From positions 62,001 to 126,000 of the forward strand of contig NZ_JADF01000018.1 in the NCBI RefSeq assembly GCF_000518245.1: a stretch of DNA of 64,000 nt, given 5' to 3'. This DNA comes from Brachyspira alvinipulli ATCC 51933. GTDB taxonomy: Bacteria; Spirochaetota; Brachyspiria; Brachyspirales; Brachyspiraceae. This document shows, in pieces, positions 1-64,000 of this stretch (positions within the stretch are counted from its first letter, which is position 1; every line of letters starts with the position of its first letter). A program made the position numbers and the translations under genes. The notes under the pieces are model-generated. The model saw nothing but the letters and a program-made list of their open reading frames with translations, was not told where the DNA came from and ran no database searches.

Positions 1-18
1 AATTAAATCATTGAGTTT

Positions 19-105
19 ATTTAAGTTTTCCCTCCCATTATTTTTTATTGTTTCAATAAGTTATTTTTGTTTTAAATTTTTTTCTGTTTAAATAGATATT
101 TTTGT
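19..105. repeat. Degenerate direct repeat, copy 1
   Basis: An approximately 85-bp stretch that recurs about 254 bp downstream. Both copies share the core ccctcccattattttttatt. Read on the minus strand, both copies encode the same short peptide core (ETIKNNGREN), but in this copy the Trp codon of copy 2 is a TAA stop. It looks like the decayed end of a repeated coding sequence that may continue past the left edge of the window. I do not recognise the parent gene. Confidence 0.6.
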
Positions 106-267
106 ACAATCATAGATTTTTTAAATTTGAGGTATAACACATTAAAAATATAGTTTTTTTATCAACTTTTCCCGTGGCAAAAGTTGCAAAAGCACATATT
201 TATAAATTAAATCTAATAATTTGTATTGAATAAAATTTTAATATGCGGGATATGTAATTTAAGTTTT

Positions 268-352
268 GATTTATTTAGATTTTCCCTCCCATTATTTTTT
301 ATTGTTTCAATAAGCCATTTTTGTTTTAAATTTATTTGCTGTTTGAATAGAT
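268..352. repeat. Degenerate direct repeat, copy 2
   Basis: Second copy of the repeat at 19-105. On the minus strand it lies in an open stretch (about 213-401) whose peptide contains KQKWLIETIKNNGREN. The ORF has no ribosome-binding site that I can see, and the peptide matches no family I recognise. I treat it as a gene remnant and not as a functional gene. Confidence 0.55.
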
Positions 353-393
353 ATTTCAGTACCCACCCTAAATTTTTAAATTTAAAGCTTATA

Positions 394-479
394 TACCGCA
401 CGCAGAATTAATTTTTTATATATATGATGTTAATAATTATAATTTGAATTATATATAAAAATGTGTTTACCGTGCGTTA
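394..479. repeat. Dispersed inverted-repeat element, copy A
   Basis: The element runs from taccgcacg at 394 to taccgtgcgtta at 468-479; the two starts are 74 nt apart. The cgcacg and cgtgcg ends can pair around an AT-rich centre. The right end overlaps the stop codon of mnmG. The same two ends with the same 74-nt spacing recur at 2471-2556, and a looser copy lies at 52888-52972. On the left, acccaccc at 361 resembles, on the other strand, the G-rich motif next to the other copies. Confidence 0.6.
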
Positions 480-2327
480 TTTCTTTTTATTAGTAAGGGC
501 AAGTATTAGAATATGCACAACTGATTTATCAACTTCCGGTATTCTCAAAGCCTGTGATATATTATAAGGCTTATACTGTTTCAATTTATTAACTGCATCA
601 ATTTTTACACTTTTTAAAGTAGAGTAGTCAAAATCTTCAGGTATAAGCATGTTTTCGTATTTTTCTATATCTCTTATTTCATTTAAATATCTTGCAATAT
701 ATCCTTCATATTTAATAGCGATTTCTGCATTCTCCAAAACATTTTGATTGTAATCACCGTCTATTAAATGCTTTAACATATCAATACCGCATTCCGGACG
801 CTTTATTATAGAAGCTAAGCTCATAGTACGATATTCCTGAGCCTCTTTTGTAAATCCTAAATCTTCTGTTTCTTTTTGTGTGAGTGTGCGTTTATTTAAA
901 AACTCAACAAGTATTTGAGTTTTTTGTTTTTTATCTCTTACCTTATCAAGTCTTTCTTTGCTTGCAAGCCCTATATTATAGGAAAACTCTGTCAATCTTT
1001 CATCAGCATTATCTTGCCTTAAAAGCATTCTATGTTCTGCCTGAGAAGTAAACATTCTATGAGGCTCTTTAGTCCCTTTAGTTGTTAAGTCATCGATTAA
1101 AACGCCGATATATCCGTCGCTTCTTTTTAATATTAATGGAGATTCTTTTTTTATTTTTAAGCTTGCATTTATTCCAGCCATAAGTCCCTGACATGCAGCT
1201 TCTTCGTATCCGCTTGTTCCGTTAATTTGTCCTGCTAGAAATAAGCCTTCTATTTTTTTAGTTTCAAGTGTAGGCTTTAATTCTATAGGGTTCACATAAT
1301 CATATTCTACCGCATAAGCTGGTTTCAATATTTTTACTTCCTCTAAACCTTTTAATGCCCTTATCATTTTTATTTGTACTTCTTCCGGTAAACTTGAAGA
1401 AAATCCGTTTATATAAACTTCATTAGTTCTGTAGCTTTCTCTCTCTAAATGTAATTGATGTCTTGGTTTATCTGCAAATCTTACAACTTTATCTTCTATG
1501 CTTGGGCAGTATCTTGGTCCTATGCCTGTTATAACTCCGCTGTACATTGGAGATAAATGTATATTATCCTGAATTATTTTATGAATATTAGCGTCTGTAT
1601 AAGTTATATAGCAAGGCTCTTGAACTATATCAATTTTTTCATCTAAAAAAGAGAATGGTGTTATTTCATCATCACCTTTTTGCATCTCTAATATATCAAA
1701 GTTAATAGAATAATAATCTACTCTTGCCGGTGTTCCTGTTTTTAATCTTCCAACCTCAAGTCCTAAACTTCTTAAACTATCAGATAGTCCTATTGCTGGT
1801 AATTCTCCAATCCTTCCCGCCTGTTTTTGATACTTACCTATATGAATGAGTCCATTTAAAAATGTTCCTGTTGTGAGTATAACTGCTTGGCATTCGTACT
1901 CTCTGCCTCTTTCTGTTCTGATTCCTTTAAGTACATTATTTTCTACAATTATTTCTGTTACTATATCCTGATGAAGTGATAGATTATTTTGTGCATACAA
2001 TGTTTTAGCAGCTTCATCTTTATATGCATATTTATCTGCTTGAGCTCTTGGTGCCCATACAGCTTTTCCTTTACTTCTGTTAAGCATTCTAAACTGCATC
2101 ATAGTTTTATCTATTAATATTCCCATCTCACCGCCAAGTGCATCAATCTCTTTTACAATAGTACCTTTAGCTACTCCTCCTATGGAAGGATTGCATGACA
2201 TTTGTCCTATGGTATCCAAATTAATAGATATTATTAAAGTTTTCATTCCTAGTCTGGCACATGAAAGCGAAGCCTCTATTCCTGCATGTCCTGCACCTAC
2301 TACTATTACATCGTATTTATTATTCAT
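477..2327 (-). CDS. mnmG: tRNA uridine-5-carboxymethylaminomethyl modification enzyme MnmG (GidA)
   Basis: FAD-dependent enzyme that, with MnmE, installs the (carboxymethyl)aminomethyl group on U34 of tRNAs reading two-codon boxes. At 616 residues it has the usual family length. The N-terminal dinucleotide-binding motif GAGHAG lies at residues 11-16. The family-typical stretches [12 protein letters not shown] and [12 protein letters not shown] are both present, and the C-terminal helical MnmE/tRNA-binding region is complete, ending in ALRIPEVD and a short lysine tail. The ATG at 2327 fits the conserved N-terminus. The gene stands alone on the minus strand; its partner mnmE is not in this window. 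Repeat elements lie at both ends: copy A overlaps the stop codon and copy B lies upstream. Confidence 0.97.
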
Positions 2328-2470
2328 ATAGTATTATTCTCTTTATTAAGTTAAAAATTTTTTAATACAAAAATGATATAATAAAAATACTATATTGTCA
2401 AAGGTAATTTATTATATAAAATTCTAAATAGGGTAGAATATATAATTTAAGTAAAAAAATTAATCACATA

Positions 2471-2556
2471 TACCGCACGGTTAGTAAAATTTAAAATATA
2501 AAATAGTTTTGAATTATAATGTTAATAATAAATTAAACTTTGCTTACCGTGCGTTA
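2471..2556. repeat. Dispersed inverted-repeat element, copy B
   Basis: taccgcacgg at 2471-2480 and taccgtgcgtta at 2545-2556, again 74 nt apart between starts. Here the pairing of the ends is perfect over 8 bp (CGCACGGT with ACCGTGCG). It lies between mnmG and the binding-protein gene, in the same orientation as copy A. Confidence 0.65.
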
Positions 2557-2581
2557 AATAGAGTTTAAATTTAAATAACAC

Positions 2582-2676
2582 TTGGGTGGGTGTTAACAAT
2601 TCTAATAATGCTATAAAGATAATTAATATTAAAATTCAAAAAATTGTAATAAAGCCTAAAGGGTGGGCAAGTGTAA
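2582..2676. repeat. Paired G-rich motif module, copy B
   Basis: ttgggtgggtgtt (from 2582) and aaagggtgggcaagtgtaa (2658-2676) are separated by about 60 bases of AT-rich sequence. A matching pair, ttgggtggctgtt and agagggcgggcagatgtaa, occurs at 52996-53093. In both places the module follows the inverted-repeat element. Apart from these repeats I see no gene in 2328-2691. Confidence 0.5.
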
Positions 2677-2691
2677 GTAAAATTTTAAATA

Positions 2692-3465
2692 TTATAAATG
2701 CTTATCAGTTAATTGTTGATAAACACCATTAGTCATTATTTCTTGAAGTCCACTGTTAATTTTATCCAATAAGATATGATCTCCTTTTCTTACAGCTATA
2801 GCATAGCCTATTTCAGGATATTCTATAGTTTGAACTATTTTTAAATCTTTATCATATTGAATATAATTAATGCAAGTAAGTTTATCAATCATAATAGCAT
2901 CTATTTTATCTCTTTTTAAAGAAAGCAAAGCACTGCCTGCTATATCAAATCTTTTTACATTATAAATATCTTCGGATTTTGATATTATAATATCTGAAAC
3001 AGTATCTCTTATCACTCCAACAGTTTTTCCTATTAAATCATTAGTTGTTTTTATATTTGTATTTTGTTTATTTACTACGAAACTTTGACCGGCAGATAAA
3101 TAGCTATCCGAAAAAGTTACAAGTTTTTTTCTTTCTTCTGTTATACCCATAGCTGCTATAATAATATCTATATTATTTTTGTGAAGCTCTGGAATAAGTT
3201 TAGAAAATCGCATAGGAACAAATTGTATTTCAAAATCTGATGCTTCAGCTATTTCATTCATTAAATCGTAATCGAATCCGCCAATATTATCATTACTTGA
3301 ATTCTGTATAGGATAATCATAAGTATATATACCCACTCTTAGTGTTTCATTAGAATAGTTATTAGTTTGTATTTCATCTTCTTCTAAGTCATTTGTATTG
3401 GAATAATTACCACAGGCGGTAAAAATTATAAAAGTGAACAATATAAAAACAATAATTTTTTTCAT
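2692..3465 (-). CDS. Family 3 extracellular solute-binding lipoprotein (amino-acid ABC transporter type)
   Basis: A 257-residue substrate-binding protein. A signal peptide with lipobox FTAC (Cys18) predicts a lipid-anchored protein on the outer face of the cytoplasmic membrane. The mature part follows the PBP family 3 pattern: an early RVGIYTYDYPIQ strand, GGFDYDLMNEIAE near residue 85, and a second-lobe hinge (TTNDLIGKTVGVIRDT). Polar amino acids are the likely ligand class, but the specificity cannot be read from the sequence. No permease or ATPase gene is adjacent, so it is an orphan binding protein that must share a transporter encoded elsewhere, or act as a sensor. The start is fixed by the signal peptide. 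Confidence 0.85.
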   Translation of the reverse strand: MKKIIVFILFTFIIFTACGNYSNTNDLEEDEIQTNNYSNETLRVGIYTYDYPIQNSSNDNIGGFDYDLMNEIAEASDFEIQFVPMRFSKLIPELHKNNIDIIIAAMGITEERKKLVTFSDSYLSAGQSFVVNKQNTNIKTTNDLIGKTVGVIRDTVSDIIISKSEDIYNVKRFDIAGSALLSLKRDKIDAIMIDKLTCINYIQYDKDLKIVQTIEYPEIGYAIAVRKGDHILLDKINSGLQEIMTNGVYQQLTDKHL

Positions 3466-3683
3466 TTCTATAAAATATGTTTTTTAATGTATGTAAAAAT
3501 AATATATGTATCTAAGAAAAAGTCAAGCAATTATTTTTTATAATTATATCTCTATAAACTTTAAATACTTCAAAAATCAATAGTAAATTTATTTTTTATA
3601 TTTTTTGTTTGCCATGCAGTTATAGTATTACTTAAAAGTTCATTATATTTAAAATATTTTTAACGTGTGTTTGACTATAATAA

Positions 3684-3720
3684 AAAGCTGACATCATAAA
3701 TTATGATATCAGCTTTAATT
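3684..3720. terminator. Rho-independent terminator of fbp (bidirectional form)
   Basis: A hairpin with arms 3684-3699 and 3701-3716 pairs over 16 bp with one mismatch; the innermost pairs open to form the loop. It is flanked by A-runs and T-runs, so it can act on both strands. It lies 9 bp beyond the fbp stop codon, as expected for the end of that minus-strand transcript. Confidence 0.8.
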
Positions 3721-3728
3721 TTTTATTA

Positions 3729-5672
3729 TTAATTAATTTTTTCTTTAACAATACCGCTTCTGTATGCTTCCAGAAGTTCTAACAAATCATTTATACGTTT
3801 ATATAATTCTTTTCCTGTATCTGTTTCTCCAACAGTAATTCTTTTTATAAAACGTTCTACTATTATAGATCTAGGCTGTAATTTAAATCCTGATTCTACA
3901 ACTTCAGCAAAAGGTCTGTGTTCTGCTATTACCATTCTGTTAGAATTAGATATTAAAGTGTAGCCTCCTATTCCTGTGTTCTTATGGTATGCTTTAGATA
4001 ATCCTCCGTCTATAACAAGAAGTATTCCTCCTCCTTTTATAGGACTTTCTCCTTTATGAGTTTTTACAGGAACATGTCCATTAACTATATGAGAAGTTTC
4101 TATATCCAAATCGAATTCTTTCAATATTTTTTGGCAGTATTCCTTACTGTCTATATGATAATAGTATGGATTATAAAGTTCTTTATGAGTTTCTTTATCT
4201 TCTATAAAATATCTCTCAAATGTGGTCATTTTGTTTTTGCCAAATAGAGGCGATTTAGGACCTGACCATAAATACCAGCAGTAATCTAATGCATTTAATT
4301 GTTCTTCGCTTCCAACCTCGCAGTAGAATGCTTTGCGTACTTTATCTTCTACTTGTTTGATGTATCTTTTTCCTGATAAGTACTGACCATCAATATAAAC
4401 ATCATCAAAAGATCCATCTTCTCTAGTAGGTATGCACCCATGATAAAGAAGATTGCCATTAAATATTCTATATATTCCGCCTTTAGCATATATGTAATTA
4501 GTATGCCTTTGAAGAGTAGGGCTGTTTATAAATGAAAATGCCAATGTTTGTATTAATGTATTTTCTCCTTCTGTAAGTTCAAAAGGATTATTCTTATCTA
4601 TTGTAGGGAAATTTTTATCTCTAAGTTCGTAAGTTTTTCCTTCTATTGTAATAGTGCCTGCATCATAATCTATTTTATCAAGCAGTATTCTTTCGTCCAT
4701 TCCATAATTAGGATGTCTTTTTATAAGCTGGCATTCTAATTTGAATTGTATAATAGATATGGCTTTATGCATTTTAGCAGCTAAATCTTTATCAACCTCA
4801 TCATATATGTTTTTATCTAATGTATTAGGCTTAAATACTTCGCAAGGATCATCTTTATAAACATCATTTGCAAAAGATGATAATGATCTTAAATTAATAC
4901 CATAACTATATTCAAGCAAGTCGAAATTATTATATCTTACAGCCAAACGAACAGCATTAGCTACGCATATTAAACTTCCTTTAGCTGCACCAAGCCAATG
5001 TATATCATGATTTCCCCAAGCTATATCAACCTCATTGAAAGTCATAATACTTTCCATAACTTTATCAGGATGAGGTCCTCTGTCATAAATATCTCCCACT
5101 ATATGGAGCCTATCTACACTGCATTGACGTATAAGCTGACAAAGAGCTATTATAAACTTATCTGCAGCTGATATTTCTATAATAGAGTTTATAATAGAGA
5201 AGTAGTAATTTTCTTTATTTTCTTCAGCATCAGTTTGCAGTAATTCATCTAATATATATGCAAAGTTTTGAGGCATTTTTTTTCTAATTTTTGATCTAGT
5301 ATATTTGCTTGTTACAAGTTTGCATATTCTAATAAGCCTGTATATTGTGATTCTGCACCAATCATCAAAATCTTCCATATTAGCTTTATTATTTATAGTA
5401 TTTTTAGTATCTACGATTAATATTTGAAGCTCAACTCTGTCATGTTCAGGTATTGTATTTTTAAATAATGTTTCAATTTTATCCTTGATAACCCCAGAAG
5501 AAGTTCCTAGCAAATATTCAAACCCTTCAGATTCTCCATGTATATCGCTTAAGAAATATTCAGTACCTTTAGGAAGTTTGGAAATAGCTTTAAGATTAAT
5601 AATTTCTACGGAAGCATCATCTATTGTAGGGTATTTTTTGGATAATAATTCTAAATAATCTTTATCTCTCAT
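3729..5672 (-). CDS. fbp: Fructose-1,6-bisphosphatase, class III
   Basis: Hydrolyses fructose 1,6-bisphosphate to fructose 6-phosphate in gluconeogenesis. At 647 residues it has the length of the class III (Firmicutes FBPase) family. The metallophosphoesterase motifs are visible in order: SDIHGE (42-47), GDIYDRG (193-199), GNHD (220-223), and a later NGHVPVK with a metal-ligand His. The stretch YLWSGPKSPLFGK is also typical of this class. The gene is monocistronic, with its own terminator downstream and the tRNA cluster diverging upstream. This class is best known from Firmicutes, so its presence in a spirochaete suggests acquisition from gut clostridia (inference). Confidence 0.95.
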   Translation of the reverse strand: MRDKDYLELLSKKYPTIDDASVEIINLKAISKLPKGTEYFLSDIHGESEGFEYLLGTSSGVIKDKIETLFKNTIPEHDRVELQILIVDTKNTINNKANMEDFDDWCRITIYRLIRICKLVTSKYTRSKIRKKMPQNFAYILDELLQTDAEENKENYYFSIINSIIEISAADKFIIALCQLIRQCSVDRLHIVGDIYDRGPHPDKVMESIMTFNEVDIAWGNHDIHWLGAAKGSLICVANAVRLAVRYNNFDLLEYSYGINLRSLSSFANDVYKDDPCEVFKPNTLDKNIYDEVDKDLAAKMHKAISIIQFKLECQLIKRHPNYGMDERILLDKIDYDAGTITIEGKTYELRDKNFPTIDKNNPFELTEGENTLIQTLAFSFINSPTLQRHTNYIYAKGGIYRIFNGNLLYHGCIPTREDGSFDDVYIDGQYLSGKRYIKQVEDKVRKAFYCEVGSEEQLNALDYCWYLWSGPKSPLFGKNKMTTFERYFIEDKETHKELYNPYYYHIDSKEYCQKILKEFDLDIETSHIVNGHVPVKTHKGESPIKGGGILLVIDGGLSKAYHKNTGIGGYTLISNSNRMVIAEHRPFAEVVESGFKLQPRSIIVERFIKRITVGETDTGKELYKRINDLLELLEAYRSGIVKEKIN

Positions 5673-5787
5673 GATTTAACCCCCAAATATAATTGATACT
5701 AACAATTATATACAAAAAAATTGGTTAATCTATATAAATTGTAAAATATTCTCAAATTAATTTATAAAAAAATCATAATTAAAGATA

Positions 5788-5815
5788 TTGACAAAAAAAA
5801 TAATTAGTATATAAT
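5788..5815 (+). promoter_or_regulatory. Sigma-70 promoter of the tRNA cluster
   Basis: TTGACA (5788-5793) and TATAAT (5810-5815) are both perfect consensus hexamers, separated by 16 bp. Transcription would start near 5822, about 16 nt before the mature tRNA-Pro. This is a strong promoter appropriate for stable RNA. Confidence 0.8.
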
Positions 5816-5837
5816 TGTTTTAACTTGAAAACGATTG

Positions 5838-5911
5838 CGGGATGTAGCGCAATTGGTTAGCGTACCTGCTTTGGGAGCAGGGGGTTGTGAGTTCGAGTCT
5901 CACCATCCCGA
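5838..5911 (+). tRNA. tRNA-Pro (anticodon TGG)
   Basis: A full cloverleaf can be drawn. The acceptor arms CGGGATG and CATCCCG pair fully. The anticodon stem CCTGC/GCAGG encloses the loop TTTGGGA, giving anticodon TGG. The T-arm contains GTTCGAGTC. CCA is not encoded. It is the first tRNA of a closely spaced run of three. Confidence 0.96.
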
Positions 5912-5914
5912 TAC

Positions 5915-5988
5915 GCGCTAGTAGCTCAATTGGATAGAGCAACTGCCTTCTAAGCAGTAGGTTACAGGTTCGATTCCTGTCTGGCGCA
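5915..5988 (+). tRNA. tRNA-Arg (anticodon TCT)
   Basis: Acceptor arms GCGCTAG and CTGGCGC pair with one G-T wobble. The anticodon stem ACTGC/GCAGT encloses the loop CTTCTAA, giving TCT, which reads AGA/AGG, common Arg codons in an AT-rich genome. The T-arm contains GGTTCGATTCC. It starts 3 nt after tRNA-Pro, so the two are processed from one transcript. Confidence 0.96.
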
Positions 5989-6018
5989 CATATATTTTGA
6001 TTTTATTCCAAAATACAT

Positions 6019-6093
6019 GGCGAATGTAGCTCAGTTGGTTAGAGCGCCAGATTGTGGATCTGGATGTCGCGGGTTCAAGTCCCGTCTTTCGCC
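6019..6093 (+). tRNA. tRNA-His (anticodon GTG)
   Basis: The anticodon stem CCAGA/TCTGG encloses the loop TTGTGGA, giving GTG. The 5' end starts with an extra G that can pair with C73, as expected of tRNA-His, and the acceptor stem then has one T-T mismatch. The T-arm GGGTTCAAGTCCC is perfect. It lies 30 nt after tRNA-Arg and is probably co-transcribed. Confidence 0.95.
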
Positions 6094-6738
6094 CATATTC
6101 TAAAACACATTAAATATTAATTAGATAGTTTCTTAAATAAAAAAATATACATTTTTTTACACTTTAGATAATTTAAATAATTTTATTAATTAAATTACAA
6201 ATATTTTTTTCAAAGCTGTTTCAATGCTATATTTAATGATGCAAATATAAACTATAGTAACTGGTACCAAAAATTAAATATATAAGTTGTATTTGACTTT
6301 AGTATAATATATCAATTATTTATATGTTTAGTTTTGAAAATTTTGTATAAAATATTTTGGTATATGTAGTTACAATAGCAATTAATTTTCAGTATCTTAT
6401 AGTTTTTGCATTTGAAATGACTGAGTTTTTAAAGTATATATTAATTAAGTTTATGTAATTTTTTTATTTAAGAAATTAGGAGTAGTTAAAATTGCTTCTG
6501 TTAGAATATACATGTTAAGCAATAAAAATAATTTTATAAATACTACTATATGGTTTAGTTTTAATACAGGATTTCAATTAAGATTAATATTTTCATTTTT
6601 ATTTAATTAAGGTTTGTGATAAAAAATATATGCTGTTATGCCTTTAAAAGCAGAATATTTTTGTATTTGCGATTTTACAGTCGATTTTAAATTATGTTTA
6701 ATTCATTGCCGATAATTATTGCAGTATAATTATTGAAT
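6094..6738. other. Gene-free AT-rich stretch between tRNA genes
   Basis: I find no supported gene, terminator or repeat here. The longest start-to-stop frames are about 30 codons without a ribosome-binding site. A TATAAT at 6725-6730 is correctly placed to be the -10 element of the tRNA-Arg gene at 6739. Confidence 0.5.
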
Positions 6739-6812
6739 GCGTCTGTGGCTCAATTGGATAGAGCAGCGGATTTCGGTTCCGTCGGTTGGGGGTTCAAGTC
6801 CTCTCAGACGCG
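6739..6812 (+). tRNA. tRNA-Arg (anticodon TCG)
   Basis: Acceptor arms GCGTCTG and CAGACGC pair fully. The stem GCGGA/TCCGT encloses the loop TTTCGGT, giving anticodon TCG. The T-arm contains GGGGTTCAAGTCCTC. It is the second arginine tRNA of the window, reading CGN codons, and is transcribed separately from the Pro-Arg-His run. Confidence 0.95.
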
Positions 6813-6905
6813 TATACTATATAAAATTGATTGATATTTAAAACAAATATGTTAAAATGTAATACATATATTTTTTTCTATGAGAAATAAGGTACTTTAG
6901 ATTAT

Positions 6906-8081
6906 ATGGAAGAAAAAAATTTTAGAAAATTGAATTTTATAGTATTAATATTATTCCCAATAATTCTGCTTATATTTTCAATAACATATAATATATATAA
7001 TATTGGTACAACTAATAAAATCAAAAGTGAATTAGAAAGCTTCACAAATTCTCTTTCTCTAAGATTAGAAAGTAAATATATGGATATGATGAGTTTGTAT
7101 TTTAAAGATGAACTAAATAATTATACAATAGCAAATGAATTTACAAATTTAGTTAAAGAACAGGTAAGATTGGGAGTCACCCCTCATTTTAATTCTCTTA
7201 AATTTTCTATAGATTACACAATTAAAAAAAGTATAAGAAATACAACATATTCCATATTATTCATAGCAGTTTTAATGTTTATATTAACTTTAGTACTAAA
7301 TTTCACTAATAATAGTTTTAGCTCAGCATCTGCCAATACTCAAAAAGCAATTAAACAGGATAATGCCTCTGATTCAAAAGAAAAGTCTAAGTCAATAAAT
7401 AATGTAGTAGATAACTCATATACTGATAATATAAAAGCTGAAATAGAGGATATGTATAAAAATCTTGTTAATGAAATAAAAAATTCAAGAGATGAAAAAG
7501 CTTTAGAAATATTGGAAAAAATGTTTCAAATTGACGATAGAAATTATTTAGCTTTAAATGGTGCTGGCATATTGCATACAAAAATGTATAGCCGTGATAA
7601 TAAGGAAGAGCAATTTAAAAAAGCAGATCAATATTTTGAATATGCCTTATCATTATTCGGCAATAATGATAATATACAAAATAATAAAGGTATTCTATAT
7701 TCTATAAGATATGAAATAAAAAAAATGGAAGATGATTATGAAAAGGGATTAATGATGTTTAATGATATATTGTCTTCTAATTATTTAGATTCGGAGTTAT
7801 TAAATAATAGAGCAACTTTGTATTCTGTTAAATATAAGATAAAAGGTGATGATAATTTATTTCAAAAGGCTTTAAAAGATTATAATGATTTAATAGAAAT
7901 GGATTTTAATAATATATATGCTCTAAATAATAGAAGTGCTCTTTTTTTCAATAAATATAAATATTCAGGCGATAAAAAATATTTTGATAAATCTATTGAG
8001 GATTGCAATACAGCATTTAAAATTAATTTTTCTGAATCATTATATGATAATACAGGAACTCTATATATTTATAAATTCTAA
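6906..8081 (+). CDS. Membrane-anchored TPR-like protein of unknown function
   Basis: A 391-residue protein. Residues about 10-35 form one membrane helix, followed by a short extracytoplasmic segment and a second helix near 115-140. The cytoplasmic remainder (about 190-391) has at least four TPR-like helical repeats recognisable by recurring N-N-(K/R)-x-x-x-L/F-Y patterns (NNKGILYSI, NNRATLYSV, NNRSALFFN). TPR arrays bind protein partners, but no partner is evident. The sequence ends within a repeat (TGTLYIYKF), so a C-terminal truncation is possible. Its stop codon abuts that of the convergent AAA ATPase gene with no gap. The ribosome-binding site is weak (AAGG, about 14 nt upstream). Confidence 0.75.
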   Translation: MEEKNFRKLNFIVLILFPIILLIFSITYNIYNIGTTNKIKSELESFTNSLSLRLESKYMDMMSLYFKDELNNYTIANEFTNLVKEQVRLGVTPHFNSLKFSIDYTIKKSIRNTTYSILFIAVLMFILTLVLNFTNNSFSSASANTQKAIKQDNASDSKEKSKSINNVVDNSYTDNIKAEIEDMYKNLVNEIKNSRDEKALEILEKMFQIDDRNYLALNGAGILHTKMYSRDNKEEQFKKADQYFEYALSLFGNNDNIQNNKGILYSIRYEIKKMEDDYEKGLMMFNDILSSNYLDSELLNNRATLYSVKYKIKGDDNLFQKALKDYNDLIEMDFNNIYALNNRSALFFNKYKYSGDKKYFDKSIEDCNTAFKINFSESLYDNTGTLYIYKF

Positions 8082-9305
8082 TTAATTATGTTTGATGCTT
8101 TTAGGAATTTCTATATTTTTTCGTTTTATTCCTAAATTATTTTTTCTATATTCAAATTCAAGATCATTCATATTTAATGCTCTGTTATATTTTTTTATCT
8201 CATCAGTACTGTATAATATACTCATATTATTTTCTTTATTTATAAAAAAATAATTATGAAGCTGCATATCATCCATACTCATCAAAGTTATGTCATGTGT
8301 GGAAAGTATTAATTGAGAAGTTTCCTTTTCAATATCATCAAATGCATAGTTTTTAAATAAACTTACAGTAAATTTTAATAATTCAGATTGAATTGCATTG
8401 AATTCATCCAATATTGATAATGTACCATTCATAATAGAATATAATATATATATAAGATTAATAGCATATACTTTATTTCCTTCCGATTCTACTTCATCAA
8501 AATCATTGCTGTAAGTATCATGTTTAGAAAGCAATTTTTTATTGTCAAAAACAAATGAAAAATCATTATTATTTTCAGCATCAACAATATTTAAATCATC
8601 AATATCCGCCATATTAAGAAGTTTTTTATATGTACCCCAAACTTTATGTTCATTGAAATAGTTAAAAGCGTGCATTATAGCGTATGATGAAAAATCAGCC
8701 TCATTTGTAAAAGGAAATAGAAAACAAAGATTTGTAAACAATGATATATAATAGTTAGATTCTTCTCTATATTTGTCTATTTTGTTATTGATATGATTAT
8801 TTTGAATATCATTAAAAAAGCTTAATACTGTATTTTTATCTGGTATGCTGTCGCTGTATTTGAATATGCCGTTTACTATATTAGATTTAAGTCTTTCAAA
8901 TATTATATCATTATCTTTAATTAAAATTTCTGAATATATTGTTTTATTTTCATTATCTAATATTAATTCATATTTACATAAACTATACTCATCATAAGAA
9001 TAGAATTCTATATAGAATCTGCTTTTTTTATATTTCCCATAAATCATATTAGGATCTAATAATCTGTTTATGCTGTCATTACTTGATGATATATATCCAT
9101 TATTAGCATAGAATATGTATTTTAGAGCATTTATCAAATTACTTTTTCCGCATCCATTATGACCATATAGAAAACATACTTTAGATATATATTCATTATT
9201 TATTTTTTTTATATACGGATTATTATTTGTTTCGGGTACTCTAAAATTAATTGATGCTTCATTATAAAATGATCTATAATTTGATAAGCTAAATTTTAAC
9301 AGCAT
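8082..9305 (-). CDS. AAA ATPase of the ABC/SMC-like AAA15 (COG1106) family
   Basis: A 407-residue protein beginning with the N-terminal strand typical of these ATPases (LLKFSLSNYRSFYNEA). Walker A is GHNGCGKS (48-55), the signature-like segment is SEGNK (274-278), Walker B ends in LDE (299-301), and the switch His is in STHD (H337). This layout is that of the OLD/RloA-like ATPases, several of which act in phage defence or tRNA-targeting restriction. No nuclease partner or fused nuclease domain is visible, so a defence role is only possible. An AT-rich promoter region separates it from the divergent VWA gene. Confidence 0.85.
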   Translation of the reverse strand: MLLKFSLSNYRSFYNEASINFRVPETNNNPYIKKINNEYISKVCFLYGHNGCGKSNLINALKYIFYANNGYISSSNDSINRLLDPNMIYGKYKKSRFYIEFYSYDEYSLCKYELILDNENKTIYSEILIKDNDIIFERLKSNIVNGIFKYSDSIPDKNTVLSFFNDIQNNHINNKIDKYREESNYYISLFTNLCFLFPFTNEADFSSYAIMHAFNYFNEHKVWGTYKKLLNMADIDDLNIVDAENNNDFSFVFDNKKLLSKHDTYSNDFDEVESEGNKVYAINLIYILYSIMNGTLSILDEFNAIQSELLKFTVSLFKNYAFDDIEKETSQLILSTHDITLMSMDDMQLHNYFFINKENNMSILYSTDEIKKYNRALNMNDLEFEYRKNNLGIKRKNIEIPKSIKHN

Positions 9306-9423
9306 ATTGGTTTAAATCTCTTTTCAAATGTTTTCTACTACAAATTAATATAACAAAATATTTTATAATATGTAAATTATTAATTATATTGATTTTTTGG
9401 TATTTTATTTATATTATATAGTA

Positions 9424-10566
9424 ATGGATAATAATAATATAGATTATAAAAGTTTAAATAGATGGCGTTTAATACTCGGAAGTTTCGCTGAAGATAATAT
9501 AGAGCTTAACAGTAAATACTTTGAGATGGATAATGCATTGAGTTTTTTGTATGATAGAGAATATAGTGAAGAATCGGGGTATGCTGATTTTGAAAATAAT
9601 GATAAATCCAATGGCGGTAAGGAAAAAAGTTCATTAACTGTTCCTATTTGGGTTGCAAAGGTAAAAAAATTATTTCCTAAAAATACTGTTGAAATCATGC
9701 AAAATCAGGCATTGGAAAAATATAATATGACTGAAATGCTTACTGATGAGAATATTTTAAAAGAGATGGAGCCTAGTATGGAGCTTTTAAAAAATATTCT
9801 CACTTTTAAAGATATGATGAATGGTAATGTAAAAAAATTAGCCTATGATATTGTGAGAAAAGTTGTAGATGATTTGAAAAAAAAGCTTGAAAGTGATATT
9901 AAAAAAGTATTCTATGGTAAAAAACTTCCAAACTCTACAACTTCAAATAAAATATTTAAAAACCTTGATGTTAAAAAGACTATAAGAAATAATTTGAAAA
10001 ACTACAATATTGAAGATAAAACTATATTTGTAGATAAATTGTATTTTAATCAAAATATAAAAAAATATAATCCTTGGCATATAATAATCCTCATAGATGA
10101 AAGCGGATCTATGATGGATTCTGTCATATATTCATCGATAATGGCATCTATATTTGCTAATCTTCCATATTTATCTATAAAACTTGTTATATTTGACACT
10201 TCAATAGTTGATTTAAGCGATTATGTAAAAGACCCTATAGATGTATTATTTAAAGTTCAATTGGGCGGAGGTACAGATATAGTTAAGGCTTTAGAATATG
10301 CCAAAAAGATAACAACAATACCTGAAAAAACTATTGTTCTTCTTATAAGTGATTTATATGATAGTAATGATTACAAATATATGTATAAAAGTGCAAAAGA
10401 TATAATTGAAGCTAGATCAAAACTTTTTGTTCTGCCTGCTTTAGATTACAATGCTGATGCTTCTTATGATAAAAATGCAGCGAAGCAATTAGCAAGGATT
10501 GGTGCTAAGGTTGCAGCTATTACTCCTAATGAACTTTCCAAATGGATTAGCAATGTTATATCTTAA
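9424..10566 (+). CDS. VWA domain protein, CoxE-like
   Basis: A cytoplasmic protein of about 380 residues. The C-terminal half is a von Willebrand A domain with the metal-site motif DESGS in HIIILIDESGSMM and the later GGGTDI containing the MIDAS threonine. The N-terminal half (helical, charged) is of the type found in CoxE/YehP-like proteins, which usually work with MoxR-type AAA ATPases. No MoxR gene is adjacent. I chose the ATG at 9424 over the in-frame TTG at 9397 because the extra residues are hydrophobic and unlike the family N-terminus. A TPR gene follows after 42 nt in the same direction, probably in one operon. Confidence 0.82.
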   Translation: MDNNNIDYKSLNRWRLILGSFAEDNIELNSKYFEMDNALSFLYDREYSEESGYADFENNDKSNGGKEKSSLTVPIWVAKVKKLFPKNTVEIMQNQALEKYNMTEMLTDENILKEMEPSMELLKNILTFKDMMNGNVKKLAYDIVRKVVDDLKKKLESDIKKVFYGKKLPNSTTSNKIFKNLDVKKTIRNNLKNYNIEDKTIFVDKLYFNQNIKKYNPWHIIILIDESGSMMDSVIYSSIMASIFANLPYLSIKLVIFDTSIVDLSDYVKDPIDVLFKVQLGGGTDIVKALEYAKKITTIPEKTIVLLISDLYDSNDYKYMYKSAKDIIEARSKLFVLPALDYNADASYDKNAAKQLARIGAKVAAITPNELSKWISNVIS

Positions 10567-10608
10567 ATGTCTTATATATGATATAATAAAATGAATTAGG
10601 ACAATTTT

Positions 10609-11247
10609 ATGGAAAATTATTCAAACAATGATAGCTCATTTGAAAAATATTATGAAGATGGTATTAATTGTTATAAGAGTAAACAATATGAAGAGGCTTT
10701 GGAAACATTTAACAAAGCTGTAAAATTAAACCCTAATCATGCAAAAATCTATTTATATATGGGGGTTTCAAGATTGTTACTTGATAGAAAAGAAGAAGCC
10801 ATATTAGATTTTAGTAAAGCTATAGAATTAGACCCTGGATATGCAAAATTCTATTTTTACAGAGGGGTTTGCGAGATGATATTAAAGATGAAAGAAGAAA
10901 CTATGTCTGATTTTGATAAAGCTATAGAATTAGATTCAAATTATGCAAAGGCATATTTTTATAGAGGTATTTTTAAGTCATCATTGAATATGAGAGAAGA
11001 AGCTATATCAGATTTTACTAAAGCTATAGAGATTGACTCAAATTATGCTGAAGTATATTATCATAGAGGATTTTCTAAACTTAAATTGGATAAAAAAGAT
11101 GAGAGTATAGAAGATTTCAATAAAATTCTTGAGTTAAATCCTGACGATGCTTTTGCTTATTTTATAAGAGGAAATATTAAAAAAAATCTCAATCAAAATG
11201 ATGAAGCCGAAAAGGATTTTGAGAAATATGAAGAATTAAAAAAATAA
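10609..11247 (+). CDS. TPR repeat protein
   Basis: A soluble 212-residue protein made almost entirely of six 34-residue tetratricopeptide repeats, each with the pattern A-x-x-x-Y-(F/Y)-x-R-G and ending A-I-E-L-(D/N)-x-N-Y-A. There is no signal peptide or membrane helix, so it is probably a cytoplasmic protein-binding scaffold. It follows the VWA gene closely and may bind that protein; this is inference from position only. It converges on hisC with a 4-bp gap. Confidence 0.85.
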   Translation: MENYSNNDSSFEKYYEDGINCYKSKQYEEALETFNKAVKLNPNHAKIYLYMGVSRLLLDRKEEAILDFSKAIELDPGYAKFYFYRGVCEMILKMKEETMSDFDKAIELDSNYAKAYFYRGIFKSSLNMREEAISDFTKAIEIDSNYAEVYYHRGFSKLKLDKKDESIEDFNKILELNPDDAFAYFIRGNIKKNLNQNDEAEKDFEKYEELKK

Positions 11248-11251
11248 ATAT

Positions 11252-12313
11252 TTATTTTCCTATTATCTTTTTTATTATCTTTATAAATGTATTCATTTCA
11301 TCATCGGTTCCTATACTTACTCTTATATAATTATCTATTAATTTAGATTTAAAATATCTTACCAATATTCCATTTTCTCTTAATTTTAAATAAATATCTT
11401 CGGCAAACATTTTTTTATATGATATGAATAAGAAATTTGATTTTGAATCAAGTACATCAAATTCCAACTCTTTTAATTGTTTTTTTATTCTTTCTCTTGT
11501 GTTAATAATCTTAGAAACAGTATCTTCAAAATATTTTTTATCTTTTATTGATTCAATTCCTGCTAGTATTGAGAGACGATTTATAGTGTATGAATTAAAA
11601 GAATATTTTATATTTTTAAGTCCCTGTATAAGATTTTCATTTCCTATTGCAAAACCCAAACGCATTCCCGCTAAACATCTTGATTTTGAAAAAGTTTGCA
11701 CAACTAATAAATTATCATATTTACTTGTAAGTTTAGCTGCACTTTCTCCGCCAAAATCTATATAAGCTTCATCAATTATTATTATATTATCTTTATTATT
11801 TTTAACTATATCTTCTATCTGAGAAATAGTTAAAAGTATACCTGTTGGGGCATTAGGGTTTGCTATAAATATTCCTGAGTCTAAATTTTTATAATCATCT
11901 ATGTTTATGGTAAAATCATCTTTTAAAGGTATTTTTATCTCATCTAAATCAAAAAGACTTGAATATACGGAGTAGAAACTGTATGTTATATTAGGATAGT
12001 ATACTTTATCTCCTTTATTAAAAAAAGCCATAAAAGAAAAAGCGAGTATTTCATCAGAACCATTTCCTATAAATATATTATTTTCATGAATATTATAAAA
12101 TTCAGCAATTTCTTTTTTTAAATCGCTTACGCTTGGATCTGGATATAATCTCAAATCATCGAAACTGCTTTCTGTTATTATTTTTTTTACATTTGGTGAT
12201 GGAGGATATGGAGATTCATTTGTATTTAATTTGACATATTTCTTATCTTTAGGCTGCTCTCCTGGAGTATATGGTTCTATTGAATTTGCTTTATTACTTA
12301 AAAATTTGCTCAT
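11252..12313 (-). CDS. hisC: Histidinol-phosphate aminotransferase
   Basis: A class II PLP-dependent aminotransferase that converts imidazole acetol phosphate and glutamate to histidinol phosphate and 2-oxoglutarate. At 353 residues it has the family's usual length. Visible features are KLNTNESPYPPSP near the N-terminus, ANPNAPTG (151-158), DEAYIDF (181-187), the PLP Lys210 in TFSKSRCLAGMRLG, and the C-terminal phosphate-binding RVSIG. No other his genes are nearby. Such isolated HisC-like proteins can also serve as aromatic aminotransferases, so the exact substrate is less certain than the fold. Confidence 0.9.
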   Translation of the reverse strand: MSKFLSNKANSIEPYTPGEQPKDKKYVKLNTNESPYPPSPNVKKIITESSFDDLRLYPDPSVSDLKKEIAEFYNIHENNIFIGNGSDEILAFSFMAFFNKGDKVYYPNITYSFYSVYSSLFDLDEIKIPLKDDFTINIDDYKNLDSGIFIANPNAPTGILLTISQIEDIVKNNKDNIIIIDEAYIDFGGESAAKLTSKYDNLLVVQTFSKSRCLAGMRLGFAIGNENLIQGLKNIKYSFNSYTINRLSILAGIESIKDKKYFEDTVSKIINTRERIKKQLKELEFDVLDSKSNFLFISYKKMFAEDIYLKLRENGILVRYFKSKLIDNYIRVSIGTDDEMNTFIKIIKKIIGK

Positions 12314-12517
12314 AAAGTAATTAAATCCTCTTAAAAATTTTATTAGTAATAAATTATATACTATTATTAAATATAAATAAAGATTTTAATTATTAAAAAT
12401 TATTAGAAATAATAATAAATTTATTATAAATTTAGTTTGACTTTGAAAATTTAATTGTTATATTAACACTATATTTTCACATTTCTATTAAAAATAATTT
12501 TATAGAGGTTTTTCACA

Positions 12518-14362
12518 ATGAAAAAAATGCACAGTTTATCTTTTAAAGTGCCTGTAATAATAAGTTCAATTATTTTTATCACAATAGTTACATTGGCTTC
12601 TATTTCTATTTGGTCATCCTCAAGAGCTATAAGAAAAGCAGCATTGGAAGGTTTTTCTGCTACAGTTTCAGGTTATTCATCTATGATAGATATGATGCTT
12701 CATGAGCAGAAATTAGCAATAGCAACTTATGCCCAATCAGGTACATTAGCTAATGGGATATTAAGAATAGACGATCCTGCAGTACAAAATGAAGCTTTAA
12801 ATAGATTAAAGGCTTTTGCTTCAGTAAATACTTATGCTATAAACATAGGATTAGCAGATATGGATGGAAATGTTTTACTTGATAGTGCAAATCCTAAACT
12901 TGTAGGAGCATCTATAGCAGAAATTCATAAAAACTTATTTGAGTTTATGAAGGCTAATAATTATAATTTTTCTTTTGATAATGCTACAAGCATATCATCT
13001 ACAACAGGAGGACAGGCTTTATTGCTTTGCGGAGGAGTAAAAAATTCTCAAGGTAATTTTGTAGGTTTGGTTTATATAAACTTGGATTTAGGAAAAGTAA
13101 ATAAAGACTTTATAGGAAATTTAAATATTAATGGGCGTATAACAGTTGCTAATAGAAATGGAAACGTTATATTATCATCAGATAGTGAACGTATAGGGGG
13201 AACTTTACCCGATGTTTATAGTATAATCAAAACAACAGATGAAGGAATAATAGAATCATATAATTATCAAGGAGATGATGGCAAACGTTCAGCTGCTTAT
13301 AAAAATGTGTCTTTAATGCCTTGGACTGTTATATTTGCAAAATCAGATAGTGAAATATATAAAGAAATAAAATATACAATATTACGTACTGTTATAATAG
13401 GACCTCTTTTTATAATATTATGTACTATAATAATAGCTATGTATATAAAAACTATCACTAGACCTTTAGATGAATTAGTTTTAATATCAAAAGAAATTTC
13501 CAATGGTGATTTAACATCCGTTCATAGAAATATTAAGCGTAAAGATGAATTAGGAATATTGGCAAATTCTTTCTTTGATATGAGAGACAGGCTTTCAGAT
13601 ATCATTATTAAAGTACGAACTTCCGCAGATGAAATAAGAATGAATGCCGAAGAACTTTCAAAAGGAAGTATAGATTTGTCACGCCGTACAGAATCTCAGG
13701 CTGCAAGTTTGGAGGAAACAGCTTCTTCAATGGAAGAGATGGCTTCTACAATAAAATCATCTACAAATCAGTCAGTAGAAGGAAATAAAATGATGATAGA
13801 TTCCAGAGAGTCTATTCAAAATGCCGGAGATATAATTTTAGAAACTACCAAAAATATAGAAGAAGTTTATGATGCAAGTACAAAGATTAAAGACATTACA
13901 AAAATAATAGAAGATATTGCTTTTCAAACGAATATACTTGCTTTGAATGCAGCAGTAGAGGCAGCTCGTGCAGGCGATATGGGTAAAGGTTTTGCTGTCG
14001 TAGCTTCTGAGGTTAGAAACTTAGCTCAAACAACTCAAACATCAGTTAAGGATATTACTACTTTAGTTGATAATGCTTATGATAAAATTAATAAAGCTAC
14101 AGAATCTGCTAGAGAGTCTCAGGAAATATTTGATGATTTGCAGGTAAAAATAGAAAATACAGCTAGAATAATGCAAGATATAAGTTCAACTGCAGTAGAA
14201 CAGCAGGCAGGAGTTGATCAGGTTAATAAAGCGGTTGCTGATATGGATACTGTAACTCAGCAGAATGCTGCTTTAGTAGAGGAAGCGTCAGCATCATCTA
14301 CAGCTTTATTAAATCAGGCAGTGGAACTTGTAAATGCTATGAGCTTCTTTAAAGTTAAATAA
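12518..14362 (+). CDS. Methyl-accepting chemotaxis protein (Cache sensor)
   Basis: A transmembrane chemoreceptor of 614 residues. A first membrane helix (about 10-32) is followed by a Cache-type periplasmic sensor (about 35-285; [15 protein letters not shown] is typical), a second helix (about 285-310), a HAMP domain ([15 protein letters not shown]) and a long coiled-coil signalling domain. The signalling tip is [21 protein letters not shown], followed by [16 protein letters not shown]. The ligand is unknown. A ribosome-binding site (tagaggt) precedes the ATG. The signalling half is nearly identical at DNA level to that of the decayed receptor immediately downstream, while the sensor halves differ. 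Confidence 0.94.
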
Positions 14363-14384
14363 TTTATATATTTTTTGATTATAT

Positions 14385-14424
14385 AAAAAGGATATTTCTT
14401 AATTGAAGTATCCTTTTTTATTTA
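14385..14424 (+). terminator. Rho-independent terminator after the first MCP
   Basis: Arms 14385-14398 and 14405-14418 pair over about 14 bp (aaaaaggata with tatccttttt at the base), with the T-rich tract at the 3' side. It lies 22 nt after the stop codon. Confidence 0.85.
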
Positions 14425-14701
14425 AATAATTTCAGTTAATTATATATGCAATTATCAATAAGCATAAAAAACGGGTTATAAAACAAATATATTAATTTAA
14501 TAATATATATTTATTAATGTTGATATACATTTTATTTTTTATCTTTTTTAGCTAAATGATGTATTTTTTATTATAAATATTAAATTTATTTCAATTTTTT
14601 TAAAAAAAGTATAATTTTTTTTATTTTGATATTTAAATTATTTTAATTAAATGTATATTAAAATTTCAATATGTAAATAAAATTTAGTTAAGGTTATTAT
14701 T
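14425..14701. other. AT-rich spacer between duplicated MCP genes
   Basis: No gene or hairpin that I can support. It presumably holds the promoter of the downstream receptor copy, but no hexamer pair stands out. Confidence 0.4.
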
Positions 14702-16532
14702 ATGAAGAAAATAAACAGTTTATCTTTTAAAGTTCCTTTTATTATAAGTATGATTATTTTTGCTACAGTTGGGATATTAGGTACTCTTTCTGTATTATCA
14801 TCTACAAGAGCAGTTAAAAGATCTTCATTAAATGGTTTTAAGTCTACGGTTTCTGGGTACGCTTCTATGATAGATATGGTATTGCATGAATAGCTATTAG
14901 CAATCAATACATATGCCAAATCATCAACAGTGTTTAATATTCTTTTAGATACAAATGATGAGGCAGCAAAAATTAGAAGTATAAACAGATTAAAAGATTT
15001 TGCTTCTGTAAATAGATATGCTATTAATATGGGCTTGTCAGATGTCAATGGTATAATAATAGTTGATAGCGATAAACCAGAGCTTGAAGGCACATCTATA
15101 TCCGATATGGATCCTGAATTATTTTCAAGATTAAAATCAAATAATTATAATAGTACTTATGGTAATACTACATCAATAGAGACACAATCTATTCTTTATA
15201 TGTAAAGGTTTATTTAATTCAGCAGGGACATTAATAGGTATCGTTTATATAAATATAGATTTAGGAAAAGTTAATAGTGATTTTATTTCCAATATTGCTT
15301 TTGATGGAGATATAACGATAGCAAACAATGAAGGTATCATAATGTTATCGTCTGATATAAATAGAATAGGTACATCTTTGCCAAATGTTTATGATATAAC
15401 TAAAACGACATCAGAAGGTGTTATAGAATCTTATACTTATGGCGGAAGTAAAGCAAAACGTTCAGCAGCTTATAAAAATATTAATATAATGCCTTGGTCT
15501 GTTATATTTGCAAATTATAATAGCCATATATATAAAGATATAGTAGGTATAATTTTTAGAACATCTACAATAGGTCCTTTTTTTATAATATTGGCTAGTA
15601 TTATTGTTGCTATGTATATAAAAAGTATAACAAAACCTTTAAATGATTTGGTATTAATTGCAAGTGAAATATCCAATGGAAATTTAAGTTCTCAATACAG
15701 AAATATTAATAGAAAAGATGAATTGGGTGTGCTTTCAAATTCATTTTTTAATATGAAAAATAAGTTATCAGAAATTATTATTAAAGTACGAACTTCCGCA
15801 GATGAAATAAGAATGAATGCCGAAGAACTTTCAAAAGGAAGTATAGATTTGTCACGCCGTACAGAATCCCAAGCAGCAAGTTTGGAAGAAACAGCTTCTT
15901 CAATGGAAGAGATGGCTTCTACAATAAAATCATCTACAGATCAGTCTGTAGAAGGAAATAAAATGATGATAGATTCTAGAGAGTCAATTCAAAATGCCGG
16001 AGATATAATTTTAGAAACTACCAAAAATATAGAAGAAGTTTATGATGCAAGTACAAAGATTAAAGATATTACAAAAATAATAGAAGATATTGCTTTCCAA
16101 ACAAATATACTTGCTTTGAATGCGGCAGTAGAGGCAGCAAGAGCAGGTGATATGGGTAAGGGTTTTGCTGTTGTAGCTTCTGAGGTTAGAAACTTAGCCC
16201 AAACAACTCAAACATCAGTTAAGGATATTACTACTTTAGTTGATAATGCCTATGATAAAATTAATAAAGCTACAGAATCAGCTAGAGAGTCTCAGGAAAT
16301 ATTTAATGATTTGCAGGTGAAAATAGAGAATACAGCTAGAATAATGCAGGATATAAGTTCAACTGCAGTAGAACAGCAGGCAGGAGTTGAACAGGTTAAT
16401 AGAGCTGTTTCTAATATGGATACTGTAACTCAGCAGAATGCAGCTTTGGTTGCTGAGGTATCTTCATCTTCTAATTCATTACTTAATCAGGCAGTAGAAC
16501 TTGTTGAGGCTATGAAATTTTTTAAAGTATAA
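14702..16532 (+). pseudogene. Decayed duplicate of the upstream methyl-accepting chemotaxis protein
   Basis: Aligned with the receptor at 12518, the frame starts well (ATG 14702, KINSLSFKVPF). It then meets a TAG at 14891-14893 where the parent has CAG (HEQK becomes HE-stop). The same frame continues from 14894 until a frameshift near 15195-15215, after which the homologous sequence ([20 protein letters not shown]) runs in another frame. From about 15342 to 16532 the frame is intact and covers the last part of the sensor, the second membrane helix, HAMP and the signalling domain. The signalling part from 15777 on is almost identical to 13604 on. Full-length receptor cannot be made without suppression. 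A truncated receptor starting near 15342 is conceivable but has no obvious ribosome-binding site. Confidence 0.88.
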
Positions 16533-16547
16533 AAAATAAAATAATTA

Positions 16548-16587
16548 AATAGGCTGTCTTTTAAAAAGGCAGCCTATTATTTTTTTA
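16548..16587 (+). terminator. Rho-independent terminator after the decayed MCP
   Basis: aataggctgtctttt (16548-16562) pairs with 16564-16578 with one G-T wobble; the innermost A-T pairs open to form the loop. A T-rich tract follows. Its preservation suggests the locus is still transcribed or decayed recently. Confidence 0.85.
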
Positions 16588-16742
16588 AATTCAAAATAAC
16601 TATTAACTTCAAATAAGTTTTTATATTTTTATTTAATTATGTTACCTAACGTTACAATAATAATAAAAAAATCTAATAATTTTTTTTATAAATACGATAA
16701 TTATAATAATTAGAAGTAAACTATTTTTTAAGGAGCATAATA

Positions 16743-18656
16743 ATGTCAACAAGCTCATTTTTTGGTATAGAATTAGGAAAAAGATCTCTTCAAAACTTTA
16801 AAACAGCTTTGGAGGTTACAGGTCATAATATAAATAATGTTTCAACTAAAGGATACAGCAGACAGCGTGTTGTAATGCGTACTTTTGATAAGCCTTTGGA
16901 AGCACCAAGTTTAAATAGAGCAGAAAGAGCAGGACAAATAGGTCAGGGTGCTGAAATAACTACTATTGAAAGAATAAGAGATGAGTTTATAGACGCTAAA
17001 ATTATGGCTGAACTTGGAACAGATGGTTATTGGAAAACTAAATCTGATTATCTTAAACAATTAGAGTCTATTTATAATGAGCCTGGCAATTCAAATTTAA
17101 GAAGCGATTTGGATGCTTTCTGGGATGCTTGGCAGGAAATGGCTACTAATCCTACCGAAAGAGGAACAAGAATGGTTTTGGTAGAGAGAGCTGATAGAAT
17201 AAATAATTCATTAAATCAGATGTTTGGTCAAATGAACGGAATGCGCAATAACTTGAATAATCTTGTTGAAAATAAAGTAAATAGAATAAATAATATTGCA
17301 AGTTCCATAAAGGATTTGAATACTGAAATAGTTAAACAGCAAGCATTGGGACAAAGCCCTAATGATTTATTGGATAGAAGAGATTTATTAGTAGATGAAC
17401 TTTCTTCTCTTGCTAATGTTGATATAAAATCAATAGACCCTGATGAAACTATGATCTATATAGGCGGAAGAGCTTTAATTCAAGGTAATGTTGTTAGTGA
17501 ATTAAGCATAGAGAGAAATATCAACAATGAAGGAATGTATGATATTTATTGGAAAAAAGATCATGTTCAGGTTCAATTTGAGGGCGGAGAATTAAAAGCT
17601 TTAGTAGAACTTAGAGATGTTGATACTGTTGATGCTATTAATGATTTAGATACTTTTGCTATGAATTTAGCAGACAGTGTAAACGAAGTACATAGAAGCG
17701 GTTTCGGACTTAATCAGGAAACAGGTGTTGATTTCTTTACTATGACAAAGGCTACTCCTTCTGTGATAGGTAATTATGATATTAATAATGACGGACAGGA
17801 AGATTCTACTATAATGTTTAAAGTAAGCGGTATTAATTCAGTAGAAGCTACAGACAGTGTGGGAAGCAGCGGAACTTTAATATTTGGAAATAGAACTAGA
17901 GAAGGTGCTGATGTTGCTATTGATTATACTGCTCAAATGAAAGTAGGTGATTTAATAGATAAAATTAACTCAAGCCAAGCTAATGTATCAGCTTATTTAG
18001 ATGATAATAACAGACTTGTACTTAAAGCTAGAGGTTTTGATGATTATATGAAGCCTTCATATTTCATTAAGCATATAGAAGATTCAGGGGATTTCTTAGT
18101 AGGTATTACAGGAGTTCTTAATCAATCAGGTGCAGCAGGTGCTTATAATTGGCAGACTACAGATCAGGTTAATCAGCTTGCTGGTGATTTTAGAAACTTT
18201 ACTACTACTCCTTACAGACATCCTTCAGCAGCAATTGCAGTTAATGATATTATCAGAAATGATGTAAATTACATAGCAGCTTCAAAAGGTATAGATACTA
18301 CAGGTAATGGATTTAATGATAAATGGAATGGAATAGGAGATGGTTCTAATGCATTAGCTATTGCCAACTTAAAAAATAAAGAAATAATGGTAGACAGTAA
18401 ATCTACATTTAATGATTTTTATACAGGAAGTATAGCAAGAATAGCATCAAGAACAGAAACAGCTAATGCCGAAACAGAAAAACAAACAGTTGTTATGGAA
18501 TATCTTGAAAAATTAAGACAGTCTGTATCAGGTGTTAACTTAGATGAAGAAGTAGCACAGATGGCTATGTATCAGCATGGTTATAATGCTTCTGCTAGAG
18601 TTGTTAGCGTAATGGATCAATTACTTGATGTTGTAATAAACAGAATGGGTGTGTAA
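16743..18656 (+). CDS. flgK: Flagellar hook-associated protein 1 (FlgK)
   Basis: First junction protein between hook and filament; in spirochaetes the flagella lie in the periplasm. At 637 residues it has a typical length. The N-terminus (FFGIELGKRSLQNFKTAL, then NINNVSTKGYSRQRV) is the rod/hook family signature, and the C-terminal helical end (NLDEEVAQMAMYQHGYNASARV, ending in MDQLLDVVINRMGV) is diagnostic of FlgK. The ATG has a strong AAGGAG site 6 nt upstream. flgL, which usually follows flgK, is absent here; chemoreceptor genes flank it on both sides. A good terminator follows directly, so it is transcribed alone. Confidence 0.96.
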   Translation: MSTSSFFGIELGKRSLQNFKTALEVTGHNINNVSTKGYSRQRVVMRTFDKPLEAPSLNRAERAGQIGQGAEITTIERIRDEFIDAKIMAELGTDGYWKTKSDYLKQLESIYNEPGNSNLRSDLDAFWDAWQEMATNPTERGTRMVLVERADRINNSLNQMFGQMNGMRNNLNNLVENKVNRINNIASSIKDLNTEIVKQQALGQSPNDLLDRRDLLVDELSSLANVDIKSIDPDETMIYIGGRALIQGNVVSELSIERNINNEGMYDIYWKKDHVQVQFEGGELKALVELRDVDTVDAINDLDTFAMNLADSVNEVHRSGFGLNQETGVDFFTMTKATPSVIGNYDINNDGQEDSTIMFKVSGINSVEATDSVGSSGTLIFGNRTREGADVAIDYTAQMKVGDLIDKINSSQANVSAYLDDNNRLVLKARGFDDYMKPSYFIKHIEDSGDFLVGITGVLNQSGAAGAYNWQTTDQVNQLAGDFRNFTTTPYRHPSAAIAVNDIIRNDVNYIAASKGIDTTGNGFNDKWNGIGDGSNALAIANLKNKEIMVDSKSTFNDFYTGSIARIASRTETANAETEKQTVVMEYLEKLRQSVSGVNLDEEVAQMAMYQHGYNASARVVSVMDQLLDVVINRMGV

Positions 18657-18677
18657 GTTTATATAAATTTTTTGTGC

Positions 18678-18710
18678 GGCGGTATCTATTATTAGATATC
18701 GCCTTTTTTG
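18678..18710 (+). terminator. Rho-independent terminator of flgK
   Basis: ggcggtatct (18678-18687) pairs with agatatcgcc (18694-18703) with one wobble, followed by six Ts. It lies 21 nt beyond the stop codon. Confidence 0.9.
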
Positions 18711-18922
18711 TAATTGTAATATAGTTTAATTTTTTTATTAAAAAATAAATGATGAAAAAGTATATATTATGTAAATATTGTTTAATATATTATTAAAATA
18801 ATGATACTTTTTTTATAATATCTATTTACAGTTATTGTTTTTAAGTATATATTATTATAGAACAAATTTTTTAAAAAATACGCTTATAATGCCGATACTA
18901 AAGTTCATAGGAGCATTTTGCA

Positions 18923-21754
18923 ATGGGTATAAAAATTCGTATAATTTTAATGATAGTTGGTGTAATGGCTCTAGTAGCATTAAGCACAAACTTTCTAAGT
19001 AATACTTTAAATACAGAAACTTTTTTTACTATCACAGAAAGAAGTCTTGATAATAAATTTAGGCTTATAGAAAAAGAGTTTGAGTACAATATTGTATCAG
19101 CAAGGGAAGAAATTTTAAAAATATCATCTTCTATTTCTATAGGTTATAATAATATTAGAAATGCCGATTCTGAGTATATTAATAACTATTTTAAAGATTT
19201 CCTTTCAGCATCGATAAGCGAATCTCAGCTTTATTTTAATAGAGTAATTGATATATTAATTCATCCTTCTGCTATAACTAATGCTAATGCTGCCTATACT
19301 ATGTATAGATATTCAACTATTGATAATCAATATTCTTATATAAATATTGATACAAATGAAACTATATATAATTATTTAATGACTAATTATAATGTTGAAA
19401 GCAGAAGAATATTGTCACATAGGTTATTAAATCCATTCATTAATAATGAGAATAATAATATAAAATTGAATATCCCTTCTACTATATCTGATATAAATAA
19501 TAATAGAATAATAGGTATAGCAAATGTTGGCATAATATTTAATTATTCTATTGATTATATAAAAGATATTTTTAATATAGAAGGCTCTGAACTTTTAGTT
19601 ATAGATAAATCTAATTTAACTATAATTAATTCTAAAAATGGAGAATTAAATAATGTAAAATTAGATATATTATACCCAGATTATTATGATGTTTTAAATG
19701 CTAATTTAGCTGCTGGTAATGTAAAAGTTGAAGATATTACGATAAATGGAGTGGTTTATAAATCATATATATCAACTATATCTAATATTATTAACGTTGT
19801 AATGCTTATACCTGAATCTTATTATAGTTCTCAAATTAATGGTATGAATAATTCTATATTCTATACTATAATCATAGCATTTTTGATGGCAATAGTAGCT
19901 ATTATATTCTTTATAAAAATGTTATTTAGCTCTATTACGAAAATATCTGATGCTATAGGAGATTCTGTAAATAATAAAGATTTAACTATTAATATACCGG
20001 AAATTTCAGGAAGTGATGAAATAGGAGAGATGACAAAGTGGGTAGTACTTTTAAATAATTCTCTTCAATCTGTACTTTCAAGTGTTAAAAGAACCATTTT
20101 AACTTCTAAAAAACAAAGTGATACTTTATCTGAAAAATTAGGTGAAAATTTAGAAGTAATATATGGAATCAACAGTAGTATCGAAACTATTAGAAATAAT
20201 GTAAATGATGAATTAAATCAAGTAGAAATTGTAGAAAGCAACAATCAAAATATGCAGGAATATATATCTTCAAATACAAGCAATATTGATGAGATAGAAA
20301 AAGATACTAGAGAGCTTCAAAATAAAATTATAGAAGAAGGTGAAAGTATTGAACAAATAGCTACTGCAGTAGAAGAGATGAGCAAAACTATTGAAAATAT
20401 AGATTCTATTATTTCTAAAGCAAGTAATAAAGCTAAAGATTTATCAGCTGCTTCTATTAAAAGTAAAGAAAAAATGCAGGCTACATCTATGGCTACAGGG
20501 GATTTAAGAAATGCTTTAGGATTCATTTCTAATTTCGTAAGTTCTATTAGAAATATAGCACATCAAACAAACCTCTTGGCTATGAATGCTGCTATTGAGG
20601 CTGCTCATGCTGGTAAATATAGTTCCGGTTTTGCTGTTGTTGCTGAAGAGATACGTAAATTATCAGAAGTATCCAATGAACAGGCGGATAATGCTAATAA
20701 AGTTCTTCAAAATATAGAAGATAAAATTATAACTACAACAAATGATTTAACAGAATCAACAGAACAATTTGATATACTTACTAAAGATGTTCAAGAAGTT
20801 ACTGAGATTATGGGAACTGTTCATTTATCTTCTATTGAACAATTAAAGGCTATAAATGAGATAGTAAATTCTATTACTAATATATCTCAGTCTAGCGAAC
20901 ATATTAAGACACAGTATATTGATGTTGCTGATAAACTTACAACTATAAAAGAAAATCTTGAGTCTTTGAATAATATATCTATTAATGCTTCTAAAACTAT
21001 GAATAAACTTAAAAATATATCTGAGTCTATTCATAATAGTGTAGAAAATATTTCTGAAAGCTCTAATAATCTTTCAGCTTCTGCAAATACAATGAATAAA
21101 TTTGCTTCTGATAATAATAGATTGTTATCAGAACTTGAATTTGAAATATCAAAATATAAGATTAAAGATGTTAAAGGTAAAAAAGATGTTATAACTCAAA
21201 AAGTAAGAGGTATTACTTTAATTATATTAAAAGAGTTTGTTAAAACTAAATTTGGTGAGGAAGGATATCAAAAATGGCTTTCATCAATGGAGCCTTCATC
21301 TGCTTTAATATTTAAAAATGATATATCAAGTAAAGAATGGTATCCGTATATGACTTCTTTCCATAAAACATATAAATTGCTATGCGACTTGTTCTATGCC
21401 GGAACTAATACAGGTATTAAAGAGGTATCAGAATATCACTTCGGACAAATAGTACCGAAATATGTAAGACCTTTATTATTCTTAGTTCCTAAACATATAG
21501 CATTAACTTATGCTGCAGAACATATATTTCCTAACTTGTTCTCGCCTGCCAAAATAGAGCTTATTAAGGCTAGAAAAAAGTTGTTAGTTGTGCATCTTAC
21601 TAATTTTAATGAGAACCCTGAAGTGATTGAGCTTGCAGTACTTGCTTGGGCTAGTCTTTTACTTGAGTCTATTACTCATATTAGGGCTACTATGGAAATA
21701 AGTAAATCTACTAAAGATGGTGAGATTTATACGGAATTTGTACTTAAATGGTAA
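18923..21754 (+). CDS. Large methyl-accepting chemotaxis protein with an extra C-terminal domain
   Basis: At 943 residues this is much longer than the other receptors here. Residues 7-25 form a membrane helix. A periplasmic sensor (about 40-305) is followed by a second helix (about 310-330), HAMP and the signalling coiled coil with tip [20 protein letters not shown]. About 183 residues follow the coiled coil (761-943), starting [18 protein letters not shown], with [12 protein letters not shown] in the middle and ending IYTEFVLKW. This block resembles the family of DUF2378/TIGR02265 and the H-NOX/V4R-like folds in length and pattern (G near the start, FV..KFG, WYP, C-terminal alternating strand). 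I infer a second, cytoplasmic sensory input. The heme motif YxSxR of true H-NOX domains is not present. Confidence 0.9.
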
Positions 21755-21871
21755 TATGAATTATTAAGGAGTTTGATTTATTGTCAAGCTCCTTTTTATT
21801 TAGTCAAAAAATTATATTTTACATTTTTATATATTTTTATATTTTATTTATATATACAAATTAAGAGGTTT

Positions 21872-23254
21872 ATGATGATTAAAAATATTAATGAGATTAC
21901 AAAAACTTTAGGATTTAAAATACTTATAATAGTGATATTAGGGCTTTTGCTTTTAATTCCTATGGCATTTATAAACAGTGTTGTAAGAGATAGGATTAAC
22001 TATCAAAGGGAAGCTGTATCTTCTATAATAGAGCCTGTAGGAGATAGTGCTAATATACAAGGTATAGTTGTTGCCATACCATATTTAACTAGGGTTATTG
22101 ATAGCGAAACTAAAGAAATAAGCTATGTAAGAAAATATATTTTTTATATGCCTAATGAATATAATATTACTGGGGATGTTGAAGTTTCTAGTTTAAGCAG
22201 AGGTATATTTAAAGCTCCTATTTTCAATTCTAAATTAAATATCACAGGAAGATTTGATAAATATAATGCGGAAATATATAATTTAGATGAAAATAATAAT
22301 ACTATACTTTATGATGAGGCTATGGTTATATTAGGTATAGGAAACAAAAAGAATCTTATGAAACTTCCTAATATATTGGTTAATGAAAATGAAGAGCTTA
22401 AATATTATGAGAAAAATATTAATATATCTTTGAATATGTTTAATAATAAGTTTTTATATACTATTTCAAGAGATAATATATTGAATGGATTTAATTTTAA
22501 TATTACAATGGATATTCAAGGCGGAAATTCTCTTATTATCACTCCTTTAGCTTCTGAAAATACTTTTAAAATATCTTCAAAATGGAAAGATCCTAGTTTT
22601 ACAGGTGGATTTTTACCTACAAAAAGAGAAGTTAATAATGATGGATTCAATGCCGAGTGGCAAATAGCTAGTTTTAATACGGCATTCACTAAATATTGGA
22701 CTAGCGAAGAAAATGCCAATAGAGCAAGTAGTACAGACAATAATCAATTTTGGACTGAGGAGCAAAATGTTAATAGATCAAATAATAATGTTTTAATATC
22801 TTTTTTACTTCTTAATGATAATTATCAAAAAACATCAAGAAGTGTAAAGTATGCTATATTATTTATATTCATTCCGTTTTTTCTACTATTTTTATGCGAG
22901 GTGCTTTCAAAGAAAAGAATTCACCCAGTTCAATATATATTAATAGGTATAGCTAATGCAATATTCTACTTACTCCTTTTAGCTATATCAGAGCATATTA
23001 ACTTTAATATTAGTTATTTCATAAGTGCATTAATGGTAACGGCTTTAACTTCTATTTATATAGGCTACATAATTAAATCTCCTAAATATACTGTTTCAAT
23101 GGCAATAGTAGAGGCTTTAATTTATGTATTCTTATTTGGAATATTACAATTAACAGACTATGCATTATTAATGGGTACATTAGGATTATTTGCTGTTATT
23201 GCTCTTGCTATGTACTTTACACGTAATGTGGATTGGTATGGAGAAAATAATTAA
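21872..23254 (+). CDS. creD: CreD-like inner membrane protein
   Basis: A polytopic membrane protein of about 460 residues resembling CreD (CreD/Cet family). One N-terminal helix (ILIIVILGLLLLIPMAF) is followed by a large extracytoplasmic beta-rich region with a well-conserved end (FTGGFLPTKREVNNDGF, FNTAFTKYW) and about five C-terminal helices. The biochemical role is not firmly known; in enterobacteria it belongs to the CreBC regulon and is linked to envelope integrity. No creBC genes are nearby. I place the start at the tandem ATG codons 21872/21875, which follow AAGAGG; the frame is open further upstream but encodes hydrophobic residues unlike the family. Confidence 0.85.
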   Translation: MMIKNINEITKTLGFKILIIVILGLLLLIPMAFINSVVRDRINYQREAVSSIIEPVGDSANIQGIVVAIPYLTRVIDSETKEISYVRKYIFYMPNEYNITGDVEVSSLSRGIFKAPIFNSKLNITGRFDKYNAEIYNLDENNNTILYDEAMVILGIGNKKNLMKLPNILVNENEELKYYEKNINISLNMFNNKFLYTISRDNILNGFNFNITMDIQGGNSLIITPLASENTFKISSKWKDPSFTGGFLPTKREVNNDGFNAEWQIASFNTAFTKYWTSEENANRASSTDNNQFWTEEQNVNRSNNNVLISFLLLNDNYQKTSRSVKYAILFIFIPFFLLFLCEVLSKKRIHPVQYILIGIANAIFYLLLLAISEHINFNISYFISALMVTALTSIYIGYIIKSPKYTVSMAIVEALIYVFLFGILQLTDYALLMGTLGLFAVIALAMYFTRNVDWYGENN

Positions 23255-23288
23255 ATTTAAGAATTGATTATAAAAAATATAATTACTA

Positions 23289-23317
23289 TTGAAAATATTT
23301 TTATATTAATATATAAT
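23289..23317 (+). promoter_or_regulatory. Promoter of the met leader and metYX transcript
   Basis: TTGAAA (23289-23294) and TATAAT (23312-23317) with an ideal 17-bp spacer. The predicted transcription start near 23324 lies about 29 nt before the leader ORF, giving a leader of about 195 nt before metY. Confidence 0.75.
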
Positions 23318-23352
23318 TTATTATCATATAATTATACATATAGGAAATTTTG

Positions 23353-23427
23353 ATGAAACCATTTGTTATTATAAATAAACTCCTTTGCCTCATGCAAATG
23401 CGTATCTTTATAATGATGGCTGTATAG
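23353..23427 (+). CDS. Methionine-rich leader peptide (attenuation control of metYX)
   Basis: A 24-codon ORF not previously assigned to any gene family I know. ATG at 23353 is preceded by AGGAAA (23342-23347). The peptide begins MKPFVIINK and has Met at positions 1, 14, 16, 21 and 22, ending in TAG at 23425-23427. Four internal Met codons in the last 11 residues is a very high density for so short a frame. It lies between a consensus promoter and a terminator directly upstream of O-acetylhomoserine sulfhydrylase. A segment overlapping codons 21-24 can pair with the 5' arm of the terminator. I infer a classical leader peptide: stalling at Met14/16 when charged Met-tRNA is scarce would favour the antiterminator and transcription into metY. 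Confidence 0.75.
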   Translation: MKPFVIINKLLCLMQMRIFIMMAV

Positions 23428-23463
23428 TATAATTTATATTTTATTTTGTAATTTCAGCCGTCA
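23414..23463 (+). promoter_or_regulatory. Predicted antiterminator pairing of the met leader
   Basis: TGATGGCTG (23414-23422) can pair over 9 bp with CAGCCGTCA (23455-23463), with a single G-U wobble. The second element includes most of the 5' arm of the terminator (23457-23465), so the two structures exclude each other. The first element lies about 14 nt downstream of Met16, just beyond the footprint of a ribosome stalled there, and would be covered by a ribosome at the stop codon. Confidence 0.65.
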
Positions 23464-23485
23464 AAGTTTTGACGGCTTTTTTGTT
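23457..23485 (+). terminator. Rho-independent terminator/attenuator before metY
   Basis: gccgtcaa (23457-23464) pairs with ttgacggc (23469-23476) around a 4-nt loop, followed by a run of six Ts. It lies between the leader ORF and the metY ribosome-binding site, so unless bypassed it would stop transcription before metY. Confidence 0.88.
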
Positions 23486-23519
23486 TTAAATTATGAATTT
23501 ATTAAAAGGAGAATGAACA

Positions 23520-24815
23520 ATGTCAAGAGAATTAAAATTTGAAACATTAGCTGCTCATGCAGGGCAGGATTATAATGATACATTTGCAAGCAGAGGAGTA
23601 CCTGTTTATAGGACAAGTTCTTATTTGTTTAGAGATTCTAAACATGCAGCTGATTTATTTGATTTGAAAGAATTAGGTTATATTTATACAAGACTAGGAG
23701 ATCCTACAGCAGATGTTCTTGAAAAAAGAATAACAGCTTTAGAGGGAGGTAAGGCTTCGATAGCTGTTTCATCCGGAACAAATGCTATATTTTATACAAT
23801 AATTACTATATGCGAGGCTGGAGATGAAATAGTTTCTTCGTATAGTTTATACGGCGGTACATATTCTCAATTTGCTGCTATACTTCCTAAATTGGGCATT
23901 AATACTACTTTTGTAGATGCTAAAAATCCTGAAAATTTTGCTAAGGCTATTACTGATAATACTAAGGCAATATATATAGAAACAATTTCAAATCCTTCAT
24001 TAGATTTTACAGATATAGAGGAAGTTTCTAAAATAGCACATAATGCCGGCATACCTTTAATAGTTGATGCTACATTTACAACTCCTTATCTGCTTCAAAC
24101 TATTAAGCATGGTGCAGATATAGTAATTAATTCTCTTACTAAATGGATAGGAGGACATGGCAATGCTATAGGAGGTATTATAACTGATTCCGGTAATTTT
24201 AATTGGCAAAGCGACAAGTTTCCATTATTTTCAAAACCTGATTCTAATTATCATGGTCTTCGCTGGGCTTATGATTTACCTGATGAACTTAAAAGCATAG
24301 CATTTGCTTTAAGAGTTAGAACTGTTCCTCTTAGAAATTTAGGTGCTTGTCTTTCTCCTGATAATTCTTGGATATTCATTCAAGGGATAGAATCTTTAGC
24401 TTTGAGAATGGAGAGACATTCATATAATGCTTTAAAGGTTGCTGAGTTTTTGGAGAAAGATAATAGAGTTGAATGGGTTAGATATCCTGGACTTAAAAAT
24501 GACCCTTCATATAAAACAGCTAGTAAATATTTAAAAGATAAATTCGGAGGAATGGTTGTATTCGGTATTAAAGGCGGATATGAGGCTGCTGTTAAATTTA
24601 TAGACAATATAAAATTATTTTCTCATTTGGTTAATGTTGGAGATGTTAAGAGTTTGGTAGCCCATCCTGCTTCTACTACACATTCTCAATTATCTGAAGA
24701 AGAGCTTATAAAGGGCGGAATAAGTAAAAACTTTATAAGACTTTCTATTGGCATAGAGCATATAGACGATATACTTTATTATTTGGATGAGGCTTTAACT
24801 ATAGCAAGTAAATAA
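23520..24815 (+). CDS. metY: O-acetylhomoserine aminocarboxypropyltransferase (sulfhydrylase)
   Basis: A PLP enzyme that joins O-acetylhomoserine and sulfide to give homocysteine, the direct-sulfhydrylation route to methionine. At 431 residues it has the family length. Visible features are [10 protein letters not shown] at the N-terminus, [15 protein letters not shown] (56-70), SSGTNAI (84-90) and the PLP Lys208 in [12 protein letters not shown] strong AAAGGAG site lies before the ATG. The next gene, metX, makes its substrate, so the two form a functional pair. Expression is probably controlled by the Met-codon leader and attenuator immediately upstream. Confidence 0.96.
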
Positions 24816-24880
24816 TTGAAACTATAAAAAACATATGTATAAAAATAATTACTTCTGTTTTTAATAAAGAGGGTTATTTT

Positions 24881-25984
24881 ATGAGAAGTATAAGAAAAAA
24901 TAAAAAAGAACAAAAAATTAATGAGCAGGAAAAAACTGAAATTAAATATTTAAATTATGAGAAATCTTTCAAATTTGAAAATGGAGTTTCTATAAATGAA
25001 TTAACTATAGCTTATACAACAAACGGACATTTAAATGTTCATATGGATAATGCTATTTTGGTATGTCATGCTTTTACAGGTGATGCTGATGTACTTTCTT
25101 GGTGGAGTAATTTTGTAGGCAAGAAGAAAGCCATAGATACAGATAAATATTTTGTAATATGTTCCAATGTTTTAGGAGGATGCTCAGGTACTACAGGTCC
25201 TTCATCTAAAAAGCCTAACAGTAATTTATATTATGGAACAGATTTTCCTACTTTTACAATTAAAGATATAGTTAATGTTCAAAAGATACTAATTGATTCT
25301 CTTGGAATAAAAAAGCTTTATTGTGTTGTAGGCGGGTCTATGGGAGGCATGCAGGTTTTACAATGGACAGCATCTTATCCTCAAATGATGGAAAAAGCTA
25401 TAATAATAGCGAGCTCAATGAGTCATTCTCCTATGCAGATAGCATTAAATGAAATAGCAAGACAGGCTATAACAGAAGATACAGAATGGTATGGCGGAAA
25501 ATATTATGGAATGTCATCTCCAGACAGAGGGCTTGCTTTGGCTAGAATGCTTGGACATATTACTTACATGAGTGAAGAATATATGAGAAAGAAGTTCGGA
25601 AGAAAGAGAAAAGAGGCCGTTAAATATTTTACACCTTCATTTGAAGTCGAAAATTATCTTCATTATAATGGAGAAAAATTTACAACAAGATTTGATGCAA
25701 ATAGTTTTTTATATCTTACTAAGGCTATGGATTTTTTTGATGTTAAAGATGAAATAAAGAAAATAAAAAATAAGAAGAAAGTATCTCTTAAAAATGTTTT
25801 AGTAATATCTTTTATATCTGATTGGCTTTATCCTAGTTCTCAGTCAGCTGATATTGCTATTACATACAGATATGCCAATATAGATACATCATTTTGCGAA
25901 ATAGAATCGAATTATGGACATGATGCTTTTTTGATAAAGAATCCTGAGCAGACAAAGTATATTAAAGACTTCTTAAATGGATAA
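24881..25984 (+). CDS. metX: Homoserine O-acetyltransferase
   Basis: An alpha/beta-hydrolase-fold enzyme that acetylates homoserine using acetyl-CoA, supplying the substrate of MetY. It is 367 residues long. The nucleophile Ser153 lies in VVGGSMGGMQVLQW; the acid Asp314 is in SDWLYPSSQS and the base His347 in NYGHDAF. The oxyanion region CHAFTGDAD (62-70) and NVLGGCSGTTGPSS (97-109) match the MetX family. The first 22 residues are unusually lysine-rich and low-complexity. The gene follows metY after 65 nt without a terminator, so it should share its transcript. Acetyl versus succinyl preference is not tested by the sequence. Confidence 0.94.
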   Translation: MRSIRKNKKEQKINEQEKTEIKYLNYEKSFKFENGVSINELTIAYTTNGHLNVHMDNAILVCHAFTGDADVLSWWSNFVGKKKAIDTDKYFVICSNVLGGCSGTTGPSSKKPNSNLYYGTDFPTFTIKDIVNVQKILIDSLGIKKLYCVVGGSMGGMQVLQWTASYPQMMEKAIIIASSMSHSPMQIALNEIARQAITEDTEWYGGKYYGMSSPDRGLALARMLGHITYMSEEYMRKKFGRKRKEAVKYFTPSFEVENYLHYNGEKFTTRFDANSFLYLTKAMDFFDVKDEIKKIKNKKKVSLKNVLVISFISDWLYPSSQSADIAITYRYANIDTSFCEIESNYGHDAFLIKNPEQTKYIKDFLNG

Positions 25985-25992
25985 TATTTATT

Positions 25993-28701
25993 TTATTGCT
26001 TAAAACCAAGGGAGAGATCTGTCTCTTTACTGTAATTACTTTGATAGTACCATTCATAAAATTTCCAATTATTTGTATCAAATATATTATTTTTTACATG
26101 GTAATAGGTATCAAAGTCATAGGAATTCTTTCCTTGATTTTCCGGTTTCCAGCTTTTAATACGTACTACATTTGCTCCATTTGTTTTATAATCATTTGTG
26201 ATTAACTTATTATTAAATGGATTTTTTATGTTTTTTATATGTTTTACAGCCATATAAGGCATATCGGCTACTGTCATAAAGTTAGTATTAAGTTTTACTG
26301 TTCCGCTGGAATTAAAATCTTTATACATTAATAATGAATTATATAAACTTATAAATTTCATGTTTTTATTTTTGAAATGAGGAGAATTTACTCTGTAGCC
26401 ATGATCTGAAATTATTATTATTTTTGTATTATCATAAACATTATTCTTTTTCAAAAATTGTATTATTTCAGAAATACAATTCATTGCAGCAATATTTGCA
26501 TAAAAATGTTTTACGCTGTTAGTATCTTCATATATTTTTAAATCATTATAATTTATATAATTAGATGAAACTGTTGGTATATAATCAGGTATGAAATAGT
26601 ATGGTTCATGTGTAACATTATTATGAAGTATATTATAATTGTTTCCATATTGTTTTATATCTATTAAATCTTTAATAGAACTAAGCATAGCATAAGTACT
26701 TAAACTTGTATTTATGGTATTATTTTTATTTATGAACCACTCTTTATCGCTGTATAATGTCTTTCTAAGCCATACAGGTATCATTTTAAATATTGAAAAA
26801 CGTATCATTTTATCATTATCTAAATTATATACAGAAATATTATTTTTATTTATATATTTATTTACACTGTAATCATAAATATAATCTTTACTGTATGCTT
26901 TTATATTACTGTAATTTGAGAATATGCTTAAATCTCCTTTGTAAGACATATTTGCATATACCGGATCAAGCATATATGATTTATATCCGTATTTTTCTAA
27001 TGCTAAAGGCAATGTTAATATTGACTGATTATGCATGTTGGTTATATTATAGTTGCCGTTTGTTGTTATTTCATAAGGCAAATAATCGTATCCTCCGTAA
27101 AGAGATGCTATTGTTATTGTATTATAGTTGTATGAAACGGTATTCGGATAGAATTCAAAACCATCAAATTCTTTTTTATATTTGCCGTATCTTTCAAAAG
27201 CATCTGACCAATAAGATGATATTGCTCTGTCTAATATTATAACAAATATATTCTCTCCTTCTTTTGAAATATTAAATATTTTGTCATCTTCATTTATAAT
27301 ATTAGAGGCATTCTTATTTGAAATATTGTATGAGAATATTTTACTCATATAAAAAATTGACATGCTTATTAAAGCTAAAATTATTATAGAATAAATATTA
27401 ATTAAAATATTGTATTTAATTTTCTTTATAATTAAAAATATAGAAACTATGCTCATTGTTATTAATAATATATTTATCATTATATCTTTATTGGTTGCTA
27501 TAATAGAGTTAGGATTATCGAATACAAAGTCGGATGTTATATTTGAGTAGTTTCCTGTTACTATAAATGTTTCTAATATAAATATTATTGCAAGAAGCGG
27601 TATAAATAGGCTTAAATAATTTTTTACCCTATTTGAAAATAGAGTATATATAAACATTGGATAAAATAAAAAAATTCCTAAACTGATTGCAAAATTATTT
27701 ATTATTAAGCTAAAATGATTTTTAAAATCTGATGCTGAGGTGCTTATAAGAGAGCTCGGAATAAATATGCCTGACAGTATTACTACTACTAATGAAGATA
27801 TTATAATAATTTTTGTTCTGTTTTTTATGAACATATAATATATTTTTTTATCATTAAATATTAATTTTTGTATATAGTTAAAGTTTAAAGTTAATACTAT
27901 TAAAATAGAAAATGTCAGTATATTTTTTATATCTATTTTATTTATATATGATACTATGATTAATATAATTAGTATTGGTATGCATACAATATTTAATATT
28001 TTTGATACTGGCTTTTCATGCATTAATTTATATTCTAAAATTATATTTTTAATTAATGAAAATAAACAATTTATATTCCAATAGAATAATAGTCCCGATG
28101 GAGAGTCATAAAGTAAAATTAGAAATATTAAAGATGTTATATATATTGGTATACTTTCTTTAAAATTTAATTTTTTACTGTATACATTTGCTGATAGTAA
28201 ACTTAATGCTGTCATTGTAATAGGCAGCATATTTATATGTATATTTGATATGCTTATTAAATTATCAGGCATTGAAAAGTCTTTTATAAATAAAAAATGC
28301 CCTTCGGATAAATTGGTTAAATTGTAAATAAAATTGTATGCTGCTATAAAAAAAGGTATTTGTATAAGCAATCCTAAAATGCCTATAAATGCATATACAG
28401 TTTTATATTTGTTTATTCTATGACAAGTTTTTATTAATAAATATCTTTGATCTCCTTTATATACATTTTTTATATTGTCTATAATAGGCTGCATTTTGTT
28501 TCTTAGATTTCTTTCTTTTGACTGCCAGCTTTCTGCTATATTATAAAGAGGAAGTGATATTAAATTTATGGATAAATTTAAAAATAATATGCTTATACTG
28601 AAAGAAAAGTTAAATATTCTGTGAAATAGAAAAAATAGAGTTTCTATAATGAACTCTATAGGGTAGATAGTGATATTATAAAGTATATCAAGTATAATCA
28701 T
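25993..28701 (-). CDS. YidC/Oxa1-like membrane domain fused to an alkaline-phosphatase-superfamily (sulfatase-like) domain
   Basis: A 902-residue fusion. Residues about 10-225 match YidC/Oxa1 insertases: a first helix, a charged hairpin (QSKERNLRNKMQPIID, then NVYKGDQR), the LIQIPFFIAAYNF segment, HFLFIKDFSMPD, and GLLFYWNIN. The groove arginine five residues before the PL of the first insertase helix is Asn46 here. Further membrane helices run to about 455. Residues about 480-880 are an alkaline-phosphatase-type domain: FVIILDRA with Asp491, a likely nucleophile Thr/Ser in NTITIASLYGG (527-537), and metal-ligand SDHG (765-768). Such domains transfer phosphoethanolamine, glycerophosphate or cleave sulfate esters at the outer membrane-face; the substrate here is unknown. 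The gene is single and convergent with metX. Confidence 0.82.
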   Translation of the reverse strand: MIILDILYNITIYPIEFIIETLFFLFHRIFNFSFSISILFLNLSINLISLPLYNIAESWQSKERNLRNKMQPIIDNIKNVYKGDQRYLLIKTCHRINKYKTVYAFIGILGLLIQIPFFIAAYNFIYNLTNLSEGHFLFIKDFSMPDNLISISNIHINMLPITMTALSLLSANVYSKKLNFKESIPIYITSLIFLILLYDSPSGLLFYWNINCLFSLIKNIILEYKLMHEKPVSKILNIVCIPILIILIIVSYINKIDIKNILTFSILIVLTLNFNYIQKLIFNDKKIYYMFIKNRTKIIIISSLVVVILSGIFIPSSLISTSASDFKNHFSLIINNFAISLGIFLFYPMFIYTLFSNRVKNYLSLFIPLLAIIFILETFIVTGNYSNITSDFVFDNPNSIIATNKDIMINILLITMSIVSIFLIIKKIKYNILINIYSIIILALISMSIFYMSKIFSYNISNKNASNIINEDDKIFNISKEGENIFVIILDRAISSYWSDAFERYGKYKKEFDGFEFYPNTVSYNYNTITIASLYGGYDYLPYEITTNGNYNITNMHNQSILTLPLALEKYGYKSYMLDPVYANMSYKGDLSIFSNYSNIKAYSKDYIYDYSVNKYINKNNISVYNLDNDKMIRFSIFKMIPVWLRKTLYSDKEWFINKNNTINTSLSTYAMLSSIKDLIDIKQYGNNYNILHNNVTHEPYYFIPDYIPTVSSNYINYNDLKIYEDTNSVKHFYANIAAMNCISEIIQFLKKNNVYDNTKIIIISDHGYRVNSPHFKNKNMKFISLYNSLLMYKDFNSSGTVKLNTNFMTVADMPYMAVKHIKNIKNPFNNKLITNDYKTNGANVVRIKSWKPENQGKNSYDFDTYYHVKNNIFDTNNWKFYEWYYQSNYSKETDLSLGFKQ

Positions 28702-28845
28702 ATATTTAAATTGTATTTATTTTTTATAATTTATAAAACATATTATTTACTAAAAAGTTAACTTTGTCAATAATTTTTATAAAAGTCTTGTTTTTTTATC
28801 AATATTAGTTACTATATATAAATATATATTTTAAGGTTTTGATTT

Positions 28846-29514
28846 ATGAAATTTATATTTTCAAGATTTTTAATAGGCACTATAATAATAATAATAGGGG
28901 CATATATATTATTACAATATGTTTTTCATATTTATATACCAGCATTGGCATATACTCCTGTATTTACAATAGTTGTTGCTCTTTTAATAATTGCATGGGG
29001 ATTTGCCATTGTCTTAGGAAGAGGATTTTATGCATCCAAAATTCTTTTAGGGTTGTTTGTAATATGTGTAGGAATATATGTTCTTATTAGATATTGTTTT
29101 AATATTAATATGCCTTTCATATTGTATACTCCTATATTCAGAATGATTATAGGAATGATAATAATATTTTTAGGCGTTTATATATTGGTTGGAAAGCATT
29201 ATGTGGGTGACAGCATTCCCAAAAACGGAAAGTATGATATTTATTTTAAAACTACTACTATAGATTTATATGATTTGGAAATAGACAGAAATAAAAGTAT
29301 ATATGTTAATACTGTTTTTTCTGATACAGTTATATTTATTAATGATTCTGTGCAGGTACATATAAAAGCATCTTCTGCTTTTGGAAGCGTTTCTATTCCT
29401 ACTGGAGATAGTGTAAGTTTTGGTGAGACTAATTTTGTTATAGGCAGTTCTGATAAGATATTATATTTAAATGTTGATGCTGCTTTTGCACAAATTAGAA
29501 TTATGTATAAATAA
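28846..29514 (+). CDS. LiaF-like membrane protein
   Basis: A 222-residue protein. Four to five hydrophobic helices in the first 125 residues form two similar units (LIGTIIIIIGAYILL and LLGLFVICVGIYVLI, each followed by an aromatic-proline segment such as YTPVF and YTPIF). A soluble C-terminal part (about 135-222) of short alternating strands resembles the beta-helical domain of LiaF/DUF2154 proteins, which sense envelope stress in Firmicutes. No LiaRS two-component genes are adjacent. rsmD follows 27 nt after the stop and may be co-transcribed. Function is inferred from fold pattern only. Confidence 0.7.
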   Translation: MKFIFSRFLIGTIIIIIGAYILLQYVFHIYIPALAYTPVFTIVVALLIIAWGFAIVLGRGFYASKILLGLFVICVGIYVLIRYCFNINMPFILYTPIFRMIIGMIIIFLGVYILVGKHYVGDSIPKNGKYDIYFKTTTIDLYDLEIDRNKSIYVNTVFSDTVIFINDSVQVHIKASSAFGSVSIPTGDSVSFGETNFVIGSSDKILYLNVDAAFAQIRIMYK

Positions 29515-29541
29515 TTTATTATATAATTGGCAGTTTTATTT

Positions 29542-30105
29542 ATGTATGTAATATCTGGAAATAAAAAAGGAAGAAAAATATTAACACCTAAAAGAGATTT
29601 CAGACCTACTCAGGCAAAGGTTAGGGAGGCTTTTTTTAATATAGTTAATATTGAAAATAAAACATTTTTGGATCTTTGTTCTGGAAGCGGTGCTATGGGA
29701 TTTGAGGCATTGAGCAGGAATGCAAAATATGCTGCATTTATAGAGATAGATAGAGAAGCTGTTAAAACTATATTCTCTAATGCCAAAGCTATATTTGAAA
29801 ATTATAATGATATATGCAAGATAAAAAGGGTATCTGCAGATGATTATGTAAAAAAAACTAATGATAAATTTGATGTTATATTTTTTGATCCTCCGTATCA
29901 TTCAAAAATTTATTTAGATGTTATAAGTATGATAATAGAAAGAAATATTTTAAATGATAATGGTATATTTGCTGCCGAGTTTGGTGCGGAGTATTATAAA
30001 AAGTTTTTAGAAGATGAAGCTTTTAATAATATTATAAAAGATAAGATGAAGTATGATATAAAAAGCTATGGCGAGAGTATACTCATTATTTTTTCTTACT
30101 GCTGA
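29542..30105 (+). CDS. rsmD: 16S rRNA (guanine(966)-N(2))-methyltransferase
   Basis: An SAM-dependent methyltransferase acting on G966 of 16S rRNA. About 187 residues. The N-terminus VISGNKKGRKI and RPTQAKVREAFFNI are typical of RsmD; LDLCSGSGAMGFEALSR is the SAM-binding motif I and FFDPPYH holds the catalytic DPPY motif. I use the ATG at 29542; the frame is open from a TTG at 29527, but the family starts at MYVISG. It probably shares a transcript with the LiaF-like gene. Confidence 0.94.
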   Translation: MYVISGNKKGRKILTPKRDFRPTQAKVREAFFNIVNIENKTFLDLCSGSGAMGFEALSRNAKYAAFIEIDREAVKTIFSNAKAIFENYNDICKIKRVSADDYVKKTNDKFDVIFFDPPYHSKIYLDVISMIIERNILNDNGIFAAEFGAEYYKKFLEDEAFNNIIKDKMKYDIKSYGESILIIFSYC

Positions 30106-30114
30106 TAAAAATTA

Positions 30115-30789
30115 TTAACTTATAACCAATACAAATTCACGTTTTTTATTATCCTGATATTTACTGCATAAATTATTTATTTTATCAATAGTTATTTCTT
30201 CATTATCTGTTGTAATGTCTAAACATAAAGCCGCTTCTTTATCTTTTGAATAAACTTTTTTCACAGCATTAAGCACCTTTGAGAGTCTATATGGAGTGTC
30301 TAAAATAATAACGGGCACATTTAATTTTTTTAAATAAGATAGTTTTTTTTCTCTTTCTTTGTCATCTCTAGGCAAAAGTCCTGCATAATAAAACTCTTTA
30401 AAATTAAAAGGCAGACACATAATAGCTGCTGTAACGCTGCTTACACCTGCTATAGGCTTTACTTTTATATTGTGGGAATAGCAGTATTCTAAAAGTAATC
30501 TTCCAGGATCTTCTAATACAGGAGTACCGCAGTCGCTTATAAGTGAAACGGTTTTGCAGTTTATAATCTTTGTTATTATATCGTCAATATCTTTTGATTT
30601 TTTTGTATGCTCACTAAACTCTATCAAACATTCTTTATCTTTTTTGATATTTAATGCCTTAAAAAGTGTGCTTGCTTCCCTAAAACTTTCAACTAGTATT
30701 ATGTCGCTTTCTATAAGCACTTCTTTAAGTCTTTCTGTATTATCTTTGTAATTACCAATATCTCTGGCAGCAATATAAACTGTAACCAT
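30115..30789 (-). CDS. rsmI: Tetrapyrrole methylase family protein, RsmI-like (16S rRNA C1402 2'-O-methyltransferase type)
   Basis: A 224-residue SAM-dependent enzyme. Motifs in order: the N-terminal VTVYIAARDIGN strand, AGVSSVTAAI (the GPSA-like motif), SDCGTPVLEDPG (the diagnostic SDAGTP..DPG motif) and GLLPRD. RsmI methylates the 2'-OH of C1402 in 16S rRNA. It is shorter than many RsmI proteins (about 270-290 residues) and lacks the C-terminal extension, and the first motif is not the usual GTPIGNL, so it may be a divergent paralogue. It is the last gene of a probable minus-strand run after the amidase gene (13-nt gap). Confidence 0.8.
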   Translation of the reverse strand: MVTVYIAARDIGNYKDNTERLKEVLIESDIILVESFREASTLFKALNIKKDKECLIEFSEHTKKSKDIDDIITKIINCKTVSLISDCGTPVLEDPGRLLLEYCYSHNIKVKPIAGVSSVTAAIMCLPFNFKEFYYAGLLPRDDKEREKKLSYLKKLNVPVIILDTPYRLSKVLNAVKKVYSKDKEAALCLDITTDNEEITIDKINNLCSKYQDNKKREFVLVIS

Positions 30790-30802
30790 AAAATAAACTT
30801 TC

Positions 30803-31846
30803 TTAGTTTCTTTTTAATGAACCATTAGTATATATATAATTTAAATTTGTACTTACTATATTTCTTTTTATAAAAATGTTTGTAAAGAATGTATTTGTTA
30901 GGAAGTTATTAGCTTTAGAACGCTCTTCTCTTTCATTGATTTTTTTTACTTTAGCATTTAAAGCTCTTATTATAGCATAAGTTTCATTATCAATATTTCC
31001 ATCCATTTCTTCCGGTCTGAAATGGCATTGAAATGCATATAATACCTTTCTTGAATTAAAATCCCAAACATTATTTGTAGGCATGCTTGTATAACCGTAT
31101 TTTATAAACTCATCTTTTATTTGTTTTACAGTAGCTCTTTTATATTTATCATCATTTAAAAAATTGCTGTAATCATATTCATCATACCATATTCCAAGAT
31201 TATACTCTTCATAAAGTCTTTTCCATGGGAATTTAGGTCCTGGATCTTTTTTTCTAAATGGTGCTACATCAGAGTGTCCTAATATGTTATAAGGTTTGAT
31301 ATCATATTTTTCTACTAAGTTTTGCAAAAGGTATGCTATTTTTTCTATTTGGCTTTCCTCATATTCTATATATTCATCATAAGGTATAAAAAATAAGTCC
31401 TCTCTTTGTGTTTTAGTCATTCTTCTTAATTGTTCTCTTGTATTTGTAACTTTCTGTAAAAAACCTAAATTTACTACTTCTATTCCAATAGAACTATCAT
31501 TCATACTGTATCTATTATTATACATTGTTATTCCAGCATGCCAAGCTCTGTTGCTGTCATCCACAAGTTTATATATAGGATCATCTTCTCTTGTAGTTAC
31601 TAAATAATGAGATGAAACTCCTGGTCCTATTAAAATTTTTAATGATAAATCGTCATCTAATGCTGTATAATGCATTATAATATAATTAATTCTTAAGTTA
31701 TATGCTTCTGCTTTATATATGCTTGAAACTTTAGGGGCTAATTTTCTTTTGTTTATAGGGGTCATTTCTTCAGCATTATTGCATGAAAACAATATTGTTG
31801 ATAATATTATTAATATAAAAAATCTTCTAATCATCACATTAAACAT
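30803..31846 (-). CDS. N-acetylmuramoyl-L-alanine amidase lipoprotein (Amidase_2, AmiD-like)
   Basis: A zinc amidase that cleaves the bond between muramic acid and the stem peptide. About 347 residues with a signal peptide ending in LFSC, so lipid-anchored. The zinc ligands are visible as His in IIMHYTALD and in GHSDVAPFRKKDPGPKFPW, and the conserved IGIEVVNLG strand is present. Residues about 235-295 form a peptidoglycan-binding-like helical domain (VLYAFQCHFRPEEMDG). I use the ATG at 31846, preceded by GGAG, overlapping the CHAT gene's end by 8 bp; the frame is open to 31861. Overlap indicates translational coupling with the CHAT gene. Confidence 0.87.
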   Translation of the reverse strand: MFNVMIRRFFILIILSTILFSCNNAEEMTPINKRKLAPKVSSIYKAEAYNLRINYIIMHYTALDDDLSLKILIGPGVSSHYLVTTREDDPIYKLVDDSNRAWHAGITMYNNRYSMNDSSIGIEVVNLGFLQKVTNTREQLRRMTKTQREDLFFIPYDEYIEYEESQIEKIAYLLQNLVEKYDIKPYNILGHSDVAPFRKKDPGPKFPWKRLYEEYNLGIWYDEYDYSNFLNDDKYKRATVKQIKDEFIKYGYTSMPTNNVWDFNSRKVLYAFQCHFRPEEMDGNIDNETYAIIRALNAKVKKINEREERSKANNFLTNTFFTNIFIKRNIVSTNLNYIYTNGSLKRN

Positions 31847-33167
31847 AAATAGGAACTCCATTAAATCTATAACGCATAAACCCTTTATAAAAATCTTTTA
31901 TTTCAGTATAAGCAAAATAATATGCTTGAGCTGTATTTATTCTAGCATCTTTATGAAATAAATTACTGTAAAAGCTATATATAAAATTAATATATAATCC
32001 GTCAGCTAAAGAACCTACACCAGATATAACCGTTCCAATACCAGAAGATAATAATGATTTTATTAATTTATTATTTGTTTCTTCCATATTGCAGGCATTG
32101 ATAAAAACAAGCGAAGGAGGATTTTCTAATGCTCCTACAGAGTTTATTGTGTAATCATCGCTTAATTTAATACCATCTTCATATCCATGTGTTATTATAT
32201 GAACTATATCATAGCTTTCCAATACTTTTATAAACTCAAAATAATTATGTTCTTTTTTATATAAATCTATTTCTATATTTTTAGTGTTATTTATTATTTG
32301 ATGTATTATTTCCATTTCTTTTTTATCTTCTGTTATATCATCATTAGGTATAGATATTACAGCCATTTTTATTTTTTTATTTGCAATTCTATTATTGTTT
32401 TTATAAAGTACATTTGAAGCATTAGAGTAAGAAAAAATTATATTCTCTGATATAAATTTTCCATTATATGACAGTATATCCCAAGGTATATTATAAGTGC
32501 TGTCATCAAGATGCAAATAAACTATTCTAAATCCTTCTAAAATATGCTTTCTAAAATCTTTTTCCGGAATTAGCATATTCATTAAATAGTTGCCGATTTC
32601 TATATATTTATATGCATTATCGTTTTCACTGTTTGAATGCTTTATCAAACGCAGATATTCTTTATATATACTTTCATAAGCCTTATAATCAAAATGTTTC
32701 TCATATTCTGCTACATAAAGCGAGGGATATGTTTCTATGGCTCTGTACTTAAAGATATTATTTTCTATTGAGCATGAAAAAAATGTCTGAGATATATTAT
32801 CGTTTAGAATTATTAATCTGTCTCTTAGTTTTGAGAAGGTTTTATAATCTATTTCATATATAGAAAAATCTGAGTATTTATCTTCTAATTTATAATATAT
32901 TCCTCTTCTTCTTTTATAATTATCTGTTATGTAGATATTAGTATAATCTTTATTTGATTGAGTTTGATTATTTAAATCTATTTCATAGTATCCGTATAAT
33001 TTATTTTTATCATTGTCATATAGAAATATATTTATTGAATGATTATCTTTTTTTATTGTTTTTAGAATCTTTTTTAAATAAGAATTTTTTAAAGAAATAC
33101 ATTCTATATTACGAGATAAAAAATATTCTCTATTTTGAGTTACAATATACGATTTACTTTCATCCAT
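31839..33167 (-). CDS. CHAT domain (caspase-like peptidase) protein
   Basis: A 442-residue protein with a C-terminal CHAT domain (about 205-442). The predicted catalytic pair is His327 in VHIITHGYED and Cys359 in SLVFINACNME. IPWDILSYNGKF is a family-typical segment ahead of the catalytic core, and GIGTVISGVGSLADG matches the usual strand before the final helix. The N-terminal 200 residues do not match a family I recognise. CHAT proteases act in signalling or regulated cell death, often paired with a dedicated substrate or sensor. Here the 3' end overlaps a peptidoglycan amidase gene, so an envelope-linked role is possible (inference). The ribosome-binding site is weak. Confidence 0.85.
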   Translation of the reverse strand: MDESKSYIVTQNREYFLSRNIECISLKNSYLKKILKTIKKDNHSINIFLYDNDKNKLYGYYEIDLNNQTQSNKDYTNIYITDNYKRRRGIYYKLEDKYSDFSIYEIDYKTFSKLRDRLIILNDNISQTFFSCSIENNIFKYRAIETYPSLYVAEYEKHFDYKAYESIYKEYLRLIKHSNSENDNAYKYIEIGNYLMNMLIPEKDFRKHILEGFRIVYLHLDDSTYNIPWDILSYNGKFISENIIFSYSNASNVLYKNNNRIANKKIKMAVISIPNDDITEDKKEMEIIHQIINNTKNIEIDLYKKEHNYFEFIKVLESYDIVHIITHGYEDGIKLSDDYTINSVGALENPPSLVFINACNMEETNNKLIKSLLSSGIGTVISGVGSLADGLYINFIYSFYSNLFHKDARINTAQAYYFAYTEIKDFYKGFMRYRFNGVPIYV

Positions 33168-33252
33168 TATATTAAAAATTATTTTACCTTAATGAATTAT
33201 TAATTTGATTATTATATAATAATTTTTTATATAATCAAATTAAAATATTTAA

Positions 33253-33816
33253 TTATTTATTTTCAAAACCGTCAAATGAGCATTTATATGTATTATTATC
33301 AGGATATAAAACTATTGATACTAAAGCTATATTATTATTTTTAGATTCATCAAAATCTTTTAAAGATATAGTGCATGAAAAATCATTTCTAAAAAATAAA
33401 GTCCCTGAATTTCCAATCCAAATATATCCTTTAAATGTTATTTCGCTATCTTTATCGCTGTATAATGTTTGTAATTTAGAATCTCCAGCATAAAAAGGAA
33501 TGCTCATGCTATTTCCCATTTTATCATCACAGAATAAATAATTTACAACATATCCAGGATCTCCCCAGTTTCCTGTATGAGTGAAAGTAGAACCATTGCC
33601 GTAGTTTTTTATGCTCAATTCTTTAGGAAAAATATTATTTTTATTGAAAACCATTTTAGAAGATTTTCCTGATACTTTAAACTTAAAATACATAGTTTTT
33701 GATTTATTTATATTATTATTTCCTGAATTTCCAGTATTAGGGTTTAATATACTGTAACTGCAGCTAACAGTAAATAAAAAGCATATTGATAAAAGTATAA
33801 TTTGTAATTTTTTCAT
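33253..33816 (-). CDS. Putative lipoprotein
   Basis: A 187-residue exported protein with a lysine-rich signal peptide and lipobox TVSC (Cys19). The mature part begins with a low-complexity N/S/G linker, followed by a beta-rich domain. I do not recognise the family. It is the first gene of the run with CHAT and amidase genes, separated by 85 bp containing an AT-rich imperfect hairpin (33201-33242). A decayed paralogue lies just upstream at 33937-34041, so this gene is one of a duplicated family. Confidence 0.75.
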   Translation of the reverse strand: MKKLQIILLSICFLFTVSCSYSILNPNTGNSGNNNINKSKTMYFKFKVSGKSSKMVFNKNNIFPKELSIKNYGNGSTFTHTGNWGDPGYVVNYLFCDDKMGNSMSIPFYAGDSKLQTLYSDKDSEITFKGYIWIGNSGTLFFRNDFSCTISLKDFDESKNNNIALVSIVLYPDNNTYKCSFDGFENK

Positions 33817-33936
33817 AGTAATTACACCATAACAAATTTGTCAGTTTATGTCAATATATTATTATTTATATATAAATAATAATATTTTATGACTTTATTT
33901 TTTATATGTTAAATTTATAAATTTGTTAAAACTTTT

Positions 33937-34041
33937 TTATGGAAATGCATGATTTTTTGACTTTACATACATAATTTTTGATGAAGTTTCTTCGTTTGGG
34001 TTTAATGTATTAAAACTGTATCCGCATAAAAATAATGAATA
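33937..34041 (-). pseudogene. Remnant of a lipoprotein paralogue
   Basis: In this otherwise gene-free stretch (33817-34289), the minus strand encodes LFLCGYSFNTLNPNEE followed by SSKIMYVKSK and a stop. This lines up with the lipobox and start of the mature part of the adjacent lipoprotein (SCSYSILNPNTG, then SKTMYFKFK). The signal peptide is interrupted upstream by a stop codon and nothing follows the stop at 33937. It is best read as a truncated, decayed duplicate. No other feature is evident in the stretch. Confidence 0.6.
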
Positions 34042-34289
34042 AAATTATTAATAGTTTTTTTATATGCAAAATGTATAAAATTTTATTATTTTTTTCAATA
34101 AAATTATTTTTGTAAAATTTTTATATATTTGTTATATTTAAACAACAATGGGTACATAAAGCTATTGTAAATTTTTTTAAAAAATATATATTATGTTAAT
34201 ACAAAAATGTATTGAAATAAATTTATATTGAATATATACTTATTAGTAATTATTCTTAATAAGAGGTATGAATTTTTAGGAGGTTCAAT

Positions 34290-35654
34290 TTGAGTTGGAT
34301 AGGAGCTATTATATTACTAAGCGTATTAGTATTTGTTCATGAGATGGGGCATTTACTTGCAGGCTTAGCAGTTGGAATAAAGGCAGAAGCTTTCTCTATT
34401 GGTTTCGGCCCTATAATTTTTAAGAAAGAAATAAAAGGCATAGATTTTAGATTATCAATTATACCTTTTGGCGGATATTGTAAATTCAAAGGAGAGATTT
34501 CAGAGGATGGTAAAACAGAGGAAGGAGATTTTTTAAATATGTCTCCTCTAAAGAGAATAATAGTTTATTTTGCTGGTCCTTTCTTTAATTATTTATTTGC
34601 TTTTTTACTTCTTGCTGTATTGGTATCATTGCCTTCAAAGATAGAATTATATTCACCTACTGTATCAGTATTCAAAGATGGAAGATACATGCATTCAAAG
34701 TTTGGCATGACATTAGCATATGAATACGGTATACAAAGCGGAGATACTATAACTGCTGTAAATGGAAGAAAAGTAGAATCTGACAATGATATATTAAAAA
34801 CAATAAATGATGAGGCTATACAGAAAGCTGCTGATAAGATAGTATTCACATTAGACCGTAATGGAGAAACACTTAATGTAACAATACCTTCTGTAGAGAT
34901 GCTTAAGGCATTGAGCGGAGAGAGAGCATTGGGTTTATATTTTGGAGATGATCTTATAATAAAAAATGTACTTCCTGATTCTGCTGCTTCTGAGGCAGGT
35001 CTTATGAACGGAGATAAAATAGTATCAATTAATGGAATGAATGCTAGAAACATAGCTGATTTCAGACCTATAGTTATGGATAATGCTTCTCAAAAGATTA
35101 CTATAACTGTTCTAAGAAATGGAGAAGAGGTTACAAGAGAGGCTATACCAAGACCTGTAGAGTCAAAAACAATAGGAACTTACGGAAGTTTAGGTGTAGA
35201 GTTTGAAAGCACTTCTATGAGAGTTGAAAGAGTTCCGGGTGTTCCTTTTCCTCAGTCTATACCTGAAGCGTTTAAAGAAACAGGAAATTATTTAGTATCA
35301 TATATTAATGGTTTAAAACTATTATTTACAGGAAAGTTATCAGTCCGTGAGAATCTTGGAGGACCTGTAAGAATAATACAGCTTTCTTCTCAGGTAATAT
35401 CTGTTGATATAGAATACAGATTAAGAACTATACTTTCATTTACTGCTACTATAAGTTTGATACTTTTCATAATGAATCTTCTTCCTCTTCCAGTTGTAGA
35501 CGGAGGCATGATAGTATTTTCATTTATAGAGCTTGTAATGAGACGTCCTATAGACAGAAAAGTTTTAACAAAAATACAGACTATAGGTGCGGCATTCTTA
35601 ATAACTTTAGCTATATTCATAACTATAAATGATATAACGCAGTTGTTCAGATAA
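34290..35654 (+). CDS. rseP: RIP metalloprotease RseP (site-2 protease)
   Basis: A membrane zinc protease that cleaves transmembrane substrates such as anti-sigma factors. It is 454 residues long. The catalytic HEMGH lies at residues 17-21 in the first helix, and the second zinc-site motif LPLPVVDGG in a C-terminal helix. Two PDZ domains lie between (about 110-200 and 205-285; ALGLYFGDDLIIKNVLPDSAA marks the second). The start is TTG at 34290, six bases after a strong AGGAGG; the next ATG lies inside the catalytic helix. It is a single gene, without the dxr/cdsA/uppS neighbours common elsewhere. Confidence 0.95.
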   Translation: MSWIGAIILLSVLVFVHEMGHLLAGLAVGIKAEAFSIGFGPIIFKKEIKGIDFRLSIIPFGGYCKFKGEISEDGKTEEGDFLNMSPLKRIIVYFAGPFFNYLFAFLLLAVLVSLPSKIELYSPTVSVFKDGRYMHSKFGMTLAYEYGIQSGDTITAVNGRKVESDNDILKTINDEAIQKAADKIVFTLDRNGETLNVTIPSVEMLKALSGERALGLYFGDDLIIKNVLPDSAASEAGLMNGDKIVSINGMNARNIADFRPIVMDNASQKITITVLRNGEEVTREAIPRPVESKTIGTYGSLGVEFESTSMRVERVPGVPFPQSIPEAFKETGNYLVSYINGLKLLFTGKLSVRENLGGPVRIIQLSSQVISVDIEYRLRTILSFTATISLILFIMNLLPLPVVDGGMIVFSFIELVMRRPIDRKVLTKIQTIGAAFLITLAIFITINDITQLFR

Positions 35655-35680
35655 ACATAAAAATCATATTTATATAATTA

Positions 35681-35713
35681 ATAAAGCTGCAAATATTTGC
35701 AGCTTTATTTTTG
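35681..35713. terminator. Bidirectional terminator between rseP and the PP2C gene
   Basis: A perfect palindrome of 14 bp per arm (35681-35694 with 35695-35708) containing aaagctgcaaa, with T-tracts on both strands. It can end rseP (+) and the convergent phosphatase gene (-). Confidence 0.88.
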
Positions 35714-35733
35714 TTAATATTATTATAAATAAG

Positions 35734-36931
35734 TTATTTGTTTAATAATAAAAACGTTAATATGATAATTTGCCCAATATACATTGGTATCATAAGAAAA
35801 TATATGTTATTTTTTTTATTGACTTTATCTAATTTATTATTAGAATTAAATTCATTTAATATATTCTCTAAAGAGCTTATAGAATCATTTTGACTTTCTA
35901 GCTTCTTCTCTAAATAGCTGATAGAATTATTTTGAGTTTCTAGTTTCTTCTCTAAAGAACTTATAGAACTATTCTGGATTTCTAATTTCTTCTCTAAATA
36001 GCTGATAGAATTATTTTGAGTTTCTAGTTTCTTCTCTAAATAGCTGATAGAATTATTTTGAGTTTCTAGTTTCTTCTCTAAAGAACTTATAGAACTATTC
36101 TGGATTTCTAATTTCTTCTTAAAATCATCATTTATTGGATCTATTACATATTCTTTATATTCTCTTATTTTATCATTTTTATCTGAATTGATATTCATAA
36201 TGATTAAACTTAAATCATCATCTATAGCATAATTTGAAGAAGCAATATAATTTAAGTCATCTGTTATTTCTTCTTCATAAGTTTTGCTTTCATATTTGTA
36301 GTATATCCATGAAGAATAAGTCTGAAGTTTTGGAGCTAAAATATCTTCTTTGAATGAAATTAATACGGGTTCTAATCCATCAGAAAAACAGAAAAAACTG
36401 AGTATATCTTTATTAGGTATAACTCTTAATTTTAAATAGTCTTTTTTTATGTTTTTTCTAAAGAAAACAGTTTCGTTTTTAAATTCTCCGTTTTCTCCTC
36501 TGTCTAAAACTATAAGCTCGTTTTTTAAATCACATGCTATTACACCATCTCCTATATGCCCATACATAGCTCTATTTTTATATGACAAAACAAAAAGCAA
36601 TGTTGCTGATAATTGTTTTTCTTCTATTTTTTTCTAAAGCAGTGTGTTCTATTTTTTTGGATAAATAGGATATAATTAATGATTTTATTTCATCTTCATT
36701 TTTATCCATTATAGTTTCATAATTATTTTTTAAGAATTCTATTATAGAATCTACCAAAGTTTTTGAACCTATTTGAGAAAATTTACATGATCCAGCACCG
36801 TCAGAAAGAGCAATAATAGAGAAATCTTTTCCTGAAAAATAATTACAATAATCCTGACAAGGAGTATTATTTTTAATATGACTTTTGCCTTGTGCCAAAT
36901 ATTTATAACAAGAAAAACTATTATTACCCAT
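35734..36931 (-). pseudogene. PP2C-type protein phosphatase, frameshifted, with coiled-coil repeat tail
   Basis: Two adjacent minus-strand frames (36931-36578 and 36600-35734) make one PP2C. The first holds GKSHIKNNTPCQDYC and IIALSDGAGSCKFS (metal-binding Asp); the second continues with MYGHIGDGVIAC, FCFSDGLEP and DDDLSLIIMN. The break is at a run of seven As (coding strand, 36627-36633): with six As the protein reads HTALEKIEEKQLSATLLFVL without interruption. After the phosphatase domain come five tandem 14-residue heptad units (SISYLEKKLETQNN type), encoded by 42-bp repeats, and a C-terminal membrane helix. The gene lies in a run with a TerY-like VWA protein and a kinase. Slippage during transcription or replication could restore the frame. 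Confidence 0.85.
35866..36117. repeat. 42-bp tandem repeat within the phosphatase gene
   Basis: Five full units plus partial ends with a 42-bp period, and a higher-order period of 126 bp (the aagaacttatagaactattc block recurs after 126 bp). Each unit encodes 14 residues, two heptads, so a change in copy number keeps the reading frame and coiled-coil register while changing stalk length. Confidence 0.88.
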
Positions 36932-36957
36932 ATTAATTATATCCTTTTAATGAATTA

Positions 36958-37641
36958 TTAATTTTCTATAGTTCCCCAATCAATTTTAGGTAAAACTACC
37001 TCAGCATCAGTAGTGGCTGATTGAGAAACAGCCTGTACACTTTTTGATAACCATTCAAAGAAATCCTTAAAATTTATACCTCTCAACTTTAAAGCAGGTT
37101 TTGTAGAAAATTTTGATAATACTTGCATATCAGCATCTTGTACTCCTAAAGGTAAACATACCAACTTTCTGTTTTGAGACATCTGATATGTAATTTGATA
37201 TGCTTTAGATGGTTCATAATCAGGATATCCGTCTGACATTATTACCATCCAAGGCTGATAGTAAGGTACACCTCTAGTTTTATAATCATTTTTTCTCTTT
37301 TCTAACAATTCTATTCCTTTCATTACTCCTTCTTCCATAGGAGTTCCACCATCAGCATAGAATCTTTTGAAGTTTATTCTATCAACACCTTGGAAATCTG
37401 AGCATACATTAACAACACCTCCAAAAGATATTATAGCTATTTCAGCTGCCCATCTAGCTTTTTCGTCACTTTTTATAGCATCTAAAAATAATTCTACACC
37501 GTCATTAAGTTCTTCAATAGGATCTCCGGACATAGATCCGCTTGTATCTAGTATAAGACATACAGGAACTCTTGGATTCGGATTATTTATCAAATATGTA
37601 GTTCTATTATCATTGCGTCTATTAAAAATATTATCTGACAT
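36958..37641 (-). CDS. TerY-like VWA domain protein
   Basis: A 227-residue cytoplasmic VWA protein. The metal-site motif is DTSGSMSG in VCLILDTSGSM, with the MIDAS threonine in YADGGTPMEEG and Asp in VIMSDGYPD. The layout matches TerY/YegL proteins of the tellurite-resistance-linked signalling systems. In those systems TerY, a PP2C phosphatase and a Ser/Thr kinase form a conserved triad, which is exactly the gene set here (phosphatase downstream by 26 nt, kinase upstream by 48 nt). It is the only member of the triad with an intact frame. Confidence 0.9.
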   Translation of the reverse strand: MSDNIFNRRNDNRTTYLINNPNPRVPVCLILDTSGSMSGDPIEELNDGVELFLDAIKSDEKARWAAEIAIISFGGVVNVCSDFQGVDRINFKRFYADGGTPMEEGVMKGIELLEKRKNDYKTRGVPYYQPWMVIMSDGYPDYEPSKAYQITYQMSQNRKLVCLPLGVQDADMQVLSKFSTKPALKLRGINFKDFFEWLSKSVQAVSQSATTDAEVVLPKIDWGTIEN

Positions 37642-37689
37642 AAAATACTCCTAAATTATATTATTTTTTTCTTTTATATTTTGTTGGTT

Positions 37690-38708
37690 TTAAATCATCT
37701 GAAGCATTACCTTTTTAATATCATGCTTATATCGTTTAAACACATCATAAAGTTCTTCTATAGTTAATCTTTTATTTTTAGCAAAACAATCAGAAAACAT
37801 TTGTTTTATATAATATGTAGTATTACTCCAAATAAATCTCCATATACCATCAGGAACATAATTACCATTCTCTCCTTCAAACCTATATGGAAAGAATGAC
37901 TTTTTTATATTATCAACTATTGAAGTTCCTCCTTTATATGAATAAGGATGCTGCCACAAAAAAAGTATTTTAAACATCAAAACTGTAACAGCGAACATAT
38001 CCTGATCTTTACTTCTCAAAGTATATTTAAATTGTTTTCCTATTAATTCTTTAGGTGTAAACTCATCTGTACCTACAGGACATGGATACTGTCCTATTTG
38101 AAAACTGTCGCAGTCTATAAAATAAACATCATTGTAATTTCTTACTAGTATATTTCCGCCGTTTATATCTCCTAATATAACATTACATTTATGAAGTTCT
38201 TTTATAACTCCCAAAATAGATAAACATAATTCAACTAATTCCAATCTAGTCCAATTAGGAATTTTTTCAGAAATACCCATAAAATGTATTGCACTTTCCA
38301 AAGTGTATCCATATCCTTCATTCATTAAATAGCCTACAAAATATTTTTTACTGCTGTATTTGTCTTCTAAATAAAGTAGTTCTTCAGGCCAGCATAGCCC
38401 ATTATAAACTATTTTATTTAATTGCATATGTCCTAATTTAGTAGCTCTAAAATTTGTTACTTTATCTGAATGATATATTTTGCATATTTTTCCTATATTA
38501 GATTTATATGCTGTACCTTCTCCTTTTCCGCCTATAGCTTTTCCTAATACCACTTCTCCAACTTTTGATTGTTTATTTGTATTTTTATCTATAACATATC
38601 TAAGAAGAGGAGTTCCAGAATTTATAGTATAATTTCCATTATTAATTAAAGTTTCATCATATATAATGGAGTATTGAAATTTGGTGCTGGAAATTTGGGA
38701 TTAGACAT
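37690..38708 (-). CDS. Protein kinase-like protein of the TerY triad, with an N-terminal frameshift
   Basis: The glycine-rich loop GKAIGGKGEGTAY, the Lys in GKICKIYH, the catalytic Asp in LGDINGGNIL and DCD (in place of DFG, in FIDCDSF) are visible, so this is a divergent Ser/Thr kinase of the type linked to TerY. The intact frame can start only at a GTG at 38553, inside the kinase fold. Coding sequence continues upstream (INSGTPLLRY, YSIIYDETLINNG) without a start codon. A well-placed ATG at 38708 after AGGAAT encodes MSNPKFPAPNF in a second frame. Adding one base near 38676 joins the two. So the gene is frameshifted or mis-assembled; the catalytic part is complete. An adjacent VWA gene and PP2C gene complete the set. 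Confidence 0.78.
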
Positions 38709-38889
38709 TTATATTCCTAATTAATAATATTGATTTCAGTATAATACACTATAATAAAAAAATCAATATGTATAGTGTATATATTATGTATATATATATA
38801 TTAAATAAATTATAATTATATAATTTGTATTATACTAAACTTTACTATATAATGATAATTCAAAACAATAATTGGGACTATACAAAATA

Positions 38890-41301
38890 ATGAGTGAAAA
38901 TTTAAAAAATGAAATACTAGAACTTGTTAAAAGTGAAGATATAATAAAGCCTACAAGATATTTAGGCGGTGAAATAAATGCTATAATAAAACCTGATATG
39001 CCTTTTAAATTCATTATGTGCTTTGCAGATATGTATGAGGTAGCAATCAGCAATTTAGGACTTTCTATACTTTATGAGGTTATTAACTCTATTGAATACG
39101 CTTCATGCGAGAGAGTGTATGCCGTTGCTGAAGATTTTGAAAAACTTTTAAAAGAAAGAAATATACCTCTTTATACTTTAGAAACTTTCAGCAGAGTAAA
39201 AGACGCCGATGTTTTGGGATTTACTTTGCAGTATGAGCTTATATATACAAATATACTACAAGTACTCGAATTAAGCCAAATACCTATACATAGAGATGAA
39301 AGAGGAGAAGATGTACCTATAATAGCAGCAGGAGGACCAAGCGTATATAATCCATTCCCTTTAGTTAATTTTATTGATGTATTTTTATTCGGCGAATTTG
39401 ATTTTGAGATGAAAAATTTTGTTGATATAATTTATAATCTCAAAAAAAACGGAGCTAAAAGAGATGATATATTAAAAGAACTTTCCAAACTTGAATATGC
39501 TTATGTTCCTAAATATCCTAGAGAGCATGTAAAAAGAATATTCGTTGAAAATATTAATGAAATGCCTTATGTGAAGAAACCTTTAGTACCACTTGTAGAA
39601 GGCATTCAAAACAGAATATCAGTTGAAATAGCTAGAGGCTGTACTCATAGCTGCAGATTCTGTTTGGCAGGAATTACTTATAGACCAGTAAGAAATCGTA
39701 CTATAGAAAAAATTGTTGATATAGCAATGGAGTCATTAGAAGCCACTGGAGCTAATACTTTAAATTTATTTTCACTTTCCGCTGATGATTATCCTCATAT
39801 TGGAGAATTAATAGAATATTTGCAGACACTTGGAGAACATAAAGGATTTTCTCTTTCTCTGCCTTCATTAAGAATAGACTCATTCGATAAAGATACAGCA
39901 GATAGAATAGCACAGTTTAGAAAAACAGGATTAACATTCGCATTGGAAGTGGGAAGCCATGAATTAAGAGAAAAAATCAATAAAGAAATGGACGAAGATG
40001 CCATATACAATATACTTGCAGATGTTCAGAAAATGGGCTGGAAGATAGTAAAAATTTATTTTATGATAGGATTCACTGATAATCCGGACAAAGAAGCTGA
40101 TGAAATAATAGAAGCCCTTGAAAAAATGATAAAAGTATCAAAAAATAAAGTAAAAATAAATGCCGCTATCAATGTATTTATTCCAAAGCCTCATACACCT
40201 TTAGAAAACAATAATCAGCTTACAGATGAAGAAGCTATTATTCATATAGGAAAAGTAAGAGATCATTTTAGAGGAACTAAAGTAGCTATAAAATATCATC
40301 CTCCTAGAATGGCAGAAATTGAAGGTATAATTTCAAGAGGCGATGAAAAAATGGGTGATATAATTTATAAAGCATATAAGAAAGGAGCAAAATTTGATGC
40401 TTGGGTAGAATATTTCAAATATGATGTTTGGAAAGAAGTAATAGAAGAAAGCGGATACACTATAAAAGAATTATTAAGCAAAAAAATAAATACTCCTTGG
40501 AAATGCATTGATACTCTTGTAAGTCAGAAATTTTTTGATAAAGAATACGAAAGATTTCAAAACGGTAAATTCACAGATTACTGCTTTACTGGAAATTGTC
40601 AGAACTGCGGTATAGATTATAAAAAATACTGCCATAAATATAAAAAAGAAGTTTTAAATACAAACTTCACTCAAATGGTTGAAGAATTAAAGACTCTAAA
40701 GAAAAGAGATATATTTGCTGTAAACTATAAAATATTAATGAAATTCAAAAAAGAAGGAATATCATCACTTTTAGGAATGCATGATTTATCAAGGGTTATG
40801 ATTTGTGCTTTAAAAATAGCAGGTGCAAGCATAGCATTAAGCAAAGGTTTTCATCCATTAGAAAAAGTTGTATTTACTCCTCCTACTCCTTTTGCATGCG
40901 AAAGTGAAGCAGAGTATATGGAAGTAAGTTTAACTGATACCATAGACATAGAATTATTAAAAAACAAAATTAATAATTTACTTTCTCATATAGGCATTGA
41001 AATAATTAGTGCTGTATCTACTCCTTTAAATGTTAAAAATATTCAATCTCTGCCCAAAAATACAGTTTATAAAATTATTACAAATGATGATAAAAAAGCT
41101 TTTGATATATTATCAAACAAGGAAGAATTAAATACAAGTGAAGAGAGAAAAGGCGATTATTTACTCATAAACAAAGATGATAATTTACTCATAACACTTT
41201 TAGAAAGCAAGGAGAAAGCTATAAGGGTACGAGATATAAAAAGCTATCTTTCAAAAAACAATATCAATATAAAAAATATTAGAAAGCTGGAGCTTATATA
41301 G
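38890..41301 (+). CDS. B12-binding-type radical SAM protein fused to DUF2344 (TIGR03960/TIGR03936)
   Basis: About 803 residues. An N-terminal region (to about 225; FTLQYELIYTNILQVLELS and IIAAGGPSVYNP) precedes a radical SAM domain whose iron-sulfur ligands are the three Cys of ARGCTHSCRFC (residues about 251, 255, 258). A cysteine-rich stretch (CFTGNCQNCGIDYKKYC) lies near 575-592. The last 200 residues are DUF2344 (LSRVMICALKIAGASIALSKGFHP). This fusion is widespread in Firmicutes and spirochaetes; its reaction is not established, though DUF2344 is often near rne/rng-type and ribosomal genes. I use ATG 38890 and not the in-frame TTG at 38872. A small gene follows after 11 nt. Confidence 0.9.
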   Translation: MSENLKNEILELVKSEDIIKPTRYLGGEINAIIKPDMPFKFIMCFADMYEVAISNLGLSILYEVINSIEYASCERVYAVAEDFEKLLKERNIPLYTLETFSRVKDADVLGFTLQYELIYTNILQVLELSQIPIHRDERGEDVPIIAAGGPSVYNPFPLVNFIDVFLFGEFDFEMKNFVDIIYNLKKNGAKRDDILKELSKLEYAYVPKYPREHVKRIFVENINEMPYVKKPLVPLVEGIQNRISVEIARGCTHSCRFCLAGITYRPVRNRTIEKIVDIAMESLEATGANTLNLFSLSADDYPHIGELIEYLQTLGEHKGFSLSLPSLRIDSFDKDTADRIAQFRKTGLTFALEVGSHELREKINKEMDEDAIYNILADVQKMGWKIVKIYFMIGFTDNPDKEADEIIEALEKMIKVSKNKVKINAAINVFIPKPHTPLENNNQLTDEEAIIHIGKVRDHFRGTKVAIKYHPPRMAEIEGIISRGDEKMGDIIYKAYKKGAKFDAWVEYFKYDVWKEVIEESGYTIKELLSKKINTPWKCIDTLVSQKFFDKEYERFQNGKFTDYCFTGNCQNCGIDYKKYCHKYKKEVLNTNFTQMVEELKTLKKRDIFAVNYKILMKFKKEGISSLLGMHDLSRVMICALKIAGASIALSKGFHPLEKVVFTPPTPFACESEAEYMEVSLTDTIDIELLKNKINNLLSHIGIEIISAVSTPLNVKNIQSLPKNTVYKIITNDDKKAFDILSNKEELNTSEERKGDYLLINKDDNLLITLLESKEKAIRVRDIKSYLSKNNINIKNIRKLELI

Positions 41302-41312
41302 GAATTTTTATT

Positions 41313-41609
41313 ATGAGTAAATATTATTTAGAAAATGCATTTGAATTAAACAAAGAATATCCTGATACTTTTGAAATACCTTCCAAAAAAGAAATTGATT
41401 CCTTAAAAGTTAATGATTTAGTTAAATTAATTTTTGTTGAGAAAAATGACTCTCCTGAAACAATACCTGAGAGAATGTGGGTAAAAATCATAGAAATAAA
41501 TGAAGACAATTTTGTTGGTATATTAGACAATAAGCCTTACTATATTGAAAGTGTAAAATATGGTGATGAAATAGTTTTTAAAATAGAAAATATTATAGAT
41601 ATATATTAA
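41313..41609 (+). CDS. DUF2314/DUF2185-like small protein
   Basis: A soluble 98-residue protein with the core LKVNDLVKLIF, ERMWVKIIEINEDNFVGILDN and GDEIVFKIENI, the pattern of the DUF2314/DUF2185 (Imm33-like) fold. Members occur as immunity-type proteins in polymorphic toxin loci and as stand-alone proteins. No toxin is visible next to it. It probably belongs to one operon with the radical SAM gene upstream (11 nt) and the unknown protein downstream (21 nt). Confidence 0.7.
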   Translation: MSKYYLENAFELNKEYPDTFEIPSKKEIDSLKVNDLVKLIFVEKNDSPETIPERMWVKIIEINEDNFVGILDNKPYYIESVKYGDEIVFKIENIIDIY

Positions 41610-41630
41610 TAAATTAAAAAGTGATATTTT

Positions 41631-42563
41631 ATGAAAAGAAATAATGTATATAGAAATGAAAAAATTGAGGGAAGAACTTTTTTCGGTATTATTAAAAATG
41701 GTTCTTATTTCCTTTCAAATTTAGCTATCTATGAAGACGGTATAATTAGTGCTTGGGAGAAATTTGATATTTATCAGTTTGAAAAAGCATTGGAAAGAAA
41801 ATGGGTTGTATCATTTATAGAAGATAATGAAGAATTGGATATTCATGGAATAGGGGATTTTAAAATTTTAGAATCGAAATGGTTTCATAAAGATGATTAT
41901 TATCAATACATTAAAAGCATATTAAAAGAAATGAATCCTGAAATGCAAAATATTTATAAAACTACTCAAAGAGAAATAGAAAAATGGGAAAGTTTAAAAG
42001 TGTCATTTATGGCAAATCCTATTGATTTTAAAATGAACTCCAAATTCGGATATGATTTATCGGATGGAAAAAGTTATTTTATATTTAGAAAATCTGATAA
42101 TTATTCATCCAGCAAAGAAGTATTTTTAACTTGCTACACCATTTATGATGATGAAACAATATCTTTTAATAATGATGATAATATATATAATTTTGATAAA
42201 GTGAAAAATATGTTTAATAAAAATGAACTTCTTTTATATCCTAAAGAAGATGATATTATTGTAATAGAAAATCTTGCAAAGCTTAAATTAAAGCCAGATG
42301 TAAAATATACAAATAAAAAAGAAAAATTAAAAGAGATAGAAGAGAATATAAAAAATATTTCTGGAAAAGAGAATGCATTTGATTATGCAATAAGATGCTA
42401 TCATAATTATCTTGTATATCCTTCAGATGATAACAGAGAATTATTAAAAGAGGCTTATGAGAAAGTACCTGAACATGAGAGAATGTTTTTAGGAGATATG
42501 GATGATAAAGACAGCGATTTTAGAAGAATAATTTATACTCCTAATATAAAAAGAGAAGTATAA
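41631..42563 (+). CDS. Protein of unknown function with two similar halves
   Basis: A soluble 310-residue protein that I do not recognise. Two segments look like copies of one domain: residues about 8-60 (GRTFFGIIKNGSYFLSNLAI then YEDGIISAWEKFDIYQFEKA) and about 140-195 (GKSYFIFRKSDNYSS, then YDDETISFNNDDNIYNFDKV). Both run from an aromatic strand to an acidic turn and a helix. The C-terminal 90 residues are helical and charged. It follows the DUF2314-like gene and may function with it; a role as an immunity-type protein is possible but unsupported. Confidence 0.6.
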   Translation: MKRNNVYRNEKIEGRTFFGIIKNGSYFLSNLAIYEDGIISAWEKFDIYQFEKALERKWVVSFIEDNEELDIHGIGDFKILESKWFHKDDYYQYIKSILKEMNPEMQNIYKTTQREIEKWESLKVSFMANPIDFKMNSKFGYDLSDGKSYFIFRKSDNYSSSKEVFLTCYTIYDDETISFNNDDNIYNFDKVKNMFNKNELLLYPKEDDIIVIENLAKLKLKPDVKYTNKKEKLKEIEENIKNISGKENAFDYAIRCYHNYLVYPSDDNRELLKEAYEKVPEHERMFLGDMDDKDSDFRRIIYTPNIKREV

Positions 42564-42600
42564 TTATTATAAAATAGTAATATATTTTATAATAATTATA
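42559..42600. terminator. AT-only hairpin between convergent genes
   Basis: An 18-bp perfect stem (42559-42576 with 42583-42600) with a 6-nt loop, made only of A-T pairs. It sits between the convergent unknown gene and MCP gene. It lacks a clear T-tract on either side, so a terminator role is likely but not certain. Confidence 0.5.
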
Positions 42601-42617
42601 CTTTATACTACAAACTA

Positions 42618-44459
42618 TTATTTCTTTAATTTAAAGAAACGCATTGCCTGTTCAAGTTCTTTAGCTTCATTTAATAGAGAGTCAGCAGCAGCAGATGCCT
42701 CTTCAACTAATGCGGCATTTTGCTGTGTTACGGTGTCCATTTGAGAAACTGCTGTATTTACTTGATCTACTCCTACCTGCTGTTCAACTGCTGTCTCGCT
42801 TATATCACGCATTATATTTGAAGTCTCTTCTATTTTTTTCTCTAAATCTTCAAATATTTGCTGAGATTCTTTTGCTTTTTCAGCAGATTTATTTATTTTT
42901 TCATATATAACATTAATTAAATTAGTTATGTCTTTTGCAGAAGTTTGAGAGTTCTGAGCCAAGTTTCTAACCTCACTGGCTACAACAGCAAAACCTTTAC
43001 CTTGTTCTCCTGCACGTGCAGCTTCAACAGCAGCATTAAGAGCAAGTATATTAGTTTGAAATGCTATGTCTTCAATAACTTTTGTAATATTTTTTATTTT
43101 TTCACTGTCTTCATTAACTTCTTCTATGCTTTTTGTAGTTTCTACTATTATAGCACCTGCATTTCTAATAGAGTCCATAGAATCTTTCATCATGTTATTT
43201 CCTTCTACAGAATGAGATGTTGAGGACTTTATTGTTGAAGCCATCTCTTCCATAGAACTTGCTGTTTCTTCAAGACTTGCAGCTTGCGCCTCAGTTCTTC
43301 TTGATAAATCAGCATTTCCATTTGATAATTCCTGTGCAGCATAAGTAATTTTTTGTGAAGAATCATTAACTTTAGATATAATCTCTGTTAGTTTTTCACG
43401 CATTCCTTTAAAAGATTCAAATAATATTCCAAGTTCATCTTTTCTTGCATGTTCATTAGCAACATATGTTAAATTTCCCATCTCTATTTCTTTTGCTTCT
43501 TTTATGATGCTGTTTAAATGTCCCATTAATCTCTTTATAAATAGATATATGAATATAGTTAATAATACAATAGCTATTATACCTACAATAGAGCTAATAA
43601 TTATTAAATCTCTATTTGTAGAATATATCTCGCTGTCAAACATAGTCATAGCTACAATCCAATTCATAGTTTTCATTCTGTAGTATGAACCTGTTCTATT
43701 TTGTCCCATATAAACATATGATAATCTTCCTTGCGATAAATTATTGTCAAATACTGTTTTATAATTATTAACAGCTTTTGATCCTATTTGATCATATAAA
43801 TTATCCATCATATCTGTTAAATTAGAATCTATTGCTAATATTCTTCCTGTTTTACCTAAAGATATATCTGTGAAATAATTATCATGAATAAGTTTCCAAT
43901 CTATTATAACGAAAGCAACACCTATTAAATTACCTGTAAAATCTTTTATTCCTCCGCCTATAGCTATAGAATGAACTCCTGTATCTTTTGATTGTACTAA
44001 ATCATTATCATAGGTAAATTCATAATTATTTGATTTTAATTTATTCCATAAAGTAGGTCTTAGTTTAGTTATATCCCCTGAAGTATTTCCAACAGCATCC
44101 ATTATAACATTTCCATTTAAGTCTGTAACAACTGAATTTATTGAATATTCATTTGCCTCATTAAATTGTTTTAAAGCACTTGATAATTCTCTTAATGAAG
44201 TTTCATCTCTATTTATTAATGCCTCAATAACAGCAGGTGCTACAGAGTATGTTTTTGCTAATGATATTTGATTTATTAATATTGAATCAAATAGTTTGGC
44301 ATAAGCCTGAGCTGTATTTTGAAAACCTTCAAATCTGCTTTTACTTATTCCTATATTAGCGAAATTTACGGCTATAGATAATATAATTACTATAAGTATA
44401 ATGGAAATCAATGTTATAATTGCCGGTATTTTAAAAGATAAACTATGTATTTTTTTCAT
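42618..44459 (-). CDS. Methyl-accepting chemotaxis protein (Cache sensor)
   Basis: About 613 residues. First membrane helix near 10-32, a Cache-type sensor ([24 protein letters not shown]), second helix near 280-305, HAMP, and a signalling domain with the same sequence type as the 12518 receptor ([20 protein letters not shown]; tip [21 protein letters not shown]). The ATG at 44459 is preceded by GGAG; the frame is open to a TTG at 44480, but [10 protein letters not shown] aligns with the other receptors. The ligand is unknown. It is monocistronic. Confidence 0.93.
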
Positions 44460-44617
44460 AAAAAAACTCCAAAAAAACAATTGCTATTAAAATTAATGAA
44501 AAATCTTTAACAGATAGATTATACAATAAAATTAAATAAAGTATATATTTTTTTAATCATAATCGGATTACATAAAACCAAAATTTTATGAAAAAAATAA
44601 AAAAATAACGTTTTTTT

Positions 44618-44647
44618 TTAACACTTTTTTAAAAACTTTTATATATT
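44618..44647 (+). promoter_or_regulatory. Possible promoter upstream of an orphan terminator
   Basis: TTAACA (44618-44623) and TATATT (44642-44647) with an 18-bp spacer on the plus strand. In such AT-rich DNA the match alone is weak. It is noted because a strong plus-strand terminator lies about 95 nt downstream with no gene between. Confidence 0.3.
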
Positions 44648-44713
44648 TATGGTATATCAGAATTGATTTGTATCTAATTTTATAAATTTTTTTCTTCATA
44701 ATTTACCTTAATA

Positions 44714-44747
44714 GCGGATATAATTTAGATTATATCCGCCTTTTTTT
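44714..44747 (+). terminator. Orphan rho-independent terminator (plus strand)
   Basis: gcggatataat (44714-44724) pairs perfectly with attatatccgc (44729-44739) around a 4-nt loop, followed by C and seven Ts. No plus-strand gene lies upstream for more than 2 kb; the nearest (41631) already ends at 42563 and the MCP between is on the minus strand. It could end a small RNA or act as a leader attenuator for hsdM, 260 bp downstream. The rest of the gene-free stretch 44460-45007 is AT-rich without other features. Confidence 0.8.
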
Positions 44748-45007
44748 AAAAATTCATGTTCAATTATGTAATATTTGTAGTATTAAATACAATATATAAG
44801 TTTTTTTGTATAAAGTATTATGGTATTACGCGTTTAATAAATAATATATGTTTTATATAGAAAAATTAATACAAAAATATATATATTCTACAAATAATAC
44901 AAAAAATGCTATTGTAATAAAAACTTTGATAATATAATTATTAGTTTTAATTAAATATTTTTTTATATATCATAATATAAAGAATTTGTATTCTTGGGAC
45001 AAAAAAT

Positions 45008-46465
45008 ATGAAAACTACAAAAGAAACAATTGAAAATATAGTATGGAAGGCATGTGATACTTTTAGAGGATCAATAGATTCTTCTGTTTATAAAGATTAT
45101 ATATTAAGTATGTTATTTGTTAAATATTTATCAGATTTTGTCAAAGAGAAATCTAATAAAAATATTTTATCAAAAATAGATTACAAAATAAGCGATGTAT
45201 CAAGTTTTGATTATTTGTATTCTATGCGTGAAGAATATAATATAGGAGAGATAATTAATAGAGCTTTACATGAAATAGAAAAACAGAACCCTGACAAATT
45301 TGAAGGTATTTTTAATAATATAGATTTTAATGATTCAAGTAAATTTGGAAATATCAAGAACACTATATTAAAAAATTTATTAGAAGATTTTAATGATCCT
45401 GCTTTAGATTTAAGACCAAGTGTATTGTACAATAATGATGTTATGGGAGATGTTTATGAATATTTGATAAAAAATTTTGCAGGTGATGCTGGTAAAAGGG
45501 GAGGAGAATTTTTTACGCCTCCAGAAGTATCTATACTTATGGCTAAAATAGTGAGTTATAAAAGAAAAGGTATATTAAAAGTATATGATCCTACATGCGG
45601 AAGCGGTTCATTATTGCTAAAAATATATAAAGAGCTTGGCGGTAATAATTGCAGTATATATGGTCAGGAGAAAAACAGTCAAACATATTCTTTATGCAAA
45701 ATGAATATGTATTTGAATGAGATGATGGATAAGGCTGTAATAAAATGGGGAGATACTATTAAAGAACCTAAATTCATAGATAGTAATGGTAATTTAGAAA
45801 AGTTTGATATAGTAATAGCAAATCCTCCTTTTAGTTTGGATAAATGGGGAGAAGAAATTGCTGAACATGATAAATATAAAAGATTTGAATACGGAATACC
45901 TCCTAAGAGCAAGGGCGATTATGCTTTTATACTTCATATGATAAATAGTATGTCTGAAAATGGCATCACTGCAGTTGTAATGCCTCATGGTGTATTGTTT
46001 AGAGGAGCTAGCGAAGGAATAATACGTAAAAGAATAATTGAGGATAATTTACTTGATGCTGTTATAGGGTTACCAAATAATTTATTTTACAGCACTTCAA
46101 TACCATCATGCATACTTATATTGAAAAAGAACAGAAAAGAAAAAGATATTTTATTTATAGATGCTGGATTAGAATATGAGAAATGCAAGAATCAAAACCG
46201 ATTGCGTGATGAGGATATAGAAAAAATATATAATACTTATAAAAATAGAAAAGATATAGAAAAATACTCTAAGAAAGCATCAATAGAAGAGATAAAGGAA
46301 AACGAGTATAATCTAAATATATCCAGATATATAGATTCATTTGAAGAGGAGGAGCGTATTAATTTGAAAAGAATAATCAAAGAAATAGATGCACTAGAAA
46401 AAGAAAATGCAGAATTAAATAATAAATTAGAAAATATTTTGAAAGATATAAAATTTATAATATAA
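45008..46465 (+). CDS. hsdM: Type I restriction-modification DNA methyltransferase subunit (HsdM), solitary
   Basis: An N6-adenine methyltransferase of 485 residues. The helical HsdM N-terminal domain (WKACDTFRGSIDSSVYKDYI) is followed by the GGEFFTPPEVS motif (165-174), SAM-binding DPTCGSG (194-200) and catalytic NPPF (272-275). The C-terminus (about 440-485) is coiled-coil. In complete systems it pairs with HsdS for target recognition and HsdR for cleavage. Neither gene is next to it; PIN-GNAT and ASCH genes follow instead. It may use an HsdS encoded elsewhere or be a solitary modification enzyme. The ATG has no good ribosome-binding site (TTGGGA, 8 nt upstream). Confidence 0.92.
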   Translation: MKTTKETIENIVWKACDTFRGSIDSSVYKDYILSMLFVKYLSDFVKEKSNKNILSKIDYKISDVSSFDYLYSMREEYNIGEIINRALHEIEKQNPDKFEGIFNNIDFNDSSKFGNIKNTILKNLLEDFNDPALDLRPSVLYNNDVMGDVYEYLIKNFAGDAGKRGGEFFTPPEVSILMAKIVSYKRKGILKVYDPTCGSGSLLLKIYKELGGNNCSIYGQEKNSQTYSLCKMNMYLNEMMDKAVIKWGDTIKEPKFIDSNGNLEKFDIVIANPPFSLDKWGEEIAEHDKYKRFEYGIPPKSKGDYAFILHMINSMSENGITAVVMPHGVLFRGASEGIIRKRIIEDNLLDAVIGLPNNLFYSTSIPSCILILKKNRKEKDILFIDAGLEYEKCKNQNRLRDEDIEKIYNTYKNRKDIEKYSKKASIEEIKENEYNLNISRYIDSFEEEERINLKRIIKEIDALEKENAELNNKLENILKDIKFII

Positions 46466-46514
46466 TTGAAAAACTTAGTAAATTAGTTATAATTTTAATT
46501 TGTGGAGATATTTT

Positions 46515-48041
46515 ATGAAAGCACTTTTAGATACAAATATTATTATTCATAGAGAAAGTAATAATAAAGTAATTAATAGAGAAATAGGTAGTTTATTTAA
46601 ATGGCTAGAAAAGACTAAATATGAAAAATGTATACATAAAATTAATCTTGAAGAATTAAATAAAAACTCAAATTCTGATACTGTAGATGTTATGAATATA
46701 AAATCTAAAAATTATACAGTACTTATGACTCAAGCCCAATTAAATAAAAAACTACTTGAAATATATGAAAAAATTGACAAAACAGAAAATGATAAAAATG
46801 ATACTTTATTATTAAATGAACTTGTAAATGATAGAGTTGATATATTTATTACAGAAGATAAAAAAATACATCAAAAAGCTAAATTAGTAAATATAGATAA
46901 TAAAGTATTTACCATAGACTCTTTTCTAGAAAAAGTTATTGCAGAAAATCCTGAACTCATTGATTATGAAGTTTTATCTGTAGAAAAAGAATATTTTGGA
47001 AATATAGATTTAGAAGATAAATTCTTTGATTCTTTAAAAGAAGATTATGTTGGGTTTGATAAATGGTTTAATAAAAAATCTAATGAAATAGCCTATGTTA
47101 CTTACAAAGATAAAAAATTATTATCTTTTTTATATTTAAAAGTCGAAGATAAAGATGAAAATTATACTGATATAATTCCTGCATTTTCTCCTAAAAAAAG
47201 ATTAAAAATAGGTACTTTTAAAGTAGAACATAATGGAGTTAAATTAGGTGAGAGATTTATAAAAATAATATTTGATAATGCGATAGCTAATAAAGTTGAT
47301 GAAATATATGTTACAATTTTTGATAAAAGAGATGGACAAAAGAGGTTAATTAATTTATTTGAAGAATATGGTTTTATTAAATGGGGAAAAAAAGGAGAGA
47401 ATGGAGAATTAGTTTATATCAGGGATTTTTCAAAAAAGTTTAATATAGAGGAGCCAAAATACACTTATCCATTTTTTTCTATAAATACAAATATATTTTT
47501 AGTTCCAATATATCCAGATTATCATACAGATTTATTACCTGATTCTTATTTAAAAACAGAATCTGCAAAAGATTTTAAAGATGATTTACCACATAGAAAT
47601 GCAATAAGTAAAGTTTATGTATCTCGTTCATTAAATAGAAATATAAAAAGAGGCGATATTATAATATTTTATAGAACTGCAGAAAAAGAAAAATCAGCAA
47701 GATATACATCAGTAATAACTACTATAGGAATAGTTGAAGAAAAAATTGATAACATCAAAAATGAAAAAGAATTTATAATAAATTCTAGGAAAAGAAGTAT
47801 TTTTACAGATAAAGAATTATCTAATTTTTGGTATTTTAGTAGTACTAAACCATTTTTAATTAATTTTCTATATGTGTATTCATTTCAAATTGGTGATAGA
47901 ATGAATAGAGATAAATTATTAAAATTAGGAATTTTAACAGGAGCTGATAATGAAATTAGAGGATTAAAACAAATAACAAAAGAACAATTCTTATTAATAT
48001 TAAGAGAGTGTAAAGTAAATGAAAGTTTTATTGTCTATTAA
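46515..48041 (+). CDS. PIN-GNAT-PUA/ASCH-like fusion protein
   Basis: About 508 residues in three parts. Residues 1-140 resemble a PIN nuclease: LLDTNIII with Asp6, an acidic residue in NLEELN, NDTLL (Asp96) and FITEDKKI (Asp115), giving the usual acidic quartet. Residues about 150-335 resemble a GNAT acetyltransferase, with LKIGTFKVE, then GVKLGERFIKIIFDNA and a C-terminal LFEEYGFIKWG. Residues about 345-508 resemble a PUA/ASCH-like beta barrel (KRGDIIIFYRT, IGIVEEKID). PIN domains cut RNA and ASCH/PUA domains bind RNA, so an RNA-targeting effector is plausible. The ATG at 46515 follows GGAG. An ASCH gene overlaps its 3' end, and hsdM precedes it. Function is inferred from domains only. Confidence 0.78.
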   Translation: MKALLDTNIIIHRESNNKVINREIGSLFKWLEKTKYEKCIHKINLEELNKNSNSDTVDVMNIKSKNYTVLMTQAQLNKKLLEIYEKIDKTENDKNDTLLLNELVNDRVDIFITEDKKIHQKAKLVNIDNKVFTIDSFLEKVIAENPELIDYEVLSVEKEYFGNIDLEDKFFDSLKEDYVGFDKWFNKKSNEIAYVTYKDKKLLSFLYLKVEDKDENYTDIIPAFSPKKRLKIGTFKVEHNGVKLGERFIKIIFDNAIANKVDEIYVTIFDKRDGQKRLINLFEEYGFIKWGKKGENGELVYIRDFSKKFNIEEPKYTYPFFSINTNIFLVPIYPDYHTDLLPDSYLKTESAKDFKDDLPHRNAISKVYVSRSLNRNIKRGDIIIFYRTAEKEKSARYTSVITTIGIVEEKIDNIKNEKEFIINSRKRSIFTDKELSNFWYFSSTKPFLINFLYVYSFQIGDRMNRDKLLKLGILTGADNEIRGLKQITKEQFLLILRECKVNESFIVY

Positions 48042-48387
48042 ACCTGAATATGTTGAAAAAATATTCAATGGTAGTAAAAAATATGAAATTAGAAAATCTA
48101 TTTTTAAAAGGAAGAATATAAAAAAAATTATAATATATTCTTCATCTCCTATTTCTAAAGTAGTAGGTGAATTTGAAATAGAAGATATAATATCTGATGA
48201 TTTAGATAATGTATGGAACATAATAAAATATGAGTCTGGTGTTTCTGTAGATTTTTTTTATAAATATCTTGAAAATAAAGAAATAGCATATGCTATAAAA
48301 ATAGGTAAAATAAAAAAATATCGTAAACCTAAAAAATTGGAAGATTTTAATATCCATTATGCACCGCAATCATTTGTATATTTATGA
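48019..48387 (+). CDS. ASCH domain protein
   Basis: A 122-residue protein of the ASCH (PUA-like) family. The start VLLSIKPEYVEKIFNGSKKYEIRK carries the typical SIKP..A..I..G.K..E.R pattern, followed by IYSSSPISKVVGEFEIEDI and ending in PPQSF-like APQSFVYL. ASCH proteins bind RNA or modified nucleosides. The gene begins inside the preceding PIN-GNAT gene with a 23-bp overlap in another frame, which indicates translational coupling and a joint function, for example a partner or antitoxin. Confidence 0.88.
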   Translation: MKVLLSIKPEYVEKIFNGSKKYEIRKSIFKRKNIKKIIIYSSSPISKVVGEFEIEDIISDDLDNVWNIIKYESGVSVDFFYKYLENKEIAYAIKIGKIKKYRKPKKLEDFNIHYAPQSFVYL

Positions 48388-48495
48388 ATATTATATTTTA
48401 TTAATTTGTATAAATATATAAAAACTAAATTTATGATATTTTTATCATTCACTATTCTTAATATTTGATGAATAGTAATTTTTCAGATTAACTTA

Positions 48496-50445
48496 TTATC
48501 TTAATTTAAAAAAGTCAATTAATTTAGTTAAATTCTGAGATTCATTAAGTAAAAGCTGAGATGATGAACTAGCTTCTTCAACTAATGCAGCGTTTTGCTG
48601 AACAGAAGAATCCATACTAGTAATAGCTGTATTGATTTGTTCTATTCCTCTTTCTTGTTCCTTAGAAGACATATCTATTTTCTGCATCAAATCTGAAGCT
48701 TTATCCATTCTCTCTGATATCTCTATAAACATTTCTTTAGATTCATTAACACTTGCAGCAGCCAAATTTATTTTATCATTACTGTCAATTATTAAAGAAG
48801 TAATATTTTTTACAGATTCTTGAGTATTTTGTGCCAAGTTTCTTACCTCGCTAGCAACTACAGCAAATCCGCGTCCTTGCTCTCCTGCACGTGCTGCCTC
48901 TACAGAAGCATTAAGAGCAAGTATATTAGTTTGAAAAGCAATAGATTCTATTAATTTAGTAATGTCCATAATTTTTGAACTTGCCTCATAAACATCATCC
49001 ATTTTATTAACACTGTCTTCTATTATTTCTCCTGCTTTGCTTACATACTCTTTTGCCTCTACAACTATTACAGTAGTATCTGATATATCTTTAGTAACAT
49101 ATTTAACATTGGATGCCATTTGACTCATAGTAGAAGCAGTTTCCTCTAAACTTGAAGCCTGCATCTCTGTTCTATTTGATAAATCCTGATTACCTGAAAG
49201 AACTTCATTAGCAGCATTTTCAACTTGAGCGGATGATTGTTTAACGGTTTCCATTACATTATTTAAATTATCTAAAATACCTTGAACAGCTCTTGCTATA
49301 GTTCCCCATTCATCTTTTAATGCAACAAATCCTGGAGGAGTGCTCCAAGATATATCTCCATTAGATAATCTTGTTAAATCCTGAGCTAACAATTTTATGA
49401 TTATTACAACTTTATTTTTAATAATTAAAGGAGTTATTGTAAATACAGTTAATAACATTACAATAGATACTATTATCATAATATTTCTTATGTTAGTGCT
49501 GTCTTTAAGTATTATATGATTAGGTACTAATATTTTCATTCCCCAATTCTGACCAGTCTGCAATTTTATAGGTACAAATATATAAGTGGATTTAGTTTTT
49601 AAAGTTGCACTGTATTCTTCAAATATTATAGTTTCTCCAGACTTAATTTTGTCTAATAGATTATTGTCTCTATAATAAGGATAAGCATCATAAACATTTT
49701 GTCCAATATAACTTTCATTTTCTACATTGTAGAGAAGAGAACCGTTATGATCAAATAATGAAGTGAGAGTATTTTCAAAAGGTTTTATATTATCCATTAT
49801 AGGAGCTAAAGAATCTATAAATATATCTACTCCTGCAACACCTATAACCTTATTATTATTTTTTATAGGTATTGACCAAGTATTCATCTTTACCATTTTT
49901 CCGCCTACTTCAAAATCATATATAGATGTGATATAAGTATTTCCTGTGCTTATAGGTGCAGTATAATAATCACTTTTTAATTCTTCTTTTGTCATACCTC
50001 TGCTGCTTATAGAACCATTGTTTCTATAGGCATATTCAGAGAACATTCCGCCTGCCTCAGAATAATTTACATCATTTATATAGTCAGCATCATTCCCCAT
50101 CATATTAGGTTCAAATACTAAAAATAAAGCTCCTGTACCTTCTGGTAAAGTACTAAAAAATTCTTCAACATTCTCTTTATAAATATCTCTATTTCTCTCT
50201 CCGGAACTGTATAAATCATTAACTATATATTCAAATGTTTTTAAACTATCAAGAGCTTCCTGAACAAGATTTTCTACTTTAGCTGCTTCTCCTTTAGCAC
50301 TTTCTTCCAACACCTTATATGATAATTTTCTTGTAACATTTCTTACAGATAAAATATTAAATGCTCCAGATATCATAAGCATAATAAAAAATGGTACCAG
50401 TATTATCATGCTTATTTTAAATTGTAGGCTATTAAATTTACTCAT
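48496..50445 (-). CDS. Methyl-accepting chemotaxis protein (dCache sensor)
   Basis: About 649 residues. First helix near 10-30, a large dCache periplasmic sensor (about 35-325; [16 protein letters not shown] and [15 protein letters not shown] are typical), second helix near 330-350, HAMP and signalling domain. The tip reads [24 protein letters not shown], with a Ser where the other receptors here have Ala. The ATG at 50445 follows GGAG; the frame is open to 50478. The signalling half is more diverged from the 12518/14702/42618 group than those are from one another. The ligand is unknown. Confidence 0.93.
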
Positions 50446-50611
50446 TAATATTCTCCAAATACTATTATCTTTAGACATTATATTATAAAACTAATTATAT
50501 ACAACTATTTTTAATTATTATTTTTTGAAATTTAAAAGATAAATAAATTTGTTATTTAACATAATATATTATATAATAGCACTCTAAATTTGGGATTATA
50601 AAATAAATACT

Positions 50612-51658
50612 ATGGATAAAGAAAGTATAACGAATGCTGAAGAAAACTCTTATGATAAACAAGATAACAGTAATTCTATAAGACCAAAAGGATTTGATGA
50701 TTTTTTAGGACAGAATAATATTAAATCAAAATTAAAGGTTTTTATAGACAGTGCTAAAAAGAGAGATGTTTCTTTAGATCATATACTATTTTACGGTCCT
50801 CCAGGACTTGGAAAAACAACGCTTGCTCAGATAATAGCAAATGAAATGGGCAGTAATATAAAAGCTACTTCTGCACCTATAATAGAACGTCCTGGAGATT
50901 TGGCTTCTATACTTACTACTTTGGGTGAAAAAGATATACTATTTATAGATGAAATTCATAGATTAAGAACAGTTGTAGAAGAAGTGCTTTACTCTGCTAT
51001 GGAAGATTTTTTTGTTGATATAAAAGTAGGTGAGGGAACAAGTGCCAAGAGCTTTAGAGTAAAACTTCCTCATTTCACTTTAATAGGAGCTACAACTAGA
51101 AGCGGGCTTTTAAGTACTCCTCTTTATGATAGATTCGGTATAGTGGAAAGGCTTGAATTCTATACTAATGAAGATTTGGCTGATATTGTAAAAAGAAGCT
51201 CTGTATTTCTTAATGTAGATGTAACAGATGGAGCAGCAATTTCTATAGCATCAAGATCTAGGGGAACTCCAAGAATAGTTAATAGACTTTTAAGAAGAGT
51301 ATTTGACTTTGCCACTGTTAATGATGTTTTAAAAATAGACGAAGAGTTTGCTTGTGATTCTTTAGAAAAATTGGGTGTGGATAAAAATGGATTTGAAGCA
51401 CTTGACAAACTTTATTTAAATACTATTATTAAACATTATAACGGAGGTCCTGTAGGAGTTGATACCATTTCGGTGTCTTTGTCAGAACAGATAGAAACTA
51501 TTGAAGATGTTATAGAGCCTTATTTAATACAATGCGGTTTTATAAAGAGAACACCTAAGGGAAGAGTAGCTACGAATAAGGCATATTCATATTTAAATCT
51601 TTCTTCAAGATATGACGATAATCATAATAATGAAGAAAAGGGACTATTTGATTTTTAA
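50612..51658 (+). CDS. ruvB: Holliday junction branch migration ATPase RuvB
   Basis: The hexameric motor that, with RuvA, drives branch migration of Holliday junctions. 348 residues. Walker A is GPPGLGKT (62-69), Walker B is FIDEIHRL (114-121), the [11 protein letters not shown] start and the arginine finger region [17 protein letters not shown] are conserved, and the C-terminal winged-helix with [10 protein letters not shown] is complete. ruvA and ruvC are not adjacent. The M23 peptidase frame starts just after its stop codon. Confidence 0.97.
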
Positions 51659-51666
51659 GGGGGCTT

Positions 51667-52848
51667 ATTATTTTATTTACTAATGACACAAGCACAAAAA
51701 ATGAAAGAAAATCTAATGCTCAGTTAGATAAATATTATTTAGAAGAAACTTCGAAAGATGTTAGAGGGCTTGCTGATAAATTTGTAGGTAATTTTAAAAG
51801 TAATAATAAGAAACCTACAATAGATTCCTATTCTCATTTTGATATTAATTATAAAAAAAATGTCAAAATTAATAACGGCAGATATAAGCCGCCTAAAATA
51901 AGAAAAATAAAGTTCATTAAAACAAGAAAAGTATTTAAATCTATATATAATTCTACATATGGTATAAGGCATTTTTTCTCTGGAATAATAAATGCTATTA
52001 AAAGAAAAGGAAATCATGAAAGAAGTATATTAATATTCTATGATGATGAAGAGCATGGAGTAAGACTTCCTATTAATAACTTTATGATAACATTCTTACT
52101 TTTGGTGTTCTCGGCATTAGTTTATACTGGTTTTGATGCATATAATAAGCAGAAAGAAGCAAGGGAATTTTATAATACTCTTTCCGCAAGAGAGGCAAAA
52201 ACTTATACTTTAATAGAAGAGTATAAACAAGCATTAAACAGATTTTCAACAGCTTTAGTCAATTATAATAATTCAATGAAGAATATATCACATACAATAG
52301 ATTATAATAATACAAGCACATTCAATAATAATCAAAATTCTTTAAACTATGATGATATGACAAATATTAATAAGATATTAAATGAAGTAGATACTTATCA
52401 AAAAAATGTTTTATCATTTATGAATATTTCTCCAAGAATACATGAACAAATACCTTTAGGTTGGCCTGTTTCTGGAGGTGGAAGAATATCAAGCGGTTTT
52501 GGAGCAAGACTTTCACCATTCAATCAGGAAAAAAGCTACCATTATGGAGTTGATATAGCAGGTTCTTATGGTACTCCTATAATAGCTGTAGCGGATGGTG
52601 TTGTAACTTTTGCCGGATGGAGAAGCGGATACGGATGGTTTGTAATTGTTTCTCATGCTAATGGATATCAGACAGCTTATGGGCATAATTCAAAATTATT
52701 AGTAAATTCCGGTCAAAGAGTTAAACGCGGAGAAAAAATAGCTCTTATAGGAAATACAGGACGTACTACAGGTATACACTGCCATTTTGAAGTGAGAGTA
52801 GGCGGAGATCATAAGAACCCTATGCCTTATTTGGGAGCAAGATTTTAA
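51667..52848 (+). CDS. M23 family (LytM-type) metallopeptidase, membrane-anchored
   Basis: A peptidoglycan endopeptidase. The LytM domain (last 130 residues) is complete: zinc ligands in YHYGVDIAG (HxxxD) and IHCHFEV (HxH), plus SHANG and AYGHNSK. One membrane helix (ITFLLLVFSALVYTGF) and a coiled linker precede it, so it acts outside the membrane. The first ATG in frame (52084) lies directly at the helix, but the frame is open and coding-like for about 139 codons upstream. That segment (IDSYSHFDINYKK, HERSILIFYDDEEH) would be cytoplasmic. It begins near 51667 after AAGGGGG with only ATT codons available; the ATG at 51683 is in another frame and one extra A in the A6 tract after it would join them. 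True start is unsure. Confidence 0.8.
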   Translation: MILFTNDTSTKNERKSNAQLDKYYLEETSKDVRGLADKFVGNFKSNNKKPTIDSYSHFDINYKKNVKINNGRYKPPKIRKIKFIKTRKVFKSIYNSTYGIRHFFSGIINAIKRKGNHERSILIFYDDEEHGVRLPINNFMITFLLLVFSALVYTGFDAYNKQKEAREFYNTLSAREAKTYTLIEEYKQALNRFSTALVNYNNSMKNISHTIDYNNTSTFNNNQNSLNYDDMTNINKILNEVDTYQKNVLSFMNISPRIHEQIPLGWPVSGGGRISSGFGARLSPFNQEKSYHYGVDIAGSYGTPIIAVADGVVTFAGWRSGYGWFVIVSHANGYQTAYGHNSKLLVNSGQRVKRGEKIALIGNTGRTTGIHCHFEVRVGGDHKNPMPYLGARF

Positions 52849-52887
52849 TCTCATATAATTTTACTGTAATTTTTAAACATTCATATT

Positions 52888-52972
52888 TACGAACGGTGAA
52901 CTCAATTTTATATGTAGCAAAAATGCACTAATAATCTATTTTATATTTTTAGTTTCGTTCTTCGTGCGTATA
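52888..52972. repeat. Dispersed inverted-repeat element, copy C (diverged)
   Basis: tacgaacgg at 52888 and ttcgtgcgta at 52961, 73 nt apart, match the ends and spacing of copies A and B. It is followed by the same G-rich module (52996-53093). The gene-free stretch 52849-53421 otherwise holds only AT-rich sequence, with no ORF above about 25 codons that I can support. Confidence 0.5.
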
Positions 52973-52995
52973 ATGAACTATAAATTTAAAAACCG

Positions 52996-53093
52996 TTTGG
53001 GTGGCTGTTGTAATTACAGTGAAAAATTATCAATAAAAATAAAACAAAAATAACAAAAATAAAATTACAAACTTAGAGGGCGGGCAGATGTAA
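52996..53093. repeat. Paired G-rich motif module, copy C
   Basis: tttgggtggctgttgtaa (52996-53013) and agagggcgggcagatgtaa (53075-53093) match the pair at 2582-2676 in sequence, order and approximate spacing. It lies between the M23 peptidase and lon genes. Confidence 0.5.
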
Positions 53094-53421
53094 TTAAACT
53101 TCTAAAAAATATGATAAAATAAGATGTGAATTTTATTTATATGATATTTGTATGAATTTAAATATTAGATTTAAAATATTTTTGCAGTATGTAAAAATGG
53201 ATAATCTGTATACAAAAAAGAATTTTTAATGTTTAATTATAATACATTTTTTATAATTGATACCTATAATTTTTCAAAAAACATTATAATATGTGCTATT
53301 TATATATAAAAATTAGATAAATAATTGGCATAATTATTGCATATATTACTTAATAAACTATAAATTTGACTTATGCATTTATTTTTATATGATATAATTA
53401 ATAATAATTAGGAGATTTTTA

Positions 53422-55926
53422 ATGAGTGATGAATTAAATAAAGATATAGATAAAAATAGCGATAATAAAGAAAATAAAAACAATGATAATACGGTTTCAA
53501 TAGTGGAAGATAAACTGCCTTCAAGGCTTATTATAATACCAGTAATGGGAAAGCCGCTTTTCCCAGGACTTTATGCACCATTCCCAATACCTCCTATGCA
53601 TGCTGATGCTGTTAATAAAGCTATAGCTGAAAATGACGGTTTTTTAGGTCTGAATTTATATATATCTGATAATCCTCCTGATAGGAAAAATCCCTCAGTT
53701 AATGATATTTATAAAGTAGGCGTTGTTGTAAAGGTATTTAAAAAACTTAATCTTCCGGACGGAGGGCTTAATCTTCTCATAAACTCTATAAGAAGATATA
53801 AAGTTATGAGATTCACAACTACAGAACCTGTAATAAGAGCAGAACCTCTTTATATACAGGATATAGATCCTTTTCATAATGAAAAAGAAGCTAAAGAAAT
53901 CAAAGCATATACTAGAGCATTGCTTTCAGAAGTAAAATCTTTAAGTGAGAATAATCCTCTTTTTACAGAAGAGATGCGTCTTACTATGGTTAATGTTGAT
54001 GATCCGGGAAAGTTGGCTGATTTTGTTACTTCTATGATTAATGTTGAAAGAGCAAGCCAGCAGGAAATTTTGGAAACTTTTGATATTCAGGAGAGATTAG
54101 AAAAAGTTCTTCTTCTTTTGCAAAAGGAAAGAGAAATAACAAAGATACAGCAGAAAATACAGGGCAGTATAAATTCAAAAGTACAAAAACAGCAAAGAGA
54201 ATATTTCCTTAAAGAACAATTAAAAGAAATAAAAAAAGAATTAGGATATGATACGGATCCTAAACAGAGAGATATAGAAAAGTATAAAAAAACTCTTGAA
54301 GAACTTAATGTGATAGAAGAAGTTAAAGAGAGAATGGAGCAGGAGATTGAAAAGATTTCAACAATAGATACTCATTCTCCGGAATATACTGTTTCAAAAA
54401 ATTATTTGGATACTCTATTTGCTTTGCCTTGGAATAAGGAAAACAAAGAAAGAGAAGATATAGCAAAAAGTAAAAAGATATTGGATAGAGATCATTACGG
54501 ACTTGAAGACGTTAAAGAAAGAATATACGAATTTTTAGCTGTAAGAAAATTAAATCCTGAAAAAAAATCTTCTATACTATGTTTTGTAGGCCCTCCGGGA
54601 GTTGGTAAAACTTCTATAGGAAAAAGCATTGCTGAAGCATTAGACAGGCCTTTCTTTAGATTTTCTTTAGGCGGTATGAGAGATGAGGCAGAGATTAAAG
54701 GACATAGAAGAACATATATAGGTGCTATGCCTGGTAAAATTATAGAGGCTTTAAAAATAGTAAAAGTAAAAAATCCGGTACTTATGCTTGATGAAATTGA
54801 TAAATTAGGTGCAAGTTTTCAAGGAGATCCTTCAAGTGCATTGCTTGAGGTATTAGATCCAGAGCAAAATTCATCATTTAGGGATCATTATCTTGATTTG
54901 CCTTTTGATTTGTCTAATGTGCTTTTTATAACTACTGCTAATACTCTTGATACTATACCAAGACCTTTACTTGACAGAATGGAAGTAATAAGACTTTCAG
55001 GCTATATTTTGGAAGAGAAATTGAAAATAGCTTCTAAATATATTATTCCAAGACAGGTTAAAGCTCATGGACTTGAAATTAAAAATATAAAGTTTACTAA
55101 TAAAGCTATTACATCAATAATAGATGGTTATGCAAGAGAGGCAGGTGTACGTAATTTTGAAAGAAGAATTGAGAGAATATGCAGAAAAATTGCAGCTGAT
55201 ATAGTAGAACATAATAAGAAAACTTATAATATAACTATTGATGATAAAGATTTAGAAAAATATTTAAAAAAGCCAATATTCACAGAAGATTTTACAGAGA
55301 AAGATTTAAAACCTGGTAATGCTATAGGTTTGGCATGGACTTCTATGGGTGGAGCAACTTTAACTATAGAGTCAATAAAAGTTCAAGAGAAAAAGGATGC
55401 CGGCACTATAAATATGACAGGACAATTAGGCGATGTTATGACTGAAAGTGTAGAAATAGCTTACAGTTATGTAAGAAGCGTTGCTAAAAATTACGGTGTT
55501 GATGATGATTATTTTAATAGTGCTGTTATACATCTTCATATACCTGAAGGAGCTACACCTAAAGACGGACCTTCTGCCGGTATTACTATGGCAACTGCTT
55601 TGCTTTCTCTTGGTATGAATAAGGTTATAAGAAATGATACCGCTATGACAGGAGAGCTTTCTTTAAATGGAAAAGTTTTACCTATAGGCGGATTAAAAGA
55701 AAAAACAATAGCAGCAAAAAGGCTTGGATTTATTAAGCATGTTATAATACCGCATGAAAACATTAGGGATTTGGATGAGATTCCTGATAATGTTAAAAAG
55801 GGACTTACTTTCCATCCTGTTAAAGATGTTAAAGAAGTATTTGATTTTATGTTTAAGTTAAATAAATCTAATAATACAAAAAAGGATAATAAAAACAATA
55901 AAAAGTCTTCAAAAAATAAAAAATAA
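53422..55926 (+). CDS. lon: ATP-dependent protease Lon
   Basis: A cytoplasmic AAA+ serine protease that degrades damaged and regulatory proteins. 834 residues. The N-terminal substrate domain (LIIIPVMGKPLFPGLYAPFPI) is followed by Walker A GPPGVGKT, Walker B LMLDEIDKLG, and the C-terminal protease domain with the catalytic Ser in DGPSAGITMA and Lys in KEKTIAAKR. A charged N- and C-terminal tail (asparagine/lysine-rich, about 30 residues at each end) is longer than in E. coli Lon. The ATG follows AGGAG. It is a single gene with a strong terminator. Confidence 0.97.
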   Translation: MSDELNKDIDKNSDNKENKNNDNTVSIVEDKLPSRLIIIPVMGKPLFPGLYAPFPIPPMHADAVNKAIAENDGFLGLNLYISDNPPDRKNPSVNDIYKVGVVVKVFKKLNLPDGGLNLLINSIRRYKVMRFTTTEPVIRAEPLYIQDIDPFHNEKEAKEIKAYTRALLSEVKSLSENNPLFTEEMRLTMVNVDDPGKLADFVTSMINVERASQQEILETFDIQERLEKVLLLLQKEREITKIQQKIQGSINSKVQKQQREYFLKEQLKEIKKELGYDTDPKQRDIEKYKKTLEELNVIEEVKERMEQEIEKISTIDTHSPEYTVSKNYLDTLFALPWNKENKEREDIAKSKKILDRDHYGLEDVKERIYEFLAVRKLNPEKKSSILCFVGPPGVGKTSIGKSIAEALDRPFFRFSLGGMRDEAEIKGHRRTYIGAMPGKIIEALKIVKVKNPVLMLDEIDKLGASFQGDPSSALLEVLDPEQNSSFRDHYLDLPFDLSNVLFITTANTLDTIPRPLLDRMEVIRLSGYILEEKLKIASKYIIPRQVKAHGLEIKNIKFTNKAITSIIDGYAREAGVRNFERRIERICRKIAADIVEHNKKTYNITIDDKDLEKYLKKPIFTEDFTEKDLKPGNAIGLAWTSMGGATLTIESIKVQEKKDAGTINMTGQLGDVMTESVEIAYSYVRSVAKNYGVDDDYFNSAVIHLHIPEGATPKDGPSAGITMATALLSLGMNKVIRNDTAMTGELSLNGKVLPIGGLKEKTIAAKRLGFIKHVIIPHENIRDLDEIPDNVKKGLTFHPVKDVKEVFDFMFKLNKSNNTKKDNKNNKKSSKNKK

Positions 55927-55942
55927 TTTAATATTATAAAAT

Positions 55943-55978
55943 AAAGGTGCAGAAGTTTTTATTTTCTGCACCTTTTTT
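55943..55978. terminator. Terminator between lon and dnaX
   Basis: aaaggtgcagaa (55943-55954) pairs perfectly with ttctgcaccttt (55964-55975), followed by Ts; A-runs on the other side allow function for the convergent dnaX gene as well. Confidence 0.9.
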
Positions 55979-55981
55979 ATT

Positions 55982-57538
55982 TTATAAAGAACTTTCATCT
56001 ACTTCAGTTGCCTGCAGACGGCTTTTTAATTTATCTATCATATTGCCTTCAACAGCTCTTTGAAACTGTATAGCAACATCTTTATTCTTTGTAAATTTAG
56101 GTATAGCCTTTGATATCAAGTCATTTATTCTTTTATCAGACTGAGTCATTTCGTATATATGATCCGGCAATGCAACTATTAATGTAGCTCCTTTGCTTTC
56201 TATGGGGTTTCCTTGAGATAATAAAGAATATATTGTAGGGCTTTCTGTTTCTATGTATGAAAGTATTTTATTGTAGAATATGCGTCTTTTATCTGTAGGA
56301 TTCAAAGGCACATCATAATGCGGTTTATTTTCATTTGACGGCATGTTGATATTGTTTTGAATATTATTATTATCAAGTCCGTAATCTTCAGTTTGAGGCT
56401 GCATATTTGAAGATATTATATCAACAGGACGAATCAAATTGTCAGTATTGAGAAGTAAAAGCATACGCATTTCAAATATAGTTCTAGGATTTGACGCAGT
56501 TCTTATGCGGTCTTCAGCTGATAATATATAATCAAGTATTCTTTCTATTTCATCATCGCTGTAATGATTAGAAAATACTTTTAAATCATCTCTTTCATTT
56601 TCTGTTATTTCTAATAATTTAGTGTCATCAATACCGCTTTTTATCATAAGAACAACACGCATATATTCTATTATGCTGTTTATAAAAGTTCTTGGATCTA
56701 TTGCTTCTTCAAAGAGCTTTTTTACAAATTCAAAATAAGTTTTTTTATTTCCTGACATTATTATATCAAAAAATTCTTTAACAAAAGAAAAATTATTTCC
56801 TCCAACAACAGCATTAACATCCGCACTTGTTATATACTTTTTATCAGTAGTATAGGCTATCATCTTTTCAAGTATAGTTTCACTGTCGCGTACAGAACCT
56901 CTTGCCTGTTTAGCTATTAAGAAAATTGCTTCTTCATCATATTTAATATTTTCTTTATCAAGTATGCCTTTAAGTATCTTTTCCAAATCTTCTATACCAA
57001 GAGATTTAAAAGTATACTGCTGACAACGGCTTCTTATAGTAGGAAGCACTCTGTCAGCTTCAGTGGTAGCAAGTATAAAAACAACATGTGCAGGAGGCTC
57101 TTCTAAAGTTTTAAGTAATGCATTAAAAGCCTCATTAGTTATCTGATGTACCTCATCTATGATATAAACTTTATATTTTCCGGCAACTGGAGATATACGC
57201 ACATTTTCAATAATAGTTCTTATATTCTCTATACCTCTGTTGCTGGCACCGTCAATTTCTATAACATCAAGAGGAGTACCGTTTTCTATTTGAGTACATG
57301 AAGGACAAATTCCGCAAGGCTTATCAGTAGGGCCATTAACACAGTTTAGGGCTTTGGCTATAATTCTAGCAAGAGAAGTTTTACCTACACCATGAGCACC
57401 GGAAAAAAGATATGCATGTGCTATTTTTTTCTGAGCTATACTTTTTGATATTGTCTTTGTTATATGTTCCTGACCTATAACTTCTTCAAAAGTTTGAGGA
57501 CGGTATTTTCTTGCTATTACTTTATAATTTTCTGCCAT
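55982..57538 (-). CDS. dnaX: DNA polymerase III subunit tau/gamma
   Basis: The clamp-loader ATPase. 518 residues. KYRPQTFEEVIGQEHI, Walker A GAHGVGKT, the zinc-binding Cys cluster (CVNGPTDKPCGICPSC) and VYIIDEVHQIT with LLKTLEEPPAHVVFILATTE are all canonical. Domain III and a C-terminal region are present, so it corresponds to tau. I see no obvious slippery site with a downstream structure at the position where gamma would be made. It is convergent with lon and stands alone. Confidence 0.96.
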   Translation of the reverse strand: MAENYKVIARKYRPQTFEEVIGQEHITKTISKSIAQKKIAHAYLFSGAHGVGKTSLARIIAKALNCVNGPTDKPCGICPSCTQIENGTPLDVIEIDGASNRGIENIRTIIENVRISPVAGKYKVYIIDEVHQITNEAFNALLKTLEEPPAHVVFILATTEADRVLPTIRSRCQQYTFKSLGIEDLEKILKGILDKENIKYDEEAIFLIAKQARGSVRDSETILEKMIAYTTDKKYITSADVNAVVGGNNFSFVKEFFDIIMSGNKKTYFEFVKKLFEEAIDPRTFINSIIEYMRVVLMIKSGIDDTKLLEITENERDDLKVFSNHYSDDEIERILDYILSAEDRIRTASNPRTIFEMRMLLLLNTDNLIRPVDIISSNMQPQTEDYGLDNNNIQNNINMPSNENKPHYDVPLNPTDKRRIFYNKILSYIETESPTIYSLLSQGNPIESKGATLIVALPDHIYEMTQSDKRINDLISKAIPKFTKNKDVAIQFQRAVEGNMIDKLKSRLQATEVDESSL

Positions 57539-57606
57539 ATTTATAGTATTCCATTAGTGAATTTTATATTGAGTAATTTTAACAAACAATTATTATTTGT
57601 CAATTT

Positions 57607-58200
57607 TTATTTATGCTCCTGCCATTTGCATTCTGTTATATGCATACCAGTAAATACAGCTTTAAAAGATGAGTTTTCCGGACTGCATGCATATATTCCA
57701 AAACTTATTTCATCATCAGCTTTAAATAAATGAAATATTCTCATTTGTTTAAAATTTTCTCCGTCTTCACTGCATTCAATTAAAAAATCGCTTTCTCTTC
57801 TGCTTAATCTGTAATACATCTCTTTTATAGAAGCGGATATATCTTGAGTAGCCCAATCAGAATAACCATTATTGGTAACAACACTTCCTAAACGCTGATA
57901 ATCTTCATTCTCATATTCTACAGATGCCTTAAACCAATTTTCACTGTCTATATAAATAGCTACTCCGCATTGATCAAAACGATATCCGCTTTCAAATTTT
58001 GTTTTTACTATAAATGAAAAATATTTTTCTTTTGTTTTGGTTTGAAGAACAGGTGCATTATCATTTTGAAAACCATAGTATGTTCTCTGCCAAAGATCTG
58101 TATTAGGTTCTGTGTATATTTCTATTTTTTCATCATCAATTATTGTTTTTTTAGGTTCTCTTATCCAAAATAATTTTTCATCTAAAAATTTTTTATTCAT
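57607..58200 (-). CDS. DUF1349 domain protein (concanavalin-like fold)
   Basis: A 197-residue soluble protein of the DUF1349/YesU type. Typical stretches are FSFIVKTKFESGYRFDQCGVAIYID, WFKASVEYENE, LGSVVTNNGYSDW and the final SFGIYACSPENSSFKAVFTGM. The fold is a beta-sandwich seen in glycan-related proteins. There is no signal peptide, so it is cytoplasmic. It follows the aldo/keto reductase gene in the same direction by 32 nt, so both may be in a carbohydrate-linked operon. The exact function is unknown. Confidence 0.85.
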   Translation of the reverse strand: MNKKFLDEKLFWIREPKKTIIDDEKIEIYTEPNTDLWQRTYYGFQNDNAPVLQTKTKEKYFSFIVKTKFESGYRFDQCGVAIYIDSENWFKASVEYENEDYQRLGSVVTNNGYSDWATQDISASIKEMYYRLSRRESDFLIECSEDGENFKQMRIFHLFKADDEISFGIYACSPENSSFKAVFTGMHITECKWQEHK

Positions 58201-58232
58201 TTTATTTTCCTGAATATTATATTATTGTATAA

Positions 58233-59090
58233 TTAAAAACTTACTTTATCCGGATGATGTCCTGAACCTCCGCAGTATTCCATAGAATTTATAATTTTCA
58301 TGTCTTCATCGCTTATATTAAAGTCAAAAATTTCTGTATTTTCTTTTATGCGTGAATAAGTTACAGATTTTGGAAGAGGCAATGTATTATTTTGCAAACA
58401 CCATCTTATACAAAGCTGAGCTGCAGATTTATTATATTTAGAAGCTATTTCTTTTAATGTGCTGTTATCAAGCATTTTTCCTGTACCGAGAGGACTCCAT
58501 GCTTCTACTAATATATTATTATCATTGCAGTATTTAACAGTTTCTTCCTGCATAAAACCAGGATGGAATTCTATTTGATTGACCATAGGCTTAACTTCAG
58601 TTTCCATTAATGATTTTAAATGATGTGGCATGAAATTTGATACGCCTATAGACTTTATTTTACCATCTTTATAAAGTTCAGTCATAGCTTTCCAAGTTTC
58701 TAAATTGATATTATCCCAGTCTTTGAACTGATTTTGTGAAGCAGGCCAATGTATAAGATATAAATCGAGATAATCAAGCTGCAAGTCATTTAGAGTTTTA
58801 TCAAAAGCAGCTAATGTTGTTTTATATCCTCTCTCCTTATTCCAAACTTTACTTGTAATAAATAATTCATTTCTATTAATACTACTTTCTTTAATGGCTT
58901 TTCCAATGCTAACTTCATTTCCGTATATTGCTGCTGTATCAATATGTTTATATCCTAATTTAACAGCATCTTTTACTGCATTTACAGCTGTATCTCCGTC
59001 AGGTGTCTGCCAAGTACCGAATCCTATGCATGGTATTTTATATCCGTTATTTAGGGTAAAAGTATCATTCAAACTAGAAAAATCTTTCAT
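58233..59090 (-). CDS. Aldo/keto reductase (2,5-didehydrogluconate reductase type)
   Basis: An NADPH-dependent oxidoreductase of 285 residues. The catalytic tetrad is visible: Asp in YKHIDTAAIYGNE (with Tyr), Lys in FITSKVWNK, His in LYLIHWPAS. IGVSNFMPHHL and the C-terminal cofactor motif LPLPKSVTYSRIKEN are typical of the family. The natural substrate cannot be inferred. It is upstream of the DUF1349 gene on the same strand, and diverges from murA. Confidence 0.92.
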   Translation of the reverse strand: MKDFSSLNDTFTLNNGYKIPCIGFGTWQTPDGDTAVNAVKDAVKLGYKHIDTAAIYGNEVSIGKAIKESSINRNELFITSKVWNKERGYKTTLAAFDKTLNDLQLDYLDLYLIHWPASQNQFKDWDNINLETWKAMTELYKDGKIKSIGVSNFMPHHLKSLMETEVKPMVNQIEFHPGFMQEETVKYCNDNNILVEAWSPLGTGKMLDNSTLKEIASKYNKSAAQLCIRWCLQNNTLPLPKSVTYSRIKENTEIFDFNISDEDMKIINSMEYCGGSGHHPDKVSF

Positions 59091-59239
59091 ATATTGTTCC
59101 TTTTATTGATATTGTCATTTATATAATATATTAAAAACTAAAAAATATATGTATATAATTAAAATTTATTAAGCATTTTTTTATAATACCGAAACTATTG
59201 GAAGCAGAATTTTTATTCTTTAAGAAAAGGCGGAAATAT

Positions 59240-60517
59240 ATGTATAAATATATGATAGAGGGTTCAAACAATATCGGGGGAGTATTGAGGGTATCAGGTT
59301 CTAAAAATGCATCTTTGCCTCTGCTTGTGGCATCCATTTTAACAGATGAGCCTGTTATACTTCATAATGTTCCGGATTTGGTTGATGTTCATGTTCTTAT
59401 AGATATATTAGAGCCTTTGGGAAAGAAAGTTGATTTTAAAAACAATACTACTGTAATAATATCTCATAATGGTAAAAGTGAGGAAGCTCCTTATAAATTA
59501 GTAAAAAAGATGAGGGGTTCTATTATAGTATTAGGACCGTTGCTTGCAAAGCGTAAGCATTGTAAAGTATCATATCCAGGAGGATGTGCTTTCGGTCCTA
59601 GGCCTATAGATTTGCATTTAAAAGGAATGGAAGCATTAGGTGCTAAAATAGATATAACAGCAGGATATATTGATGCTAGAGTAGAAGACAATTTGATTGG
59701 TGCTGATATGGATTTATCTGGCAAATTCGGACCTACAGTATTAGGTACTGATAATGTTATGATGGCTGCTACTTTAGCTAAAGGAACTACTATTATAAGG
59801 AATGCTGCAAAAGAACCTGAATGTGTTAATTTAGTTGATTTGCTTAATGTTATGGGAGCAAAAATTACAGGCGGCGGTACTGATACCATTACTATAGAAG
59901 GTGTTGATGAACTTCATGGTGCAGAATTTACTGTTATACCGGATAGAATAGAGACAGGTACTTTCTTAGCAATAGCAGCTGCTGGAAGAGGAAAATTAAA
60001 ATTAGAGAATGCAGAACCTAAACATTTAACTTGCGTTCTTGATTTACTTTCAGATATAGGCTGTGATATCAAAACTACAGAAACTACTATAGAAATAGAT
60101 GCTTCCAATAGAGAATTGAAGCCATTTAAAGTAGAAACTTTGCCTTATCCTGGATTTCCAACAGATTTACAAGCTATTTATACAACATTAGCATGTACGA
60201 TTAAGGGTAAAAGCGAGCTTATAGAAGGTATTTATCCGGATAGATTTAGCCATGTACCAGAGCTTATTCGTATGGGGGCTGACATTCAGTTAAATACTTC
60301 TGATATAGTTGTAAATGGAGGCAATGAATTATCAGGAGCGGATGTACAGGCAAGTGATTTACGTGCCGGAGCTGCTTTAGTTGCTGCCGGTGCTGTTGCT
60401 AAAGGAATTACAAATGTTCATAGAATATATCATATAGAAAGAGGCTATGAAGATTTGGAAAATAAATTAAAAAGCATTAATATAAATACTAAAAAAATTG
60501 AAGATGATATCTTATAA
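59240..60517 (+). CDS. murA: UDP-N-acetylglucosamine 1-carboxyvinyltransferase
   Basis: Catalyses the first committed step of peptidoglycan synthesis: enolpyruvyl transfer from PEP to UDP-GlcNAc. About 425 residues. SGSKNASLPLLVASIL (19-34) and the active-site Cys116 in SYPGGCAFGPRPIDLH are conserved; the Cys is the residue targeted by fosfomycin in most bacteria. DLRAGAALV and the C-terminal HIERGYEDLE match the family. I use the ATG at 59240, which follows AAAGGCGG; the frame is open to a TTG at 59198, but those residues are not part of the family. flgF follows after 44 nt. Confidence 0.96.
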   Translation: MYKYMIEGSNNIGGVLRVSGSKNASLPLLVASILTDEPVILHNVPDLVDVHVLIDILEPLGKKVDFKNNTTVIISHNGKSEEAPYKLVKKMRGSIIVLGPLLAKRKHCKVSYPGGCAFGPRPIDLHLKGMEALGAKIDITAGYIDARVEDNLIGADMDLSGKFGPTVLGTDNVMMAATLAKGTTIIRNAAKEPECVNLVDLLNVMGAKITGGGTDTITIEGVDELHGAEFTVIPDRIETGTFLAIAAAGRGKLKLENAEPKHLTCVLDLLSDIGCDIKTTETTIEIDASNRELKPFKVETLPYPGFPTDLQAIYTTLACTIKGKSELIEGIYPDRFSHVPELIRMGADIQLNTSDIVVNGGNELSGADVQASDLRAGAALVAAGAVAKGITNVHRIYHIERGYEDLENKLKSININTKKIEDDIL

Positions 60518-60561
60518 AATATCTATATTAGAAGATAATATTTAATCAGGGGGTATTAATA

Positions 60562-61410
60562 ATGGTAAGAGGCGTATATACAGGTGCTAGCGGAATGATG
60601 GCTGAACAGGCTAGACTTGATGTTGTAGCTAACAATTTGGCAAATGTAGATAAACCAGGATTTAAAAGAGATACAGTAAGTTTCAAAGCTTTTCCAGAGA
60701 TGATGGCTGCAAGAACTGAAGATGATGGAGTTGTAATATTTCCGCTTGGTTCTACAGATGTAAGACCTTATGTAGGAAGAATGGGAACAGGTGTTGAAGT
60801 TAATGAAGTTTTCACAGAATGGGAGCAGGGTTCATTAAGAGAAACAGGTAATCAGCTTGATATAGCTTTAGCAGATAAAGGCTTTTTTGCCATTGAAACT
60901 CCTAATGGTGAGAGATATACTAGAAATGGAAGTTTTTTAATAGATAAAGATCATTATCTTGTGACTAAACATGGATATAAAGTTCTTGGAGAGAATGGTT
61001 ATATACAAATTAAAACAAATAACTTCAATATAGATGAAGAGGGAAGAGTAAGTATCAATAGAAGATATCAAGATGGCAATACATTTGTACAGTTTAATGA
61101 TAATGAATGGGAAGATGAAGAGATACTTGATACTTTAAAGATAGTAAGATTTGATAATGAAAGATACTTGAAAAAAGAGGGTGAATCTTTCTGGGTAGAT
61201 ACAGATATCAGCGGTCCTGCTTATATAGCACAAAAAGGTGTAGACAGACCTAAAGTATTATCAAGATTTTTAGAGATGAGTAATGTTAATCCTGTAAATG
61301 AAATGGTTAGAATGATTGAGGTTCAAAGAGCCTATGAATTAAACTCTAAAACTATATCTACTCATGATACACTTATAGGCAGAGTAATAAATGAGGTAGG
61401 CAGAGTATAA
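60562..61410 (+). CDS. flgF: Flagellar basal-body rod protein, FlgF type
   Basis: A 282-residue rod protein. The N-terminus GVYTGASGMMAEQARLDVVANNLAN and C-terminus NVNPVNEMVRMIEVQRAYELNSK are the rod/hook family ends. The length (longer than FlgG, about 260) and GFKRDTVSFKAFPEMM fit FlgF (FlhO in Borrelia); flgG normally follows it but does not here, so FlgG is the alternative. It assembles in the periplasmic flagellar rod. The ATG follows CAGGGGG. Confidence 0.88.
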   Translation: MVRGVYTGASGMMAEQARLDVVANNLANVDKPGFKRDTVSFKAFPEMMAARTEDDGVVIFPLGSTDVRPYVGRMGTGVEVNEVFTEWEQGSLRETGNQLDIALADKGFFAIETPNGERYTRNGSFLIDKDHYLVTKHGYKVLGENGYIQIKTNNFNIDEEGRVSINRRYQDGNTFVQFNDNEWEDEEILDTLKIVRFDNERYLKKEGESFWVDTDISGPAYIAQKGVDRPKVLSRFLEMSNVNPVNEMVRMIEVQRAYELNSKTISTHDTLIGRVINEVGRV

Positions 61411-61518
61411 TAAACTTATACTTTTATTATAAATAAATTTTGATAAAAAACATACGATAATATATAATAGTATATCATATACTTTGCATATTATTTATTA
61501 TTCAATATAGAGGATATT

Positions 61519-64000
61519 ATGGTTTTAGATAAATTGAAACAACATGTTATTAGTAGATTAAGACTTTTTATCATTCCTATATACTTATTAATCGATATAG
61601 TATTTTGGAATATATTTATGTTTATTATATATAGGGATATTCCTCCAATATATGGTATAAAAATTGTCTTGGCTGTAGTTTCCTTTATTTTCCTATTTAA
61701 ATATTCCAGAAGATGGAAAGCAAATTTAGAAGTAAAATTTGCAAGTAAAACAATATTTGTATTTTTTGTACTTTCGCTTGTAGGAAGTATTTTAGAATTG
61801 ATAATATATTCAGTAGTTAATGATTCATTTTTATATACTATATTAATAGCTTTATTTGCAGCAACTATAAATGCATGTCTATTATCTTTTGTAATTTCAT
61901 TATTATTTAAGATGTTTTCTAAAGATTTTGAATTAGAAGAAAATGTAGTAACATTTTATATACCATTGACTGCTAAATTAGGTCTTACAGTTTATTTGTT
62001 TTTTTCTTCTATAGTATTTGCTTTCCTTTTAAACTACTGCAGAGTTGAAGAAAATACTTATATTAATTTGGTTAGTAATGAAACTTTAAATGAAGTTCTT
62101 AATGTAGCTGGAAATATTAGTGATTTTAATAACAAAGTAAGATCAGATATGATTTCTTATAATAACTTTGTCTTGAGTATGTATGCAGGAAGAAATACTA
62201 TAACAAGAAATATGATTCAGGAAGAATTTGTTAATAAACTTCCATATTATAATAATACATTAAATAACAATTATAATAGTATTTCTGTTAATATATACGA
62301 TAAATATTTGGATACAGATTTACCTTATTCTATATCTATAACTAAAGATGATACATCTGGAAAATATTTAACGAGATCTTCTGATTCATTAAGTATGCAT
62401 ACATTCTTAGAAAATGATATAAAGATTAATAATATAGCTTTTAACGTTAATGTATATGATAGAAACAGTATATATATATCTTCTTATTCAAAGTTAAATT
62501 TATTTGGTAATGATTTGGGGTATATAATAACAGAGGCTGATATTAGCGATATAGGAAAAATGATAAAAAATAATGATATACTATCTAAATGGTCATATGT
62601 TTATTATAGGGTTAATGATAGAGATATAGTTTTAAGTTCTGACAGCAGATATATATCAGAAAGAATTTCAGAAGTAATACAATCTTCTGTAGAATTAAGT
62701 TCATATATTGAAAAATTTGAAAATAATGTAGAAAATAACATTTTTGATTCAGTAGTAAATATACCTATAGCTAATAGTAATTCCATAGTAATAGTTTCTT
62801 ATTTGAAAGAATTAAAATTAATAGCTTTATATTATAAAGATATTAATTCTATTATAAGAGAATCCAATATGGATAGTAGAATATTCTTATATGTTTCTTT
62901 ACATATAGCAGTATTTGTTTTAGCTTTTGTAATATATATAGTAATTCTTAAATTCTTATTATTATCAATTAAAAAAGCCAACATATCTACAGAAGCTCTT
63001 ATTGGAGTAAATGGTGATTTAAGAAAAAGAATTTCATCCAAAAACAATGATGAAATAGGAGTTTTGATATACAATTTTAATTTATTCTTATCCAGACTTG
63101 ATACTTTGATAGGAGAGTTAAAGTTAGAAAGTTATAAGGTTTTTGATGAAATAAAAATTATAGAAAAGGTTATTGATGAGAATACAAATAGAATTAATGA
63201 CCAAAGCTCAAGTATTACAGAAAGTGTTGCAAGTGTTAATAATATAATTAATTCAATACAGAATGTTACAAACTCTACAGATCAGCAAAGACATGCATTT
63301 TCATCAGCTTCTATTGCTGTAGAAGAATTATTACAGACAATTTATAAAATTAATGATAATATGGAGCGTCAGTCATCCGCTGTAGAACAGACTTCAGCTT
63401 CTATTGAAGAGATGATATCCAATATTACATCTGTGGCAAAAAGTGTTAATAAGGCAGATAGTTTCTCTAAAAAATTACTTGTAGATGCCCATGACGGAGG
63501 TGATACAGTAGATGAGGTTATTGAAGCTGTTAGAGGTATTGAAGAAAGTTCTGACCAGATTAAAGAGATAGTTAACGTTATTCAAGGTATTGCTGAGCAG
63601 ACTAACCTTTTGGCTATGAACGCAGCTATTGAGGCAGCACATGCTGGTGAACAAGGTAGAGGTTTCTCTGTTGTTGCAGACGAAATTAGATCTTTGGCTG
63701 AGCACACAGCTGATAATACCAAATCTATTACTAACATTATTAAAGCTATTACTAAAAGAATAGAAGAAACAGTGGAACTTGCTAGTAATAGTGGTAAATC
63801 CCTTGATAACATACTTGATATGTCTGAAAATACAGCAAGAGTTGTTTCTGAAATTAATACAGCCAATAGCGAATTAGAAGTTGGAGGAAGAGATATTCTT
63901 GAAACTATCAGACACTTAAATAACATTACAACAGGTGTTAAAGAGAGTGTTAAAGAGCAGATGAATAGCGGTGATGTGGTGGATAGCCAAATTACATTAC
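61519..64000 (+). CDS. Methyl-accepting chemotaxis protein, cut by the window end
   Basis: The frame is open from ATG 61519 (after GAGGAT) through the window end, about 827 codons. Unlike the other receptors it has about five hydrophobic helices in the first 190 residues ([89 protein letters not shown]), then a periplasmic-type sensor (about 185-450), a further helix near 455-480, HAMP and signalling domain with tip [24 protein letters not shown] multi-helix N-terminal unit suggests intramembrane sensing in addition to the Cache-like part. The 3' end is outside the window. Confidence 0.92.

Follow-up and report, generated by a model that had tools for sequence, protein, structure and literature searches.

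A putative methionyl-tRNA-sensing leader peptide attenuator upstream of metY-metX in the spirochaete genus Brachyspira

Introduction

The his, leu, thr and trp operons use leader-peptide attenuation, and methionine genes are usually controlled by a SAM riboswitch, a T-box or MetJ. To our knowledge, methionine is conspicuously absent from the textbook list of amino acids that are sensed by leader-peptide attenuation, perhaps because methionine also starts every peptide. Up to 2010, the known leader peptides came from Proteobacteria and Actinobacteria alone, and a study of that year added His leaders in bacilli (PMC2965389). A survey of Actinobacteria gave no RNA element for methionine operons (PMC1262725). 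In S. lividans, a Met-containing leader peptide, metL (MSTTSDRTPATEATTTPGARCMCRRMCAF), has been predicted upstream of metNIQ, and the passages describing it give no comparative support (PMC8079986). A leader-peptide control logic for methionine has hardly ever been proposed before.

Here, we analyze the region upstream of metY-metX in Brachyspira alvinipulli ATCC 51933 together with its counterparts across the genus. Working from sequence, we document a short open reading frame (ORF), its Met codons, the alternative RNA pairings and their geometry, their conservation, and the reuse of the element before metX and metNI, and we conclude that this region is very probably a ribosome-mediated transcription attenuator that senses charged methionyl-tRNA.

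Results

Features of the leader region

The window, i.e., the whole stretch of DNA that was analyzed, comprises 64,000 nt of B. alvinipulli ATCC 51933 (GCF_000518245.1, NZ_JADF01000018.1 positions 62,001-126,000, forward strand). The region of interest contains the following features, all on the plus strand of the window:

23289-23317, plus: sigma-70-type promoter of the leader transcript, TTGAAA-N17-TATAAT (consensus scan; conserved in 22 metYX loci)
23341-23346, plus: Shine-Dalgarno-like TAGGAA of the leader ORF (TAGGAA or AGGAA in most related leaders)
23353-23427, plus: predicted leader peptide ORF, 24 codons, MKPFVIINKLLCLMQMRIFIMMAV followed by a stop (present in 22 of 22 orthologous loci)
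23365-23375, plus: segment 1, which can pair with 23407-23417 as an alternative to the antiterminator (pairing in 19 leaders)
23392-23400, plus: putative control codons Met14-Gln15-Met16, ATG CAA ATG (conservation; masked folding)
23414-23422, plus: segment 2, the 5′ strand of the antiterminator (TGATGGCTG), overlapping the Met21 and Met22 codons
23455-23463, plus: segment 3, shared by the antiterminator (as its 3′ strand) and the terminator (as its 5′ side)
23456-23482, plus: intrinsic terminator with a 9-bp stem, 4-nt loop and T-run (stem-loop 23456-23477)
23520-24815, plus: metY, O-acetylhomoserine sulfhydrylase, which makes homocysteine (TIGR01326, 610.7 bits, cut-off 495.1)
24881-25984, plus: metX, homoserine O-acetyltransferase (NF001209, 437.7 bits, cut-off 331)

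A sequence-only reading of this DNA had proposed the TTGAAA-17-TATAAT promoter, a 24-codon ORF containing Met codons, a strong terminator, a 9-bp antiterminator that excludes it, and genes for MetY and then MetX downstream, and our analysis recovered each of these parts. The promoter has 11 of 12 consensus matches; promoter-like matches are equally common in shuffles of this AT-rich stretch, whereas the site itself is conserved genus-wide, mostly as TTGACA. The ORF has AGGA 5′ of its start and Met at codons 14, 16, 21 and 22. The window contains 341 ORFs that start with ATG and span 15-40 codons. Among these, the leader ORF is one of five that share the top Met count (four), and it is the only one with a strong terminator, by our own strict definition, at most 90 nt downstream. 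The terminator stem (9 bp, -13.8 kcal/mol, z -4.25) was matched in stability by none of 200 shuffles, and one terminator-like site was observed at the locus against 0.1 expected from shuffles. The antiterminator, formed by 23414-23422 with 23455-23463, consists of 9 bp with one G-U pair and is mutually exclusive with the terminator. Rfam matches at the locus, including a weak Phe_leader match over the terminator, were sub-threshold chance matches only.

A conserved inverted repeat, TTTGC-CTCAT-GCAAA, lies at 23384-23398 of the window, spans codons 11-16 and places the Met14 codon at its loop. This repeat may be an RNA pause hairpin, or a mere consequence of a conserved peptide; considered as a separate element, it was rejected, being weakened in two leaders (L013 and L016).

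Conservation across the genus and two constraints on the ORF

Our genus sample consisted of 26 Brachyspira genomes, 22 of which encode a close MetY (at least 84% identity). The complete leader, i.e., promoter, Met-rich ORF of 21-27 codons, antiterminator strand at the end of the ORF and intrinsic terminator, is present in all 22, with the caveat that these leaders share descent and that counts across genomes are not independent observations. The -35 element is TTGACA or TTGAAA in the 22 metYX loci, and a Shine-Dalgarno-like site, a start and a stop for the ORF occur in all 22 as well as in five further leaders, described below. The sequence-only reading had suggested examining whether the parts co-vary across Brachyspira, and we found the ORF, Met codons, antiterminator and terminator to be kept jointly in 22 of 22 metYX loci and in the five further leaders. 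Typical leader peptides are MKTIIVMNKMFCLMQMCMFNNDGCK and MKSIIVMNQMLCLMQMRMFNNDGCII, and, in the B. pilosicoli group, MNNAVIINMLCLMQMQKIITAA. All 22 metYX leaders share the core C-L-M-Q without variation, with the next Met missing in a single one (L020); at the nucleotide level, ATG CAA (Met-Gln) is invariant in all intact leaders, and the second ATG is lost only in that same leader.

Two different constraints appear to act on the ORF. In codons 2-18 of eleven aligned leaders, we counted 12 synonymous and 18 nonsynonymous variants, where random change is expected to be 16% synonymous; this synonymous excess argues that the 5′ half is translated, and judged by its pattern of variation this half behaves as coding. 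The 3′ half, by the same kind of comparison, is conserved as RNA, even across frame changes. The reading frame of the ORF end is altered by a one-base difference in the clade of the window and by a four-base difference in B. pilosicoli, and TGATGGCTG/ACGGCTG and its pairing with CAGCCGTC survive these changes, with a stop again located 3 nt after segment 2. It is the frame change in this clade that gave the window's peptide its Met21 and Met22. They cannot be control codons, because they are inside segment 2, where a stalled ribosome would cover the antiterminator. The sequence-only reading had listed all four Met codons; in our model, only Met14 and Met16 can be usable control codons in the window genome.

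The nucleotide sequence TTTGCCTCATGCAAATG is well conserved, as would be expected if the region were a metabolite-binding riboswitch or other RNA element with the ORF a by-product. We consider this very unlikely, since no Rfam family was found at cut-off, the variation in the 5′ half follows codons with its excess of synonymous change, there is no large conserved fold besides the switch, and the in-frame start is retained even as its codon varies between ATG, GTG and TTG, with the stop staying 3-8 nt past segment 2.

In the relatives, 99.4% of cells in the terminator alignment are paired. For the antiterminator, this value is approximately 91-92.4% in register and at most 61% when one strand is slid, and its U-G pair becomes C-G in B. 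pilosicoli, the metX leaders and one metN leader. Both helices show almost no two-sided covariation, as expected because segment 3 serves two partners, and their support comes from conservation and from one-sided changes consistent with pairing. The 8-bp core of the segment 1:segment 2 helix is 94.7% paired across 19 leaders, a value to be read against the 85% that is also obtained after a 3-column slide, and one of its pairs is exchanged on both sides (AU/GU/GC).

Constrained folding and the proposed mechanism

Nascent transcripts ending with segment 3 were folded for 17 metYX, 3 metNI and 2 metX leaders (22 in all) under a masked ribosome footprint that extended 16 nt upstream and 12 nt downstream of the first base of the A-site codon; these dimensions follow what is generally known of bacterial ribosomes. 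When the footprint was placed on the Met of Met-Gln, 21 of the 22 leaders were predicted to form the antiterminator. None did so when it was placed on the stop, and the full RNA then gave the terminator in all 22. In a scan over every codon, antitermination ends sharply, and for the window's leader the edge follows codon 18. Nearly all leaders have their last Met codon 0-2 codons inside this edge, and outside the clade of the window no Met codon lies past it. In other clades, Met occupies 5 of 17 codons inside the antitermination zone (binomial p approximately 3e-5 against 2.2% Met); the window's leader is the weakest case, with 2 of 17 zone codons being Met (p approximately 0.05 alone). In these models, the Met-codon geometry of the leader is that which Met-tRNA-dependent attenuation requires.

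At equilibrium, a ribosome at Met14 did not prevent the full-length RNA from preferring the terminator in 20 of 22 leaders, and therefore the switch would have to be kinetic, decided during transcription in the manner of known attenuators. Of the 22 ribosome-free nascent RNAs, 14 preferred the antiterminator (2:3) and eight preferred other folds.

We propose that, as RNA polymerase produces the leader transcript, the small ORF is being translated by a ribosome. With ample Met-tRNA, the ribosome would reach the stop 3-8 nt past segment 2 and cover this segment, and the terminator (3:4) would form ahead of metY. When Met-tRNA is short, the ribosome would wait at Met14 or Met16 (in relatives, at Met7, 10, 14, 16 or 18) with its downstream edge ending before segment 2, so that segments 2:3 could pair and transcription could continue into metY-metX. 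We infer that cells starved for Met show such stalling and that read-through is altered by it. A point against this model is that a lack of Met would be expected to slow translation initiation at the leader too, with the initiator tRNA also becoming limiting.

Met-tRNA sensing leaves the conserved Cys12 and Leu13 unexplained. One alternative is joint sensing of the sulfur amino acids, in which control would be shared between Met codons and codons for Cys (Cys12 and, in many species, Cys17). The MetY of the methionine pathway takes sulfide and not cysteine, as is established for O-acetylhomoserine sulfhydrylases, and in two genomes (G001 and G002) the zone of the metX leader lacks Cys and retains three Met; we therefore regard joint sensing as unlikely, even though Cys, at only 0.7% of codons, is present at position 12 in all 22 metYX and the three metN leaders (at 11 and 12 in G018), inside the antitermination zone, and the predicted S. 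lividans metL peptide likewise mixes Cys and Met (PMC8079986).

Alternatively, the nascent peptide itself (CLMQM or SMMQM) could arrest the ribosome on free Met or SAM rather than through a lack of Met-tRNA, which would fit with the conservation of Cys12, Leu13 and Gln15 in metYX leaders and with the exclusively synonymous change at positions 12 and 13. Analogues of such arrest are TnaC for tryptophan and the MTO1 region of plant CGS1 for SAM. Here, product-induced arrest at the Met codons would free segment 2 and turn the genes on, which is the wrong sign for a biosynthetic operon. In addition, Cys-Leu is replaced by Ser-Met or Asn-Ser in metX and metN leaders, and the conservation of these residues may partly reflect the small hairpin TTTGC-CTCAT-GCAAA. 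We judge arrest highly improbable, and retain methionyl-tRNA sensing as the most likely reading of this leader.

Recurrence and decay elsewhere in Brachyspira

A covariance model built from the metYX leaders matched 28 places in the 26 Brachyspira genomes at E < 0.001. Of these, 22 are the metYX leaders, five are other leaders and one is a decayed copy. Since there was no other match at this threshold in these genomes, the element accompanies methionine genes only. In G001 and G002, a close MetY is absent and a free-standing metX is preceded by a leader whose ORF starts with TTG and has SMMQM instead of CLMQM as its core. A second copy stands upstream of metN-metI in G000 (the genome of the window), G018 and G020, where the ORF starts with GTG and its core is SMQMTM; in the window's genome, this copy is located on the minus strand (L096:3377-3646, G000:C7), upstream of a seemingly older metN promoter. 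MetN has a NIL domain, and the best matches of MetN and MetI are methionine transporter models, below the curated cut-offs. The older metN promoter, which is shared with other species, seems to be retained downstream of the terminator of the metN-metI leader, and the attenuated transcript therefore probably adds to basal expression. In the other 23 genomes, the model found no leader before metN, and most of these have a plain TTGACA/TATAAT promoter there.

The decayed copy is in G017, where metY and metX are pseudogenes, the leader reads MKAIIIMNRMQMPMLNK, and the antiterminator and terminator have decayed (L084, G017:C19:43600-46600); with metN intact, this species probably relies on imported methionine. 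G019 has neither metX nor the leader. The sequence-only reading had named loss of the ORF or its Met codons with the terminator kept as the pattern that would speak against it; we did not find this pattern in the genus, and in G017 the switch decays along with the genes. This joint decay, the genus-wide comparison and the recurrence before metX and metNI all support the leader-peptide attenuation first read from the window.

These data also bear on whether the hairpin is an ordinary terminator of the upstream gene (21773-23254) accompanied by a chance ORF. It does lie between two co-directional genes. However, a promoter conserved across the genus separates the upstream gene from the ORF, and the DNA 5′ of this promoter is unrelated between many species, while the leader persists, which assigns the leader to metY rather than to the preceding gene; recurrence before metX and metNI contradicts a chance ORF. 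This explanation is vanishingly improbable.

Beyond Brachyspira, the model gave no match in the sister genera (G026-G030), and by eye nothing leader-like was seen upstream of metX in those sister genera that possess it. Upstream of distant MetY relatives (Goldiibacteriota, Verrucomicrobia and Capnocytophaga), nothing similar was seen by eye and there was no Rfam match.

Known regulators of methionine genes were searched for in the same 26 Brachyspira genomes. The SAM-I riboswitch (RF00162) and the T-box (RF00230) were found in none of the 26 using covariance models that were positive in control genomes, and MetJ (PF01340) was found in none, with the E. coli control positive; the search for other SAM riboswitch classes covered the window and six loci. 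We tentatively suggest, as a possibility that we regard as somewhat doubtful, a small Brachyspira Met regulon (metYX, free-standing metX and metNI) in which the attenuator was copied between operons, in place of SAM riboswitches, T-boxes and MetJ, and in which a ribosome-free read-through state evolved because methionine serves both as the amino acid sensed and as the initiator. Failed initiation in severe Met starvation would then also switch the genes on.

Two further observations were made in these genomes. In G015, metX is interrupted, with the open-frame match stopping near residue 307 and the remainder in another frame with stops (L079, L081; G015:C8:1655544-1656613). In G001 and G002, a divergent metY (43% identity) is preceded by different Met-rich leader ORFs, MIKNLFNLSNIASCKFYFSFAFSMMMRVVAR and MSSFISLNLLNNASCVFSFSLSMMMRVCAR, each followed by a stop (L085, G001:C1 approximately 2206540-2206640, minus strand; L023 approximately 340-440, G002:C187). 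These ORFs have a strong Shine-Dalgarno site and a GCGCG hairpin over the ORF end, and no T-run. Their core pattern is absent from the rest of 393 spirochaete genomes, and they are possibly a second, differently built Met leader.

Discussion

Our analysis indicates that a leader in these gut spirochaetes most likely turns on the genes for methionine synthesis, and in a few species for import, when ribosomes lack methionine. A complete, genus-wide Met attenuator in spirochaetes would fill a gap among the attenuated amino acids, and would explain how methionine genes are controlled in Brachyspira without the known sensors that were tested. The Brachyspira leader would also be a clean system for studying attenuation by an amino acid that doubles as the initiator.

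At the sequence level, the Brachyspira leader has most of the structural features that define the leader-peptide attenuator class. As in the trp, his, thr, leu, ilv and phe leaders of Proteobacteria and the trp leaders of Actinobacteria, there is a short ORF rich in codons for the product, and, as in the classical amino-acid attenuators in general, the antiterminator and terminator are mutually exclusive, a ribosome at the stop codon would cover segment 2, and the targets are biosynthetic. The Brachyspira leader differs from these in that methionine would be the amino acid sensed and in being found in the phylum Spirochaetota. In addition, its control codons are few and scattered (M-Q-M) where classical attenuators have a run, and, unlike in those systems, the free RNA is not uniformly in the 1:2 hairpin. 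In other bacteria, SAM riboswitches and Met T-boxes likewise attenuate transcription of methionine genes, whereas the sensor in Brachyspira would be a translated ORF.

The His leaders before hisS/hisZ in bacilli (Naville and Gautheret 2010, PMC2965389) are also found outside the Proteobacteria and Actinobacteria, where they replace a T-box, and differ from the Brachyspira leader in amino acid, genes and phylum. The S. lividans metL also places a Met-containing leader peptide before methionine transport genes; unlike the Brachyspira leader, it is leaderless and no typical intrinsic terminator was found for it (PMC8079986), and its peptide shows no resemblance by eye to the Brachyspira leaders. 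We found no Met attenuator with a terminator in the open-licence literature, although another report may exist; the one earlier prediction of a Met leader peptide that we found there is that of S. lividans (PMC8079986). The class of mechanism is known, and the specificity for methionine, together with a complete terminator switch, appears to be new.
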